47,365 nucleotides of DNA. Origin: Nitrosomonas sp. Lineage in GTDB: Bacteria; Pseudomonadota; Gammaproteobacteria; Burkholderiales; Nitrosomonadaceae. Of the stretch, positions 1 to 47,365 are shown piece by piece. The position numbers and the translations under genes are program-made. Each line of letters starts with the position of its first letter. Position 1 is the first letter of the stretch. The stretch covers positions 1 to 47,365 of the forward strand of contig NZ_JAHBZY010000022.1 in the NCBI RefSeq assembly GCF_019635155.1, written 5' to 3'. Below the pieces are notes generated by a model. That model made no database searches. It was not told the DNA's origin and saw only the letters and a program-made list of their open reading frames with translations.

Positions 1-57
1 TTTATAGCTTTTTCTGGATATCCTGCTTTTCATCAAAGAAGATTATTATTTTATCAA

Positions 58-321
58 TTAATTCATCAGCTTAATTGCTGAAGACAAACGACTTTTACAA
101 CGTGATGCTTTATTCTTATGGATGATACCTTTACCAGCTATTGAATCAATCGTTCCTATCGACTCAATAAACACGCTCTTAGCAACCTCTTTGTCTCCCG
201 ATCCGATCGCTTTCCTTACAGATTTAATAGCCGTACGTAACTGTGATCGCAAATGAACATTATGCGACCTTCTTTTGACAGCCTGTCTAGCACGCTTCCT
301 TGCTTGTGCACTATTAGCCAT
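58..321 (-). CDS. rpsT: 30S ribosomal protein S20
   Basis: Small ribosomal subunit protein S20, which binds 16S rRNA during 30S assembly. The 87-residue product begins [13 protein letters not shown] and is rich in Lys and Arg, as S20 proteins are. It carries the typical internal KAIGSGDK and [13 protein letters not shown] stretches. A longer in-frame reading starts at 411, but the ATG at 319-321 gives the usual family length and N-terminus. It is preceded by a G-rich stretch (GGGGG) five bases upstream that can act as a ribosome binding site. The gene is monocistronic here, with rluB downstream in position but upstream in transcription order. Identification is secure from sequence pattern. 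Confidence 0.97.
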
Positions 322-429
322 TAATACCCCCAAACCCCTTAAGAAAAGCCTGAATGTTACTTTCTTTTCATTTATAGCGCAACTTGTAAGTAACCCATAT
401 AAACATAGCAAGCTTTTTATGCATCGCGA

Positions 430-1260
430 TCACTTGATTAACCCTAATAATCGCCGCGTTTCTTTCTCGTCCAATTCTACCCATTGCCCACGCTTGATTC
501 GCGGCGGCAGATTGATCGGACCAAAGCGTACGCGCATTAGACGGCTAACGGTAATGCCAATGGCTTCAAACATACGTCTTACTTCCCGGTTTTTGCCTTC
601 TTTTAGAATAACGCGATACCAATGATTGGCGCCCTCGCCACCTTCCTCGGCAAGATAAGTAAATGCGGCTTGACCGTCATCAAGCGATACACCCGTGGTC
701 AATTGTTTCATTTGTTCTTCAGTAAGTTCGCCAAGAATCCTAACAGCGTATTCGCGTTCCATCTCGAAACGGGGGTGCATCAATCGGTTAGCCAGGACGC
801 CATCATTGGTAAAAATCAACAACCCGCTCGTATTGAAGTCAAGACGGCCGACAGCTATCCATTTGGAAGATCTTAAATGCGGCAACTTGTCGAAAACCGA
901 TGGCCGATCTTGCGGATCGTTGCGACTGACAATTTCACCATCCGGTTTATGGTATAGCAACACTTTAGGCAGCTCATCCTCTGCATGGATGCGAATTGTA
1001 CGCTTACCGATGCGGATGACATCCCCCGGTCCGGCACGATCACCGAGCTGAGCAAGTTGACCATTTATCATCACTTTTCCGGCGGCAATTAATTCCTCCA
1101 TCTCCCGCCGCGAACCCAAGCCTTTTTGTGCCAGTAATTTTTGTAGCTTAAAGGTTGCCGTCGATTGCTTAGCAAGTGCCGTTGAGGCTGCCTTAGCGGA
1201 AACATGTACGTCTGGCGGTGTTTTTTTTCTTAGAGATCGAAATGATTTGTTGGTTTTCAT
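430..1260 (-). CDS. rluB: 23S rRNA pseudouridine synthase, RluB type
   Basis: Pseudouridine synthase of the RsuA/RluB/E/F family, acting on 23S rRNA. The 276-residue protein has a Lys-rich N-terminal tail and an S4-like RNA-binding domain (about residues 38-85, LQKLLAQKGLGSRREMEELI). The catalytic domain follows, with the signature GRLDFNTSGLLIFTNDG, in which the Asp is the catalytic nucleophile of the family. The C-terminal KEGKNREVRRMFEAIG motif is typical. I chose the ATG at 1258-1260. A longer reading to 1344 adds hydrophobic residues not expected in this family. The specific RluB assignment rather than RluE/F rests on length and the S4 domain. No scpB is seen next to it, although the two are often neighbours. 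Confidence 0.9.
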   Translation of the reverse strand: MKTNKSFRSLRKKTPPDVHVSAKAASTALAKQSTATFKLQKLLAQKGLGSRREMEELIAAGKVMINGQLAQLGDRAGPGDVIRIGKRTIRIHAEDELPKVLLYHKPDGEIVSRNDPQDRPSVFDKLPHLRSSKWIAVGRLDFNTSGLLIFTNDGVLANRLMHPRFEMEREYAVRILGELTEEQMKQLTTGVSLDDGQAAFTYLAEEGGEGANHWYRVILKEGKNREVRRMFEAIGITVSRLMRVRFGPINLPPRIKRGQWVELDEKETRRLLGLIK

Positions 1261-1261
1261 G

Positions 1262-1465
1262 GACGATAAAGTCACATTCAGCGCGGCACAGCAATTGAAA
1301 AATATGAATTTTAAACCATTCAGCAAGCAAACTGTTGGCACCATCGTTGGAAAATGCCGAGAAGATCGATTATCAACCTGATACGGTTATTCAATTGGTC
1401 GATAAATCTGCACACCCTGAACCGTTGCTGCTTGGCAGTCGTCAACGAACCAAAACAATTTGATG
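1262..1465 (+). pseudogene. Possible decayed coding remnant upstream of rluB
   Basis: Two short plus-strand reading frames look coding-like but do not join. One, starting near 1262, reads DDKVTFSAAQQLKNMNFKPF. The other, from about 1347, reads LENAEKIDYQPDTVIQLVDK and ends in a stop near 1463. A single frameshift near 1340 would fuse them into the C-terminus of one protein. I do not recognise the family. It could instead be chance open sequence between rluB and ybaB, so confidence is low. Confidence 0.25.
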
Positions 1466-1553
1466 AGAAAAGGAGATTCGGTCTGTTTCATGACTGATAA
1501 ACCCGGCTAAACGGTTGTCACGCAACCGTCACCGGCACTGGTAATTTCCAGCT

Positions 1554-1877
1554 TTAAAAAGGCAGTTTAAACCCTGGCGGCAAGCCCATGCCACTGGTCA
1601 ATGCTGACATTTTTTCCTGCGTGGTCACTTCGACTTTACGGACGGCATCGTTGAATGCTGCTGCCACCAAATCTTCCAGCATTTCTTTGTCGTCGCCAAC
1701 GAGACTGCTATCAATATTGACACGCTTCACGTCATGGCGGCAGGTCATGATCACTTTCACCATACCGGCGCCGGATTGCCCCTCTACCTCAATGTTCGCC
1801 AGATTCTCCTGCATTTTGCGCATGTTTTCCTGCATCATCTGAGCTTGCTTCATCATGTTACCCAGATTTCCTCTCAT
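1554..1877 (-). CDS. ybaB: Nucleoid-associated protein, YbaB/EbfC family
   Basis: DNA-binding nucleoid-associated protein of the YbaB/EbfC family. The 107-residue product has the family opening [19 protein letters not shown], a helical methionine- and glutamine-rich arm. The core follows with [13 protein letters not shown] and the C-terminal [12 protein letters not shown]. It lies directly downstream of dnaX with a 14-bp gap on the same strand. This dnaX-ybaB order is conserved in many proteobacteria and often continues into recR. recR is not present here, since rluB and a short non-coding stretch follow. The start matches the family N-terminus. Confidence 0.95.
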
Positions 1878-1891
1878 TTCTACGATCTCCT

Positions 1892-3484
1892 TTATTTCTC
1901 GACAGGTTTTATGGTTGGAACAACTAATTTAGCATCAAATTGTTCAATTAATTCTTGCACAAGCGGATCTTGCTCGATAGCTGCAATAGCATTCGCTTGT
2001 TTTTGCTCTTCTTGCCGTTGCTGCAGAGCAGCAGGCGTTAAACCGGCTATGGTTCCGACTAAAAAGGTCAGTCTAACAGGTTTGCCAAAATATGTATCCA
2101 GCGCCGTTTGGATTTTCTCCTGATATTTCTTATCCAATAGGTGCTTATGCACTTCCGGCACATGCAGTTCAATATTATCCGCCGACAGCACTTTGGCTTC
2201 GCTGTGTTGCGCGAGCATCTTAGCCATTCCGGTGAGCTTTAATTGCTGACTTAATTGCGCCCAATCAAGAACCGGTACATCGTTGTTTTTCGAATGAACA
2301 ACAGGTTTGTCGCTTACTTGCGGTTTATGCGCTCGCACAGTTGCCGGAACATTAGCCACCGGCTCATTGGATTGCGGTTGCCTATTTCCAGGTATATCAC
2401 TCAGCCTAAAACTCAACATACGCAACAGCGTCATCGTAAATCCGGCATATTCATCCGGCGCCAGGCTTAAATCGTTCCGGCCATGCAACGCGATTTGATA
2501 AAACAACTGCACATCGTCCGGCATCAACCGATGCGACAATTTCATAATACGCGCGTATTCCGGCGTATCTTCATCGATTGCTTGCGGCACGGCTTGCACC
2601 AATGCAATCTGATGCAGGAGCGAAGCCATATCCTGCAAGGCAACATCAAATGACAAACATTGCGCTTCCATTTCTTCGGCCAACTTCAACAGTTGCACGC
2701 CGTTCATTTGTGTCAATGCATCCAGCAGATCGAACAAATAGCCTTGATCGATGATACCCAGCATATCCCGCACACTGGTTTCCTTAATGTTCCCTTCGCC
2801 AAAAGCAATCGCTTGATCCAACAAACTGAGCGCATCACGCATACTGCCTTGCGCGGCACGTGCGACCAATTGCAAAGAAACGTTATCGTAGGAAATTCTC
2901 TCTTGCGTCAGAATTTTATTCAAATGCTCGACAACCTGCGCCGGTGGGATTAGCTTGAGATTGAATTGCAGACAACGTGACAATACCGTTACCGGGATTT
3001 TCTGCGGATCAGTAGTCGCCAATACAAACTTCACATGCGCCGGTGGCTCTTCCAGCGTTTTCAGCATGGCATTGAATGCCGATTTGGAAAGCATATGAAC
3101 TTCATCAATAATATAAATCTTATAACGACCGCTGGTCGGCGCATACAATGCATTCTCCAATAACTCACGCATATTATCCACTTGCGTATTGGATGCCGCA
3201 TCCAGTTCGATTAAATCGATGAAGCTGCCATTATCAATTTGCTGACACGCGGAACAGGTGCCGCACGGAGAAGCGGTGACACCGGTTTCGCAATTAAGCG
3301 ACTTGGCTAAAATACGGGCGATAGTGGTTTTGCCAACACCGCGAGTTCCGGTAAACAAATAGGCATGATGCAAACGGTTTTGCTCAAGCGCATTGGTCAA
3401 AGCTCTGACTACATGCTCTTGTCCGGTTAATTCTAAAAAATTTTTTGGGCGCCACTTACGAGCGAGGACTTGTGTTTGAGACAC
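1892..3484 (-). CDS. dnaX: DNA polymerase III subunit tau/gamma
   Basis: Clamp-loader ATPase subunit of DNA polymerase III. The 530-residue protein carries a Walker A motif GTRGVGKTT (46-54), a zinc module with Cys65, Cys74, Cys77 and Cys80, and Walker B DEVH (127-130). The sensor-1/SRC region LSRCLQF is at 168-174. After residue 370 comes a less conserved Pro/Gln-rich linker and a C-terminal domain expected to bind the alpha subunit. I saw no A-rich slippery heptamer in the middle of the gene that would give a frameshifted gamma form as in E. coli, though translation alone cannot exclude one. ybaB follows closely, and the SRP RNA gene lies upstream on the same strand. Confidence 0.95.
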
Positions 3485-3560
3485 GTTATCGATTGGGAAA
3501 GCGAATTTGATCCAATTAAATCAGAAAACCCGTAAAAACAGATCACAGTTCGTATTGGGT

Positions 3561-3656
3561 GGCGAGCCAGATCCCCGGCACTCGCAATATATAGCTATGG
3601 CTGCTTCCTTCCGGACCTGACCAGGTTGACTATCTTGCAATGCGGGGTGGCCCGCC
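3561..3656 (-). ncRNA. ffs: 4.5S signal recognition particle RNA
   Basis: Bacterial small SRP RNA. The reverse complement contains the highly conserved tip CAGGTCCGGAAGGAAGCAGC that binds Ffh. The ends pair: GGCGGGCCA at the 5' end with TGGCTCGCC at the 3' end (one G-U pair), and CCCCG with CGGGG further in. Ends are drawn at the base of this helix and are good to a few bases. Its position upstream of dnaX on the same strand matches the arrangement in many proteobacteria. Confidence 0.95.
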
Positions 3657-3809
3657 ATAAAACTTTTAAAGTGGCGGAAGTATACCAGCAGATGGCGGAT
3701 TACTCCAATTTCAATAATTACGCCAATCTGATATATGCTTGTCATCCAAACAATTAAAATCCAAATCTGACCGATCCGTTATAGGATTATTTTCACGGAA
3801 TCCAAAATT

Positions 3810-4937
3810 ATGTTTCATCATCACGACTTACTCAATGATCTTGATAAGCCGCTCCCTATCCAAGATAAAATTATCAGCGCACACCGCTCGATACAACAGC
3901 GATTTCCATTTATTTCCCGTATCGCGGTTGCGTTGTACGATCCGGAAACACGCATTTTAAAAACCTACTTGCATAGCAGCGGCGATTGCAAACCGTTAGC
4001 GAATTATCAAACGACGCTTGATGATGCACCTTCACTCAAGGAAATTTTAGCGAAAGGCCTGCCGCGCGTTGTCAATAACTTGGTTACCTTTGAAGACGGA
4101 AAGCACGAACATACGCGAAGGATAGGCCGGCATGGCTACGCCGCAAGTTACACAATGCCGATTTTCCATGCTGGAGAATTTGTCGGTTTTTTATTTTTCA
4201 ATTCGCATGAAAGTAATGTGTTTGCAGAGAATGTGTTAAGCATCCTGGATATTTATGGACATTTAATCGCATTAATGGTTATTAACGAATTGACTACACT
4301 TAGAGTCATGGGAGCTGCTCTAAAGACGACCAGCGGCATTACGCATGTGCGCGATCCGGAAACAGGCAGTCACTTGGACCGTATGTCACGCTACAGCCGT
4401 CTGATCGCCGAAGTACTGGCTGAAAAATATAATTTGGATGATGCCTATATCGAACACATTTTCATGTTCTCACCATTGCACGATATCGGGAAGATTTCCA
4501 TACCCGATAGCATCTTATTAAAGCCAGGCCGACTCGATGACCAAGAGAGAACTATCATGAATACGCATGCGCAAAAAGGAAGAGACATGATTGACGATAT
4601 TGTCATGAACTTTGGATTTAACAGTATCGATCACATTAATATATTGAGAAACATTGCAGAATTTCACCATGAAGCAGTGAATGGCAGCGGTTATCCTTCA
4701 GGAAAAAAAGGGCAAGAAATTCCATTGGAAGCACGTATTGTCGCAGTCGCCGATGTCTTTGATGCGCTGACTTCGCAGCGCCCTTATAAAGAGGCTTGGA
4801 GCAATCAGAAAGCATTTGATATGCTAAAACAAATGGCCGGAACACAATTGGATTCGGATTGTGTAAATGCGTTAATAAATAATGAAAAGGCGATTGAGTC
4901 GATTCAGCAGCAATTCAAAGAAAATATTTATGGCTGA
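3810..4937 (+). CDS. GAF and HD-GYP domain c-di-GMP phosphodiesterase
   Basis: Predicted cyclic di-GMP phosphodiesterase of the HD-GYP class, soluble. The 375-residue protein has an N-terminal GAF-like sensor region (about 25-155), a short helix, and an HD-GYP domain (about 165-365). Visible metal and catalytic residues are His224-Asp225 in SPLHDIGK, His253, and His286-His287-Glu288. The signature GSGYP is at 292-296, and Asp315 and RPYK (324-327) follow. The GYP motif is intact, so activity is plausible. No membrane segment or receiver domain is present, so the signal is probably a small cytoplasmic ligand sensed by the GAF part. The ligand is unknown. The start ATG has only a weak ribosome binding site. 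Confidence 0.9.
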   Translation: MFHHHDLLNDLDKPLPIQDKIISAHRSIQQRFPFISRIAVALYDPETRILKTYLHSSGDCKPLANYQTTLDDAPSLKEILAKGLPRVVNNLVTFEDGKHEHTRRIGRHGYAASYTMPIFHAGEFVGFLFFNSHESNVFAENVLSILDIYGHLIALMVINELTTLRVMGAALKTTSGITHVRDPETGSHLDRMSRYSRLIAEVLAEKYNLDDAYIEHIFMFSPLHDIGKISIPDSILLKPGRLDDQERTIMNTHAQKGRDMIDDIVMNFGFNSIDHINILRNIAEFHHEAVNGSGYPSGKKGQEIPLEARIVAVADVFDALTSQRPYKEAWSNQKAFDMLKQMAGTQLDSDCVNALINNEKAIESIQQQFKENIYG

Positions 4938-4938
4938 T

Positions 4939-5127
4939 CACACAAAAACGAATACCTTTCAGGCACAACCCTTCTCTTAATTCTTTCTTCAAACCTTTAT
5001 AGGGTTTGACGGTATTGTAGAAGTTAATGAAACGGATAAGCTGGATGCGACGATCAGCACTGTCTTTAAAACAGATTTGGTTGTACCACATGTTCATGAG
5101 AATCAGAATGACTTTCGGCTTTGTCAT
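4939..5127 (-). pseudogene. Possible transposase C-terminal remnant
   Basis: A short minus-strand reading frame contains RFINFYNTVKPYKGL. This resembles the conserved C-terminal end of DDE transposases (general pattern FxxFYNxxRPHxxL, as in IS481- and IS3-like enzymes). No catalytic residues and no intact transposase are visible around it. The frame runs past this segment into the 3' end of the HD-GYP gene, where it is probably meaningless. Reading: a relic of an old insertion. The alternative is chance similarity. Confidence 0.4.
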
Positions 5128-5164
5128 TAGTTAGTGATCCTTACAATATTTCTCAAGACACGCG

Positions 5165-6625
5165 ATGATACGGAATAGCATACAAACAAAACCTGCTTTG
5201 ATCCGACCAAGCGATGCTGCTGCATGGGTGTCTTGCGTCAGGAAAGCATGGCTGGATCAGCATCAACCCGCACTATACGAACCCGACGACTTCAATCGAA
5301 TGCTGAGCACTATGGGTCTTGAGCATGAAGCAGCGATACTCGCAAAACTGGAAAGCCAGTACCCGGTCAGTAAAGCTACTTCCTTTGAACATACCCAGGT
5401 CTTAATTCAACAAGGCGCGCCAGTCATTTACCAAGGTCAATTGATTGATGAACAACTGGGTTTGGTTGGTTACCCCGATTTTCTGATCCGGCATGAAAGC
5501 GGTCATTATCAACCCGCCGATGCCAAGCTGTCGTCCAGCGAAAATAAGAAAGCTATTCAAATTCAACTCGGAATCTATCGGCGATTATTAGCAAACAGGT
5601 TACCAGCAATCGTTTTTCTAGGTGATGGTCGCACAGCATTTCTCGGAGATGAAGTAAATGCGATTGTCGATGATTTCATTGCCAGTATAAGAACAATACT
5701 TGATCTACCTCAGCCACCCTCTGTTCGATACAGTCATAGCAAGTGCCGTATTTGCCCCTATATTGATTATTGTCGTCCGGATTTTGAAGCTCTGGAAGAT
5801 ATCTCATTGCTGTATGGCATCCATGGCAAAGCTGCCGATCATTTAGCTGAATTCGGAATCAATACAATTTCTCAACTTGCAGTTAGTTCAGCAGAATCTC
5901 TACCCGATGTGCCCTATCTCAAAGGACACAAAAGGAAACACCGTGCAATTCTGCAGGCCAATTCCTATCTGAATGGCGATATTTTTCAGCTTGACCAGGC
6001 ACCACTTCCTGAAGGCACTTGGATTCATTTCGATATCGAAGATAATCCGTTAACATCCAACCGTGAACGTCACGTATATCTTTGGGGATTTCTGCTACCT
6101 CCTTATACGAAAGATCGTTTTGATTACGTGTGGACTGATGACGAGTCTCATGATTTTGACGGCTGGTTAGGTTTTTTGAGCAAAATTGAAGCGTACCGTA
6201 TCGACTATCCATCGCTGAAACTTGCACATTATTCGAACCATGAAAGAGCCACTATACAAAGATATGCCGAACGCTATGCGATGAATAACCACCCCACGGT
6301 TTCTTGGTTGCTTGGAGGGAATAGCCCTTTATTTGATATCCAGAAACCTATCTTGGATTGCCTGATACTACCGCTGCAAGGATACGGTCTTAAAGATATT
6401 TGCAAACACCCTGGATTGGTTAATTTTCAATGGGAAAACAAAGACTCAGGATCGCAATGGTCGGTTGTGCAATTCAACCGCTTCCAAACAGAAGATAATG
6501 CGATTGAAAAGCAAAGATTAAAAACTGAGATTCTTGGCTATAACCGAGATGACGTAATTGCAACTCGGAAATTGGAGGAATGGCTCAAAAGCCTTTTTGC
6601 GCAATCACCAGCTCCGCACCGGTAA
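5165..6625 (+). CDS. TM0106-type RecB-like nuclease with RNase H-like domain
   Basis: Predicted nuclease of the TM0106/RecB-like family, role unknown. The 486-residue protein starts with a Cas4/RecB-like PD-(D/E)XK module. Visible elements are GLEHEAAI near residue 51, GYPDFLI near 102, and ADAKLSSS near 118, where Asp and Lys fit the D-x-K active site, plus a cysteine cluster CRICPYIDYC near 195 that may bind an iron-sulfur cluster. A C-terminal RNase H-like exonuclease domain follows: HFDIEDNP near 289 with acidic residues and YNRDDVIATRKLEEWL near 459. The order fits the known two-domain architecture. The gene stands alone between a transposase relic and a minus-strand gene, so context gives no pathway. 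Confidence 0.8.
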   Translation: MIRNSIQTKPALIRPSDAAAWVSCVRKAWLDQHQPALYEPDDFNRMLSTMGLEHEAAILAKLESQYPVSKATSFEHTQVLIQQGAPVIYQGQLIDEQLGLVGYPDFLIRHESGHYQPADAKLSSSENKKAIQIQLGIYRRLLANRLPAIVFLGDGRTAFLGDEVNAIVDDFIASIRTILDLPQPPSVRYSHSKCRICPYIDYCRPDFEALEDISLLYGIHGKAADHLAEFGINTISQLAVSSAESLPDVPYLKGHKRKHRAILQANSYLNGDIFQLDQAPLPEGTWIHFDIEDNPLTSNRERHVYLWGFLLPPYTKDRFDYVWTDDESHDFDGWLGFLSKIEAYRIDYPSLKLAHYSNHERATIQRYAERYAMNNHPTVSWLLGGNSPLFDIQKPILDCLILPLQGYGLKDICKHPGLVNFQWENKDSGSQWSVVQFNRFQTEDNAIEKQRLKTEILGYNRDDVIATRKLEEWLKSLFAQSPAPHR

Positions 6626-6701
6626 TTGATATTTTAAATCACCCGCTTCACATAAATTCAATTTTCGCCTCTATTCCGTATCTGTTAAAAATCCTGAGAT
6701 T

Positions 6702-6986
6702 TTATGGAGCAATTACCAAACGGCTGTCTAGCATTTTTTTTAAATGAGGAAATAATTGCTCATGTATTTCCTGCAATGCATAGATCTCTTCTAGCGCTTC
6801 CAATGGAAACCCCTGCCTGCTTTGTCCCTTTTCCACGACTAACAGTTTATTAATATATATGTAAAATTCTTTATACCCCCAATGCAGCCGAATCATTTCG
6901 GCCACTCTTTGGTATTTCGTATCCAGAACCGATTCTTTATTGCCCAAAATCGCATTAAACTCTTTAATAGATTTTCTTAATGACAT
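6702..6986 (-). CDS. Hypothetical 94-residue protein
   Basis: Unrecognised small soluble protein starting MSLRKSIKEFNAILGNKESV. It has no signal peptide, membrane helix or cysteine motif. It is rich in charged and aromatic residues (RLHWGYKEFYIYINKLL) and predicted mainly helical. The ATG at 6984-6986 is preceded by AAGGAAA eight bases upstream, a good ribosome binding site, which argues the gene is real and favours this start over the longer reading to 7040. It lies alone between two plus-strand genes and is divergent from dapE. Confidence 0.65.
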   Translation of the reverse strand: MSLRKSIKEFNAILGNKESVLDTKYQRVAEMIRLHWGYKEFYIYINKLLVVEKGQSRQGFPLEALEEIYALQEIHEQLFPHLKKMLDSRLVIAP

Positions 6987-7162
6987 ATCCGTTTCCTTTT
7001 CCTTATACACTGTAAAAAATTCAAAGCCACAATCAAACATGCGACTCTATTAATTGTTATATTACGGTCCAATTCGAATAAAATTCACTAAATTCCTTGA
7101 TGCGGTCAGCATCCGCTTATTGCATAATCACAAATGTTTCACACTTTTCTCGCCTACTTTAG

Positions 7163-8374
<1,212 letters not shown>

Positions 8375-8399
8375 TAATTGCTCACTCAACGATGCTCTG

Positions 8400-9014
8400 T
8401 TAAAGCAACCGATCAATTTCATTCAGCATCGTTCGGAAATTTACATAGTCGATTGAAATTGTATATATAGCTTCTTTATGCACCAATCGTAAGGAAGGAT
8501 ATGAATAGACATTCATGTTTCGTGATAGCTGAATTTGTCGTTGTAACTCGTTCTCGACATCTGCGCTCATCAAATCGGCTTTAAAAATATTCGTATCCAA
8601 GCCAATCTCATCGGCACATTCCTCTAGTACTTCTTGTAGCGCGGGATTTTTTGCCTGTTGATAGTAACCAGCTTGAATGGCTTGGATCATCGTCAGCTCC
8701 GCTCCTTGATATTGTTTTCCTGCCGCAATAACCGCACGGCAAGCGGGATAGGTTGAGCGAATTGGTATATTACGCGACCAAAATTCCCAATTAAATTGGA
8801 TTCCTGGCACCGTCTGTTCGATTTTTTGCCACGCTTGTTGAATACTCTGCTGCAGTGTGAGCGGCATTGGCGCCACTGTATCCGACGCCAAGCCGCCAAG
8901 CAAATAGATTACACCAATATCACTTGATAAATTTTTCTGTAAAAGAGACCATGCTTCCCTAAATGCATAACACCAACTACACATTGGGTCATGAATATAA
9001 TATAAATTTGTCAT
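8400..9014 (-). CDS. DsbA-family thioredoxin-fold protein
   Basis: 204-residue protein of the DsbA/FrnE-like superfamily. It opens MTNLYYIHDPMCSWCYAF, placing a CSWC redox motif at residues 12-15 after the first strand. A helical insertion follows, and a late YSYPSLRLV stretch contains the cis-proline region of the thioredoxin fold. No signal peptide is present, so it is probably cytoplasmic, like 2-hydroxychromene-2-carboxylate isomerase/FrnE relatives. The start at 9014 is preferred because the longer reading to 9065 adds cysteines of no known role. It converges with dapE, with 25 bp between the stops. Substrate unknown. Confidence 0.85.
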   Translation of the reverse strand: MTNLYYIHDPMCSWCYAFREAWSLLQKNLSSDIGVIYLLGGLASDTVAPMPLTLQQSIQQAWQKIEQTVPGIQFNWEFWSRNIPIRSTYPACRAVIAAGKQYQGAELTMIQAIQAGYYQQAKNPALQEVLEECADEIGLDTNIFKADLMSADVENELQRQIQLSRNMNVYSYPSLRLVHKEAIYTISIDYVNFRTMLNEIDRLL

Positions 9015-9271
9015 CGCATTCCACAAAGTAAATTCATTAGGAATAATGCAGCAATTACAATGCAATCAAATCGTTTTTCGTTGAATCAAAGGCAATGATA
9101 ACTCACACGCTCTATTCAATCGTCATCCAAAATCAAAATAAATTCGATCAGATAAAAAATGTAGAAGTGTAGATATTTCTGTTACTGATTGCCTACAGCG
9201 CAATAGCTAGTTTTCTATTAGAAAAATGTGTAGAATTGTGCGCTTTTTCCATTTAATGGATTATTAATTTC

Positions 9272-10501
9272 GTGGCATTTTACGTACAAAAATATGGCGG
9301 CACTTCAGTCGGAAGCACTGAAAGAATAAAAAATGTTGCTCGTCGGGTAGCAAAATTCCACGCACAGGGGCATCGGCTTGTCATTGTCGTCTCGGCAATG
9401 AGTGGTGAAACCAATCGGTTGATAGCTTTAGCTCATGAAGTACAAGAAACCCCCAACCCTCGTGAGTTGGATGTCATGATATCTACAGGAGAGCAAGTAT
9501 CAATCGCACTTTTAGCAATGGCATTAATGGAATTGAACGTGAGGGCCAAAAGCTACACAGGTCCTCAAGTAAGAATCTTAACCGATAGCACATTCACCAA
9601 AGCGCGTATATTAAACATCGATGAAGACAGGATTCGGGCGGATTTAGACGCGGGATATGTCGTTGTCGTCGCTGGATTCCAAGGCGTCGATGAAAAAGGC
9701 AGCATCACCACCTTGGGCCGAGGTGGATCTGACACAACTGGCGTTGCCCTTGCCGCGGCGCTCAAAGCGGATGAATGCCAAATTTATACCGATGTGGACG
9801 GAATTTATACAACAGATCCTCGTGTAGTCGCTGAAGCAAGAAGGTTAAATACAATAACTTTTGAAGAAATGCTGGAAATGGCAAGCCTTGGTTCTAAAGT
9901 CTTACAACTTAGATCAGTTGAGTTTGCCGGAAAATATAAAGTTAAGCTGAGAGTTCTTTCCAGTTTCGAAGAAGACGGACAAGGTACGCTGATCACATTT
10001 GAGGAAGATGAAAATATGGAACAAGCGGTTATTTCAGGTATCGCATTCAATCGCGACGAAGCTAAAATTACTGTACTAGGTGTTCCGGATCACCCAGGCA
10101 TCGCCTATCAGATTCTTGGACCTGTCGCTGATGCCAGTATTGATGTTGACATGATTATTCAGAATGTCGGACACGATGGCTTAACGGATTTCTCCTTCAC
10201 CGTTCATCGAAATGAATTTAAAAATACGATGAATATTTTAAAAGAACAAATCCAACCACATATTGGCGCCCGCGATGTGTTGGGTGGTGATAGAATTGCA
10301 AAGGTATCCGTTGTCGGCGTTGGGATGCGTTCTCATGCAGGAATTGCAAGCAAGATGTTCCGAGTGTTAGCAGAAGAAGGCATCAATATTCAGATGATCG
10401 CAACCTCTGAAATTAAAATATCAGTCGTCGTAGACGAAAAATATATGGAATTGGCTGTGCGAGTACTACACAAGGCTTTTGACCTTGAACAAGCACTATA
10501 A
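9272..10501 (+). CDS. lysC: Aspartate kinase
   Basis: Aspartokinase, which phosphorylates aspartate at the head of the lysine, threonine and methionine pathways. The 409-residue protein starts with the kinase signature VQKYGGTSVGS (Lys7). It contains the conserved STGEQVS and GRGGSDTTGVALA motifs, and ends in two ACT domains (about 265-409) that normally sense lysine and threonine. The length fits the single-function, ACT-regulated class. The start codon is GTG at 9272, and the ribosome binding site is weak. tRNA-Ser follows 43 bp downstream. No lysine-responsive leader is visible in the 257 bp upstream. Confidence 0.96.
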   Translation: MAFYVQKYGGTSVGSTERIKNVARRVAKFHAQGHRLVIVVSAMSGETNRLIALAHEVQETPNPRELDVMISTGEQVSIALLAMALMELNVRAKSYTGPQVRILTDSTFTKARILNIDEDRIRADLDAGYVVVVAGFQGVDEKGSITTLGRGGSDTTGVALAAALKADECQIYTDVDGIYTTDPRVVAEARRLNTITFEEMLEMASLGSKVLQLRSVEFAGKYKVKLRVLSSFEEDGQGTLITFEEDENMEQAVISGIAFNRDEAKITVLGVPDHPGIAYQILGPVADASIDVDMIIQNVGHDGLTDFSFTVHRNEFKNTMNILKEQIQPHIGARDVLGGDRIAKVSVVGVGMRSHAGIASKMFRVLAEEGINIQMIATSEIKISVVVDEKYMELAVRVLHKAFDLEQAL

Positions 10502-10544
10502 GAAAGCCAATAAACTCATCAAGAAACAAAAAGAATCATTTATC

Positions 10545-10637
10545 GGAGAGATGGCCGAGTGGTCGAAGGCGCTCCCCTGCTAAGGGAGTATAGGCTCAAA
10601 AAGCTTATCGAGGGTTCGAATCCCTCTCTCTCCGCCA
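10545..10637 (+). tRNA. tRNA-Ser (anticodon GCU)
   Basis: A complete class II tRNA with the CCA end encoded. The acceptor GGAGAGA pairs with TCTCTCC. The anticodon arm is CTCCC-CTGCTAA-GGGAG with anticodon GCT at 10579-10581. A long variable arm and the T arm GAGGGTTCGAATCCCTC follow. It decodes AGC/AGU. An IS3-family element begins about 80 bp downstream. Confidence 0.97.
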
Positions 10638-10769
10638 AATACCCAGCATCCACGCCGTTTACAAGCTCTATTGAAGTATATTCCCATCAACGATACCATC
10701 AAAAAGATTTTGATTTGGAGTTGCCCCCTTTAAACGGACACATTATGTTCTGTTTAAAGGAGAAGAAAT

Positions 10770-11090
10770 ATGACGCAAAACTACAAACCTGCCTACCCGG
10801 CTGAGTTTCGCCAGCAGATGGTGGAATTGGTAGCATTAGGCAAATGCCCCAAGCAATTATCCAAGGAATTTGGTTGCCACTACACGTCGATACGAACCTG
10901 GTGTCGGGCAGCAGGTGTACCAATTAGATCAAGCCAGGCAATTGCTTTGGTTGCAACCTCGAGTGTTCCTGCCTTGAGCGCCATTGAGCGGCAGGAGCTG
11001 CTGGAATTGCGTAAGAAGCTCAAGCGTGTGGAGATGGAGCGTGACATATTGGCAAAGGCTACAGCCTGGTTTGCAAACAACAAAGATTGA
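10770..11090 (+). CDS. IS3-family transposase OrfA
   Basis: 106-residue DNA-binding subunit of an IS3-family transposase. The N-terminal helix-turn-helix (about residues 9-55, YPAEFRQQMVELVALGK then SKEFGCHYTSIRTW) recognises the IS ends. A leucine-rich coiled segment ELLELRKKLKRVEMERDILAKA follows in two overlapping halves and serves in multimerisation. It is preceded by AAGGAGAAG, a strong ribosome binding site. The frame ends with TGA overlapping the next frame by four bases, so the full OrfAB transposase probably comes from a -1 frameshift or coupled re-initiation. Confidence 0.93.
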   Translation: MTQNYKPAYPAEFRQQMVELVALGKCPKQLSKEFGCHYTSIRTWCRAAGVPIRSSQAIALVATSSVPALSAIERQELLELRKKLKRVEMERDILAKATAWFANNKD

Positions 11091-12016
11091 TTGGAAAGGT
11101 GTACCAACTCATCAAGGCAAACCGGGCACAATTTCCGGCTCGCATTTTATGTGAAACACTCGGTGTATCGCACAGCGGTTACTATGACTGGGCAAAACGC
11201 ACACCCAGCCGACGGGCCATTGCTAACTGCCGATTAATCGATCAGATCATGACGATATACCGAACAAGCGATTGTACGTATGGCCGCCCTCGCATTACCG
11301 TTGAATTGGCTGATCGTGAAATCAAAGTCAATCACAAGCGCGTAGGCAGGTTGATGCGTGAAGCAGGAATTAAAGGAGTAAGTCGCAGGCGCGGTTTTGT
11401 AATCACGACTCATCGGAATAAACGTGACCGCCCTGCACCGGATTTAGTGCAACGTCATTTCAAAGCAACTAGCATCAACCAACTATGGGTTGCGGACATG
11501 ACTTACATTCCTACCTGGACAGGGTTCTTGTATCTAGCCGTGGTCATTGATGTATTCAGCCGTAAAGTGGTGGGCTGGTCTTTCGGTGAAACCATGACAA
11601 CAAGCCTGGTGATCAATGCGTTGAACATGGCGTTAATCACCCGTAAACCGGGCAAAGTGATTCATCACAGCGATCAAGGTAGTCAATATACCAGCGTTGA
11701 GTTCGGCAAGCGATGCAAGGAAATGGGCGTGCATCCTTCGATGGGCAGTGTAGGTGATGCCTATGATAACGCAATGGTTGAGAGCTTTTTTGCTTCCCTG
11801 GAATGTGAGCTGATCGACAGGCGTTCCTGGAAAAACAAGACTGAAGCAAGGCTGGCCATATTCACCTGGATCGAATCCTGGTACAACCCCACTCGCAAAC
11901 ATTCCGGGCTGGGATATTTATCACCGAACAATTTTGAGAGGAAACTGAATGAGAATAATCAAATCGCGATAAACTTTAACCCGTTTTCACAAATCGAGAC
12001 TTTCTCGACTCCATGA
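11087..12016 (+). CDS. IS3-family transposase OrfB (DDE integrase domain)
   Basis: 309-residue catalytic part of the transposase. An HTH_21-like region (RAIANCRLIDQIMTIY, YGRPRITVEL) precedes an rve integrase core. The DDE residues are visible in WVADMTYIP, HHSDQGSQYTS and NAMVESFFASLE. The C-terminal WYNPTRKHSGLGYLSP is the usual family ending. The frame opens at a TTG that overlaps the OrfA stop, in the -1 frame, as expected for IS3 elements. The frame is intact and all catalytic residues are present, so the element could be active. Confidence 0.95.
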   Translation: MIGKVYQLIKANRAQFPARILCETLGVSHSGYYDWAKRTPSRRAIANCRLIDQIMTIYRTSDCTYGRPRITVELADREIKVNHKRVGRLMREAGIKGVSRRRGFVITTHRNKRDRPAPDLVQRHFKATSINQLWVADMTYIPTWTGFLYLAVVIDVFSRKVVGWSFGETMTTSLVINALNMALITRKPGKVIHHSDQGSQYTSVEFGKRCKEMGVHPSMGSVGDAYDNAMVESFFASLECELIDRRSWKNKTEARLAIFTWIESWYNPTRKHSGLGYLSPNNFERKLNENNQIAINFNPFSQIETFSTP

Positions 12017-12047
12017 AAAAACTGTCCGTCAAAATGAGACAACTCCA

Positions 12048-12583
12048 ACTCCAAACCTTTGCATGACAGCGGGTTTTTTATTGCACCACGCATTCAAATT
12101 GCGCGCTTCATTTTGCTACCTGCGATATTCATTAAAAGGTAATTCTCAGGGCTATCGTCGACTCATGCAGGAGTACATAAACGCCCTACCTGCTAAAGCA
12201 CATTTGTCTCTTTGTGACGATTGATAAGAAAAATCATCAGCCGCGCAGCCGGTTAGACCCAAAATAATGAATAGCAAAATTACACAATTTTTCACACGTA
12301 TTTTTTAACCTCGGCAAGATAAATCGCTGTCGTTTCTTAAAATAATCAGTTGCTATCTCACGAAACGTGATGCAAATATCCTAGCTCGATCATGACACGG
12401 ATGTATATTGGGGAATCACTTGTTTTATAGTAAGTAAAACCATTAGTTGCAAGGATTCTCAGTTCATTACAGCGTGTAAATTGATATCTCGATAGATAAC
12501 AAGGACTTTTCGAGACTATTTGACATTCCGGTATAAGACGTGTTTGAATATAGATACAGATTTCAAAATGGAGTGATTCAATA
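12048..12583. other. Intergenic region between the IS and the umuD-like gene
   Basis: About 540 bp with no convincing gene. A T-run after GACAGCGGG near 12068-12080 is terminator-like but lacks a strong stem. TTGACA near 12520 could be a -35 element for the gene that follows, but a matching -10 is not clear. I looked for a CTGT-N8-ACAG LexA box before 12584 and did not find one. Confidence 0.5.
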
Positions 12584-13201
12584 ATGTCAAATCGTGGCGG
12601 GAAACGAGAAAATGCGGGTAGGCCGCGCGGCCAAGGTAAATTTGGCGAGCCGACGATAATGATGCGCATACCGGAAAGCCAGACAGCAACGATAAAAAGT
12701 TTTCTGGAGGCTCTTCAACGCAAAAAAGCGAATAGTGAATGTGGCACTACAACCGGCAATATTGAAGAGAGTGATCTTTTCATTCCTGAGATTAGCGATC
12801 AGCCGGTGTTATTGCCGCTTTTTTCCACTAAAGTGGCGGCGGGACTTCCCAGCCCGGCAGATGATCATGTCGAAAGACGCCTGGATGTCAGCGAGTTCCT
12901 GATCGATCATGCTGCCTCGACTTTTTTTGTAACGATCAAGGGTGACTCGATGATCGATGTGGGTCTGCTGCCGGATGATAAAGTGGTAGTGGATCGTTCC
13001 AGGACGCCAGCTATGGGTGATATTGTACTTGCAGTGGTTGACCGCGAATTCACCATCAAAATCCTTGATTATGGTCCGAACAAGATGCCAAGATTGCTAC
13101 CAGCCAATTCATCAGGCGCTTACCGGCCGATTCACATACGTCCGGATATGCAGTTTGAGATTTTTGGCGTCGTCATAGGATCGTTCCGCCGCTTTAAATG
13201 A
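12584..13201 (+). CDS. UmuD-like S24 family protease
   Basis: LexA/UmuD-type self-cleaving serine protease of 205 residues. The N-terminus has a Gly/Arg-rich segment GGKRENAGRPRGQGKFGEPT and a short helix that could bind DNA. The S24 domain follows, with the cleavage site Ala86-Gly87 in KVAAGLPSP, catalytic Ser122 in GDSMIDVG and Lys159 in FTIKIL. All elements of RecA-stimulated cleavage are present. Long-tailed UmuD proteins of this kind usually sit before umuC, but no umuC is found here, so the partner may be elsewhere or the protein may work as a regulator. The ribosome binding site GGAG is about 9 bases upstream of the ATG. Confidence 0.85.
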   Translation: MSNRGGKRENAGRPRGQGKFGEPTIMMRIPESQTATIKSFLEALQRKKANSECGTTTGNIEESDLFIPEISDQPVLLPLFSTKVAAGLPSPADDHVERRLDVSEFLIDHAASTFFVTIKGDSMIDVGLLPDDKVVVDRSRTPAMGDIVLAVVDREFTIKILDYGPNKMPRLLPANSSGAYRPIHIRPDMQFEIFGVVIGSFRRFK

Positions 13202-13317
13202 GTCGACCGTCTTTCTTCAGCTCGGTTTGGAGAAAACAGCAATTGCAGTGCAACCTCGCAAATTGTCAGGTCTTGGAAGATAAATTTACAGAAGGTATTA
13301 AATGCATTGTATTAAAA

Positions 13318-14259
13318 ATGCAGAACCGCATGAAAAACTCGAATTTTATTGCAATATTTGGCAGAGCCAATCATAGCCGCAAAACGGCTGCAATCATTCT
13401 GTGGTTGGCAACGTTGCTCGTTGCTGCGTCTGGTTTTGCAGAAACAGACGATGTCACGAACCCAACTTTGGAAACGGCTGTTCCCTGTTCCGACGCATGG
13501 TATCGATTCATAGAGGAAAAAATGCCAACGAGTGACGGTCTAGGACACGGCCCGGATATCGGTTCGGACGAATGGCAGTCGGTGATCGAGTTCAAACTCG
13601 GTATCCGGGGCAATCCGGATGTTCCCGGACACGACGACGAGGCTTGGTGTCGTCATATCGATCAACTCATTCGAATCAACCACAATTCCTCAACCACTAA
13701 CGAAAACTCCGATCGGGAGTTGAAAGTAAGGGGCTCTTCATTTGCTTGTGACAAGACCAAGCCCGGCAGCATCGAAGCGATGATTTGCGATGACAAGGAA
13801 TTGTCGGCGCTCGACCGGAAGCTCGCGAATGTCTATGCCGCTACATCAAAAAAGGCAGTGAACCAATATCCGCCGGTTCTTAAAGCCGAACAAAGAGGCT
13901 GGATCAAGGGCCGCGACGAATGCTGGAAAACTGCCGACCGGCGTGAATGCGTCAGAAGCGAGTACGAGCGCCGTATTGTTGAACTGCAAGCCCTTTATCG
14001 ACTCGTTTCATACAATGGCCCGGTCTATTTCATTTGCAATGACAATCCCTCCAACGAGGTGATAGTGACATTCTTCCGGACAGATCCTCCGACTCTGATT
14101 GCCGAACACGGGGACAACATCTCGTTGATGTACTTGCAGCCGAGTGGTAGTGGAAGTAAATACCAGGGGCGCAATGAGATGTTCTGGGAACATCAAGGTC
14201 AGGCTTTGATTACTTGGGGTTATGAAGCCCCCGAAATGCGGTGTATCAAAAAACCGTAA
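13318..14259 (+). CDS. Secreted LprI-like and MliC-like lysozyme-inhibitor protein
   Basis: Predicted periplasmic protein of about 313 residues. A signal peptide with the hydrophobic stretch AAIILWLATLLVAASGFA ends near residue 41. An uncharacterised acidic region follows. Next is an LprI/DUF1311-like domain (about 143-226) with paired cysteines Cys144, Cys157, Cys202 and Cys211 and the pattern DKELSALDRKLANVYAA...EQRGWIKGRDECW. The C-terminal domain (about 235-312) resembles MliC lysozyme inhibitors, with VYFICND, EVIVTFF and ALITWGYEAPEMRC. Both families are known as lysozyme inhibitors or have been proposed as such. The start is uncertain: ATGs at 13318 and 13330 both give a signal peptide, and neither has a clear ribosome binding site. 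Confidence 0.75.
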   Translation: MQNRMKNSNFIAIFGRANHSRKTAAIILWLATLLVAASGFAETDDVTNPTLETAVPCSDAWYRFIEEKMPTSDGLGHGPDIGSDEWQSVIEFKLGIRGNPDVPGHDDEAWCRHIDQLIRINHNSSTTNENSDRELKVRGSSFACDKTKPGSIEAMICDDKELSALDRKLANVYAATSKKAVNQYPPVLKAEQRGWIKGRDECWKTADRRECVRSEYERRIVELQALYRLVSYNGPVYFICNDNPSNEVIVTFFRTDPPTLIAEHGDNISLMYLQPSGSGSKYQGRNEMFWEHQGQALITWGYEAPEMRCIKKP

Positions 14260-14295
14260 TTGACATTCAATCTTGTACAGCAAAGAAATTTTCAG

Positions 14296-14898
14296 TTATT
14301 CAATTATTGCTTTCCTAATCAGCGCAACCATTGAATCCGGCAATGCAATATGTCCATCCAATACGAATTGTTGTGCTTGAACAGTTATCTTGCTCCAGAT
14401 TTTACGAATGATATCGATCCATTTTTGCTCGGTGTATTCAGGATGTCCGTTTGCGAAATCAAGCAGGTAGTGCTCGAGGAAAACCAGCGTGGCGATGCTT
14501 TCCAATAGCTGGGTATCGGAGTTGGTTTTCAGCGATTTTTTACCGACGGTTTGCGCTACGCGCATAATGAATACCTCGTCATACCCGGCCTTTGCCAGTA
14601 AACCGGCCACGGTATCAGCATGAAATTGATTTAACGCGGCACGCCATTGGTGATAGCCCTTACGACCCATCGGATAATCGCTGCGCGGTGATTTCCAGCG
14701 CTGGATGTGCTGCGCGCGTACCGCCAGTTTCATCGCGTCATCGGCATCAGGTGCATAGCGCTCGAGCATGCCGGACATGCGATGCGAATACAGCAGTTCT
14801 TTCGGCCAATCCTCTCCTTCGCAAGTTTCCCGATTCGGGTCTTCGCGATTCGCCGCGTCAATCAGAGCGATTGCTTGGTTAAAACAGTGTTGAATCAT
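14296..14898 (-). CDS. DUF4202 family protein
   Basis: 200-residue soluble protein of the DUF4202 family, biochemical role not established. It opens with FNQAIALIDAANREDPN and contains KELLYSHRMSGMLERYAPDA, RAQHIQRWKSPRSDYPMG and GYHQWRAALNQFHAD. The spaced His and Asp residues resemble the metal-binding helices of HD-domain proteins, which is an inference. The start has the usual family N-terminus. It is divergent from the msrB gene. Confidence 0.8.
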   Translation of the reverse strand: MIQHCFNQAIALIDAANREDPNRETCEGEDWPKELLYSHRMSGMLERYAPDADDAMKLAVRAQHIQRWKSPRSDYPMGRKGYHQWRAALNQFHADTVAGLLAKAGYDEVFIMRVAQTVGKKSLKTNSDTQLLESIATLVFLEHYLLDFANGHPEYTEQKWIDIIRKIWSKITVQAQQFVLDGHIALPDSMVALIRKAIIE

Positions 14899-15078
14899 TG
14901 CGTTGGCCGGTTGTTGAGAATTGCCGCGAAAATGCTGCTGATGCCATTATAATGACAACGAACAAATCCATGCTGTTAGATCGAATCTAACGCGCAAACC
15001 AACCAGCGACATTTACCATGCCGTGGTACCGTTACTTGAACCGGTAATAACCATTTCCGGAAATTTGGAGAGGATTTC

Positions 15079-15597
15079 ATGAAACGACGCACCGTATTAC
15101 AAACGCTCGCCGTGGCAGCGGCATTGCCGCTGATTCCGGCTTGTTTTCGCGGCAACGTGATTGGCGAAGCCGCCAGTCCGATTACACCGCTTAACAAACC
15201 GCATGAAGAATGGCGCAAATTACTCTCGTCCAGGGCTTATGAAATCCTGTTTGAAGAAGCCACTGAGCGCCCGGAATCCAGTAATCTAGTGTATGAAGAC
15301 CGGGAAGGAACATTCATTTGCGCGGCTTGTTATTTGCCGTTATTCGATAGCGCACATAAATATGAAAGCTGGACCGGATGGCCCAGTTTTACCCAACCGA
15401 TTCCCGGTCATATCGCCACCAAGCTTGATTTCAAATTGATCAAACCGCGCACGGAATATCACTGCGTGCGCTGCGGCGGACATCAAGGCCATGTGTTTAA
15501 AGACGGCCCGCCGCCACGCGGTGAACGCTGGTGCAACAACGGTTATGCACTCAATTTCGTCTCCGGAGGCGAGCCGTTGCCTATGCTCAGAAGTTGA
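15079..15597 (+). CDS. msrB: Peptide methionine (R)-S-oxide reductase with export signal
   Basis: Reductase that repairs R-methionine sulfoxide in proteins. The 172-residue product has a twin-arginine start KRRTVLQTL, a hydrophobic stretch and the lipobox-like LIPAC with Cys22. It is therefore probably exported by Tat and may be lipid-anchored. The MsrB domain (about 42-168) shows zinc ligands Cys81/Cys84 (CAAC) and Cys129/Cys132 (CVRC), the SWTGWPSF motif and GHVFKDGPPP. The catalytic Cys152 is in RWCNNGYALNF, where most family members read RYCINS. The ribosome binding site GGAGAGG lies just upstream of the ATG. The likely role is repair of envelope proteins. Confidence 0.9.
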   Translation: MKRRTVLQTLAVAAALPLIPACFRGNVIGEAASPITPLNKPHEEWRKLLSSRAYEILFEEATERPESSNLVYEDREGTFICAACYLPLFDSAHKYESWTGWPSFTQPIPGHIATKLDFKLIKPRTEYHCVRCGGHQGHVFKDGPPPRGERWCNNGYALNFVSGGEPLPMLRS

Positions 15598-15613
15598 TCG
15601 TACGAATTGATGG

Positions 15614-16591
15614 TTATGAAAGTGAACGCAACCAGAATGCATCGCCATGCCGCTCGACTTCGGCAAACTCCGCGCCCTCCCAGATCGATGCGACTTTCGC
15701 GGCTAGCTCCGGCCGCCTGCTTACAGCCCATGCCGGCAAAATAATTTCCATACCGGCATGGCCACCGAGAAGAAACATGGCCAATAAATATTGTTCGTTG
15801 TAATACCGCGCTGCCCACTCCGGCGGATAATCATCCGGTAAAAAAATATCATGAAAGCCGATCACCACATTCGGCGGCAACACCGGCAGTAATTCCAGCA
15901 TCGCGACTGTCACATCGCTATTCTGGAACGCGCGATGCGAGCAGTCGATAAAACATATATCACCGGAACAGATACGAGCCTTCAACAAGGCACAGGTATC
16001 TTCCAGCGGAGCACGCAAAACCTCGTCACAAAGCCGGTCAATTTCAGCGCGCGGCGAGGGGTCGATCGAAATAATGCGAGTCGGCAAATTACCATCTATG
16101 ATCGCCTGTCTCACAAAACGGGTCGAATTACCGGACCCTACTTCCCAATAAACCGCCGGTCGACGTTCCCGCACCAACGCATACAAAGCGGCGCCATCCA
16201 ACCCCGGCAACCAACCATTAATCCAGCGGGGGTCGTCATGATCTTCCGGTGCTCGAACGGGAATATTGCGTAACGCTTCGCGATATCCCGCAATTGTTTC
16301 CAGGGTCAGGATGATGGATTTGTCGTTGCGATAAATAATCTTTTCCAAGATATCGTGCGCTGGCAACCCCCAAGCATTACCCCAACGCGCTCGCGGATGA
16401 ACCGCATAATCCAGCGATATTACCGTACCGGGCAGAGATGGCGGAGGTGACGGCAAATTCTGTGAAGCCGCGGAGATTATTCCATCCGCTTGAAGCTGCG
16501 CGGCAATACGCCGCGCAAGCGCATCCAATAAACGCCGGCCCAGTTTGACAACCGGTGCTTTAAACCAAGTCAGTAAATTTCCGGAAACCAT
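15614..16591 (-). CDS. Class I SAM-dependent methyltransferase-like protein
   Basis: 325-residue protein with a Rossmann-like methyltransferase core. Motif I YWEVGSGNSTRFVRQAI is near residue 150, followed by IISIDPSPRAEID, where the Asp would bind the ribose of SAM, then ICFIDCSHRAF and NVVIGFHDIFLPDDYP. This pattern matches the Methyltransf_24-type group often found with glycan or surface-polymer genes. The N-terminal 90 residues are a basic helix and Pro-rich linker of unknown role. The substrate cannot be told. It converges with msrB, with 16 bp between the stops. Confidence 0.65.
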   Translation of the reverse strand: MVSGNLLTWFKAPVVKLGRRLLDALARRIAAQLQADGIISAASQNLPSPPPSLPGTVISLDYAVHPRARWGNAWGLPAHDILEKIIYRNDKSIILTLETIAGYREALRNIPVRAPEDHDDPRWINGWLPGLDGAALYALVRERRPAVYWEVGSGNSTRFVRQAIIDGNLPTRIISIDPSPRAEIDRLCDEVLRAPLEDTCALLKARICSGDICFIDCSHRAFQNSDVTVAMLELLPVLPPNVVIGFHDIFLPDDYPPEWAARYYNEQYLLAMFLLGGHAGMEIILPAWAVSRRPELAAKVASIWEGAEFAEVERHGDAFWLRSLS

Positions 16592-16971
16592 AAGCAGTGA
16601 TGTAAGAAAAATTAAAGATGATACGCCGGGATTATGAGTGATCGTGTGTTTTTCCGGTTAAAGAATGCGCACAACCAGCGGAAAATGTACTGAATGCACC
16701 ATTCGATGTCAAACCGGTCAATACAATTAATTCACACCGCCTGTAAGTTTCTAAGCGCCGATCAGCACAGCAATTCTTCATGTGGTAATTAATCAGCGTA
16801 CCGATTCCTAGTACAAATGTACTAGAAAAACCGGTATAGTTGTGCCATTAAATCCGCACGAGCTTTGATATATAGTGCGGTAGCGCGCTTTCCTCAATAG
16901 AACGTTCAATCGATCATTATTTGGCATCACATTGAGCGTCGCGCTATATTTATTAGCAAGGAGATAGAACA
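16592..16971. other. Intergenic region upstream of the first PEP-CTERM gene
   Basis: About 380 bp with no gene. The main feature is the perfect palindrome at 16808-16825, described separately. I searched for a -24/-12 sigma-54 promoter, since some PEP-CTERM genes use one, and saw no good match. The ribosome binding site AAGGAGATAG precedes 16972. Confidence 0.5.
16808..16825. promoter_or_regulatory. Perfect palindrome, possible operator
   Basis: CTAGTACA and TGTACTAG are exact reverse complements separated by two bases (AA). The site lies 147 bp upstream of the PEP-CTERM start in otherwise unstructured DNA. Its size fits a dimeric regulator site. No T-run follows, so it is not a terminator. 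The regulator is unknown. Confidence 0.5.
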
Positions 16972-17586
16972 ATGAATTTAACCATAAAACGACATACTTC
17001 AACGCTGGCCGCATCGTTGCGTTGCGGCATTATCGGCGCTGCCGCGATGCTGGCTGTAAACAGCGCTCAAGCATTGGATTTTCAACTGGTATCACACATT
17101 GGCGACAATTATAGCTACACCCTAACCTATGGCCCGGACGACAACATGTGGTACGTGGAAAATGGAAATGTCCATGCAACTATTCAGCTTTCCGGTTTGT
17201 TTGGCGTTACCAGCGTATTCGGGCCGCTCGATAACGACTTTCCTTCCGGTCCGATCCACGATGGTCAATTGAACTGGACCGGATCGGTGCTATTCGGCGG
17301 AGCGGTGGTTCGTTTTACCATGCTGGACGAAGATGTCGGTACCGGTAACTTCTCGACTGAAAAGCATGTGCTTGGTTTCACACTGGTCGCACCCGGCACC
17401 AGCCCGATCGACAAGATTAGTCTCGATACCAATGGCTTCTACAACGGCCATACATTGGATGATCGCGACGTGCATACATTCATTTCCGGCCCGGGCATTC
17501 CGGCCATACCGGAACCCTCCACATACCTGATGCTGATGGCCGGATTATTCGGCATCGGCACCTGGATGCGGCAGCGCCAAGGTTAA
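16972..17586 (+). CDS. PEP-CTERM sorting-domain protein
   Basis: Exported protein of 204 residues. An N-terminal signal peptide (about 1-35, IIGAAAMLAVNSAQA) precedes a beta-rich body of unknown function with many Gly and Asn residues. The C-terminal PEP-CTERM signal reads IPEPSTYLMLMAGLFGIGTW followed by Arg-rich MRQRQG. Such tails are cut by exosortase and the proteins reach the surface or matrix in exopolysaccharide-producing bacteria. The start has a strong AAGGAGAT ribosome binding site. A terminator hairpin follows at 17607-17633. A second PEP-CTERM gene lies at 22369. No exosortase gene is in the window. Confidence 0.9.
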   Translation: MNLTIKRHTSTLAASLRCGIIGAAAMLAVNSAQALDFQLVSHIGDNYSYTLTYGPDDNMWYVENGNVHATIQLSGLFGVTSVFGPLDNDFPSGPIHDGQLNWTGSVLFGGAVVRFTMLDEDVGTGNFSTEKHVLGFTLVAPGTSPIDKISLDTNGFYNGHTLDDRDVHTFISGPGIPAIPEPSTYLMLMAGLFGIGTWMRQRQG

Positions 17587-17606
17587 GCAATCTTTACATA
17601 GAACGG

Positions 17607-17640
17607 TACCGCAACTATCGAATGGTTGCGGTATCAGTTT
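17607..17640 (+). terminator. Terminator after the first PEP-CTERM gene
   Basis: TACCGCAAC (17607-17615) pairs perfectly with GTTGCGGTA (17625-17633) across a 9-base loop, followed by TCAGTTTTAATT. It sits 21 bp after the stop codon. The T-run is short, so termination may be moderate. Confidence 0.7.
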
Positions 17641-17702
17641 TAATTCAAGCAACGTTCTGATTGCAAACGGGCGTCTTGCTTTCAACATTCCCCGGTTATT
17701 TG

Positions 17703-18977
17703 CTATAAAGCGATAAAGATGACATCGTTAACCGATAAGGCCGTCGATTGCAGCAGTACACCGGTAAACGTAATACTGGCGATATCGTCGACAAAATGCA
17801 CCACGACATCATCTCCGGCCGCTTCAATACTGGTAATGAATGGCGCCAATTGATCAAAATTATTAAGACCCAGTTGTGTATCAAAGGCGATCTTGTCCGT
17901 ACCCGGCACAAAATCCTGAAATTGATAATTCCCCACATTGGCAAGCCCGAAGATATCGAATCCATCGCCACCGATCAAGACATCGTTACCCAATTGCCCG
18001 ACCAGCGTATCGTTGCCATTGTTACCGGTTAAGATGTTATCACTGCTATTGCCAATCAATTTATCATCACTGGAACCGCCGATGGCGTTTTCAATCACCG
18101 TGTTCAGACCCAGTGACAAATTGTCTTGTGCGAGCTCATCTGCCGGTGTCAATCCGACGGAGCTCAGCGTACCGGGCGCTGCGACATTCAGATTCAAGAT
18201 AACCGGTGTATTGATGCTGGAAGCATCCAGTGTATCGATACCTGCGTCATCATAGATGGTCTGAACGAATTGACCGTCCTGGTCAGTCAATGTGTAGATA
18301 TCGTCGCCGGTATTCACCAGTTTTGCATTATATAAATACGACAGAGCCGCATAATCATAGGGAGCCAGATTGATACGCTCCAACCCTTGGCTCTGTGGTG
18401 TGTATGACATGATGCTATACAACTCGGAATCTTCCACACCCGTCAAATAAGGCCCTTCCGTCGTACCTGGATCATCAAGCGATGAAGTGGCGTTGTAATT
18501 GCCAGGATGCTTCAAACCAAGCGTATGACCGATTTCGTGAATCAAAGTCGAATAGGCATTGGTGCCTTTGGTGACATTTATCGTTTGTGCAATGTCCGCT
18601 TCATTATTGATATAGAGATCACCGGCGGTATCGCCGATCGAAGGATCCGGATAATAGGCATAACCGGCGGATTCTGTCTGCAAATTATTTCCCAAGCGAA
18701 TCTGACCATAGGATGACGCAGTATCTGCAACCTCGGTAAAAGTAAGATCAAAATGCGAAGCGATCGTCGTTAATATTTCACGCACCGCCGCTTTTTGATC
18801 GTCGGTCATCACGCTGAAATTATTGCCATCTTGCGCCGGATCGGCATAGCTCGGCAAAGCCGACATAAAACTATAAGTTACCGCAACCGTCGCGCCGCCC
18901 GGAACTGTAGGGTTCCACCGGATGTCGCTACCGGCAAGCACTGCATCAACGCGATAATCATTGGTAATACTTGGCAT
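17703..18977 (-). CDS. Serralysin-type M10 metalloprotease with RTX repeats
   Basis: Predicted secreted zinc metalloprotease of 424 residues. The catalytic domain has HEIGHTLGLKH with His147, Glu148, His151 and His157, and the Met-turn SIMSY at 188-192. A calcium-binding RTX region follows (about 310-360, NGNDTLVGQLGNDVLIGGDG), then a C-terminal beta domain ending in hydrophobic VNDVIFIAL, as usual for type I secretion signals. There is no N-terminal signal peptide, which fits type I export. The ATG at 18975-18977 is chosen because GGAGGAGAG lies just upstream. A longer reading to 19055 has no such support. No type I transporter genes are next to it. Confidence 0.9.
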   Translation of the reverse strand: MPSITNDYRVDAVLAGSDIRWNPTVPGGATVAVTYSFMSALPSYADPAQDGNNFSVMTDDQKAAVREILTTIASHFDLTFTEVADTASSYGQIRLGNNLQTESAGYAYYPDPSIGDTAGDLYINNEADIAQTINVTKGTNAYSTLIHEIGHTLGLKHPGNYNATSSLDDPGTTEGPYLTGVEDSELYSIMSYTPQSQGLERINLAPYDYAALSYLYNAKLVNTGDDIYTLTDQDGQFVQTIYDDAGIDTLDASSINTPVILNLNVAAPGTLSSVGLTPADELAQDNLSLGLNTVIENAIGGSSDDKLIGNSSDNILTGNNGNDTLVGQLGNDVLIGGDGFDIFGLANVGNYQFQDFVPGTDKIAFDTQLGLNNFDQLAPFITSIEAAGDDVVVHFVDDIASITFTGVLLQSTALSVNDVIFIAL

Positions 18978-19187
18978 ATTCTCTCCTCCGTAACAATCCA
19001 TCAATTCACTAGTCGATGCCGCATTGTAGTGTGTTCGCTTTCGAACCATACGCACTAATATCAGCGTCTTCCGGGTGTTATTTAGTGATTTGGGTTGTTT
19101 GCGCGAAGAACAATTTTAATCGATAAAATCCTTTCAAATAAAACATCGAATGGAACGAACCGGTTTAATTATCCACGTAATAGCGTA

Positions 19188-19604
19188 TCAATTTTCTTGC
19201 GTGGGATCTTGGGCGGTGAGGGTGTCGAGCACTGCTTGCAATTGCGGAAACAGCACGCGTTCTTCATAGCGTACATGTGCGGCCAGTAATTCTCCCAGCC
19301 GGTTTAAACGCTCGCACGACTCAAGCATGCCGGGTTCAACAATCAGTTGCTGCAGCATTGCATGCTCGCTGAAAATACGTACGGCAACTTGCGGATCCAG
19401 TGAATCTTTGGCAATCGCAAGCAGTTGTTCTTCACTTTGGAAGTGCGCGGCCATTACCTGATGCCAATGTGCATTAATCCGCACCAACACTTCGTCACAT
19501 GCTGCTCTATCCGCGCTTTCCGCCGCTTTGCGCGCAACCCGGGCCAGAACCAATGCCGTGTGGTGATCGCGTGAAAGAGACAATAAAGCACCGGTACGAG
19601 GCAT
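19188..19604 (-). CDS. Hemerythrin-like domain protein
   Basis: 138-residue four-helix protein of the hemerythrin/HHE family. His14 and His15 in SRDHHTALVLAR, the HWHQVMAAHFQSEEQLL helix, the SEHAMLQQLI helix and HVRYEERVLFP supply the His and carboxylate ligands of a di-iron site. It probably binds oxygen, NO or iron, or senses redox state. It is the last gene of a minus-strand unit, starting 9 bp after the amidohydrolase stop. The start gives a natural N-terminus. Confidence 0.85.
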   Translation of the reverse strand: MPRTGALLSLSRDHHTALVLARVARKAAESADRAACDEVLVRINAHWHQVMAAHFQSEEQLLAIAKDSLDPQVAVRIFSEHAMLQQLIVEPGMLESCERLNRLGELLAAHVRYEERVLFPQLQAVLDTLTAQDPTQEN

Positions 19605-19613
19605 TTGAATTAA

Positions 19614-21317
19614 TCAATACAATGTTTTGAGGCCGGTTTTCAAATAACCGGGCAGATTTTTCTGATCTGCTATGCGGCTGAGAAAGTTCGGATCATCAGC
19701 CACGGACAACGGATCCAGCGGCAATGGCTGGACAATTTTGGAAAGCGGTACGGCGGCTCGTTCCAATCCCCGTAATGCACCGGTCGGTTCGGCTGCACCG
19801 GGTAGTGGCAGCCGTGGACGCAAATCCATCCCGGAATCTTCCAATTCATCCAGTGCGATTGTCCATTCCTGTTCGTGTGGTAGCCGCTTACCTAATTTTG
19901 CCAACATCGCGCGCGGCGCCGTTTCCGGTTGCTCCAGCTCGCGTGCGAGCTCGGGTAGCTGAGCTAACGCCTTGCGCAACATATCGGCTGCGGATTTTAA
20001 AGTCAGGCTTCCTACCGAAGGATCGGCAGTTTGTTGTTGCAAGAAAACCATCCGCCGCAATCCACCGATGCGCAGCGCCTCACCCGCCGCTCCCAAACTT
20101 CGCATCAAGCCGGGTAATCCGAAACGCGCTACACCGCTTATCATCACCAAGCGTATGGCGGTTTCTTTGGCTTGCAACAAGTTCGCGTAAGGATCATCCG
20201 CTTGGCGAGAAACCACAATCAGATCAGCGCGCTTCCCCTGCTCCAGCGACCCCAGCACGTCAGTCCATTGTAAAATCGCCGCGGCATTGCGCGTTGCCAT
20301 GGCGATGATATCGCGATCACTGAAAACCGCTCCGGATGCCTGGCTGACCAACCGAGCGACCTTCAATTCACCCAACAAATTCTTACTGCCCGACGGCGAC
20401 CAATCCGAGCCGATACCGATACGTACACCGGCGGCCTTGGCTGCTTCAATATTGGCAGTATTACCGTACAACAATAGGTTACTGAGCGGCGACCAGATCA
20501 TCGCCCCGTTGTGTTCTCCATAAAGATCAAAATCTTCGGCGGTTAATCCGGCACAATGAATACCGGCTAATTGGCGGGTAATCGCCCATTCGTCATTTGT
20601 CAGTTTCAGCGACAAAAAATGTTTTCGCGCGGTTTGATCGATCCCTTCGCTCAAGTGAAGCAAAAAGCACGATGCTTTTTTCAACCGTGAAAAAAAACGC
20701 TGCGCATCCTTGGCATCGATATCCGCAATCCGGGTATCCGCCTCGGGTAAAGCCGATTCGTCGGTTTGTTCCACATTACGCACGATTCCGCGATAATAGC
20801 GCCGGATACCGGCGTTACTGAATAACTGTATTCCTTGGCTGGTAGTAACGCCACCGATCAAACTTTTGCATTCGACATAGCGAATCAACGCCGGTACCAA
20901 TTGCGGCGATTTGCCGATAATTTGCATCGGGCCGCTGATCAGTTTGCGATACTCGGGAATACCGGACCACTGATCGCGATTACTGAATTTTTTAGGCACA
21001 TCCCACAAGCATAAGGCGTTATAAGCCAAATGATTGTGCAATTCGATCAGGCCGGGATAAATCGTGCCGCCACTATGGATGATGGGAGTGTCCTCAAATC
21101 CCGCCGGACTCGCAGCCGCAGCGTTGCTAACTGCCGCGATATTGCTTTGTTCGATGTAGATCACACCGTCCTCGATGACTTCAAACGAATCATTCATCGT
21201 AACGATACGCCCTCGTAGCGCCAATTTTCCGCCGCTTGCCGGATCGATCGGCTGTTCGCGTTTTTTATTCACCGCTGCACGAACGAATTGTTGCTGCTTT
21301 TTCTTCGCGCGAATCAT
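19614..21317 (-). CDS. Amidohydrolase family protein
   Basis: 567-residue metal-dependent hydrolase of the amidohydrolase superfamily, close in pattern to the ATZ/TRZ and cytosine-deaminase-like group. Metal ligands visible are His94 and His96 in ELHNHL, His221 in LHLSEG, His254 in GIHCAG and Asp305 in IGSDWSPSG. The SLEQGKRADLIVV stretch marks the return to the small beta domain. A C-terminal extension of about 150 residues, rich in Ala, Leu and Pro, is unusual for the family. The gene overlaps the end of the uracil-DNA glycosylase gene by four bases, so the two are translationally coupled. Substrate unknown. Confidence 0.85.
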   Translation of the reverse strand: MIRAKKKQQQFVRAAVNKKREQPIDPASGGKLALRGRIVTMNDSFEVIEDGVIYIEQSNIAAVSNAAAASPAGFEDTPIIHSGGTIYPGLIELHNHLAYNALCLWDVPKKFSNRDQWSGIPEYRKLISGPMQIIGKSPQLVPALIRYVECKSLIGGVTTSQGIQLFSNAGIRRYYRGIVRNVEQTDESALPEADTRIADIDAKDAQRFFSRLKKASCFLLHLSEGIDQTARKHFLSLKLTNDEWAITRQLAGIHCAGLTAEDFDLYGEHNGAMIWSPLSNLLLYGNTANIEAAKAAGVRIGIGSDWSPSGSKNLLGELKVARLVSQASGAVFSDRDIIAMATRNAAAILQWTDVLGSLEQGKRADLIVVSRQADDPYANLLQAKETAIRLVMISGVARFGLPGLMRSLGAAGEALRIGGLRRMVFLQQQTADPSVGSLTLKSAADMLRKALAQLPELARELEQPETAPRAMLAKLGKRLPHEQEWTIALDELEDSGMDLRPRLPLPGAAEPTGALRGLERAAVPLSKIVQPLPLDPLSVADDPNFLSRIADQKNLPGYLKTGLKTLY

Positions 21318-22132
21318 AGCTTCGGCACCACGCCTTTCGGCACGGTTATCGTAATATTCCGCCGCTTGGCGAGCAGATTTTTACCGGACCGGCGTGCCCA
21401 ATTATCAGTTTCACGCATCCAAGCAGGAAGACCCGGTGGAAAGTCGATATCCGGAATCGCGACTTTATCGCCCGGTTGCCAGCTATCGCCATACAAATTC
21501 AAAGGCTGCTCGCGATCGGGGTGATTAATCGCGGCATGCAGCGTTTGCAATGCCGTATTCCATTGATTTAACATCGTCTTGGTTTCTTCGCGCAACTTTT
21601 GCGGGTCACCATCCGAAGCGCTTTCCGGTCTGGTCGGGTGGGTAATAGGCACTTGGGGTATTGCGAAATCCTGACTATCAGGCGTTGCCTGCCACACCTG
21701 CCAAGCTTCGTTCGCCAGCGATCCCAATGTCACAACCGCTTCAATTGCTTGCGTGGTTAGCAATGCCTTTAGCCAACGATGGCGGTAATCGGCAATCGCT
21801 GCGGATTTTTTGATTTTGGCCGGGACGTTGCCATACACGCTGTATAAAAACGTATTGATCATGACATAACTACGATCGATACCGAGTTTTGCCAGAAATC
21901 CCTGAGTCCGCTGCCCGGCTTCACCTACCAGAATGCGCCGCACGACCGCTTCGTTTTGTGCCGGGTCTTGTCCGATCAATAGCACACGGGCCGAGCCATC
22001 GAGTCTTCCACGATGAAAAATCGGCCCCCACTCGACACGAAAGTTCTCGATGGGATAAACAGTAGCATCAGGGTAGTCTTGACATAGGCTTTTAAAAGGT
22101 TCTTCGACATAACCAGGATCGAATAAGCGCAT
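21314..22132 (-). CDS. Uracil-DNA glycosylase superfamily protein
   Basis: 272-residue member of the uracil-DNA glycosylase superfamily. The active-site loop LLIGQDPAQNE is at 51-61, VMINTFLYSVYG at 90-101, and the substrate-binding PITHPTRPES near 180. A C-terminal extension of about 60 residues (NLYGDSWQPGDKVAIPDIDFP onward, ending basic) is not part of the classical fold. It could remove uracil or other damaged bases. The family is large, and catalysis is not certain without the exact subfamily. It is the first gene of a three-gene minus-strand unit and is divergent from a PEP-CTERM gene. Confidence 0.8.
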   Translation of the reverse strand: MRLFDPGYVEEPFKSLCQDYPDATVYPIENFRVEWGPIFHRGRLDGSARVLLIGQDPAQNEAVVRRILVGEAGQRTQGFLAKLGIDRSYVMINTFLYSVYGNVPAKIKKSAAIADYRHRWLKALLTTQAIEAVVTLGSLANEAWQVWQATPDSQDFAIPQVPITHPTRPESASDGDPQKLREETKTMLNQWNTALQTLHAAINHPDREQPLNLYGDSWQPGDKVAIPDIDFPPGLPAWMRETDNWARRSGKNLLAKRRNITITVPKGVVPKL

Positions 22133-22368
22133 GGCTGCCTCCCGCGATCATTACGAAAATTTAATCGGGCATCACAAAAAATTGCTGTCGTCTTGTGATA
22201 GATTCAAAAAAACCGGTACATTTGTCCTACCTGAACAAGGATCATCTTACTACAGAATTAAATTTCAGCAGCAGTTAATATACAGTACCCTTGTTAAACA
22301 AATGGTTGAGTATTTTTGCGTTTGGCAAGCCAAGGTTATTTTATTCACACAGCTAGAAGGTGAGCACT

Positions 22369-23037
22369 ATGAAACGTTTATTACCACTTGCATTGGGATC
22401 TTTGATTACCGCTTTCGCATCCACCTCCGCTTTTGCGATCACCGTTTCCTGGACGGATTGGACTTCATCCACGGATTCGTTCTCAGCAAGCGGCAGCTTG
22501 GCGGTCGGATCGGATATTGTCGACGTCGGTTATTCCGCCACTGGCGCGCATGCATTTGTGACTACCGGCTCAGGCACAAACTACTGGACCGGTTCGGCAT
22601 ATACCAACGGCACCGTTGATAACGCACCGCCCGCCTCCGATATTATCGCGCTGAATCAAGGCGGCACCGTCACCATTACGTTCTCACAGACCGTCGTGGA
22701 TCCGTATATCGGTCTCGTAAGCTGGAATGGCAACACCGTCGATTTCGGTGTGCCGATTGTAGTCGACAGCTTCGGTTCGGGTTATTGGGGTAGCGGCACG
22801 CCGATCCTGAACCCGGGTGGTACCGGCTTTTTCGGATCCGGTGAAGTGCACGGCGTTATCCGCTTGCCCGGTTCGTTCGATTCCATCACGTTTACCCACA
22901 CCAGTGAAAACTGGCACGGTTTCACGGTTGGCGTCGCCGGTATAGCACCGGTTCCGGAACCTGAGACCTATGCAATGTTATTGGCAGGCTTAGGTTTACT
23001 GGGTTTTATGGCGCGCCGCAGACAGCACGCTGCTTAA
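22369..23037 (+). CDS. PEP-CTERM sorting-domain protein
   Basis: Second PEP-CTERM protein, 222 residues. A signal peptide MKRLLPLALGSLITAFASTS leads to cleavage after AFA. The body is beta-rich with repeated Gly, Ser, Thr and Trp (WTDWTSSTDSFSASGSL). The C-terminal tag reads VPEPETYAMLLAGLGLLGFM followed by ARRRQ. The ATG at 22369 is chosen because AGAAGG lies eight bases upstream, although an in-frame GTG occurs at 22360. It is followed by a strong bidirectional terminator. The function of the exported body is unknown. Confidence 0.9.
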   Translation: MKRLLPLALGSLITAFASTSAFAITVSWTDWTSSTDSFSASGSLAVGSDIVDVGYSATGAHAFVTTGSGTNYWTGSAYTNGTVDNAPPASDIIALNQGGTVTITFSQTVVDPYIGLVSWNGNTVDFGVPIVVDSFGSGYWGSGTPILNPGGTGFFGSGEVHGVIRLPGSFDSITFTHTSENWHGFTVGVAGIAPVPEPETYAMLLAGLGLLGFMARRRQHAA

Positions 23038-23059
23038 CACGCGACTTATCATTCTCGGC

Positions 23060-23084
23060 AAATCCCGCTCCCGTAGCGGGATTT
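23060..23084. terminator. Bidirectional terminator between convergent genes
   Basis: A ten-base perfect stem, AAATCCCGCT with AGCGGGATTT, around a five-base loop. It lies between the PEP-CTERM gene (ending 23037) and the convergent hydrolase gene (ending 23092). The A and T runs at the ends of the stem allow use in both directions. Confidence 0.85.
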
Positions 23085-23091
23085 ATAATTG

Positions 23092-24291
23092 TTACGGCTG
23101 CACACGTATCTGACGATAAACCCACTGTTCAATTGAATCCAGCAACTCCGTACGCCGCGGTTCTTTCAGAAATACATGCTGGTGATAAACCAAACCCGGC
23201 AGCTTCCGAATCTTGTTAGCAGAATTGTGCTTTAACGTTGCCGCTATAAAATCTTCGTTACCCCACGCCGGGGTGATCGGATCAAGTTCCGCATAAATCA
23301 GGTAGTACGGGATCGAAAAATCCGCCATTTGGCGGCGGAAATTAACGATTTCCCGTTCGATCCCTTTGACGTATCGTAACAAACTGCGTCGCACAATCCA
23401 ATGATCGGCGCGCAACCGGGCTTTTTCTATGTCGCTGTCAGTCAGGTAATCCGTCACCCAGGCCGGTGAAACCGGTGTTACAAACTGACGCAACCCAGGC
23501 CAGGATAGCACCTCGAACAACCCATCCAATACCGGCACCGTCACCAGCGACAACAGCTGATTGAACAGCAGCAATGGCAATGGCTCATCGTGGGGATGCA
23601 AAAAGTGCGTTTCAGCGTAAAACGACAGTTTAATCAGCGGATTAGCCACCCAACCGCGCCACCCCGGCGGTTCGCTCACAGCGAAAGCAGGTGCAAGAAA
23701 AATCACACCTTGTATCCGTTTGATCAAATCGGATTCGTTCTGATACTTGAGCAAATAGGATGCGGTTACCAATCCACCCAGACTATGCGCCACAATGAAA
23801 ACCGGTTGTTGCGAATCTTGTGCCTCACACTGCGCCATAAAAGCTTTCAGCGCCCTGCCAAACATCTGCCGTAGCGGTTCCAGATCATATAATGCCGATT
23901 GCGCCAAATATGCCTCGCCGACATCGATTCGTTCAATTCCCTCCGCCAGCATCCGATCCGCGCGGCGCAACACCGGATTTGAAAGACCATGCGCATAATG
24001 ATCGAAGCCTGCGACAAAGAAATGCCGGGAAAAATAGCGCGCCACTTCGCCGTAACGCCCGATATGCTCATTCATGCCATGCACCAAGAGTACACAGGCG
24101 GTTGATGAATCCGGCCGCGGCGATGACAATGTGCGCAAAATCAGCGGTTCTTCACCCTCCTGCCCAATCGCGGTTTCCTCCCCCCAACGCGGATAGGGAG
24201 CGGTAACGAATGGATGATGGATACATCCGGAGAGCGTTACCAGCAAGAGAAAAAAGACAAATAGAGTTGTTAAATGCGATTTGAGAAGCAT
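23092..24291 (-). CDS. Lipoprotein alpha/beta hydrolase (lysophospholipase-like)
   Basis: 399-residue hydrolase of the serine aminopeptidase S33/monoacylglycerol lipase-like group. The N-terminus MLLKSHLTTLFVFFLLLVTL ends in the lipobox LSGC, so it is probably an anchored lipoprotein. LLVHGMNEHIGRY gives the oxyanion region, and AGFDHYAHGLS follows. The nucleophile elbow is VAHSLGG. The acid is likely the Asp in YAELDPITP, and the catalytic His probably lies in YHQHVFL. A large helical cap sits between. The ATG at 24291 is chosen because it yields the lipobox signal; the reading to 24366 does not. Probable substrates are lipids or esters of the envelope. Confidence 0.85.
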   Translation of the reverse strand: MLLKSHLTTLFVFFLLLVTLSGCIHHPFVTAPYPRWGEETAIGQEGEEPLILRTLSSPRPDSSTACVLLVHGMNEHIGRYGEVARYFSRHFFVAGFDHYAHGLSNPVLRRADRMLAEGIERIDVGEAYLAQSALYDLEPLRQMFGRALKAFMAQCEAQDSQQPVFIVAHSLGGLVTASYLLKYQNESDLIKRIQGVIFLAPAFAVSEPPGWRGWVANPLIKLSFYAETHFLHPHDEPLPLLLFNQLLSLVTVPVLDGLFEVLSWPGLRQFVTPVSPAWVTDYLTDSDIEKARLRADHWIVRRSLLRYVKGIEREIVNFRRQMADFSIPYYLIYAELDPITPAWGNEDFIAATLKHNSANKIRKLPGLVYHQHVFLKEPRRTELLDSIEQWVYRQIRVQP

Positions 24292-24343
24292 AACCACAAT
24301 GCAGCCACCCCCGCAAAAGCCAGAGGAATTTAACGATGCTTGG

Positions 24344-24790
24344 TTAATCCGGAATCTCGGCTTCAAGCAGCAAAGTCAATAAGGTCAACGACTCCTGCCA
24401 GCCGAGATAACAGGCTTCGGCAGGAATCACCGCCGGTATCCCCTCCTGGACAATATTCAGCTCGGTACCACAGGAAACTTGTTTCAGCGATATCGTTACC
24501 TGCATTTCTCCCGGCAAATTGGGATCGTCAAACTTGTCGGTATAGCGGATGCGCTCGTACGGCAATAATTCCAGATACTCACCGCCAAACGAATGACTAT
24601 GTCCGGTATTGAAATTCGTAAAAGACATCTTGAAACAACCGCCGGTTTTAGCTTCTATGTGATGAACCTTCGCGGTAAAACCGTTTGGCGGCAACCATTT
24701 AATCAGCGCATCGGCATCCAGAAAAGCCCGGTAAATTCTTTCAGGCGGCGCGCGCAGCACGCGATGAAGACGGATGGTATTGGATGACAT
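24344..24790 (-). CDS. SRPBCC/AHSA1 domain protein
   Basis: 148-residue protein of the START-like AHSA1 group. It opens with IRLHRVLRAPPERIYRAFLD, followed by IKWLPPNGFTAKVHHIEAK, FNTGHSHSFGGEYLE and the C-terminal long helix (GWQESLTLLTLLLEAEI). Family members bind hydrophobic ligands. No specific ligand can be named. The ATG at 24788-24790 has AAGGAAAA as ribosome binding site about seven bases upstream. The lipoprotein hydrolase gene follows 52 bp later on the same strand. Confidence 0.88.
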   Translation of the reverse strand: MSSNTIRLHRVLRAPPERIYRAFLDADALIKWLPPNGFTAKVHHIEAKTGGCFKMSFTNFNTGHSHSFGGEYLELLPYERIRYTDKFDDPNLPGEMQVTISLKQVSCGTELNIVQEGIPAVIPAEACYLGWQESLTLLTLLLEAEIPD

Positions 24791-24947
24791 AGTTATTTTC
24801 CTTCTGATTTCAGTTAATTCAGATGGCACTGACTGCCGGTCAAATCCGGGTTACATTGAATTTTCCGGTTGCGGTTGCGGTTGCGGTGCGCTGCATTCAA
24901 TAACCGGCCGGATCAGATCTACATTCTACCTGAGCGAAAACCTCGAT

Positions 24948-25346
24948 CTACGACGGATATCGCTCGAATTCGGGAAGCTCGTGAATATGTTGCATCCAGC
25001 TGAGCCGCTCAGCCACTTGAATTTGCACTGTGGGCGGAAGCACGTCGGGATCATCCAGCGTAGCCGTTTGCACATCCACCAGTCCGGGAAGAATAGCAGC
25101 ATTGCGGTAAAACAAACCGCTCCCGCAGTCGGCGCAGAAACTGCGCATCGCAGTACCCGACGAGTTGATGGTCTTTGGTTGCCCTTTCGTCACCGTCAGG
25201 GCCGATTCGGGAAACATCGCCCAAGCCACCATCGGAGCACCCGCACTCCGCCGGCAATCGCTGCAGTGACACAAAGCGACAACCTTCGGTTCACCCGTCA
25301 ATTGATAGCGAATCGCACCACATAAACATTGTCCAGAGTAATTCAC
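24948..25346 (-). CDS. GFA/CENP-V family zinc protein
   Basis: 132-residue protein of the glutathione-dependent formaldehyde-activating enzyme (GFA) family. The zinc-binding cysteines are clear: Cys7 and Cys9 in CLCGAIRY, Cys26, Cys28 and Cys31 in CHCSDCRR, and Cys71 and Cys74 in CADCG. Many members are annotated by homology only, so catalysis of S-hydroxymethylglutathione formation is not assured. The start is GTG at 25346, supported by AGGAGG seven bases upstream. Confidence 0.88.
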   Translation of the reverse strand: MNYSGQCLCGAIRYQLTGEPKVVALCHCSDCRRSAGAPMVAWAMFPESALTVTKGQPKTINSSGTAMRSFCADCGSGLFYRNAAILPGLVDVQTATLDDPDVLPPTVQIQVAERLSWMQHIHELPEFERYPS

Positions 25347-25513
25347 AAAAAACCTCCTAGTAAGTCACTGAAAACAACTATCTGCGTTGCCCCGCGCGAT
25401 GTTAAAGAAACAAGCTCAAAATGCTCATTATTACGCACAAGCCACGCTTTTTCACCTGCTTTTTTGTCTTGTATCGACTACCTCGAAAACGTTTTTCAAT
25501 CGCCTGTCAAGCT

Positions 25514-25858
25514 TCACAGACTAACCGCGCTGAAGCCAAAAACCGGGTGACGGCGCTGGTGACCGATCGCGAGTACAAGTGTATGCTCGGCCTCGGTACA
25601 CAAAACATCGGCAATCAGATTTTCCGGAACATAGAGCGTTTTGGGTAGTTGTTGTGTGTGCGCTTTACCGCTGTTTAGCAATCGCTTGGCTTCCATTTCC
25701 GATAATTCGGCGGAAGCAACGGGCACAAATCCAGTACCCGGAATAAAGCAACTCGCCGCATCCATGAGCGCAATGACGTTAAAGCCGCCGTCTTCCCCGG
25801 TGGTAATCGGAACCTCGATCCAAGCTTCATTAACCTGGAATGTTCCAGGATGGAGCAT
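25514..25858 (-). CDS. Hypothetical 114-residue protein
   Basis: Unrecognised soluble protein. It begins MLHPGTFQVNEAWIEVPITT and contains FNVIALMDAASCFIPGTGFV, a mixed alpha/beta pattern with no catalytic signature I can name. No signal peptide or membrane helix. It lies between the GFA gene and ynfA, all on the minus strand. A CCTGGAA-TG-TTCCAGG palindrome falls inside its 5' coding region near 25835-25850. Composition resembles neighbouring genes, so it is likely real. Confidence 0.65.
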   Translation of the reverse strand: MLHPGTFQVNEAWIEVPITTGEDGGFNVIALMDAASCFIPGTGFVPVASAELSEMEAKRLLNSGKAHTQQLPKTLYVPENLIADVLCTEAEHTLVLAIGHQRRHPVFGFSAVSL

Positions 25859-25889
25859 TGACTTGATCCTGCTGTATTGCAGCTTAACG

Positions 25890-26222
25890 TTATGTATTTT
25901 TTGGCGCGAACATGATAATTGACATACCTACAAGCGCTACAGACGATCCTACCAGATCCCAGGTTGTTGGCTTTATGCCATCAACTGCCCAAAGCCAAAT
26001 GATGGCCACAAAAATGTAAACGCCCCCATAGGCGGCATAGACACGGCCTGCTGCGGTGGGGTGCAGTGACAAAAGCCACGCAAAGACCGCGAGGCTCAAC
26101 CCTGCTGGGACGAGAAGCCACGCGCTTTTCCCTTGTGTGAGCCATAGGTAGGGTAAGTAGCAGCCGACAATCTCGGCTACAGCCGTTACCAGGAAAAGCA
26201 AGATGGTTTTGATTTCAAGCAT
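25890..26222 (-). CDS. YnfA family small membrane protein
   Basis: 110-residue integral inner-membrane protein of the YnfA/UPF0060 family, distantly like small multidrug transporters. Four hydrophobic helices cover the chain: [59 protein letters not shown] and [16 protein letters not shown]. The GRVYAAYGG motif is typical. The transport substrate is not established from sequence. The start ATG is at 26220-26222. Confidence 0.9.
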
Positions 26223-26257
26223 AGTTAGGCCGCGCTACGAAGTAATTACGCAAGGCT

Positions 26258-26842
26258 CTACCTGAACTCGGCGCCACTGAAAACCTTCCATGAGATAACC
26301 CGTAGCCATTCATATTTCCATTGATCTGGCCAGAAATCTTCCTGGCTCTGGTTTGGGCAATCAATTTCAAGTTCGACCCCTACAGCGCCTTTGCTTGACG
26401 TACCAAGGGAAAATGCCCGGCATACCCAATCGATCGCGGACTCCTTGCAATAAAGAGTAACTGCAAATGAAGGAGGGATTGTCGGATCATCTGATTTCAT
26501 AAAGAAACAAAAACCCTCAACACGATCCGGAACATTTGACCAGTGATCGGAAAGCATCCCCGGCGGCTCAGCAGAATCTTGCGTTTCGACTTCGCCCACT
26601 GCGGCTATATCGTTCCGGAGATCAATCTTCTGAAACATAAAGGTGCAAAATTCGTTCCCTGGTAGGTATGGGAAGACTTTGAACTGCCAGCTCTTGACGT
26701 TGATCCACATACGCTGTCGCTTTGCATCAACCTTTTGCCATGCATAGGTTGGTGGTTCTGCTTTTTGTGGAGGAGGAGGTTTTCGAAAGGACATCGTGAA
26801 CTGGGTCACAAGGATGTTTCCACCACTATGATTTATACACAT
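26258..26842 (-). CDS. Hypothetical protein
   Basis: Unrecognised protein of about 178-194 residues. It has a Pro-rich segment [13 protein letters not shown] near the start, then many aromatic residues ([34 protein letters not shown]). No signal peptide or membrane segment. Two starts are possible, at 26842 and at the ATG 26794; neither has a good ribosome binding site. It is upstream of ynfA on the same strand with a 35-bp gap. Confidence 0.55.
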
Positions 26843-26928
26843 GTTTTAAATAAAGGCGGAAAAGGCATTATCAGTCCGCTGGATCGGATTTAATTCTCCG
26901 ATTAACCTTATGTCACCCACCCCTGATC

Positions 26929-27183
26929 TCAAGCCTTCCCTTCCGGTGGGTGTTTGCTGATATAGTCGATGATGTCGCCGACGCTGCGCAGGGTTTTGAC
27001 TTCTTCGCCGTCGAAAGTGACGCCAAAGGTATCCTCGGCATCAAACAGCAGTTGGATGGTGTCCATCGAATCGAGTCCGAGTTCGTCGAATTTGGAGGCG
27101 GTGGTGATTGTCGAGGCATCGACATTGTCGACTTTCGATGCGATGAATTCGATCACTTTTGCTTCGAGTTCTGCTGTATCCAT
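26929..27183 (-). CDS. Acyl carrier protein
   Basis: 84-residue acidic acyl carrier protein. The phosphopantetheine attachment site is Ser39 in LGLDSMDTIQLL, and helix 2 and helix 3 (GVTFDGEEVKTLRSVGDII) match the family. It follows a ketosynthase gene after 18 bp on the same strand and is probably co-transcribed with it. The usual fatty-acid genes (fabD, fabG, fabH, plsX) are not next to it. It may therefore serve a dedicated acyl pathway rather than bulk fatty-acid synthesis, which is an inference. Confidence 0.93.
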   Translation of the reverse strand: MDTAELEAKVIEFIASKVDNVDASTITTASKFDELGLDSMDTIQLLFDAEDTFGVTFDGEEVKTLRSVGDIIDYISKHPPEGKA

Positions 27184-27201
27184 GGGTCACCTATTGTGGA
27201 T

Positions 27202-28419
27202 TTATGAAGTTGTATAAACGAGACTGGCGTTGTTGCCGCCAAAGCCGAAGGCGTTGCACAGCACGGTTTGCACGTTCTTTTGCACGGCGGTGTTGGGTGT
27301 ATAGTCGAGGTCGCATTCGGGATCGGCTTCGAGCAGGTTGATTGTCGGATGAATGGTGCCGGTTTGTAAGGTCATAATCGCGGCGATGCTGCCAATCGCA
27401 GCGGAAGCACCGATGCTGTGGCCGATCATCGATTTGGTGGCGCTGATCGGAATATCTTTGGCATGCTCGCCAAACAATTGCTTGATCGCTTTGGTTTCGA
27501 TGACATCACCGAGCGGTGTCGAGGTGGCATGGGCATTAATGTAATCAACTTTATCCGGTGCAAATCCGGCATCGCCGAGTGCCGCTTGCATTGCGGCTAT
27601 CTGCCCGTCCATATCCGGCGCGACGATATGCGTCGCATCGCAGGCGCAACCATAACCGGCCAATTGCGCATAAATTTTCGCGCCACGTTGTTTTGCGGCA
27701 TCTTCGCGCTCCAGAATCAATATGCCCGCACCTTCGCCCATCACAAAACCGTCGCGGCCTTTGGCGAACGGCCTTGAGGCATGCGCCGGATCGTTATTGA
27801 AACCGGTGGATAATGCAAACAATGCTTCAAAACCGGACATCGTCAACGGCAATACGCACGCCTCCGCGCCGCCGGTCACCACGGCATCGGCTTTGCCGCT
27901 ACGCAGCAAATCGAGCGCCATGCCGATTGCGTTCGCACCGGATGAGCATGCGGTACTACAGGTTAAATTTATGCCTTTCAGGCCGTATTGCGTGGCAATC
28001 CAAGCGCCTGCCGAGTTCGCCATGATGCGCGGTACGGAAAAAGGCGGAACCGATTTGTTTTGAAACTTGCGCGTAGCGGAATATTCAAAAGTTGAAAAGC
28101 CCCCCATACCGGACCCCAGACACACAGCCAAGCGCCGCGGTTCATAACTTTCCAGGCTACCCGCATCGGTCATCGCCTGGTTGGCGGCATGAAGTGCTAG
28201 TTGCGTGAATCGATCGGTTTGCTCGATTTGCTTGGCGGACAAAAAAGCCGAGGGATCAAACGCATTGATTTCACCGGCAATCCGGGAACGTTGTTTGGAA
28301 ACATCGAAGCTTTGAATACTGGCAATACCGTTGACGCCGGCAACTGCATTTTCCCAGAATTTTTCAACACCGATACCGATCGGTGAAACAATCCCTATTC
28401 CAGTTACTACGATATGCAT
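27202..28419 (-). CDS. 3-oxoacyl-ACP synthase (FabF-like)
   Basis: 405-residue condensing enzyme of the FabF/KAS-II type. It extends acyl-ACP chains with malonyl-ACP. The catalytic triad is visible: Cys158 in STACSSGANAIG, His297 in INAHATSTPLGD and His334 in MIGHSIGASAA. Length and motif spacing are normal. It is paired with the acyl carrier protein gene just downstream. Since the pair is separated from the rest of the fab genes, I leave the gene symbol empty; it may be a second KAS-II for a special product. Confidence 0.92.
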   Translation of the reverse strand: MHIVVTGIGIVSPIGIGVEKFWENAVAGVNGIASIQSFDVSKQRSRIAGEINAFDPSAFLSAKQIEQTDRFTQLALHAANQAMTDAGSLESYEPRRLAVCLGSGMGGFSTFEYSATRKFQNKSVPPFSVPRIMANSAGAWIATQYGLKGINLTCSTACSSGANAIGMALDLLRSGKADAVVTGGAEACVLPLTMSGFEALFALSTGFNNDPAHASRPFAKGRDGFVMGEGAGILILEREDAAKQRGAKIYAQLAGYGCACDATHIVAPDMDGQIAAMQAALGDAGFAPDKVDYINAHATSTPLGDVIETKAIKQLFGEHAKDIPISATKSMIGHSIGASAAIGSIAAIMTLQTGTIHPTINLLEADPECDLDYTPNTAVQKNVQTVLCNAFGFGGNNASLVYTTS

Positions 28420-28598
28420 AAGAAATCAGACAGAGAATATTAAGGCAGGCGCTTTAGAAAATCAGCATACTCGCTATTTAACAATTCGTTGGAATATACT
28501 GAAAGCGCGGTGGACTGTCAAACAAACAGCCGGGAATCAATAGCTTGTGAAGCGGTAAAATACTGGTGAATCAGTGCATTAAACCCCAAAAAACGCCT

Positions 28599-28874
28599 TC
28601 AGGGTTTTTGCCGGGCTTCCACTTTCTTTTTCCACGCGATCGTTCCGTATGTTCCCACATAGGCGCCGAGGAAAGCAGCGGCAATGTAGATTTTGTTCTC
28701 GACATAATTGGTGACGGTAAAAGCAGTCACCAAAATGATCATCGCCGACCAGAATGCCGCGGCATGCGCCCTTCTTTCTTCCACATCAATGAAATAGAGC
28801 GTCCAGCACACATCGGCAAGCGCCATTGCAATCATGATCAGAAAGAAGGTTACCCATGAGAACTCGAAATCCAT
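28599..28874 (-). CDS. Small membrane protein, hypothetical
   Basis: 91-residue protein starting MDFEFSWVTFFLIMIAMALA. Three hydrophobic segments can be drawn (about 5-27, 40-57 and 62-77) with a charged loop VEERRAHAA between the first two and a basic end KKKVEARQ. It is probably an inner-membrane protein. No family is recognised. It lies between the dapF-like gene and the ketosynthase gene on the same strand, but gaps of about 70 and 180 bp argue against tight coupling. The ATG at 28872-28874 gives the clean membrane N-terminus. Confidence 0.65.
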   Translation of the reverse strand: MDFEFSWVTFFLIMIAMALADVCWTLYFIDVEERRAHAAAFWSAMIILVTAFTVTNYVENKIYIAAAFLGAYVGTYGTIAWKKKVEARQKP

Positions 28875-28946
28875 AATAAGCCTATAAAAACAACAACAAT
28901 CAGAACACAGCAACCAAGCTGATTGCTGCGTCAATACGAGCAGTGA

Positions 28947-29783
28947 TTATAATCCTTGCCACGCATAATTGCGCGGCCAAAAATCGAACGGCACGATCGG
29001 TTTCAGATGCGTCGCCGCGGCAAAACCGATTACTTTTCCTTGATACCGGGTTGGCCCGCAAATCGCCAATCCTCCTTTGTCTTCCCGCACCCGCAAGCTG
29101 CCACCGAGCGAATGAGTGCGAAGCGGCAATGCCGTTCCAAATACTTTGGATGCTACGTAAGCGCTGGCGGCGCTACCGGTGCCGCAACTCAGGGTGAGAT
29201 CTTCCACGCCGACCTCAAACGTACGCACCGCAATACCATCATCCGTATGCCAAATAAAGTTAACATTAACACCTTCCGGGTGACCCAGATACTCGCACAG
29301 CGATTTGTCTTCCCGCAACGCTTTACCCACCGCTCTGGCCGATTCCAAATCAATTTCGGAATCGATCACGACAACATGCGGTACACCGGTATAGGCATAA
29401 AAGATATTTGTATCGATTTGCTGAAAATCCCGTGCATCACCAAGATTTACTTCAACCAACTCCTGCTCGACAACAACCTCTTTTGCACCGTCTCCGGTAA
29501 TGATCGTAAATACATCATCCGACACGTAATGATCACGAAAATACCGAGTCGCGCAACGCAAACCATTTCCGCACATGGTTTCCTCGGTACCATCGCGATC
29601 AAAAATTTTCATGGTCAATCGATCGTGCATCTGATCGACAAACAAAATGCCATCGGTGTCGTGCTGTTCGGCTAATGCGGACGATATCTGCGCACGATTA
29701 AACCCTTCCAGCGGTGTTCTCATTTCATCAATTACTAGAAAGGAGTTACCGCAGCCATCCATTTTTGTCGCTTTGATTCTCAT
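28947..29783 (-). CDS. DapF-like amino-acid epimerase/racemase
   Basis: 278-residue cofactor-independent epimerase of the diaminopimelate epimerase family. Both catalytic cysteines are present: Cys71 in MCGNGLRC and Cys200 in SCGTGSAA. Two positions that bind diaminopimelate in classical DapF differ. The GNPH motif reads GVPH (Val134), and the ERG motif before the second cysteine reads EVG (Val191). The substrate may therefore not be diaminopimelate; the related CntK histidine racemases are a precedent. It lies downstream of a GNAT and a Ddl-like ligase gene on the same strand, 57 bp after the GNAT stop. A true dapF elsewhere in the genome would support a distinct role. The alternative is an unusual but genuine DapF. 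Confidence 0.8.
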   Translation of the reverse strand: MRIKATKMDGCGNSFLVIDEMRTPLEGFNRAQISSALAEQHDTDGILFVDQMHDRLTMKIFDRDGTEETMCGNGLRCATRYFRDHYVSDDVFTIITGDGAKEVVVEQELVEVNLGDARDFQQIDTNIFYAYTGVPHVVVIDSEIDLESARAVGKALREDKSLCEYLGHPEGVNVNFIWHTDDGIAVRTFEVGVEDLTLSCGTGSAASAYVASKVFGTALPLRTHSLGGSLRVREDKGGLAICGPTRYQGKVIGFAAATHLKPIVPFDFWPRNYAWQGL

Positions 29784-29840
29784 ATCGATCCCCTGATTGT
29801 TAATTTAATAGCTGTACGTGCTGTCAATCCAGGGCGGCTG

Positions 29841-30287
29841 CTAAGGATTGAAGCCCACCCGTCTGGTCAAATGTGCTTGTGCAACCCCAGAAATAAACTC
29901 ATCTTGAACAATACCTGTCAAAACGAAACCGTTCTTAAGATAAAAACATAAACTATCGTTGGCGTCGGCATCGGTTATCACATTCAGAATCCTGCCACCT
30001 TGTTTCTGAATCTCACTAAAAACCCGGTCGACCAGTTGAGAACCATAGCCTTTGTTGCGATAACTCTTATCCACAGCGATAACCATCAGTTGATAAGTAT
30101 TCACTGTCTTTTTAGCAACAACGTAGCCAACCGGTTTGCTGTCTTCTATCGCATAGAACCCAAAATACTTTCCTTTCTCAATACCTTCCAGTTCCTCATG
30201 AATATCCGGTTGATACATCGAACCAATATCTTGCAAAGCAATCTTTTCAAGCTCTAGAGATATGTCTTTGGTAATCGCAGTAATCAT
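29841..30287 (-). CDS. GNAT family N-acetyltransferase
   Basis: About 148-residue acetyl-CoA-dependent transferase. Motif A for acetyl-CoA binding is MVIAVDKSYRNKGYGSQLVD (R-N-K-G-Y-G), and GRILNVITDADANDSLCFYL with KNGF is the usual C-terminal half. The ATG at 30287 is given, but an in-frame TTG at 30305 overlaps the stop of the upstream ATP-grasp gene by four bases and would allow coupled translation. Neither has a strong ribosome binding site. It sits between a peptide-ligase-like gene and an epimerase-like gene, so it may acetylate the shared small product. Confidence 0.85.
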   Translation of the reverse strand: MITAITKDISLELEKIALQDIGSMYQPDIHEELEGIEKGKYFGFYAIEDSKPVGYVVAKKTVNTYQLMVIAVDKSYRNKGYGSQLVDRVFSEIQKQGGRILNVITDADANDSLCFYLKNGFVLTGIVQDEFISGVAQAHLTRRVGFNP

Positions 30288-30301
30288 ATTTTTGAGTAGA
30301 T

Positions 30302-31390
30302 TCAATAAGATCCAAGTAAGTTATAAACACGCCCCTGGTGTGAAACCACACCTGCTTTTGTAGCTTTCGCCAGCGCAGTTGCCGACAATTCATCCAACAC
30401 ATTGGTTTTTCCATTGAAACAGTTCGGGAATCGAGGTTTAAGCCTTTGCACCGCGGCATGAAGAATCAAAGCAATCATGTCACCGTGCTCTATCCCGGCA
30501 TACCGGCACATAGTGGTCAAATCCGCTTCGGTAGGGTGCAAACCCGGAATGACGTTGGCTTCGAGAAAATACAACTGTCCGTCACGCTCACGGAAATCCA
30601 TGCGGTTATAATCACGCACTTCCAGCGATTCATGGGCAGCAATGGCAAGTTTTGCAAAATTGATTGCTTTGTCACTCCATGGAAGCCTCGTAATGTAAGG
30701 GTTCTCTATGTTTTTAACATGGGGATCCCGAACCTGAGGTTGTCCGGGGATTTTTGCAAAATCAATCTCCAGGATCGGTAACACATTATTCCCGATGATA
30801 CCGATGGTATATTCGAGTCCCGGCAGAAACTCTTCCACTAATGCCGGTTGGTTGAATTGGCAATGGATTACTTTCACTGCATCATTGAGTTCCTCGGTAT
30901 TGTGCACTTTGCTTTTTTGACTAATCCCGATGCTGGTACCCTCGCTATAGGGTTTAACCATCAGCGGAAACGATAAACTCTGCAACCGATCACCAGGTTT
31001 CATCAATTGAAATTTCGCTGTTGGTACCCCGTCGTACGCGACAATTCTCTTGGCGGTCGCCTTATCCATTTTATTAATGAAGGTTTTCGGGCTGCTACCG
31101 GAATATGGAATATGCAGATGTTCACAAAAAAACGGCACGATGGCTTCGCGTAACTCTTGTTCCTCCAAACCTTCGGTGTTATTAAACACAAGATCGATAT
31201 GATCCTTTCTTTTCTCAAGCTGATGATAAATATCAGGACCTACATCAATCAGCTCAACATCCGCACCGGCTCGTTCCAATGCTGCGGTAATCGCGGCAAT
31301 GGTTGATGGACTCTCAAATTCACCATAGCGCGGATCTTCCATATCAGGCTTTCTGACATTGCAGGTATAAGCGATATTGAGTTTATTCAT
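30302..31390 (-). CDS. D-Ala-D-Ala ligase-like ATP-grasp protein
   Basis: 362-residue ATP-grasp ligase related to D-alanine-D-alanine ligase. Visible elements are the glycine loop region MVKPYSEGTSIGIS with Lys146, VEEFLPGLEYTIGI (Glu186/187), Asp265 in YNRMDFRERDG, and Glu277-Asn279 in FLEANVIPGLHP, the magnesium site. Ddl has NTxPGMT where this reads NVIPGLHP, and a C-terminal tail of about 50 residues is extra. It probably joins amino acids or related compounds in an ATP-dependent way. It is the first of three co-directional genes (ligase, GNAT, DapF-like). The product is unknown. Confidence 0.82.
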   Translation of the reverse strand: MNKLNIAYTCNVRKPDMEDPRYGEFESPSTIAAITAALERAGADVELIDVGPDIYHQLEKRKDHIDLVFNNTEGLEEQELREAIVPFFCEHLHIPYSGSSPKTFINKMDKATAKRIVAYDGVPTAKFQLMKPGDRLQSLSFPLMVKPYSEGTSIGISQKSKVHNTEELNDAVKVIHCQFNQPALVEEFLPGLEYTIGIIGNNVLPILEIDFAKIPGQPQVRDPHVKNIENPYITRLPWSDKAINFAKLAIAAHESLEVRDYNRMDFRERDGQLYFLEANVIPGLHPTEADLTTMCRYAGIEHGDMIALILHAAVQRLKPRFPNCFNGKTNVLDELSATALAKATKAGVVSHQGRVYNLLGSY

Positions 31391-31884
31391 AGTTAAATTG
31401 CCGCAATATCCCGAAACACCAGGTTACCGATAACTGTGAACCTGCTTTGTGCATTGCTTTGGAAATTTAAAACCATAGAACAAATCATTTCTGGCATCCC
31501 GAAGGTCAAGTAACAGGTTGCCTATTAACGTTGCCTCAATGAAATGGTTTACAGGAAAAAATTGATGATTGAACCGCTTTGAAAAACGCCTACCTTTGAA
31601 GACACAAACCTAAACACCCACCACACAATTCCAAACCGACCGGTGAAAGTCATTCGCATCACCTAGTCGATAATAATCAATTCCATAGAATGGTCGATCA
31701 ATGGTTCTATAGAAAAATAAAATTTTTATTTAATTATTAAAACAATGACATAAACTACATATATCGCATGCTGTGATAAAAGTCACAATAGTCTGGAATT
31801 AAGTTGGCAGTAGAATATTGTCTTACTTAGGAAAAATATCACGGTGATTTAAAAATAAGCTTGCATTAAAGTGGAGAATTTATT
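31391..31884. other. Divergent intergenic region
   Basis: About 490 bp between the Ddl-like gene and a divergent lipoprotein gene, AT-rich toward the right. It contains an AT-rich palindrome (AAATAAAA-TTTTTATTT near 31715), TTCTATAGAA near 31705, and a CRP-type site at 31772-31787. No coding frame looks real. Confidence 0.5.
31772..31787. promoter_or_regulatory. CRP/FNR-family binding site
   Basis: TGTGA-TAAAAG-TCACA matches exactly the half-sites and 6-bp spacing of the CRP consensus. It lies 98 bp upstream of the lipoprotein start at 31885 and about 380 bp from the divergent Ddl-like gene. It probably regulates the lipoprotein gene. Which CRP/FNR-family protein binds is not known. Confidence 0.6.
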
Positions 31885-32802
31885 ATGCATTACCGGTCGC
31901 AATTAACACTGCTGCAATCATTCGTTTCCGCTCTTGCAATCACAATGACTATTGGCTGTAGTACCGATAGCAATCCCAAAATGAACACACCCGAAGCACC
32001 AGGAAATAGCCAATCAACCGATACTAAATCGACTCAAAATGGTGAATCAATGAAATTCTCTCCCAATCCCCCCGAAGGCTGGCTCTGGTCACATGATATC
32101 AATCCGATGCATATCAATGACGCTGAGATCCCGGGAATGCACATGACCCGGCTCGCTGCTTACGGCAGTAACAATGATCGGCGCTTCGCCGCCATCATCT
32201 ATCGCATTGCAAATGTTGAAAGTCTCTATTTACCGGAGCTTGCCGCTGCCGAGCTCGATGCGAAAATTGCAGCGAGCGGCGCCCGGCCGGTGTCTGTCAC
32301 CGCAGGTGTGGTCAACGGTGAAATTCGCTTCACACTGGTTTTGCACAAAGGACCTGGTACTGAGTCGAAAGTGTATGTCAATCTGGATGAAACCGCATTC
32401 AAGCAGCTAGCAGTCGATGGACATCGCATTACCGACTTCACTACCTATATAGCCGATGGTATTCGAAAATATGCGGCAATCGTTGAAGCACGCCCCGGGC
32501 CTTCGGTCGTATTCACACATTTCACCGTCAAGGAATTGGATGCGCAATTGCGCAAACACAAGGTCACGCCGATACGTATCCGCGGATATTACGAAGGGGA
32601 TACGCGATACTTTTCCGCAGTTGCAGAGCAACTAAACGTCGGTGATTGGAATTGGTATGATGAGATTAATGCTGATAAGGTCGCCAATAAACTTGATTCC
32701 AATCATGGCTATCCTTTTGATCTGGATGCGTATCGCCAGCCAGGTACTGAGTACGGCGTATATTACACGGTGATCATGTATCACGATCCCAATGACTATT
32801 AG
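31885..32802 (+). CDS. Lipoprotein with bacterial tandem-repeat domains
   Basis: 305-residue predicted lipoprotein. A signal peptide ends in the lipobox TIGC with Cys25, followed by a low-complexity Ser/Thr/Pro linker (about 26-60). The rest shows two copies of an internally repeated pattern (RRFAAIIYR...MHMTRLAAYGSNND and TRYFSAVAEQLNVGDWNW), like the bacterial tandem repeat domain 1 family of exported proteins. Function unknown. An AGTGGAG ribosome binding site precedes the ATG, and a CRP-type site lies upstream. Its stop overlaps the convergent SGNH hydrolase gene by four bases. Confidence 0.72.
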   Translation: MHYRSQLTLLQSFVSALAITMTIGCSTDSNPKMNTPEAPGNSQSTDTKSTQNGESMKFSPNPPEGWLWSHDINPMHINDAEIPGMHMTRLAAYGSNNDRRFAAIIYRIANVESLYLPELAAAELDAKIAASGARPVSVTAGVVNGEIRFTLVLHKGPGTESKVYVNLDETAFKQLAVDGHRITDFTTYIADGIRKYAAIVEARPGPSVVFTHFTVKELDAQLRKHKVTPIRIRGYYEGDTRYFSAVAEQLNVGDWNWYDEINADKVANKLDSNHGYPFDLDAYRQPGTEYGVYYTVIMYHDPNDY

Positions 32803-33593
32803 TATTTAAAAACTCTTGAACCATCTATCAGCAGCCCGCTGGGTTGCGGACAAACAATCTCCCGTCCCAAAATCGTTTTGGATGCAAATGTCGCTCGCTG
32901 CTGCCAGAAACGCAAAGACATTCGGTTATCATCATGAGATTCGGATTTACGATCCACGCTTGAAAGTCCACTCAGAACACTGCGGTAATAATCTGACCTT
33001 TGTCCATATCTCACATGAATACCATCAGCACCAAACCAGCGGGGTTCCGATTCAATCAACTTGAATTGATAACGTGCCGCCATCTCAATCAATCCGGCGT
33101 GGATCGTTCGCGCACGGCTGACTGTTTCAACTCTGGAGAGCCGGCAGAAAGGATAAAAAAGATTACGAAAGAATATGTAACGCCGCTCGGCCAAACCCTC
33201 GATTGATGCCATCGGTAAGTTGGTCATGACGATCTGTGCCGAATGATTATGTAATTGCCTAACGCACCATTCCACGGCCAGTAAAATTTTTGCTGATGGC
33301 GCTTCGTACATAATATCGTTACCGATATCGGTCAGCAACGCAACCGCCGGCTTCTTTTCCGAAACTTCCAATTGCCGCCATAGTCCGCAATCGGCAATTC
33401 CCGGCAAGCCGCGGAACAGCATTTCACTATCAACACTATAGGCCCGCCCATGCCCAACTGCAGCGAAAATTTCCCCGGGTTCGCTTAATTGCAGTTGCAA
33501 ACTTTGAATAACGAGACGCAATGACAACGTCAGGTTACTGGCGCCGAGCAAGATCATCCGATTGCTTAATGCGGGAAATGATTCACTACTCAT
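32799..33593 (-). CDS. SGNH/GDSL-type hydrolase
   Basis: 264-residue SGNH-like hydrolase. Block I is MILLGASNLTLSLRLV with the nucleophile Ser in GASN. Gly and Asn blocks follow in TDIGNDIMYEAP, and the catalytic Asp-His pair appears in FGADGIHVRYG. No signal peptide, so it is probably cytoplasmic. Substrate could be an ester or acyl group. The ATG at 33593 is preferred to the TTG at 33617. It converges with the lipoprotein gene with a 4-bp overlap. Confidence 0.72.
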   Translation of the reverse strand: MSSESFPALSNRMILLGASNLTLSLRLVIQSLQLQLSEPGEIFAAVGHGRAYSVDSEMLFRGLPGIADCGLWRQLEVSEKKPAVALLTDIGNDIMYEAPSAKILLAVEWCVRQLHNHSAQIVMTNLPMASIEGLAERRYIFFRNLFYPFCRLSRVETVSRARTIHAGLIEMAARYQFKLIESEPRWFGADGIHVRYGQRSDYYRSVLSGLSSVDRKSESHDDNRMSLRFWQQRATFASKTILGREIVCPQPSGLLIDGSRVFKY

Positions 33594-33934
33594 TTTTTCT
33601 TCAGTTTGCGGATTCAATTAAGTGAATGGTTCCAGATTCATCAATAACACACCCAACAATACACCTTAGCCCGGTAACATCGCCACTACCCGCAATAAAC
33701 AATCCACATGACGTCTACACTTAACATACTGACATTTCGTTTGACATTACAACTGAAAAAGCGTAGCGTCAAATTACAATAGCGTTGAAAAATATCAAAT
33801 TTCTATTGTATTAAACTCTTTCAAGCATAGCATCGGTTAAGAAAGTGTTTCCATGGATATGCCCGTTTTTTGGTAAAAGACTTGATTGCACGTCGCCCAA
33901 GTCCGGTTATCAACTCTCGCAATAGGAGGAAATC
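33594..33934. other. Intergenic region
   Basis: About 340 bp without a gene. TTGACA occurs near 33740 but lacks a good -10 partner. The strong ribosome binding site ATAGGAGGAAATC ends just before 33935. Confidence 0.45.
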
Positions 33935-34333
33935 ATGGTAATGAAAATAACTGAACGCTGCGAACTTTCAAAATTGATCAAAGCAATCATATTGTTGGTG
34001 ATTGTTTTATACACACTCGCTTCATCCGCAAGTTTCGCAAACTGGTATCCGAAATGTAACCAAATCGAAGTATATCCCGACATGTGCTGCTGGTCGGGCA
34101 CAGCGCCTGTATGCCTTGCAGGTTGTCCGTCTGGTTACAATAAAGAAAGAACGAGTAAGGATGCCGATGGCGATTTGTCGTATTGCACCGTGGGTACTCA
34201 TAAGCTTTGCTGTCCCAGCGGCCTTTCGGGAAAGAACGACAGTACTAAAACACTCTATGTTAATAACCTCAAACAAGGCAGTTTATGTCCAACCCCTCAT
34301 GAAGGAATTGCCGGCACTTATAAGATGTGGTGA
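33935..34333 (+). CDS. Cysteine-rich secreted protein
   Basis: 132-residue exported protein of unknown function. A signal peptide with hydrophobic IKAIILLVIVLYTLASSASF is likely cleaved after Ala35. The mature part has nine cysteines (41, 51, 52, 60, 64, 84, 92, 93, 118), including CCWSGTAPVCLAGCPSGYNK. The pattern GTAP-x-C-x3-C-P-x-G resembles a cysteine-rich domain I recall from small secreted proteins of animals; that link is from memory and unverified. Disulfide-rich folding in the periplasm or outside is likely. The start has a strong AGGAGG ribosome binding site. Confidence 0.72.
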   Translation: MVMKITERCELSKLIKAIILLVIVLYTLASSASFANWYPKCNQIEVYPDMCCWSGTAPVCLAGCPSGYNKERTSKDADGDLSYCTVGTHKLCCPSGLSGKNDSTKTLYVNNLKQGSLCPTPHEGIAGTYKMW

Positions 34334-34666
34334 ACATTTTGATTTCCATCTTTTGAGGATTTATTTGGCTTGACTGTTAATATTCTGCGTTTGTGAAATT
34401 CTGAGTAGTTTTTCAAAATTCGACTACTTTGCGGTTTCGCGAATTCAATTAAATCGGATGAACTGTAATCGCAGCTCATCCGATTGTTTTTTCTTTGGTG
34501 TCATGCTTTCTATAGCGCAAAACTTACCCTAGAAAGATGTGTCATTGTGAATTAAATGAAGAATCTTTGACAATCAATACGATAAATTTCCCGCTGCGCC
34601 CCTGGCATGTTCATTATCCAAAGCTTCATCCAATAATCCCCCCGTAATTCCCTGTTCCAATCTGAC
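34334..34666. other. Intergenic region before the TonB receptor gene
   Basis: About 330 bp. It holds the terminator at 34452-34492, listed separately. No Fur box or riboswitch core could be recognised upstream of the receptor gene. Confidence 0.5.
34452..34492 (+). terminator. Rho-independent terminator
   Basis: AATCGGATGA (34452-34461) pairs perfectly with TCATCCGATT (34476-34485). The stem is followed by GTTTTTT. The hairpin can extend inward through CTG/CAG. It ends the transcript of the cysteine-rich gene, 118 bp after its stop. Confidence 0.9.
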
Positions 34667-36817
34667 ATGACGTCACGCCGGATTGAAGTGGTACACTGCG
34701 CCATGTTTTTTATTCCTGCCACTTATTTCTGCTTAACCCCATACCGCATTCGCCGGGTGATTCATCATGTCATGATCTTAGTTAGTTCTATTGCGGGCAT
34801 AATGCCCGCTTGGGCGCAAAAACCGGAAATTACGCAATCTATCCTTCTAAACCCGATCAGCATCACTGCTACGCGTAGCGAGCGCTCACCAGAACAAATT
34901 CCAAACAGCATCACGCAAATCCAGCGCGATACGCAGCAAGGTTATCAACCCGGCGCAACGCTGGACGAGTTTGCGCGTGGCACCCCCGGTGTTTTTTTTC
35001 AAAATCAATATAACTTTACACAAGATCTGCGCATCGCGATTCGCGGCTTTGGTGCGCGTTCCGCATTTGGCGTGCGCGGAATACAGTTGCGCGTCGATGG
35101 CATTCCGGCAACCTTGCCGGATGGTCAAACACAATTGGATTCGATCGATCCTTCGTTGATCGAACGCATGGACATCGTACGCGGACCATCGGCGGCATTA
35201 TATGGCAACGCATCCGGCGGGTTAATCGATATCACGACACGGGAAGCACCGAATGAAAAGTTCGCCATCATACCGCGTCAAGTATTTGGAGTATTCGGTT
35301 ATACCAAATCAGAGCTATTCATGGGCGGACGACAAAGCAGATTCGGTTATAGTTTCTATGGCTCGCACCTGCAGCAAGATGGTTGGCGCAACCACAGCGC
35401 AATGCAAAATACCTTTTCGCAAGCCAAGCTTAATTTCCAAATCAATCACAATTCCGATTTGATGCTGGTATTTCGAGAATTTTATTCACCACTTTCGAAA
35501 GATCCCGGTGCGCTGACTTATACCGAAATGCAGACGAATCCTCGGCAAGCATCGTTACGTAACGTGCAATACAACGCCGGTGAAGAAATCCGCCAAGAGG
35601 AAATGGGCATCCGATTTCGCCAGCGACCCGCTGCCGGTAAAGAATTCACTATAACCACATACATGCTGCACCGCGATTTTCAAAGCCGCCAACCGTTTTT
35701 CGATGGTGGACAAGTGCAATTTGATCGCCTGGTCGGCGGTATGATGGCGCAATTTGTCAATGATCATCAATTGCTCAACCGTCCTAACCGTTTTTTGATG
35801 GGCGTTGATTACGGTATTCAAAATGACGATCGACAACGTTTCAACAACAATCTCGGTGTACGCAGTGCGTTAAACTTGAGTCAAATCGAACGCGTGCAAA
35901 GCATCGGTCCGTTTGTCCGCAACGAATGGAATATTGCTGATAAGTTGGACTTGGTCGTTGGCGGTCGCTGGGATTGGCTGCGCTATCAGGTCAAAGACCA
36001 ATTCAAGCAAGACGGCAACGACACCGGTTCGCGCACAGTTTCGCAAGGCAGCGGCTCCGCCGGCTTGGTATACCACGTCACCGAACAACACCAACTGTAC
36101 GCGCATGTCGCATCGGTCTTTGAAGCACCCACCACCACCGAATTACTTAACAATCCTGGAGGCCGCGGTGGCTTTAATCCTCATTTGAGCCCGCAAACCT
36201 CACTCAGCAATGAACTGGGTTTTCGCGGAAATATCGCCGGATTCCAATATGATACCGCCGCATTTTTTATAAAAACTTGGGACGAAATTACACCCTTTGA
36301 GTTATCGGCTTCGCCAGGCCGGGCATTTTTTCGCAATGCCGGTCAATCGCGCCGGATCGGCGTGGAAACACGGTTGGCAACACCGGAATGGAAAGGTTTG
36401 CGCGGCGAAGTCAGTTACACGTTCTCAGATTTTGAATTTGAAAAATACACCGTCAACGATGCCAATCTGAAAGGTCATATTTTTCCGGGAATTCCCCGAC
36501 ATCGCTGGGAAGGGTTGCTACGCTATTCACACTCACTTGGTTTCTTCGGGCAATTGCACATACACCGCGTCGGTGAATTTTACGTCAACGACGTCAATAC
36601 TGCGACCAATCCGGCATATACCTTGGGACAGTTACTGGCGGGATGGGAATTGCGCCGCAATAACTTTGAAAGCTCAATCTTTTTGGGCGTTAACAACCTG
36701 TTCGATACTCAATATAACGCCAATACCCGTATCAATGCCGCATTGGGACGATATTACGAACCCGGACCGCCACTCAATCTGTTTGGCGGCGTGCGAGTGA
36801 GGATCGTAGTGTTTTAG
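34667..36817 (+). CDS. TonB-dependent outer-membrane receptor
   Basis: 716-residue outer-membrane receptor, probably for an iron chelate. After a signal region ending AGIMPAWAQ comes a TonB-box-like LLNPISITATRSE. The plug domain follows, with LDEFARGTPGVFFQ, IRGFGARSAFGVRGIQLRVD and DIVRGPSAALYGNASGGLID. The C-terminal beta barrel ends in Phe (GGVRVRIVVF), as required for outer-membrane assembly. The N-terminus is uncertain: the ATG at 34667 gives an unusually long leader, and an ATG at 34703 would give a shorter one. No regulator or sigma-factor gene lies next to it. The substrate cannot be assigned. Confidence 0.9.
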   Translation: MTSRRIEVVHCAMFFIPATYFCLTPYRIRRVIHHVMILVSSIAGIMPAWAQKPEITQSILLNPISITATRSERSPEQIPNSITQIQRDTQQGYQPGATLDEFARGTPGVFFQNQYNFTQDLRIAIRGFGARSAFGVRGIQLRVDGIPATLPDGQTQLDSIDPSLIERMDIVRGPSAALYGNASGGLIDITTREAPNEKFAIIPRQVFGVFGYTKSELFMGGRQSRFGYSFYGSHLQQDGWRNHSAMQNTFSQAKLNFQINHNSDLMLVFREFYSPLSKDPGALTYTEMQTNPRQASLRNVQYNAGEEIRQEEMGIRFRQRPAAGKEFTITTYMLHRDFQSRQPFFDGGQVQFDRLVGGMMAQFVNDHQLLNRPNRFLMGVDYGIQNDDRQRFNNNLGVRSALNLSQIERVQSIGPFVRNEWNIADKLDLVVGGRWDWLRYQVKDQFKQDGNDTGSRTVSQGSGSAGLVYHVTEQHQLYAHVASVFEAPTTTELLNNPGGRGGFNPHLSPQTSLSNELGFRGNIAGFQYDTAAFFIKTWDEITPFELSASPGRAFFRNAGQSRRIGVETRLATPEWKGLRGEVSYTFSDFEFEKYTVNDANLKGHIFPGIPRHRWEGLLRYSHSLGFFGQLHIHRVGEFYVNDVNTATNPAYTLGQLLAGWELRRNNFESSIFLGVNNLFDTQYNANTRINAALGRYYEPGPPLNLFGGVRVRIVVF

Positions 36818-37000
36818 TCGACCGGTCGCTCGGAAAGCCGCTCTTATTCATAAATCCGTCCCGGATTAATTCCTGTTAGTGTCAGATTTATGCTATAAGG
36901 AAAAATATAGTACGAAATATCCTATATTCTTATAGCCTTCGCTTTCGATAATATGGGATGTTTTCTTTGATAATTCTTCAATTAGCGAAGAGGTGAAATA

Positions 37001-37357
37001 ATGGAATTAACACGACGAACAGTCTTCATCGCTATAAGCGTTTTAACTTTTCTTTTTAGTTTCCCGGTGATCGCATCCAATGCCAATCAACATATGACGG
37101 AAGCTATAGAACACGCAGAAACTGCGCAAATTCACGGCAAAGCAGGCCACACAAGCACATTACTGGAATATGCACAAAAAAGTCTTACGCATGCTAAAGC
37201 TGCTGAAAAAGAATATGCCGAAGCGCATCAGCATATCAGTGAAGCCATCAAGCATTTGGAAGAAGCGATTACACACGCAAAACAGAATCATGCAGAGAAA
37301 GCAACCCAACAAATGGTGGAAGCTTTGAAACACATGCGACATTCTGCCGCAGAGTAA
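37001..37357 (+). CDS. smbP: Small metal-binding protein SmbP-like
   Basis: 118-residue periplasmic metal-binding protein similar to SmbP of Nitrosomonas europaea, which binds copper and other metals. A signal peptide (about 1-26, VFIAISVLTFLFSFPVIASN) precedes a helical repeat region with 12 His in about 90 residues. Spacing is of the type H-M-T-E-A-I-E-H-A-E and I-K-H-L-E-E-A-I-T-H-A. The His and Glu repeats form a two-helix bundle in the known member. The ribosome binding site AGAGGTG precedes the ATG. It may buffer copper near the ammonia-oxidation machinery. This gene is the main clue to the host genus. Confidence 0.88.
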   Translation: MELTRRTVFIAISVLTFLFSFPVIASNANQHMTEAIEHAETAQIHGKAGHTSTLLEYAQKSLTHAKAAEKEYAEAHQHISEAIKHLEEAITHAKQNHAEKATQQMVEALKHMRHSAAE

Positions 37358-37439
37358 AGTGGCAAGCAACCGAAAAAATTTATTAAGAATGACGTTTGTA
37401 ACTCGATGCCATCCTTTCTCATATCAAGTGCAATCTTTA

Positions 37440-38498
37440 TTAAGATTGGCTTGGCAAGTATTCTAACGGATCTACCGGCTTGCCGTGCTTGCGTATCTCG
37501 AAATGCAACTGGATCGTATCCGTATCGGTATTACCCATTTCCGCAATTTTCTGACCTTTTACCACTACCTCACCTTCTTTAACCAGAAGCTTACTATTGT
37601 GAGCATATGCACTCAGGAAGGTATTGTCATGTTTGATGATGATTAAATTTCCATAGCCACGCAGGCCATGGCCACTATAAACCACTTCTCCCGAGGCCGA
37701 AGCAAGAATCGGCTGTCCCGCTTTCCCAGAAATTTTTACACCTTTAGAATTCTTTGAAAAAGATGCCAACAGCTTTCCGGTCGTCGGCCATATCCACTCA
37801 GTTACGGAAGATTCGATCGTTCTGTCTGATTTTAGCGATTCCGATGATGGCGGCACCTCGATTCTTGTATTATTCCCAGGTACTACTGCGGTTGCAACTG
37901 AGGAGGGCGCTATCGCCGATGGGTTATTTTCAGGATACTGAAGCCGAGCTACATTCTGCTCCGAATAGGGCAACTTAAGTGCTTTGGGGCTTGTTTTTAC
38001 TTTATGATTATCCACCACATCCGGACGGCTCTCTTCTTGAGAAGCCATTGCGGACTCCGCTGGGAATGCAGACGGTTCTATATTAGTCGTAACTGGTTGC
38101 TGCGGAAGCGCAAATAATACTGGCTGAGATTCCTTTTCAGTCATTGACAATCGAATTTTCTGACCGGGCTGAAGCGATCTGGGGTCCACTATTTCGTTCC
38201 ATTCCACTAATTTTTTGAAATCGATACCATACTTAAGCGCAATGCCATATAACGTATCCCCTCTTTGAACGGTATATATCTGACCATCCATATTCGCGGA
38301 TTCAGTTGGTTTTAACGGTCCAGAAGAATTAATTTTTTCACGATCAACAACCGGAACCGGAGATTGAGTTGTACTACAACCAACGAGAAACAAACCGGCA
38401 GCAAATAGTAAATAAAACGATGATAGGCCTGACTTTCCTGAGAAAGGAACAAATCTGAGAACACGGCCACAGATATCGAAATTGATTTGTCTATTCAT
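37440..38498 (-). CDS. nlpD: NlpD-like murein hydrolase activator lipoprotein
   Basis: 352-residue envelope lipoprotein. A signal peptide ends in the lipobox LVGC with Cys41. A LysM domain (about 73-118, YTVQRGDTLYGIALKYGID) binds peptidoglycan. A Pro/Ser-rich linker follows, then a C-terminal M23-like domain. The zinc ligands of active M23 peptidases are missing (GHGLRGYGN and QLHFE in place of the His-x3-Asp and HLHFE motifs), as in E. coli NlpD, which activates amidases rather than cutting. It follows surE and pcm in the conserved order; rpoS, which often follows, is absent. Confidence 0.93.
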   Translation of the reverse strand: MNRQINFDICGRVLRFVPFSGKSGLSSFYLLFAAGLFLVGCSTTQSPVPVVDREKINSSGPLKPTESANMDGQIYTVQRGDTLYGIALKYGIDFKKLVEWNEIVDPRSLQPGQKIRLSMTEKESQPVLFALPQQPVTTNIEPSAFPAESAMASQEESRPDVVDNHKVKTSPKALKLPYSEQNVARLQYPENNPSAIAPSSVATAVVPGNNTRIEVPPSSESLKSDRTIESSVTEWIWPTTGKLLASFSKNSKGVKISGKAGQPILASASGEVVYSGHGLRGYGNLIIIKHDNTFLSAYAHNSKLLVKEGEVVVKGQKIAEMGNTDTDTIQLHFEIRKHGKPVDPLEYLPSQS

Positions 38499-38529
38499 TA
38501 CTTTTTCTCATTTTGATATTCCCACACTA

Positions 38530-39192
38530 TTATTTCTTGATAACCCCGGCTAGTAGTGGCACAAAATTAACTTCTTCAAGTACAGTTTCGGTAAAACCTT
38601 GCGTGTTCCGTTCTATAATGCAGAGGTTTTGCTTTTGAGTTCCTTTTGGAAAAACCATTCGACCGCCCATCTCCAATTGGTCCAATAATAAAGCAGGGAC
38701 ATGCGTTGTAACCGCCGTCATGATAATACCATCGAATGGTCCCGCCTCAACCAATCCGAGTAATCCATCGGCATGTTTTAGATAAATATTCCGAATCTGC
38801 AGTTCTTGCAAACGAATACGCGTTCGCGTTAGAAGTGGTCCAATACGTTCGATCGAATAAACTTTTTGTGCTATTCGCGCAAGTACAGCAGTTTGATAAC
38901 CACAGCCTGTACCTATTTCCAGAACTTTTCCTAAATTTGAATCCGCTCGCAATAACTCTGTCATTCGAGCGACAATCCAGGGGCTGGAAATAGTCTGTCC
39001 ATAATTGATCGGTAAAGCAACGTCTTCATAAGCTCTGCTTGCCAGAGCTTCTTCAACAAAAATATGACGAGGAATCGTACCCATCACAGATAAAACCACT
39101 TCATCAGCAATTCCTTGTGCACGCAAGCGCTCAATCATGCGCATACGTGTACGCTGAGAGGTCATACCAATTCCAGAATGACGAACATTCAC
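38530..39192 (-). CDS. pcm: Protein-L-isoaspartate O-methyltransferase
   Basis: 220-residue SAM-dependent enzyme that repairs isoaspartyl residues in damaged proteins. PRHIFVEEALASRAYEDVAL and INYGQTISSPWIVARMTELL give the substrate region. Motif I VLEIGTGCGYQTAVLA binds SAM. The C-terminal MGGRMVFPKGTQKQ is typical. The GTG at 39192 is used; an internal ATG at 39165 is possible. It lies between surE (43 bp upstream) and nlpD (31 bp downstream), probably one operon. Confidence 0.95.
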   Translation of the reverse strand: MNVRHSGIGMTSQRTRMRMIERLRAQGIADEVVLSVMGTIPRHIFVEEALASRAYEDVALPINYGQTISSPWIVARMTELLRADSNLGKVLEIGTGCGYQTAVLARIAQKVYSIERIGPLLTRTRIRLQELQIRNIYLKHADGLLGLVEAGPFDGIIMTAVTTHVPALLLDQLEMGGRMVFPKGTQKQNLCIIERNTQGFTETVLEEVNFVPLLAGVIKK

Positions 39193-39235
39193 CTTTCAGC
39201 ACCTATAAAAATTATTACCCTAGCATAACAAGTAC

Positions 39236-39979
39236 CTAATTATTTAGCCATCTTGTTATCAGACTTATTTGATCATAATGGGTAAGATCGATCTGTAACG
39301 GAGTTATCGAAACCCGGTTGTGCTGAACTGCATAAAAATCCGTCCCCTTTCCGGCATCCTGTGCAGGACCTGCGGCGCCCACCCAATATAGAGTTTCTCC
39401 ACGAGGGTTTTGCGATTTAATCACTGGTTCCGCTTTATGCCGCCGTCCCAAACGAGTGATCTCAATTCCTTGAAGTTGCTGGTATTCAATATCCGGTACA
39501 TTGATATTTAATAATACGGGGCTTTGAATTTCAGCCTCTCTAAATCGTCTTACCATATCAGCCGCAACACGTGCGGCTGTCATATAGTTTCCATGCGATG
39601 CACTCACTAAAGATACGGCCAATGAGGGAATTCCGAGTAAAAAACCTTCCGTCGCAGCCGCAACAGTACCGGAATAAATGGTGTCGTCCCCCATGTTAGC
39701 GCCATGATTGACCCCGGACACAATCATATCCGGCAAAATTTCCAGCATTCCTGTTACTGCCAAATGAACGCAGTCTGTAGGAGTACCGTTAACATAATAA
39801 AAACCATTATGGGATTTATGAAGACTGAGTGGGCGATCCAATGTCAAAGAATTACTCGATCCGCTTCGATCTCTTTCTGGCGCGACAACGATGATCTCAG
39901 CAATTTCCGCGAGCGATTCAGCAAGGCACGCTAATCCAGGAGCGAAATAACCGTCATCATTACTGAGCAATATGCGCAT
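39236..39979 (-). CDS. surE: 5'/3'-nucleotidase SurE
   Basis: 247-residue metal-dependent nucleotidase. The N-terminus [19 protein letters not shown] carries the Asp-Asp metal site. [23 protein letters not shown] and [26 protein letters not shown] are family signatures. It is the first gene of the surE-pcm-nlpD cluster. It lies next to the tRNA fragment that marks the edge of an integrated element. Confidence 0.97.
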
Positions 39980-40076
39980 CTTATAAATTTATAATTGCAA
40001 CCAGACAATCAAACGAATTATTTCACTTATCATGATAAGTATACGACACACATTATTGGAGAAATGGCACAACAAA

Positions 40077-40119
<43 letters not shown>

Positions 40120-40125
<6 letters not shown>

Positions 40126-40135
40126 TTCATTGCAT
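40120..40135. repeat. Inverted repeat at the tRNA fragment boundary
   Basis: ATGCAAT and ATTGCAT, separated by two bases, are exact reverse complements. They lie across the point where tRNA identity ends. This may be the integrase core site or strand-exchange region. Confidence 0.5.
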
Positions 40136-40244
40136 GTTTCACAGCGTTCCAAGTAATGTCACAACATTCAATATTATTATTTATATACAGCATGATAAAT
40201 CATATTTATGTTTCATACTGTTTCAATATGTTCCACTTCTTACC

Positions 40245-40282
40245 ATTAATTCTGTGTACATAACTGTGTACACAGAATTAAT
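40245..40282. repeat. 38-bp palindrome upstream of the integrase gene
   Basis: Arms ATTAATTCTGTGTACA and TGTACACAGAATTAAT pair perfectly over 16 bp with a six-base spacer (TAACTG). It lies 48 bp before the integrase ATG at 40331. It could be an operator for the integrase, an integrase or excisionase binding site, or a read-through blocker. No T-run follows. Confidence 0.75.
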
Positions 40283-40330
40283 ACACAAATGATATTATAC
40301 AGCTCTTTTACAGCAATTGCTTCCTACAGA

Positions 40331-41575
40331 ATGCCACTCAACGACAAACTTTTGAAAAATATCAAACCGACATTAAAGCGTTATGAAATTGCAGACTCAG
40401 GCGGGCTTAGTATCCGTATATCACCGAATGGCAACATCACTTTTCAATACCGATTTCGCATTGAAGGAAAACAGTCTCGTATGGATTTCGGTTCATATCC
40501 TGATATCTCTTTAGCGGAAGCACGCGAGCTTCATCGTTTAGCAAGAAATGAGGTATCTCTTGGCAAAAATCCCATAGAAGAAAAAAGAGAACGAACACTT
40601 TTAGATAAACGGTCCATTACGGTCACTGACCTTGTTGATGAATTTATGGCGAAAGAAATTCGTGGCCGCCTCAAACGAAAACGCCCTGACTATGCTGACT
40701 CTATACTTAGAAATCAAATCATCCCTACACTTGGTCACAAAAAAGCAAAGGATATATCACGTCGCGACATAATTGATTTGCTAGAAAAAATTGTATCTCG
40801 TGGCGCTCCCGTTATGGCAAACCGAACTGGCTCTCTAACCAAACAGATGTTCACCTTTGCCCAAGCAAGAGGATGGATTGAGGTTAGCCCATGCGCGAAC
40901 CTGACGAAATCAAGTATTGGCGGCAGCGAAAAACCACGCGACACTTTTTTATCATACCAACAAATTTGGAAATTCTGGCATGGGCTTCCCAAAGCAAGTT
41001 TTAATGAGTCCTTAAAAGTTTGCTTGAAAATTCTGCTTGCCACGGGTCAGCGGCGCGGAGAAATCATTTTAGGTGAATGGTCTCACATCTCTTTTGAAAA
41101 GGGGCGCTGGACTATCCCTGCCTCTTTATCCAAGAACGGAAAAGAACATACAATTCAACTTACACCGCTGACTTCATCATTATTCATGCAACTAAAAGAG
41201 CTTGCAGGTGCGAGCCGTTACATGGCTCCATCACCAGTTTCTCAAGATGATACTCCAATAAGTGAACGCGCGATCAATCATGCGATTACACGAAGCAAGG
41301 ATATTTTTGGAATAGAAAATTTAACTCCGCATATTTTACGCCATACTTTTAGCACAAAACTAAGTGGTCTTGGTGTTGCTCCGCATGTAATCGAGAAGTT
41401 ACTTAATCACCAACTTGGTGGCATGCTTGCTGTTTATAACCATCATCCTTATTACAAAGAACGAAAAGAAGCGCTTCATCTTTGGTCGAAAACTCTAGTG
41501 GATATCTGCTCAGCAAAAGATATTGAGTCTGTTATGGCCGAACCTGATTTGATCGAGGCTGCAGAATCCTTATGA
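40331..41575 (+). CDS. P4-type tyrosine integrase
   Basis: 414-residue tyrosine recombinase that integrates and excises the element. The N-terminal arm-binding domain (DUF4102-like, about 3-85) includes YEIADSGGLSIRISPNG and SYPDISLAEAR. A SAM-like core-binding region (about 97-195) follows. The catalytic residues are Arg241 in TGQRRGE, His334 and Arg337 in HILRHTF, His360 in LLNHQLGG and Tyr369 in AVYNHHPYY. The protein appears intact. The ATG at 40331 is preferred because MPLNDKLLKNIKP is the normal family start; the longer reading to 40289 adds unrelated residues. It lies just inside the tRNA-Pro attachment fragment. Confidence 0.93.
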   Translation: MPLNDKLLKNIKPTLKRYEIADSGGLSIRISPNGNITFQYRFRIEGKQSRMDFGSYPDISLAEARELHRLARNEVSLGKNPIEEKRERTLLDKRSITVTDLVDEFMAKEIRGRLKRKRPDYADSILRNQIIPTLGHKKAKDISRRDIIDLLEKIVSRGAPVMANRTGSLTKQMFTFAQARGWIEVSPCANLTKSSIGGSEKPRDTFLSYQQIWKFWHGLPKASFNESLKVCLKILLATGQRRGEIILGEWSHISFEKGRWTIPASLSKNGKEHTIQLTPLTSSLFMQLKELAGASRYMAPSPVSQDDTPISERAINHAITRSKDIFGIENLTPHILRHTFSTKLSGLGVAPHVIEKLLNHQLGGMLAVYNHHPYYKERKEALHLWSKTLVDICSAKDIESVMAEPDLIEAAESL

Positions 41576-41643
41576 CTTAAGAATCTTGAAATACCCATAG
41601 AATTATATAGACAAATGCTGGTACAACTAATATAGTTTTAAGC

Positions 41644-41671
41644 TGATTGAGTTTGATTGAGTTCGATTAAA
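41644..41671 (+). promoter_or_regulatory. Tandem direct repeats before the antitoxin gene
   Basis: GATTGAGTTT, GATTGAGTTC and a third partial copy GATTAAA stand in tandem immediately upstream of the antitoxin ATG. The ten-base period equals one helical turn, which suits cooperative binding by a ribbon-helix-helix antitoxin. The role is an inference. Confidence 0.5.
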
Positions 41672-41908
41672 ATGAATACTCGCGTTGTTACTGCACACAT
41701 CCCCAGCGAATTGGCCGAACAAATTGACCAGCTCGCAGAACGTTTGGATCGTCCCAAAGGTTGGATAGTTAAACAGGCGCTGATGTCTTGGGTCGAACTC
41801 GAAGCAAAGCGGCACCAGTTAACCTTAGAAGGTTTGGCCGATGTCGATGCTGGTCGTCTCGTTGACCATACCGTGATTGATACTTGGGCTAAAAACCTCG
41901 ATAAATAG
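41672..41908 (+). CDS. Ribbon-helix-helix antitoxin (ParD/CopG-like)
   Basis: 78-residue antitoxin and probable autorepressor. The ribbon-helix-helix fold covers residues 1-48 (RVVTAHIPSELAEQIDQLAE, then RPKGWIVKQALMSWVE). The C-terminal tail DAGRLVDHTVIDTWAKNL would bind the toxin. It is followed eight bases later by a ParE-like toxin gene. The ATG at 41672 fits the family start; a TTG at 41657 is less likely. Tandem repeats upstream may be its operator. Confidence 0.88.
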   Translation: MNTRVVTAHIPSELAEQIDQLAERLDRPKGWIVKQALMSWVELEAKRHQLTLEGLADVDAGRLVDHTVIDTWAKNLDK

Positions 41909-41916
41909 ATTTTTCA

Positions 41917-42192
41917 ATGAAACTCAGATGGACTGCCAGCGCTGAGCGGGATTTGGTTCGGCTTCATGCTTTTTTGGTCACGATCAATTCACGTACTGCT
42001 GCACAAGTCGTTCGGCAGCTTGTCGCGGGCGCGGAACAGCTCATGCAGTACCCACAGCTCGGTGTAAAACTTGAAGAATTCTTGCCCCGTGATGTTCGCC
42101 GCATCATCGTTGGCGATTATGAAATGCGCTACGAAGTAACCGATGAGGCTATCACTATCTTGCGGCTCTGGCATGGCCGGGAGGATAGGTAA
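41917..42192 (+). CDS. ParE/RelE-family toxin
   Basis: 91-residue toxin of the RelE/ParE superfamily. The fold is visible in MKLRWTASAERDLVRLHAFL, the middle helices, and the strands DVRRIIVGDYEMRYEVTDEA and ITILRLWHGREDR. The ending WHGREDR is common in ParE-like toxins, which poison gyrase, whereas RelE cuts mRNA; the target here is inferred only. It is co-transcribed with the antitoxin gene just upstream and would stabilise the element. Confidence 0.9.
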   Translation: MKLRWTASAERDLVRLHAFLVTINSRTAAQVVRQLVAGAEQLMQYPQLGVKLEEFLPRDVRRIIVGDYEMRYEVTDEAITILRLWHGREDR

Positions 42193-42207
42193 TAACCATC
42201 TTAGTGT

Positions 42208-43017
42208 TCAATTTTTGGCACGAAGATATAAAACTTTACGGTTTGACCCAGAGGTTTGCCGCTCTTCGACTTCAAAAATATCCTTCTTGGCTTTAACCAA
42301 ATCAGAAAGCTTCTTGTAGCCATACAATCTTGAGTCAAAATCCGGCTGCAATTTGGTCAGGTAGCTACCAAAAACACCGAGACTCGCCCATCCATTATCA
42401 TCCACCGATTGTTCGAGCGCTGTCAGCACAAAGGCTTCCGGAAACTTCGGCTTTTGTTCGACTGATTTTGTTGTAGCATTGGTTTTAGTGGTTTTCTTTT
42501 TAGTCTTTTCTTTTGTTGCTGGATCAGCAGATTCAGCCGCTGGAGTAGATCGCAGAATTTCAGTGAATACAAATTTATGGCAGGCATTGCGGAACGCATC
42601 GGGTGTTTTCTTTTCACCAAAACCATAAACCGTAAGCCCTTCCTCACGTAGCCGCATGGCAAGACCGGTAAAATCGCTATCACTGGTAATCAAGCAAAAT
42701 CCATCAAATTTGCGCGTATACAGTAAATCCATCGCATCAATAATCAGTGCGCTATCCGTGGCATTCTTTCCTGTAGTATAGGCAAACTGTTGTACCGGCT
42801 TGATGGCATACTTTTGTAAAACTTTCTTCCAAGATGCACTGGATGTAGCCGTAAAATCACCATAAATACGCTTAACAGTCGCTTCTCCAAACCGGGCTAT
42901 TTCTGCAAGAAGCCCCTCGATGACAGCAGCTTGCGCATTATCAGCGTCAATTAAAACCGCAAGCCGGAGCGAAGGTTCTTCAGATTCAATTTTTGCTAAT
43001 TGCCGCGAAGATACCAA
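42208..43017 (-). CDS. NYN nuclease with C-terminal OST-HTH/LOTUS domain
   Basis: 269-residue predicted RNA-cleaving protein. The NYN (PIN-like) domain covers about 15-155 with acidic residues Asp24 and Asp26 in LIDADNAQ, Asp88 in NATDSALIIDAMD, and Asp113/Asp115 in TSDSDF. A Lys/Thr-rich linker (about 165-192) leads to an OST-HTH/LOTUS domain (about 193-266, DNGWASLGVFGSYLTKLQ, YGYKKLSDLVKA) that binds RNA in known cases. The start codon is TTG, supported by GAGG eight bases upstream. A second LOTUS protein lies at 46030-46866. Confidence 0.88.
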   Translation of the reverse strand: MVSSRQLAKIESEEPSLRLAVLIDADNAQAAVIEGLLAEIARFGEATVKRIYGDFTATSSASWKKVLQKYAIKPVQQFAYTTGKNATDSALIIDAMDLLYTRKFDGFCLITSDSDFTGLAMRLREEGLTVYGFGEKKTPDAFRNACHKFVFTEILRSTPAAESADPATKEKTKKKTTKTNATTKSVEQKPKFPEAFVLTALEQSVDDNGWASLGVFGSYLTKLQPDFDSRLYGYKKLSDLVKAKKDIFEVEERQTSGSNRKVLYLRAKN

Positions 43018-43058
43018 AATAGCCTCAAAATGTGAAAATTAGTAACCCGTCCGCGCGC

Positions 43059-43178
43059 TCAGCGTAGTTGCAAAACCTGGAGCGCGACTCCTTGTCTGGC
43101 TTTTTGCACCAGAATACCTGATGATTCTGGCTTATGATGGCTAAAGTCAAATTTCAATCCGCTCCATTCTTCGGTCAT
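43059..43178 (-). CDS. Possible small protein or gene remnant
   Basis: A 39-codon minus-strand frame reads MTEEWSGLKFDFSHHKPESS and ends in VALQVLQLR. It sits between the XRE controller and the NYN gene, in a 276-bp gap. The residue mix looks coding-like, but no family is recognised and no ribosome binding site is clear. It may be the C-terminus of a decayed gene. Confidence 0.25.
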   Translation of the reverse strand: MTEEWSGLKFDFSHHKPESSGILVQKARQGVALQVLQLR

Positions 43179-43293
43179 CACTCAAGTTCTTATGGCAATT
43201 ATTCGGTATGGCGGTATGCAGACTGTACCAACTTATCACTTTAATGCAATTCCCCTCATTCCATTATGCCAGTACCGCCACATACTTATCATT

Positions 43294-43557
43294 TCATTTC
43301 GATTCAGTTTGTTTCAAAAATTCATCTTCAATCTTTTGAACAATTTCAACAGGCGACACATTCAACTTGTGAGCCAAAACAAAAAGCGTTGTCAATGTTG
43401 GTTGTCTCAATCCCCTTTCCAGTAGGCTAATAAACGTTCGATCCAAATTGCATTCCAAACCGAGTTGTTCTTGGGACAAGCCAGTTCTATTACGTAATTC
43501 ACGTAATACCTTTCCAAATTGTTTATGCAGCTCTTTTGTTTGCCCATCCATAGACAA
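43294..43557 (-). CDS. XRE-family controller-like transcription regulator
   Basis: 87-residue helix-turn-helix protein, similar in size and pattern to controller (C) proteins of restriction-modification systems. The HTH is in VLRELRNRTGLSQEQLGLEC, then NLDRTFISLLERGLRQPTL. The NLDRTFIS and ERG-R-PTL stretches match C-protein recognition helices. Upstream dyads of GACT-N3-AGTC type (43576-43602) are the expected C-box operators. It is divergent from a PD-(D/E)XK nuclease gene, so it likely controls the timing of nuclease expression and its own. An alternative start two codons in (43551) is possible. Confidence 0.88.
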   Translation of the reverse strand: MSMDGQTKELHKQFGKVLRELRNRTGLSQEQLGLECNLDRTFISLLERGLRQPTLTTLFVLAHKLNVSPVEIVQKIEDEFLKQTESK

Positions 43558-43575
43558 ATAGAATGGGATGAACTA

Positions 43576-43618
43576 GACTATCAGTCGACGGACTATAGTC
43601 CGAGAGTTGATATAACTC
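43576..43618. promoter_or_regulatory. C-box-like operators between controller and nuclease genes
   Basis: Three dyads stand side by side. GACT-ATC-AGTC is at 43576-43586, the perfect palindrome CGGACTATAGTCCG at 43589-43602, and GAGTT-GATAT-AACTC at 43604-43618. The centres are about 15 bp apart. The first two match the GACT/AGTC half-sites of restriction controller operators. They lie between the divergent starts at 43557 and 43640, where they can act on both promoters. Confidence 0.75.
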
Positions 43619-43639
43619 GGTACAATTGTGGAAGACTAC

Positions 43640-44407
43640 ATGAATCTTAAAGCTTCAGTTACTACAGTAGCGAAAAACTGCCCACGTAATTTAAAATTTT
43701 CTGAAGAGGCCATAAATTACTTTATAAGCAAGAAATTAGATTCAACCAGAAAATCAATTCGGCAAATCAGCAGTCAATTTAAATTAAGAGATTTAAACCA
43801 AAACATTGTTCAGAAATTTGAAGATGTATTTGGTCATTTAAATTCGTATCATCCATTCCATTACCACAGAAGCCTTGGTTTCTCAGCGACGGAACAACAA
43901 ATAACAAAAGGTATTTCATATTTTATTGATCCATCAGCACAAGGTGAGACAGGAATGAAACGCCTGATTGCATGGGTTCAATCAATTTTAGCGTCACATC
44001 CTTATGGCAATTTAATACTGCAAAGCATGAAGTCGGAAAACATGCGCTCTTTGGAGGTTTTCGCAGAATATCCTGTGTCTGATCAGGGGCGCGCCGACTT
44101 GCTGATACGATGGTCAAATTCGGGAAACAATTTTGCGGTTATTGTGGAAGCAAAATTCGATCATCATGTCACAACAGGTCAATTATCAGCATATCGGAAG
44201 CAATTGAAAAAATTGGTTTCTGAATCACAATATGGCGCTTTGGTTTTATTGACAAAAAGCGGCGAAAAAGCGCCACTCAGCAATAAAGATTGGCATCCTA
44301 AAGCATGGTTTACCGTTATGTCGAGCTGGGAATGTTTGTTGAATGACGATGAGGATTTGGGATTCTCGCTGTTTCGACAATTTATTTGGAGCAAGTTGGA
44401 GAATTAA
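43640..44407 (+). CDS. PD-(D/E)XK nuclease (PDDEXK_4-like)
   Basis: 255-residue predicted DNA nuclease. The N-terminal part (about 1-85) is basic and helical. The region FSATEQQITKGISYFIDPSA resembles the start of PDDEXK_4 nucleases. The active site is Asp153 in GRADLLIRW and Glu170-Ala-Lys172 in VIVEAKFDHH, with a supporting Gln181 and Tyr185 in QLSAYRK. The ATG at 43640 is given because GGAAG lies five bases upstream; a GTG at 43628 is also possible. It is divergent from the controller-like gene and followed three bases after its stop by an unknown gene. No methyltransferase gene is near. It may be a defence effector. Confidence 0.82.
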   Translation: MNLKASVTTVAKNCPRNLKFSEEAINYFISKKLDSTRKSIRQISSQFKLRDLNQNIVQKFEDVFGHLNSYHPFHYHRSLGFSATEQQITKGISYFIDPSAQGETGMKRLIAWVQSILASHPYGNLILQSMKSENMRSLEVFAEYPVSDQGRADLLIRWSNSGNNFAVIVEAKFDHHVTTGQLSAYRKQLKKLVSESQYGALVLLTKSGEKAPLSNKDWHPKAWFTVMSSWECLLNDDEDLGFSLFRQFIWSKLEN

Positions 44408-44410
44408 CAT

Positions 44411-45004
44411 ATGTCTGAAAACATACAAATCAGTGAAAGCCTGCAATTCTATTTTGCTAATAATCAGAATCAGGGGGCTATTGATGAAATTTTATCCCAA
44501 AAAACGATGCCGAGTGATTTGAGTTGGGAAGAAATCGGTCAATTTAACGAAGCAAAATTATCTGCGCTTAATGTCCAGCTCGATTATTGGAAATTGTTGC
44601 ATCACATTTGGAACATGACATGGGGAACGGCGATTGATCTATCCCGCTATCAGCCAGTTTCACCGATGTTTTATGCAAGCAGGAAAGGAAACGAGAATTC
44701 TGTCGAATGGGTATGGGATTGCTATTTCTACAAAGCATTCGAGTTTAAAAACTATAGGATCTATACTGTTTGCTGTGCAGATAGCAAAAGTGGCGTCCAA
44801 ATTGGTTTTTTTGTTGAAGACGAAAACAGCGAATATGCGATCTCGAATCAATTAGTGCTTTCAGAGAGCTGGCTGGAAGCTGAAAACGATGAACGGTGGA
44901 CAAAAAATAAGTTGGTACAAATTGCCGGGCAGACTAATGTTAATATTGATCTGCTGGCTGGTTTAGCAAACGAAGTTGCCTCGGCTTTAGCGCAAAGAAT
45001 CTAA
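44411..45004 (+). CDS. Unrecognised protein paired with the nuclease
   Basis: 197-residue acidic protein, family unknown. It begins MSENIQISESLQFYFANNQN and has many aromatic residues (LDYWKLLHHIWNMTWGTAID, VEWVWDCYFYKAFEFKNYRI) and three cysteines in the middle. No signal peptide, membrane helix or catalytic motif is visible. The gene starts three bases after the nuclease stop, so the two are almost certainly one transcript. The tight pairing suggests a partner, specificity or immunity protein for the nuclease. This is inference from position only. Confidence 0.7.
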   Translation: MSENIQISESLQFYFANNQNQGAIDEILSQKTMPSDLSWEEIGQFNEAKLSALNVQLDYWKLLHHIWNMTWGTAIDLSRYQPVSPMFYASRKGNENSVEWVWDCYFYKAFEFKNYRIYTVCCADSKSGVQIGFFVEDENSEYAISNQLVLSESWLEAENDERWTKNKLVQIAGQTNVNIDLLAGLANEVASALAQRI

Positions 45005-45107
45005 TTAACCTTAACTTAAGCTGATTATACTGGGTTATAAGTATGATTATTTCTCCAAGAAAAAATGCAATCATTCCTCAAGTACTTGGGCAATTCGCAT
45101 AATTTTC

Positions 45108-45137
45108 AACTAGCGATAATATAACTTATCGCTAGTT
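45108..45137. terminator. 12-bp hairpin between convergent genes
   Basis: AACTAGCGATAA (45108-45119) pairs perfectly with TTATCGCTAGTT (45126-45137) around a six-base loop. It lies between the unknown gene (stop at 45004) and the Mrr-like gene (stop at 45137). No long T-run follows on either strand, so it may be a terminator, a transcript-end stabiliser or both. Confidence 0.6.
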
Positions 45138-45997
45138 TAACTAATGGCCCTTATACCTCGGCATCTTGGAAACTCAACACAACCCCAGAAGTTTTTACCA
45201 GAATTCGCTCCCTTTCTTGCTACACGCTTGATCATAGCATTACCGCACTGAGGACAAATCGGTTCCGCAGTAGTTGCAGAAGGTATCGATTCCGGAGCAT
45301 TCTTTTTAGCGGGATCTACCTTGCTTGAAGTCACGCCGTGCGCCTTTTCAATCATAGCCGTCAACATTGATCCATCAATCAGTTCAATATTCTGTCCTTT
45401 GGCAAAAGATCGTGCTTCCGAAGTAAAAACACCTGAAGTGACAACAAATCCTCCCGCTGCCCCTTTTGTAACAATCACACCCAGTAGCTCAAGCACGATA
45501 TTGACCGATACTTTATAAGCGCGCCACTGTTTGCACTGAACAAGAAATACCTCTCCATCCTTTTTAAGCACCAAGTCAATTCCACCATCAGTCCCGCCAC
45601 TGTCATTTTCCACAACCGTAAAGCCTCGCATCCGAAAAACTTCACCAACAAGTAATTCAAAATCTTTCCAATTGATATCATGTAACGGATCGTCCGTTTT
45701 TCTGCTACCGACAGTCCGAACAAGATTCTTACGTTTGTGTTGTTTGAAAAAAGATGCCAGCGCGCCGGATAAAAATAGCAGCGGCAAAATATATTGGCCA
45801 TAATACGCAAACGTTCTACCCATTTGTCCGGCAACCACGCTGTTGATTTGTCCAGGAGCTACTTGGATTGGCGTCTCAAGAACAGCATAAGGTTGCAAAA
45901 GAACGTAAATCGCAACAGCAAGAGCGATTCCCACCCACCAAGGCAATGTTGCAGTTATTTTAAATAAGTCTCCAGCAATGCCATTTCTTTTAGCCAT
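45137..45997 (-). CDS. Membrane-anchored Mrr-type restriction endonuclease with zinc ribbon
   Basis: 286-residue protein with three parts. Two membrane helices stand at the N-terminus (about 18-38 and 63-84). An Mrr_cat domain (about 108-217) has FELLVGEVFRMRGFTV, Asp141 in DGGIDLVLKKDG and Gln154-Cys-Lys156, the D...QxK active site. A C-terminal topoisomerase-type zinc ribbon has Cys248, Cys251, Cys273 and Cys279. Mrr proteins cut modified or foreign DNA; a membrane anchor would place this one at the inner membrane. The ATG at 45997 has GAAGGAG upstream. The HEPN-LOTUS gene ends 32 bp upstream on the same strand, so they may be co-transcribed. Confidence 0.88.
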   Translation of the reverse strand: MAKRNGIAGDLFKITATLPWWVGIALAVAIYVLLQPYAVLETPIQVAPGQINSVVAGQMGRTFAYYGQYILPLLFLSGALASFFKQHKRKNLVRTVGSRKTDDPLHDINWKDFELLVGEVFRMRGFTVVENDSGGTDGGIDLVLKKDGEVFLVQCKQWRAYKVSVNIVLELLGVIVTKGAAGGFVVTSGVFTSEARSFAKGQNIELIDGSMLTAMIEKAHGVTSSKVDPAKKNAPESIPSATTAEPICPQCGNAMIKRVARKGANSGKNFWGCVEFPRCRGIRAIS

Positions 45998-46029
45998 TAT
46001 TTTCTCCTTCAATCGGATGTCAATTACGA

Positions 46030-46866
46030 TCAAGATTTGCGTATTCGATAAAATGTCCGAGATCCTCCATCTGGCAATGCTTTATCCCATATTTCAAACA
46101 GGTTGGACGCAATCAACATTTTTTTGAAGGAATGATGACCATAAGTTGCATTCATCTGAGCGGCATCATCGGCCAGCTGCATATGCACCAGTTTCCCTGC
46201 ATGTGCAAGGCAAGCCCATCCGTCAGAACGGCCAATCTGCATTGCAATGTCACAAAACAACTGTATCAACGGGCTTTGTTGAAGCCACAATAACTCGAGC
46301 TGCTGGCCAAATTCATTTGAAGCCACATAACCGGCTAGTTCTTGCCTGGCTTGCTGCATTGTCTCGGCTACAACTTTCAAATGCTCCCAGATAGGTAAAA
46401 TCTTTTCTCTTTGCTTATCGAGATAGTCACTAGCTTGGATCAAGTTTTCAGGAGAATCGGGTTGCCAGTAGGGCAAGAAATGGTGAACCAGCCGATTGCG
46501 TTCCTCACGCATCATTTCAAAGGCTTCGAGCTGGTTTTCAGCAACAGCGGCATCAATGGTAATTTTAAATGAGGAAGATAACCACGGCTCCCTCAAATCA
46601 CCTGGCCCCTGCGGCTCTTCATCGGATGAAGATAATATTTCGTCAAAATACCGCTGGATGAGTTGCCCCATCATGTCTTTCTGCATTCTGTCGATACGCT
46701 GCTCCTGGTGAAGCGCTAATGTACGAGCATAGCCTTGCACTTTTGAATTTCCCAGAATCATTTTCAGCAAACCCTCGATTTGCTGAAATATCAGTAAGTT
46801 TCTGCCAATTTTACGGAGCACTTCATCTTTCGGGTTTGGCGGTGTAATGTGCTGTTCTCGGTCCAT
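46030..46866 (-). CDS. HEPN-like protein with C-terminal OST-HTH/LOTUS domain
   Basis: 278-residue protein. The N-terminal two-thirds is helical and contains REERNRLVHHFLPYW, with Arg123 and His128 forming an R-x4-H motif as in HEPN ribonucleases. The C-terminal region (about 198-276, RSDGWACLAHAGKLVHMQLA, YGHHSFKKMLIASNLFEIW) aligns by eye with the LOTUS domain of the NYN protein at 42208, sharing DGWA-L, YG-K-L and the SR-Y-R ending. It is predicted to bind and cut RNA. The ATG at 46866 is used; a TTG at 46911 is possible. The Mrr-like gene follows on the same strand. Confidence 0.75.
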   Translation of the reverse strand: MDREQHITPPNPKDEVLRKIGRNLLIFQQIEGLLKMILGNSKVQGYARTLALHQEQRIDRMQKDMMGQLIQRYFDEILSSSDEEPQGPGDLREPWLSSSFKITIDAAVAENQLEAFEMMREERNRLVHHFLPYWQPDSPENLIQASDYLDKQREKILPIWEHLKVVAETMQQARQELAGYVASNEFGQQLELLWLQQSPLIQLFCDIAMQIGRSDGWACLAHAGKLVHMQLADDAAQMNATYGHHSFKKMLIASNLFEIWDKALPDGGSRTFYRIRKS

Positions 46867-47025
46867 CAGGGAATGATCTGTTGTAAGGCATTTTACCTGT
46901 AACGGCACCAATTCCTATGAAGTGAGCTTAGGGCTATCCGTAGTATTCAATTAATTGGCCGAGGAACAGGTGTGTGAAATGTAATAGAATGCAGAAATTA
47001 TCGAGTATCTGGAAAATCAATAGTA

Positions 47026-47202
47026 ATGGCGACGTCAAACTTTTCGGTATTAAGCCAACACGTCGAACAACTGCTTCGTCTGGGTATGCTGGCTGAGAAG
47101 TATTTTGCGGATGATCCAAACACCTGTCTTTTAAAGCTGCGCCAACTAACGGAATCGCTGGCGCAATTGCTGGCGACCCGGACGGGATTGTTCATTTCTG
47201 AA
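47026..47202 (+). pseudogene. Truncated HsdR-like N-terminal fragment
   Basis: About 59 residues, MATSNFSVLSQHVEQLLRLG to ATRTGLFISE, resemble the N-terminal domain of type I restriction R subunits (FADDPNTCLLKLRQLTESLA is characteristic). The frame then runs into a Ser/Asp-rich stretch unlike that family, in the region antisense to another gene, and stops at 47280. No helicase or nuclease domain follows. It is therefore a broken hsdR, cut by a rearrangement near 47203. Confidence 0.65.
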
Positions 47203-47207
47203 AGAAT

Positions 47208-47365
47208 TTATATCAGGTCGTTGGATGATGGTTCTGATTCTGGCTCCGACAATCTGCGCAATCTTGGCCACCGGTCATGAATCCAGTGGTATTCAGATGG
47301 CATTTCTTCAGTAACCACATAGACCCTTTGTTCACCATCACGCTCAGCAAGTAACGCCTGTATAG
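47208..47365 (-). CDS. C-terminal end of an unrecognised protein (runs off the window)
   Basis: A minus-strand frame open to the window edge ends in a TAA at 47208-47210. Its 51 codons read IQALLAERDGEQRVYVVTEE, then MPSEYHWIHDRWPRLRRLSE and PESEPSSNDLI. This is a convincing coding pattern, with aromatic and charged residues and an acidic tail. The family is not recognised. It converges on the broken hsdR fragment, and the junction lies at its 3' end. Confidence 0.6.
   Translation of the reverse strand, partial: IQALLAERDGEQRVYVVTEEMPSEYHWIHDRWPRLRRLSEPESEPSSNDLI

Follow-up and report, generated by a model that had tools for sequence, protein, structure and literature searches.

By comparison of its sequence with related loci, the conserved unit in positions 43294–45004 of the window is a pair of genes, one coding for a PD-(D/E)XK nuclease and the other for a partner protein, next to which the window carries a divergent gene for a controller (C) protein. 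We would read this pair, which an integrated mobile element carries, as a nuclease module of two genes, with a role in restriction-like or other nuclease-based defence and with two obligate subunits, and we hold this reading at slightly under an even chance. The window, the whole stretch of DNA that was analysed, is an entire contig of 47365 bp from a genome assembly of 49 contigs, so that the element holding the cassette is cut off by the contig end. The three genes of the cassette are an XRE gene on the minus strand and, divergent from it on the plus strand, the nuclease gene and a second gene, the partner. The features to which we refer are as follows.

43294..43557, minus strand: C-type XRE regulator, assigned by profile matches
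43576..43601, no strand: predicted C operator, from a box comparison over 9 C-gene upstream regions
43640..44407, plus strand: PD-(D/E)XK nuclease of 255 aa, from Pfam PDDEXK_4, the AF2 core and residue conservation
44411..45004, plus strand: partner protein of 197 aa, downstream of the nuclease in 12/12 loci
40074..40125, minus strand: 3' part of a tRNA-Pro (49/77 nt), marking one of the junctions of the integrated element, with an intact copy elsewhere
40289..41575, plus strand: tyrosine integrase of the element, Pfam Phage_integrase 5.1e-24

The nuclease was recovered by the Pfam profile PF14281 (PDDEXK_4) with a score of 34 bits where 22.3 is the cut-off (E 3.6e-8), which confirms the PD-(D/E)XK gene of the original prediction, and the Asp153 and Lys172 named there match a count from the ATG at 43640. 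An ATG is found at the same place in a genome of the same genus (G015), and a GTG at 43628 is the alternative start. Numbered from this ATG the catalytic residues are E85, D153, E170 and K172, and these together with R151 are the same in all 11 nucleases aligned (that of the window being one), the locus with a broken partner (L021) being omitted from this count as well as from the distance correlation reported below. Ten further nucleases all matched PDDEXK_4 with e-values of 0.05 or less, five of them over the cut-off and five under it. A partial match to the PADLOC family PDC-S26 (4.4e-11), whose models span 351–415 positions, is confined to the first half of the model; this family, which is of the same superfamily as the window nuclease, comes with no partner model and is itself just a candidate. 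The AF2 core runs helix-strand-strand-strand-helix-strand, the order of the PD-(D/E)XK fold. On the strength of residue conservation and predicted core, the nuclease has a complete PD-(D/E)XK site, the catalytic site to be expected of a Type II restriction-modification (R-M) endonuclease.

The ATG of the partner gene follows the TAA of the nuclease gene after 3 bases. Its product had been described as a partner of no known identity, and both profile and structure searches agree with this description. No match at E<=1 was obtained with Pfam, NCBIfam, PADLOC or PHROGs, nor with a profile of the partner against PDB sequences, and the predicted fold drew no match at E<=0.001 from PDB and viral folds, the best PDB match being at E 0.3 and the best viral one at E 0.029 with a TM-score of 0.20, which we read as noise. 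Seven members of the family gave single weak matches to Pfam, the best at 0.011. We also considered a known restriction subunit, an antitoxin and an immunity protein, and discarded each for want of a match in family libraries, PDB sequences and folds. The model of the partner (pLDDT 77.6, pTM 0.79) has N-terminal helices, including a 31-residue helix (39–69), followed by a beta-rich half and a C-terminal helix; in each of two seven-row alignments every sequence has A48, A52 and W102. By these comparisons the partner is a new protein family. The locus does not correspond to a known anti-phage system of PADLOC 2023, in which the partner is unmatched at E<=1 and the nuclease falls in a candidate family only.

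In all 12 distinct loci the nuclease gene is directly followed by a partner gene, which is truncated in one of them. These loci are the window, G015, the plasmids of M. koyamae, Sphingobium and Croceicoccus, three further genomes (G495, G968 and G1387) and the loci L019, L020, L021 and L022. The spacing between the two genes ranges from +9 to -20 bases, with six overlaps of at least 4, one overlap of 1 and five gaps of 2–9, among them the gap of +8 in L021. Searches with the partner found it in 3 of 72,556 plasmid records. At the level of the order 2 of 399 genomes had it, at that of the class 3 of 369 and at that of the phylum 3 of 398, the own genome and G015 being included in all three counts; in the order of G968 it was 2 of 390, and G968 itself enters both this count and that of the phylum. 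Given that loci found via the partner contain it by construction, the proper test is offered by loci found with the nuclease. The nuclease search of plasmids returned the same 3 records as the partner search, with the partner in 3 of 3, and on GTDB contigs it returned 5 loci with the partner in 5 of 5 (L023 is identical to L018, and the two were counted once). None turned up when GTDB was scanned with the partner alone, IMG/VR with the window proteins and phage records with the partner; the rarity of the pair in genomes and the lack of matches in these scans count against a defence module. We noted a strong agreement between the distance matrices of nuclease and partner (r 0.90 over 11 loci; 0 of 5000 permutations), which persists when the two closest relatives are left aside (0.82; 0 of 5000 permutations). 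Such agreement is expected of a co-inherited pair, although shared host ancestry would also yield an r of 0.90.

The three genes had been proposed to form one module, and of this proposal the nuclease-partner pair stands in all 12 loci, while the C gene does not: it accompanies the pair in only three, namely the window, G015 and the Methylomonas plasmid (M. koyamae). The upstream DNA at L018 (464 bases) and L022 (67 bases) is too little to judge the presence of a C gene. Nearness to other defence genes had been suggested as a check, and such neighbours were indeed seen, with a double-AAA ATPase gene upstream in L008, L014 and L026, a WYL gene in L006 and L026, McrBC genes upstream of the pair in L007, a YhcG nuclease in L014, and Mrr-type and ParE genes in the window. 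Given that the C gene is restricted to three loci and that others carry double-AAA, WYL or McrBC genes, control by C would be an add-on of one branch. The nine loci without a visible C gene count against the defence module in the form that we prefer.

The linkage of nuclease and partner would also be typical of a toxin-antitoxin-like pair, which we regard as the main rival. Here the nuclease would be toxic to the host, the partner would be its inhibitor or immunity protein and C an extra brake, and the pair would serve to stabilise the element, to abort infection, or both. Genes that are close or overlapping in every locus, carriage by plasmids and an integrated element, the small size of the partner with its beta-rich half, and the failure to find a close methyltransferase that could protect the host are all in line with such a pair. 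However, at L021 an intact nuclease ORF stands beside a partner whose C-terminal half is replaced by unrelated sequence, although this locus comes from a MAG, in which an assembly error is possible. Furthermore, partner and nuclease diverge at much the same rate (identities of 75, 41, 24, 24 and 23 percent versus 80, 38, 22, 28 and 27 percent), and a model of the two proteins joined in one chain, described next, shows no interface between them. We consider a toxin-antitoxin-like pair a doubtful explanation, if one with a real share of the probability.

The nuclease and partner genes are in one frame, parted by TAA-CAT in the window and by TAA plus one codon in G015, and on account of this shared frame the nuclease-partner chain was read through the stop and folded as one with an alignment of 12 rows. 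The nuclease core was well reproduced in this model (block means of 81–95 over residues 91–200); however, the overall pTM was 0.51, and neither a confident arrangement of the two parts nor an interface was seen. In Foldseek searches with the fused model MspJI, an enzyme that cuts modified DNA, ranks first (E 0.01, probability 0.95). The 50 fold matches listed include the BspD6I small subunit, NucS, PaqCI, Mus81, BamHI and Hjc, and also unrelated proteins such as acetyltransferase-type effectors and carboxylases, and none of them reaches E 0.001. The lack of a confident arrangement, these mixed and weak matches and a partner fold without neighbours all count against the two-subunit explanation.

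The match to MspJI points to a specific form of the two-subunit reading, namely a modification-dependent, Type IV-like enzyme, in which the partner would read a modified base and the nuclease would cut, with no need of a methyltransferase. McrBC and MspJI are likewise nucleases that can do without a host methyltransferase, and none was found close to the pair; moreover, McrBC genes adjoin the pair in L007 and an Mrr-type gene adjoins the cassette of the window. In contrast to McrBC and MspJI, the pair comes without a GTPase and without a recognised base-recognition domain, no base-binding domain having emerged in the partner from the fold, PDB profile and Pfam comparisons. The MspJI match is itself weak and derives from the fused model. 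We consider this specific form unlikely.

That the visible part of the element carries no methyltransferase had been noted from the beginning, and this claim withstood a wider search. A motif scan, made where DNA was available, detected no convincing linked methyltransferase within 5 kb of the 12 loci; two ORFs flagged by it, in L007 and L018, have weak motifs and were read as chance. Profile searches were made with PF00145, PF01555 and PF02384, none of which had a match on the contig of the window, the rest of the window's element being unassembled. Elsewhere in the own genome PF01555 matched on contigs C3 and C1 and PF02384 on C12 and weakly on C45, with no match for PF00145. The methyltransferase on C3 is an N6_N4_Mtase beside a ResIII gene, with which it forms a Type III-like pair. 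Two candidate places were examined and dismissed. The broken partner of L021 has next to it an ORF of 158 aa with a DPPH stretch, which falls into no Pfam family, and seven ORFs scanned on contig C22 past the intact tRNA-Pro, in search of a methyltransferase just outside the window, comprise by Pfam a peptidase M20, an aminotransferase, an IDO-type protein and four without a family, but no methyltransferase.

Methyltransferases are present in most of the eleven other genomes or records. Where they share a contig or record with the pair, their distance from it is over 450 kb in G015, 47 kb on the M. koyamae plasmid, at least 42 kb on the Croceicoccus plasmid and 19 kb on the Sphingobium plasmid (a weak match). 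For G1387 it is about 15 kb and for G495 8.2 kb, the end of the ORF being 6.7 kb away in the last case; the contigs of L019–L022 were matched by number only in this comparison. The methyltransferase domains 8 kb off in G495 and about 15 kb off in G1387 count against the preferred reading. Within 5 kb of the loci no convincing methyltransferase gene, as a Type II R-M system would have, was found.

These results bear on the possibility that the cassette is what is left of a Type II R-M system under C control, its nuclease being a solitary restriction endonuclease whose methyltransferase has been lost or lies elsewhere in the genome. A C protein and an operator of the R-M type would suit a remnant, as would the N6/N4 methyltransferases on C3, C1, C12 and weakly C45, and solitary restriction endonuclease genes are known, a part of PMC3488263 giving 272 as analysed, 57 of them with a predicted distant methyltransferase. 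Yet the pair recurs in Alpha- and Gammaproteobacteria and in the genus of the host without a close methyltransferase, the C3 methyltransferase has a Type III Res gene of its own next to it, the ORFs are intact, and most loci have no visible C gene. A remnant of this kind appears quite improbable. The defence module of two subunits remains the reading that we favor because of the linkage of the pair in all 12 loci, the agreement of the distance matrices, the intact nuclease core, the defence-type neighbourhoods and the lack of a close methyltransferase.

The XRE ORF measures 87 aa from the TTG at 43557, though the ATG at 43551 is the likelier start of the gene. The protein had been judged to be of C-protein size, and its profile matches bear this out. 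In PADLOC it matches Control_protein (3.4e-13), and a profile of the protein with two relatives places C.BclI (2.4e-12) and C.AhdI (1e-11) first among PDB sequences. Eight 'Regulatory protein' entries come next, C.Esp1396I (8.1e-9) among them; all three C proteins are within the first five sequences. A portion of PMC3758141 identifies 4iwr and 4i8t as C.Esp1396I entries. Homologs at the same place are 85% identical in L011 and 62% identical in L006. The protein also has the attributes of the family, with a length in the range of about 80–100 aa, a single XRE helix-turn-helix, C-protein sequence and a pair of neighbouring GACT/AGTC boxes (43576–43601) in the promoter region of its gene, both in the window and in G015. 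By profile it is a member of the C (controller) family of R-M systems.

The two GACT...AGTC dyads reported for the divergent intergenic region were found at 43576–43600. They are the only two sites of the form GACT(N2-4)AGTC in the entire window; 200 windows simulated with a first-order Markov model had 0.7 such sites each on average and never two of them within 20 bp. The dyads, GACTATCAGTC at 43576–43586 and GACTATAGTC at 43591–43600, lie inside the perfect palindrome CGGACTATAGTCCG; both boxes are near-palindromic and are parted by a 4-base spacer, GACG. On the minus strand, reading towards the C gene, the arrangement is GACTATAGTC-CGTC-GACTGATAGTC. The predicted operator differs by one base in G015 and is present as a degenerate copy in M. 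koyamae. Of 9 regions upstream of C genes, 6 contain the box GACTATAGTC unchanged (the window, G015, a Desulfocapsa BamHI-type locus, two Lysinibacillus plasmids and Paenibacillus) and 2 contain it with one base altered (M. koyamae and Stenotrophomonas), whereas the Methylovorus stretch looked at has no such box. A 15-mer core reading towards the C gene, GACTATAGTCCGTCG, is exact in three regions (the window, G015 and the Desulfocapsa locus). It has a single mismatch in M. koyamae, in the Lysinibacillus plasmids and in Paenibacillus, and three mismatches in Stenotrophomonas. Among these regions only the window and G015 have a clear second box, which is degenerate in M. koyamae. Judged by this conservation, the intergenic site is predicted to be a genuine C operator, near-identical in G015 and with a core identical to that of the BamHI-type locus, and the core is a feature of the regions upstream of C genes.

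The direction in which C would act on the nuclease is less clear-cut. C proteins have mostly been described as timers that protect the host until methylation is complete, and the original prediction had C delay the nuclease accordingly. The layout does not support a delay, because the operator core belongs to C-gene upstream regions and the nuclease occupies the place of a methyltransferase: on the Desulfocapsa plasmid the order is methyltransferase (minus strand), operator, C (plus strand) and BamHI-annotated endonuclease (plus strand), and in the window the nuclease-partner operon holds the divergent slot of this methyltransferase gene. According to part of PMC12707154, C proteins activate their own promoter and repress it at high level, and some repress the methyltransferase gene; this ability we count in favor of C repressing the nuclease-partner operon. 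On the other hand, the box spacing read towards the nuclease is 11-4-10, equal to that of the C.Esp1396I OL-OR site towards the C/R genes as given in a portion of PMC3758141. This would fit C activating the nuclease promoter and counts against repression. Weighing the layout against the spacing, we regard repression as at least as likely and lean towards it. A promoter scan found 9 promoters against 6.3 expected (sd 2.2), which is little over background.

Under the preferred two-subunit reading, the nuclease and its partner would work together in a complex, and the partner may supply target recognition or license the nuclease. Host DNA would be spared without host methylation, for example by recognition of modified or replicating foreign DNA. 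From the operator C would act on its own gene and, having accumulated, might repress the nuclease-partner operon, which is divergent from it as the methyltransferase gene is in the BamHI-type locus. C could in this manner cap the amount of a dangerous nuclease instead of delaying it.

The closest parallel is with C-controlled Type II R-M systems, such as the BamHI-type locus of the Desulfocapsa sulfexigens plasmid NC_020305, PvuII and Esp1396I. Common to these and the window are the C-protein family and a small divergent locus with a PD-(D/E)XK nuclease, and the Desulfocapsa locus shares in addition the exact core GACTATAGTCCGTCG. The window differs from them in having no methyltransferase, in the extra partner and in the nuclease-partner operon that takes the methyltransferase slot, and the three loci that have a C gene share no gene downstream of it. 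The omega-epsilon-zeta and paaR-paaA-parE systems, as a part of PMC3874152 presents them, resemble the cassette in combining two coupled genes with a small DNA-binding regulator; the cassette, however, has a PD-(D/E)XK nuclease, a C-type divergent regulator and a partner unlike the antitoxins of the libraries. A section of PMC5282649 describes a C-type protein in control of a Type I operon in Mycoplasma. Together with the solitary endonucleases in the cited part of PMC3488263, this means that the lack of a methyltransferase and the use of a C protein outside Type II systems both have precedents.

Our literature searches, which were not exhaustive, found no case like this one of a C protein without a methyltransferase, no mention of PF14281/PDDEXK_4, nothing relevant on GACTATAGTC, nothing on PDDEXK nucleases with WYL or AAA proteins, and no such pair under PDDEXK nucleases and anti-phage activity. 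From these searches and the family libraries, the combination of a C protein with a conserved nuclease-partner family seems to be undescribed. A bolder reading, which we hold to be rather improbable, is that of an undescribed anti-phage type, in which a PD-(D/E)XK nuclease and a partner of new fold would discriminate self from non-self without methylation under varied regulators or motors (C, WYL, double-AAA, McrBC). One branch would have captured a restriction C protein with its operator, placed the nuclease operon where the methyltransferase had been, and turned a delay switch into a nuclease cap. A C protein and operator conserved next to a nuclease without a methyltransferase would mean that the circuit serves a purpose other than the race between restriction and methylation, and would suggest a small nuclease system that protects itself through a protein partner.

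The setting of the cassette is that of an integrated element. An intact tRNA-Pro(GGG) is present in the own genome at G000:C22:8582-8658. The end of tRNA-Pro and surE occur together in 11 of 12 relatives of the genus, and the tRNA-Pro beside the surE region is intact in 5 of 5 relatives scanned, but no intact copy is found there in the own genome. We infer from this difference that the window from about 40126 onwards is one end of an integrated element. The NYN-LOTUS gene is the next after the C gene, 276 bases on, and is absent from this place in G015 and M. koyamae. Besides the NYN-LOTUS protein and the cassette, the element encodes the integrase, a ParE-type pair, an Mrr-type protein and one protein without assignment.

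The tRNA-Pro gene is split in the window, where its 3' part (40074-40125) adjoins surE, and an intact copy lies on a second contig of the same genome (G000:C22:8582-8658); together, the two mark both ends of the integrated element, the middle of which may be missing from the assembly. Past the intact copy (C22:11482-16735) we noted M20 peptidase, aminotransferase and IDO-type genes by Pfam, which are possibly cargo of the same element.

The cassette is itself adjoined, at 45137-46911, by genes for an Mrr-type nuclease with a Zn ribbon, which matched phrog_33422 (1e-56), and an uncharacterised 293-aa protein. The element also encodes an NYN-LOTUS protein (42208-43017), a similar copy of which, on a further contig (G000:C3:7204-8022), directly adjoins a Type III-like mod/res pair. 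An inverted repeat is common to both neighbourhoods (window about 45111-45136; C3:8136-8171).

Stretches of Lysinibacillus and Paenibacillus plasmids (L033, L038, L034) encode C-type proteins that share the GACTATAGTC box, and it is possible that these are stand-alone C proteins: no annotated R-M genes were found within 3.5 kb in the two Lysinibacillus stretches, and the Paenibacillus stretch is without annotation.

Among the loci with the nuclease-partner pair, L021 (5465-6981) retains an intact nuclease, with unrelated sequence in place of the C-terminal half of the partner. Unless this is an assembly error, the locus amounts to a natural experiment on whether survival of the nuclease depends on the partner. 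At three other loci (L026:3953-8412, L008:6243-9576 and L014:9320-13209) a double-AAA ATPase gene, with IetA as its best PADLOC match, lies upstream of the pair, and the combination is possibly a larger form of the system; in L026 a WYL regulator is situated between the ATPase gene and the pair.
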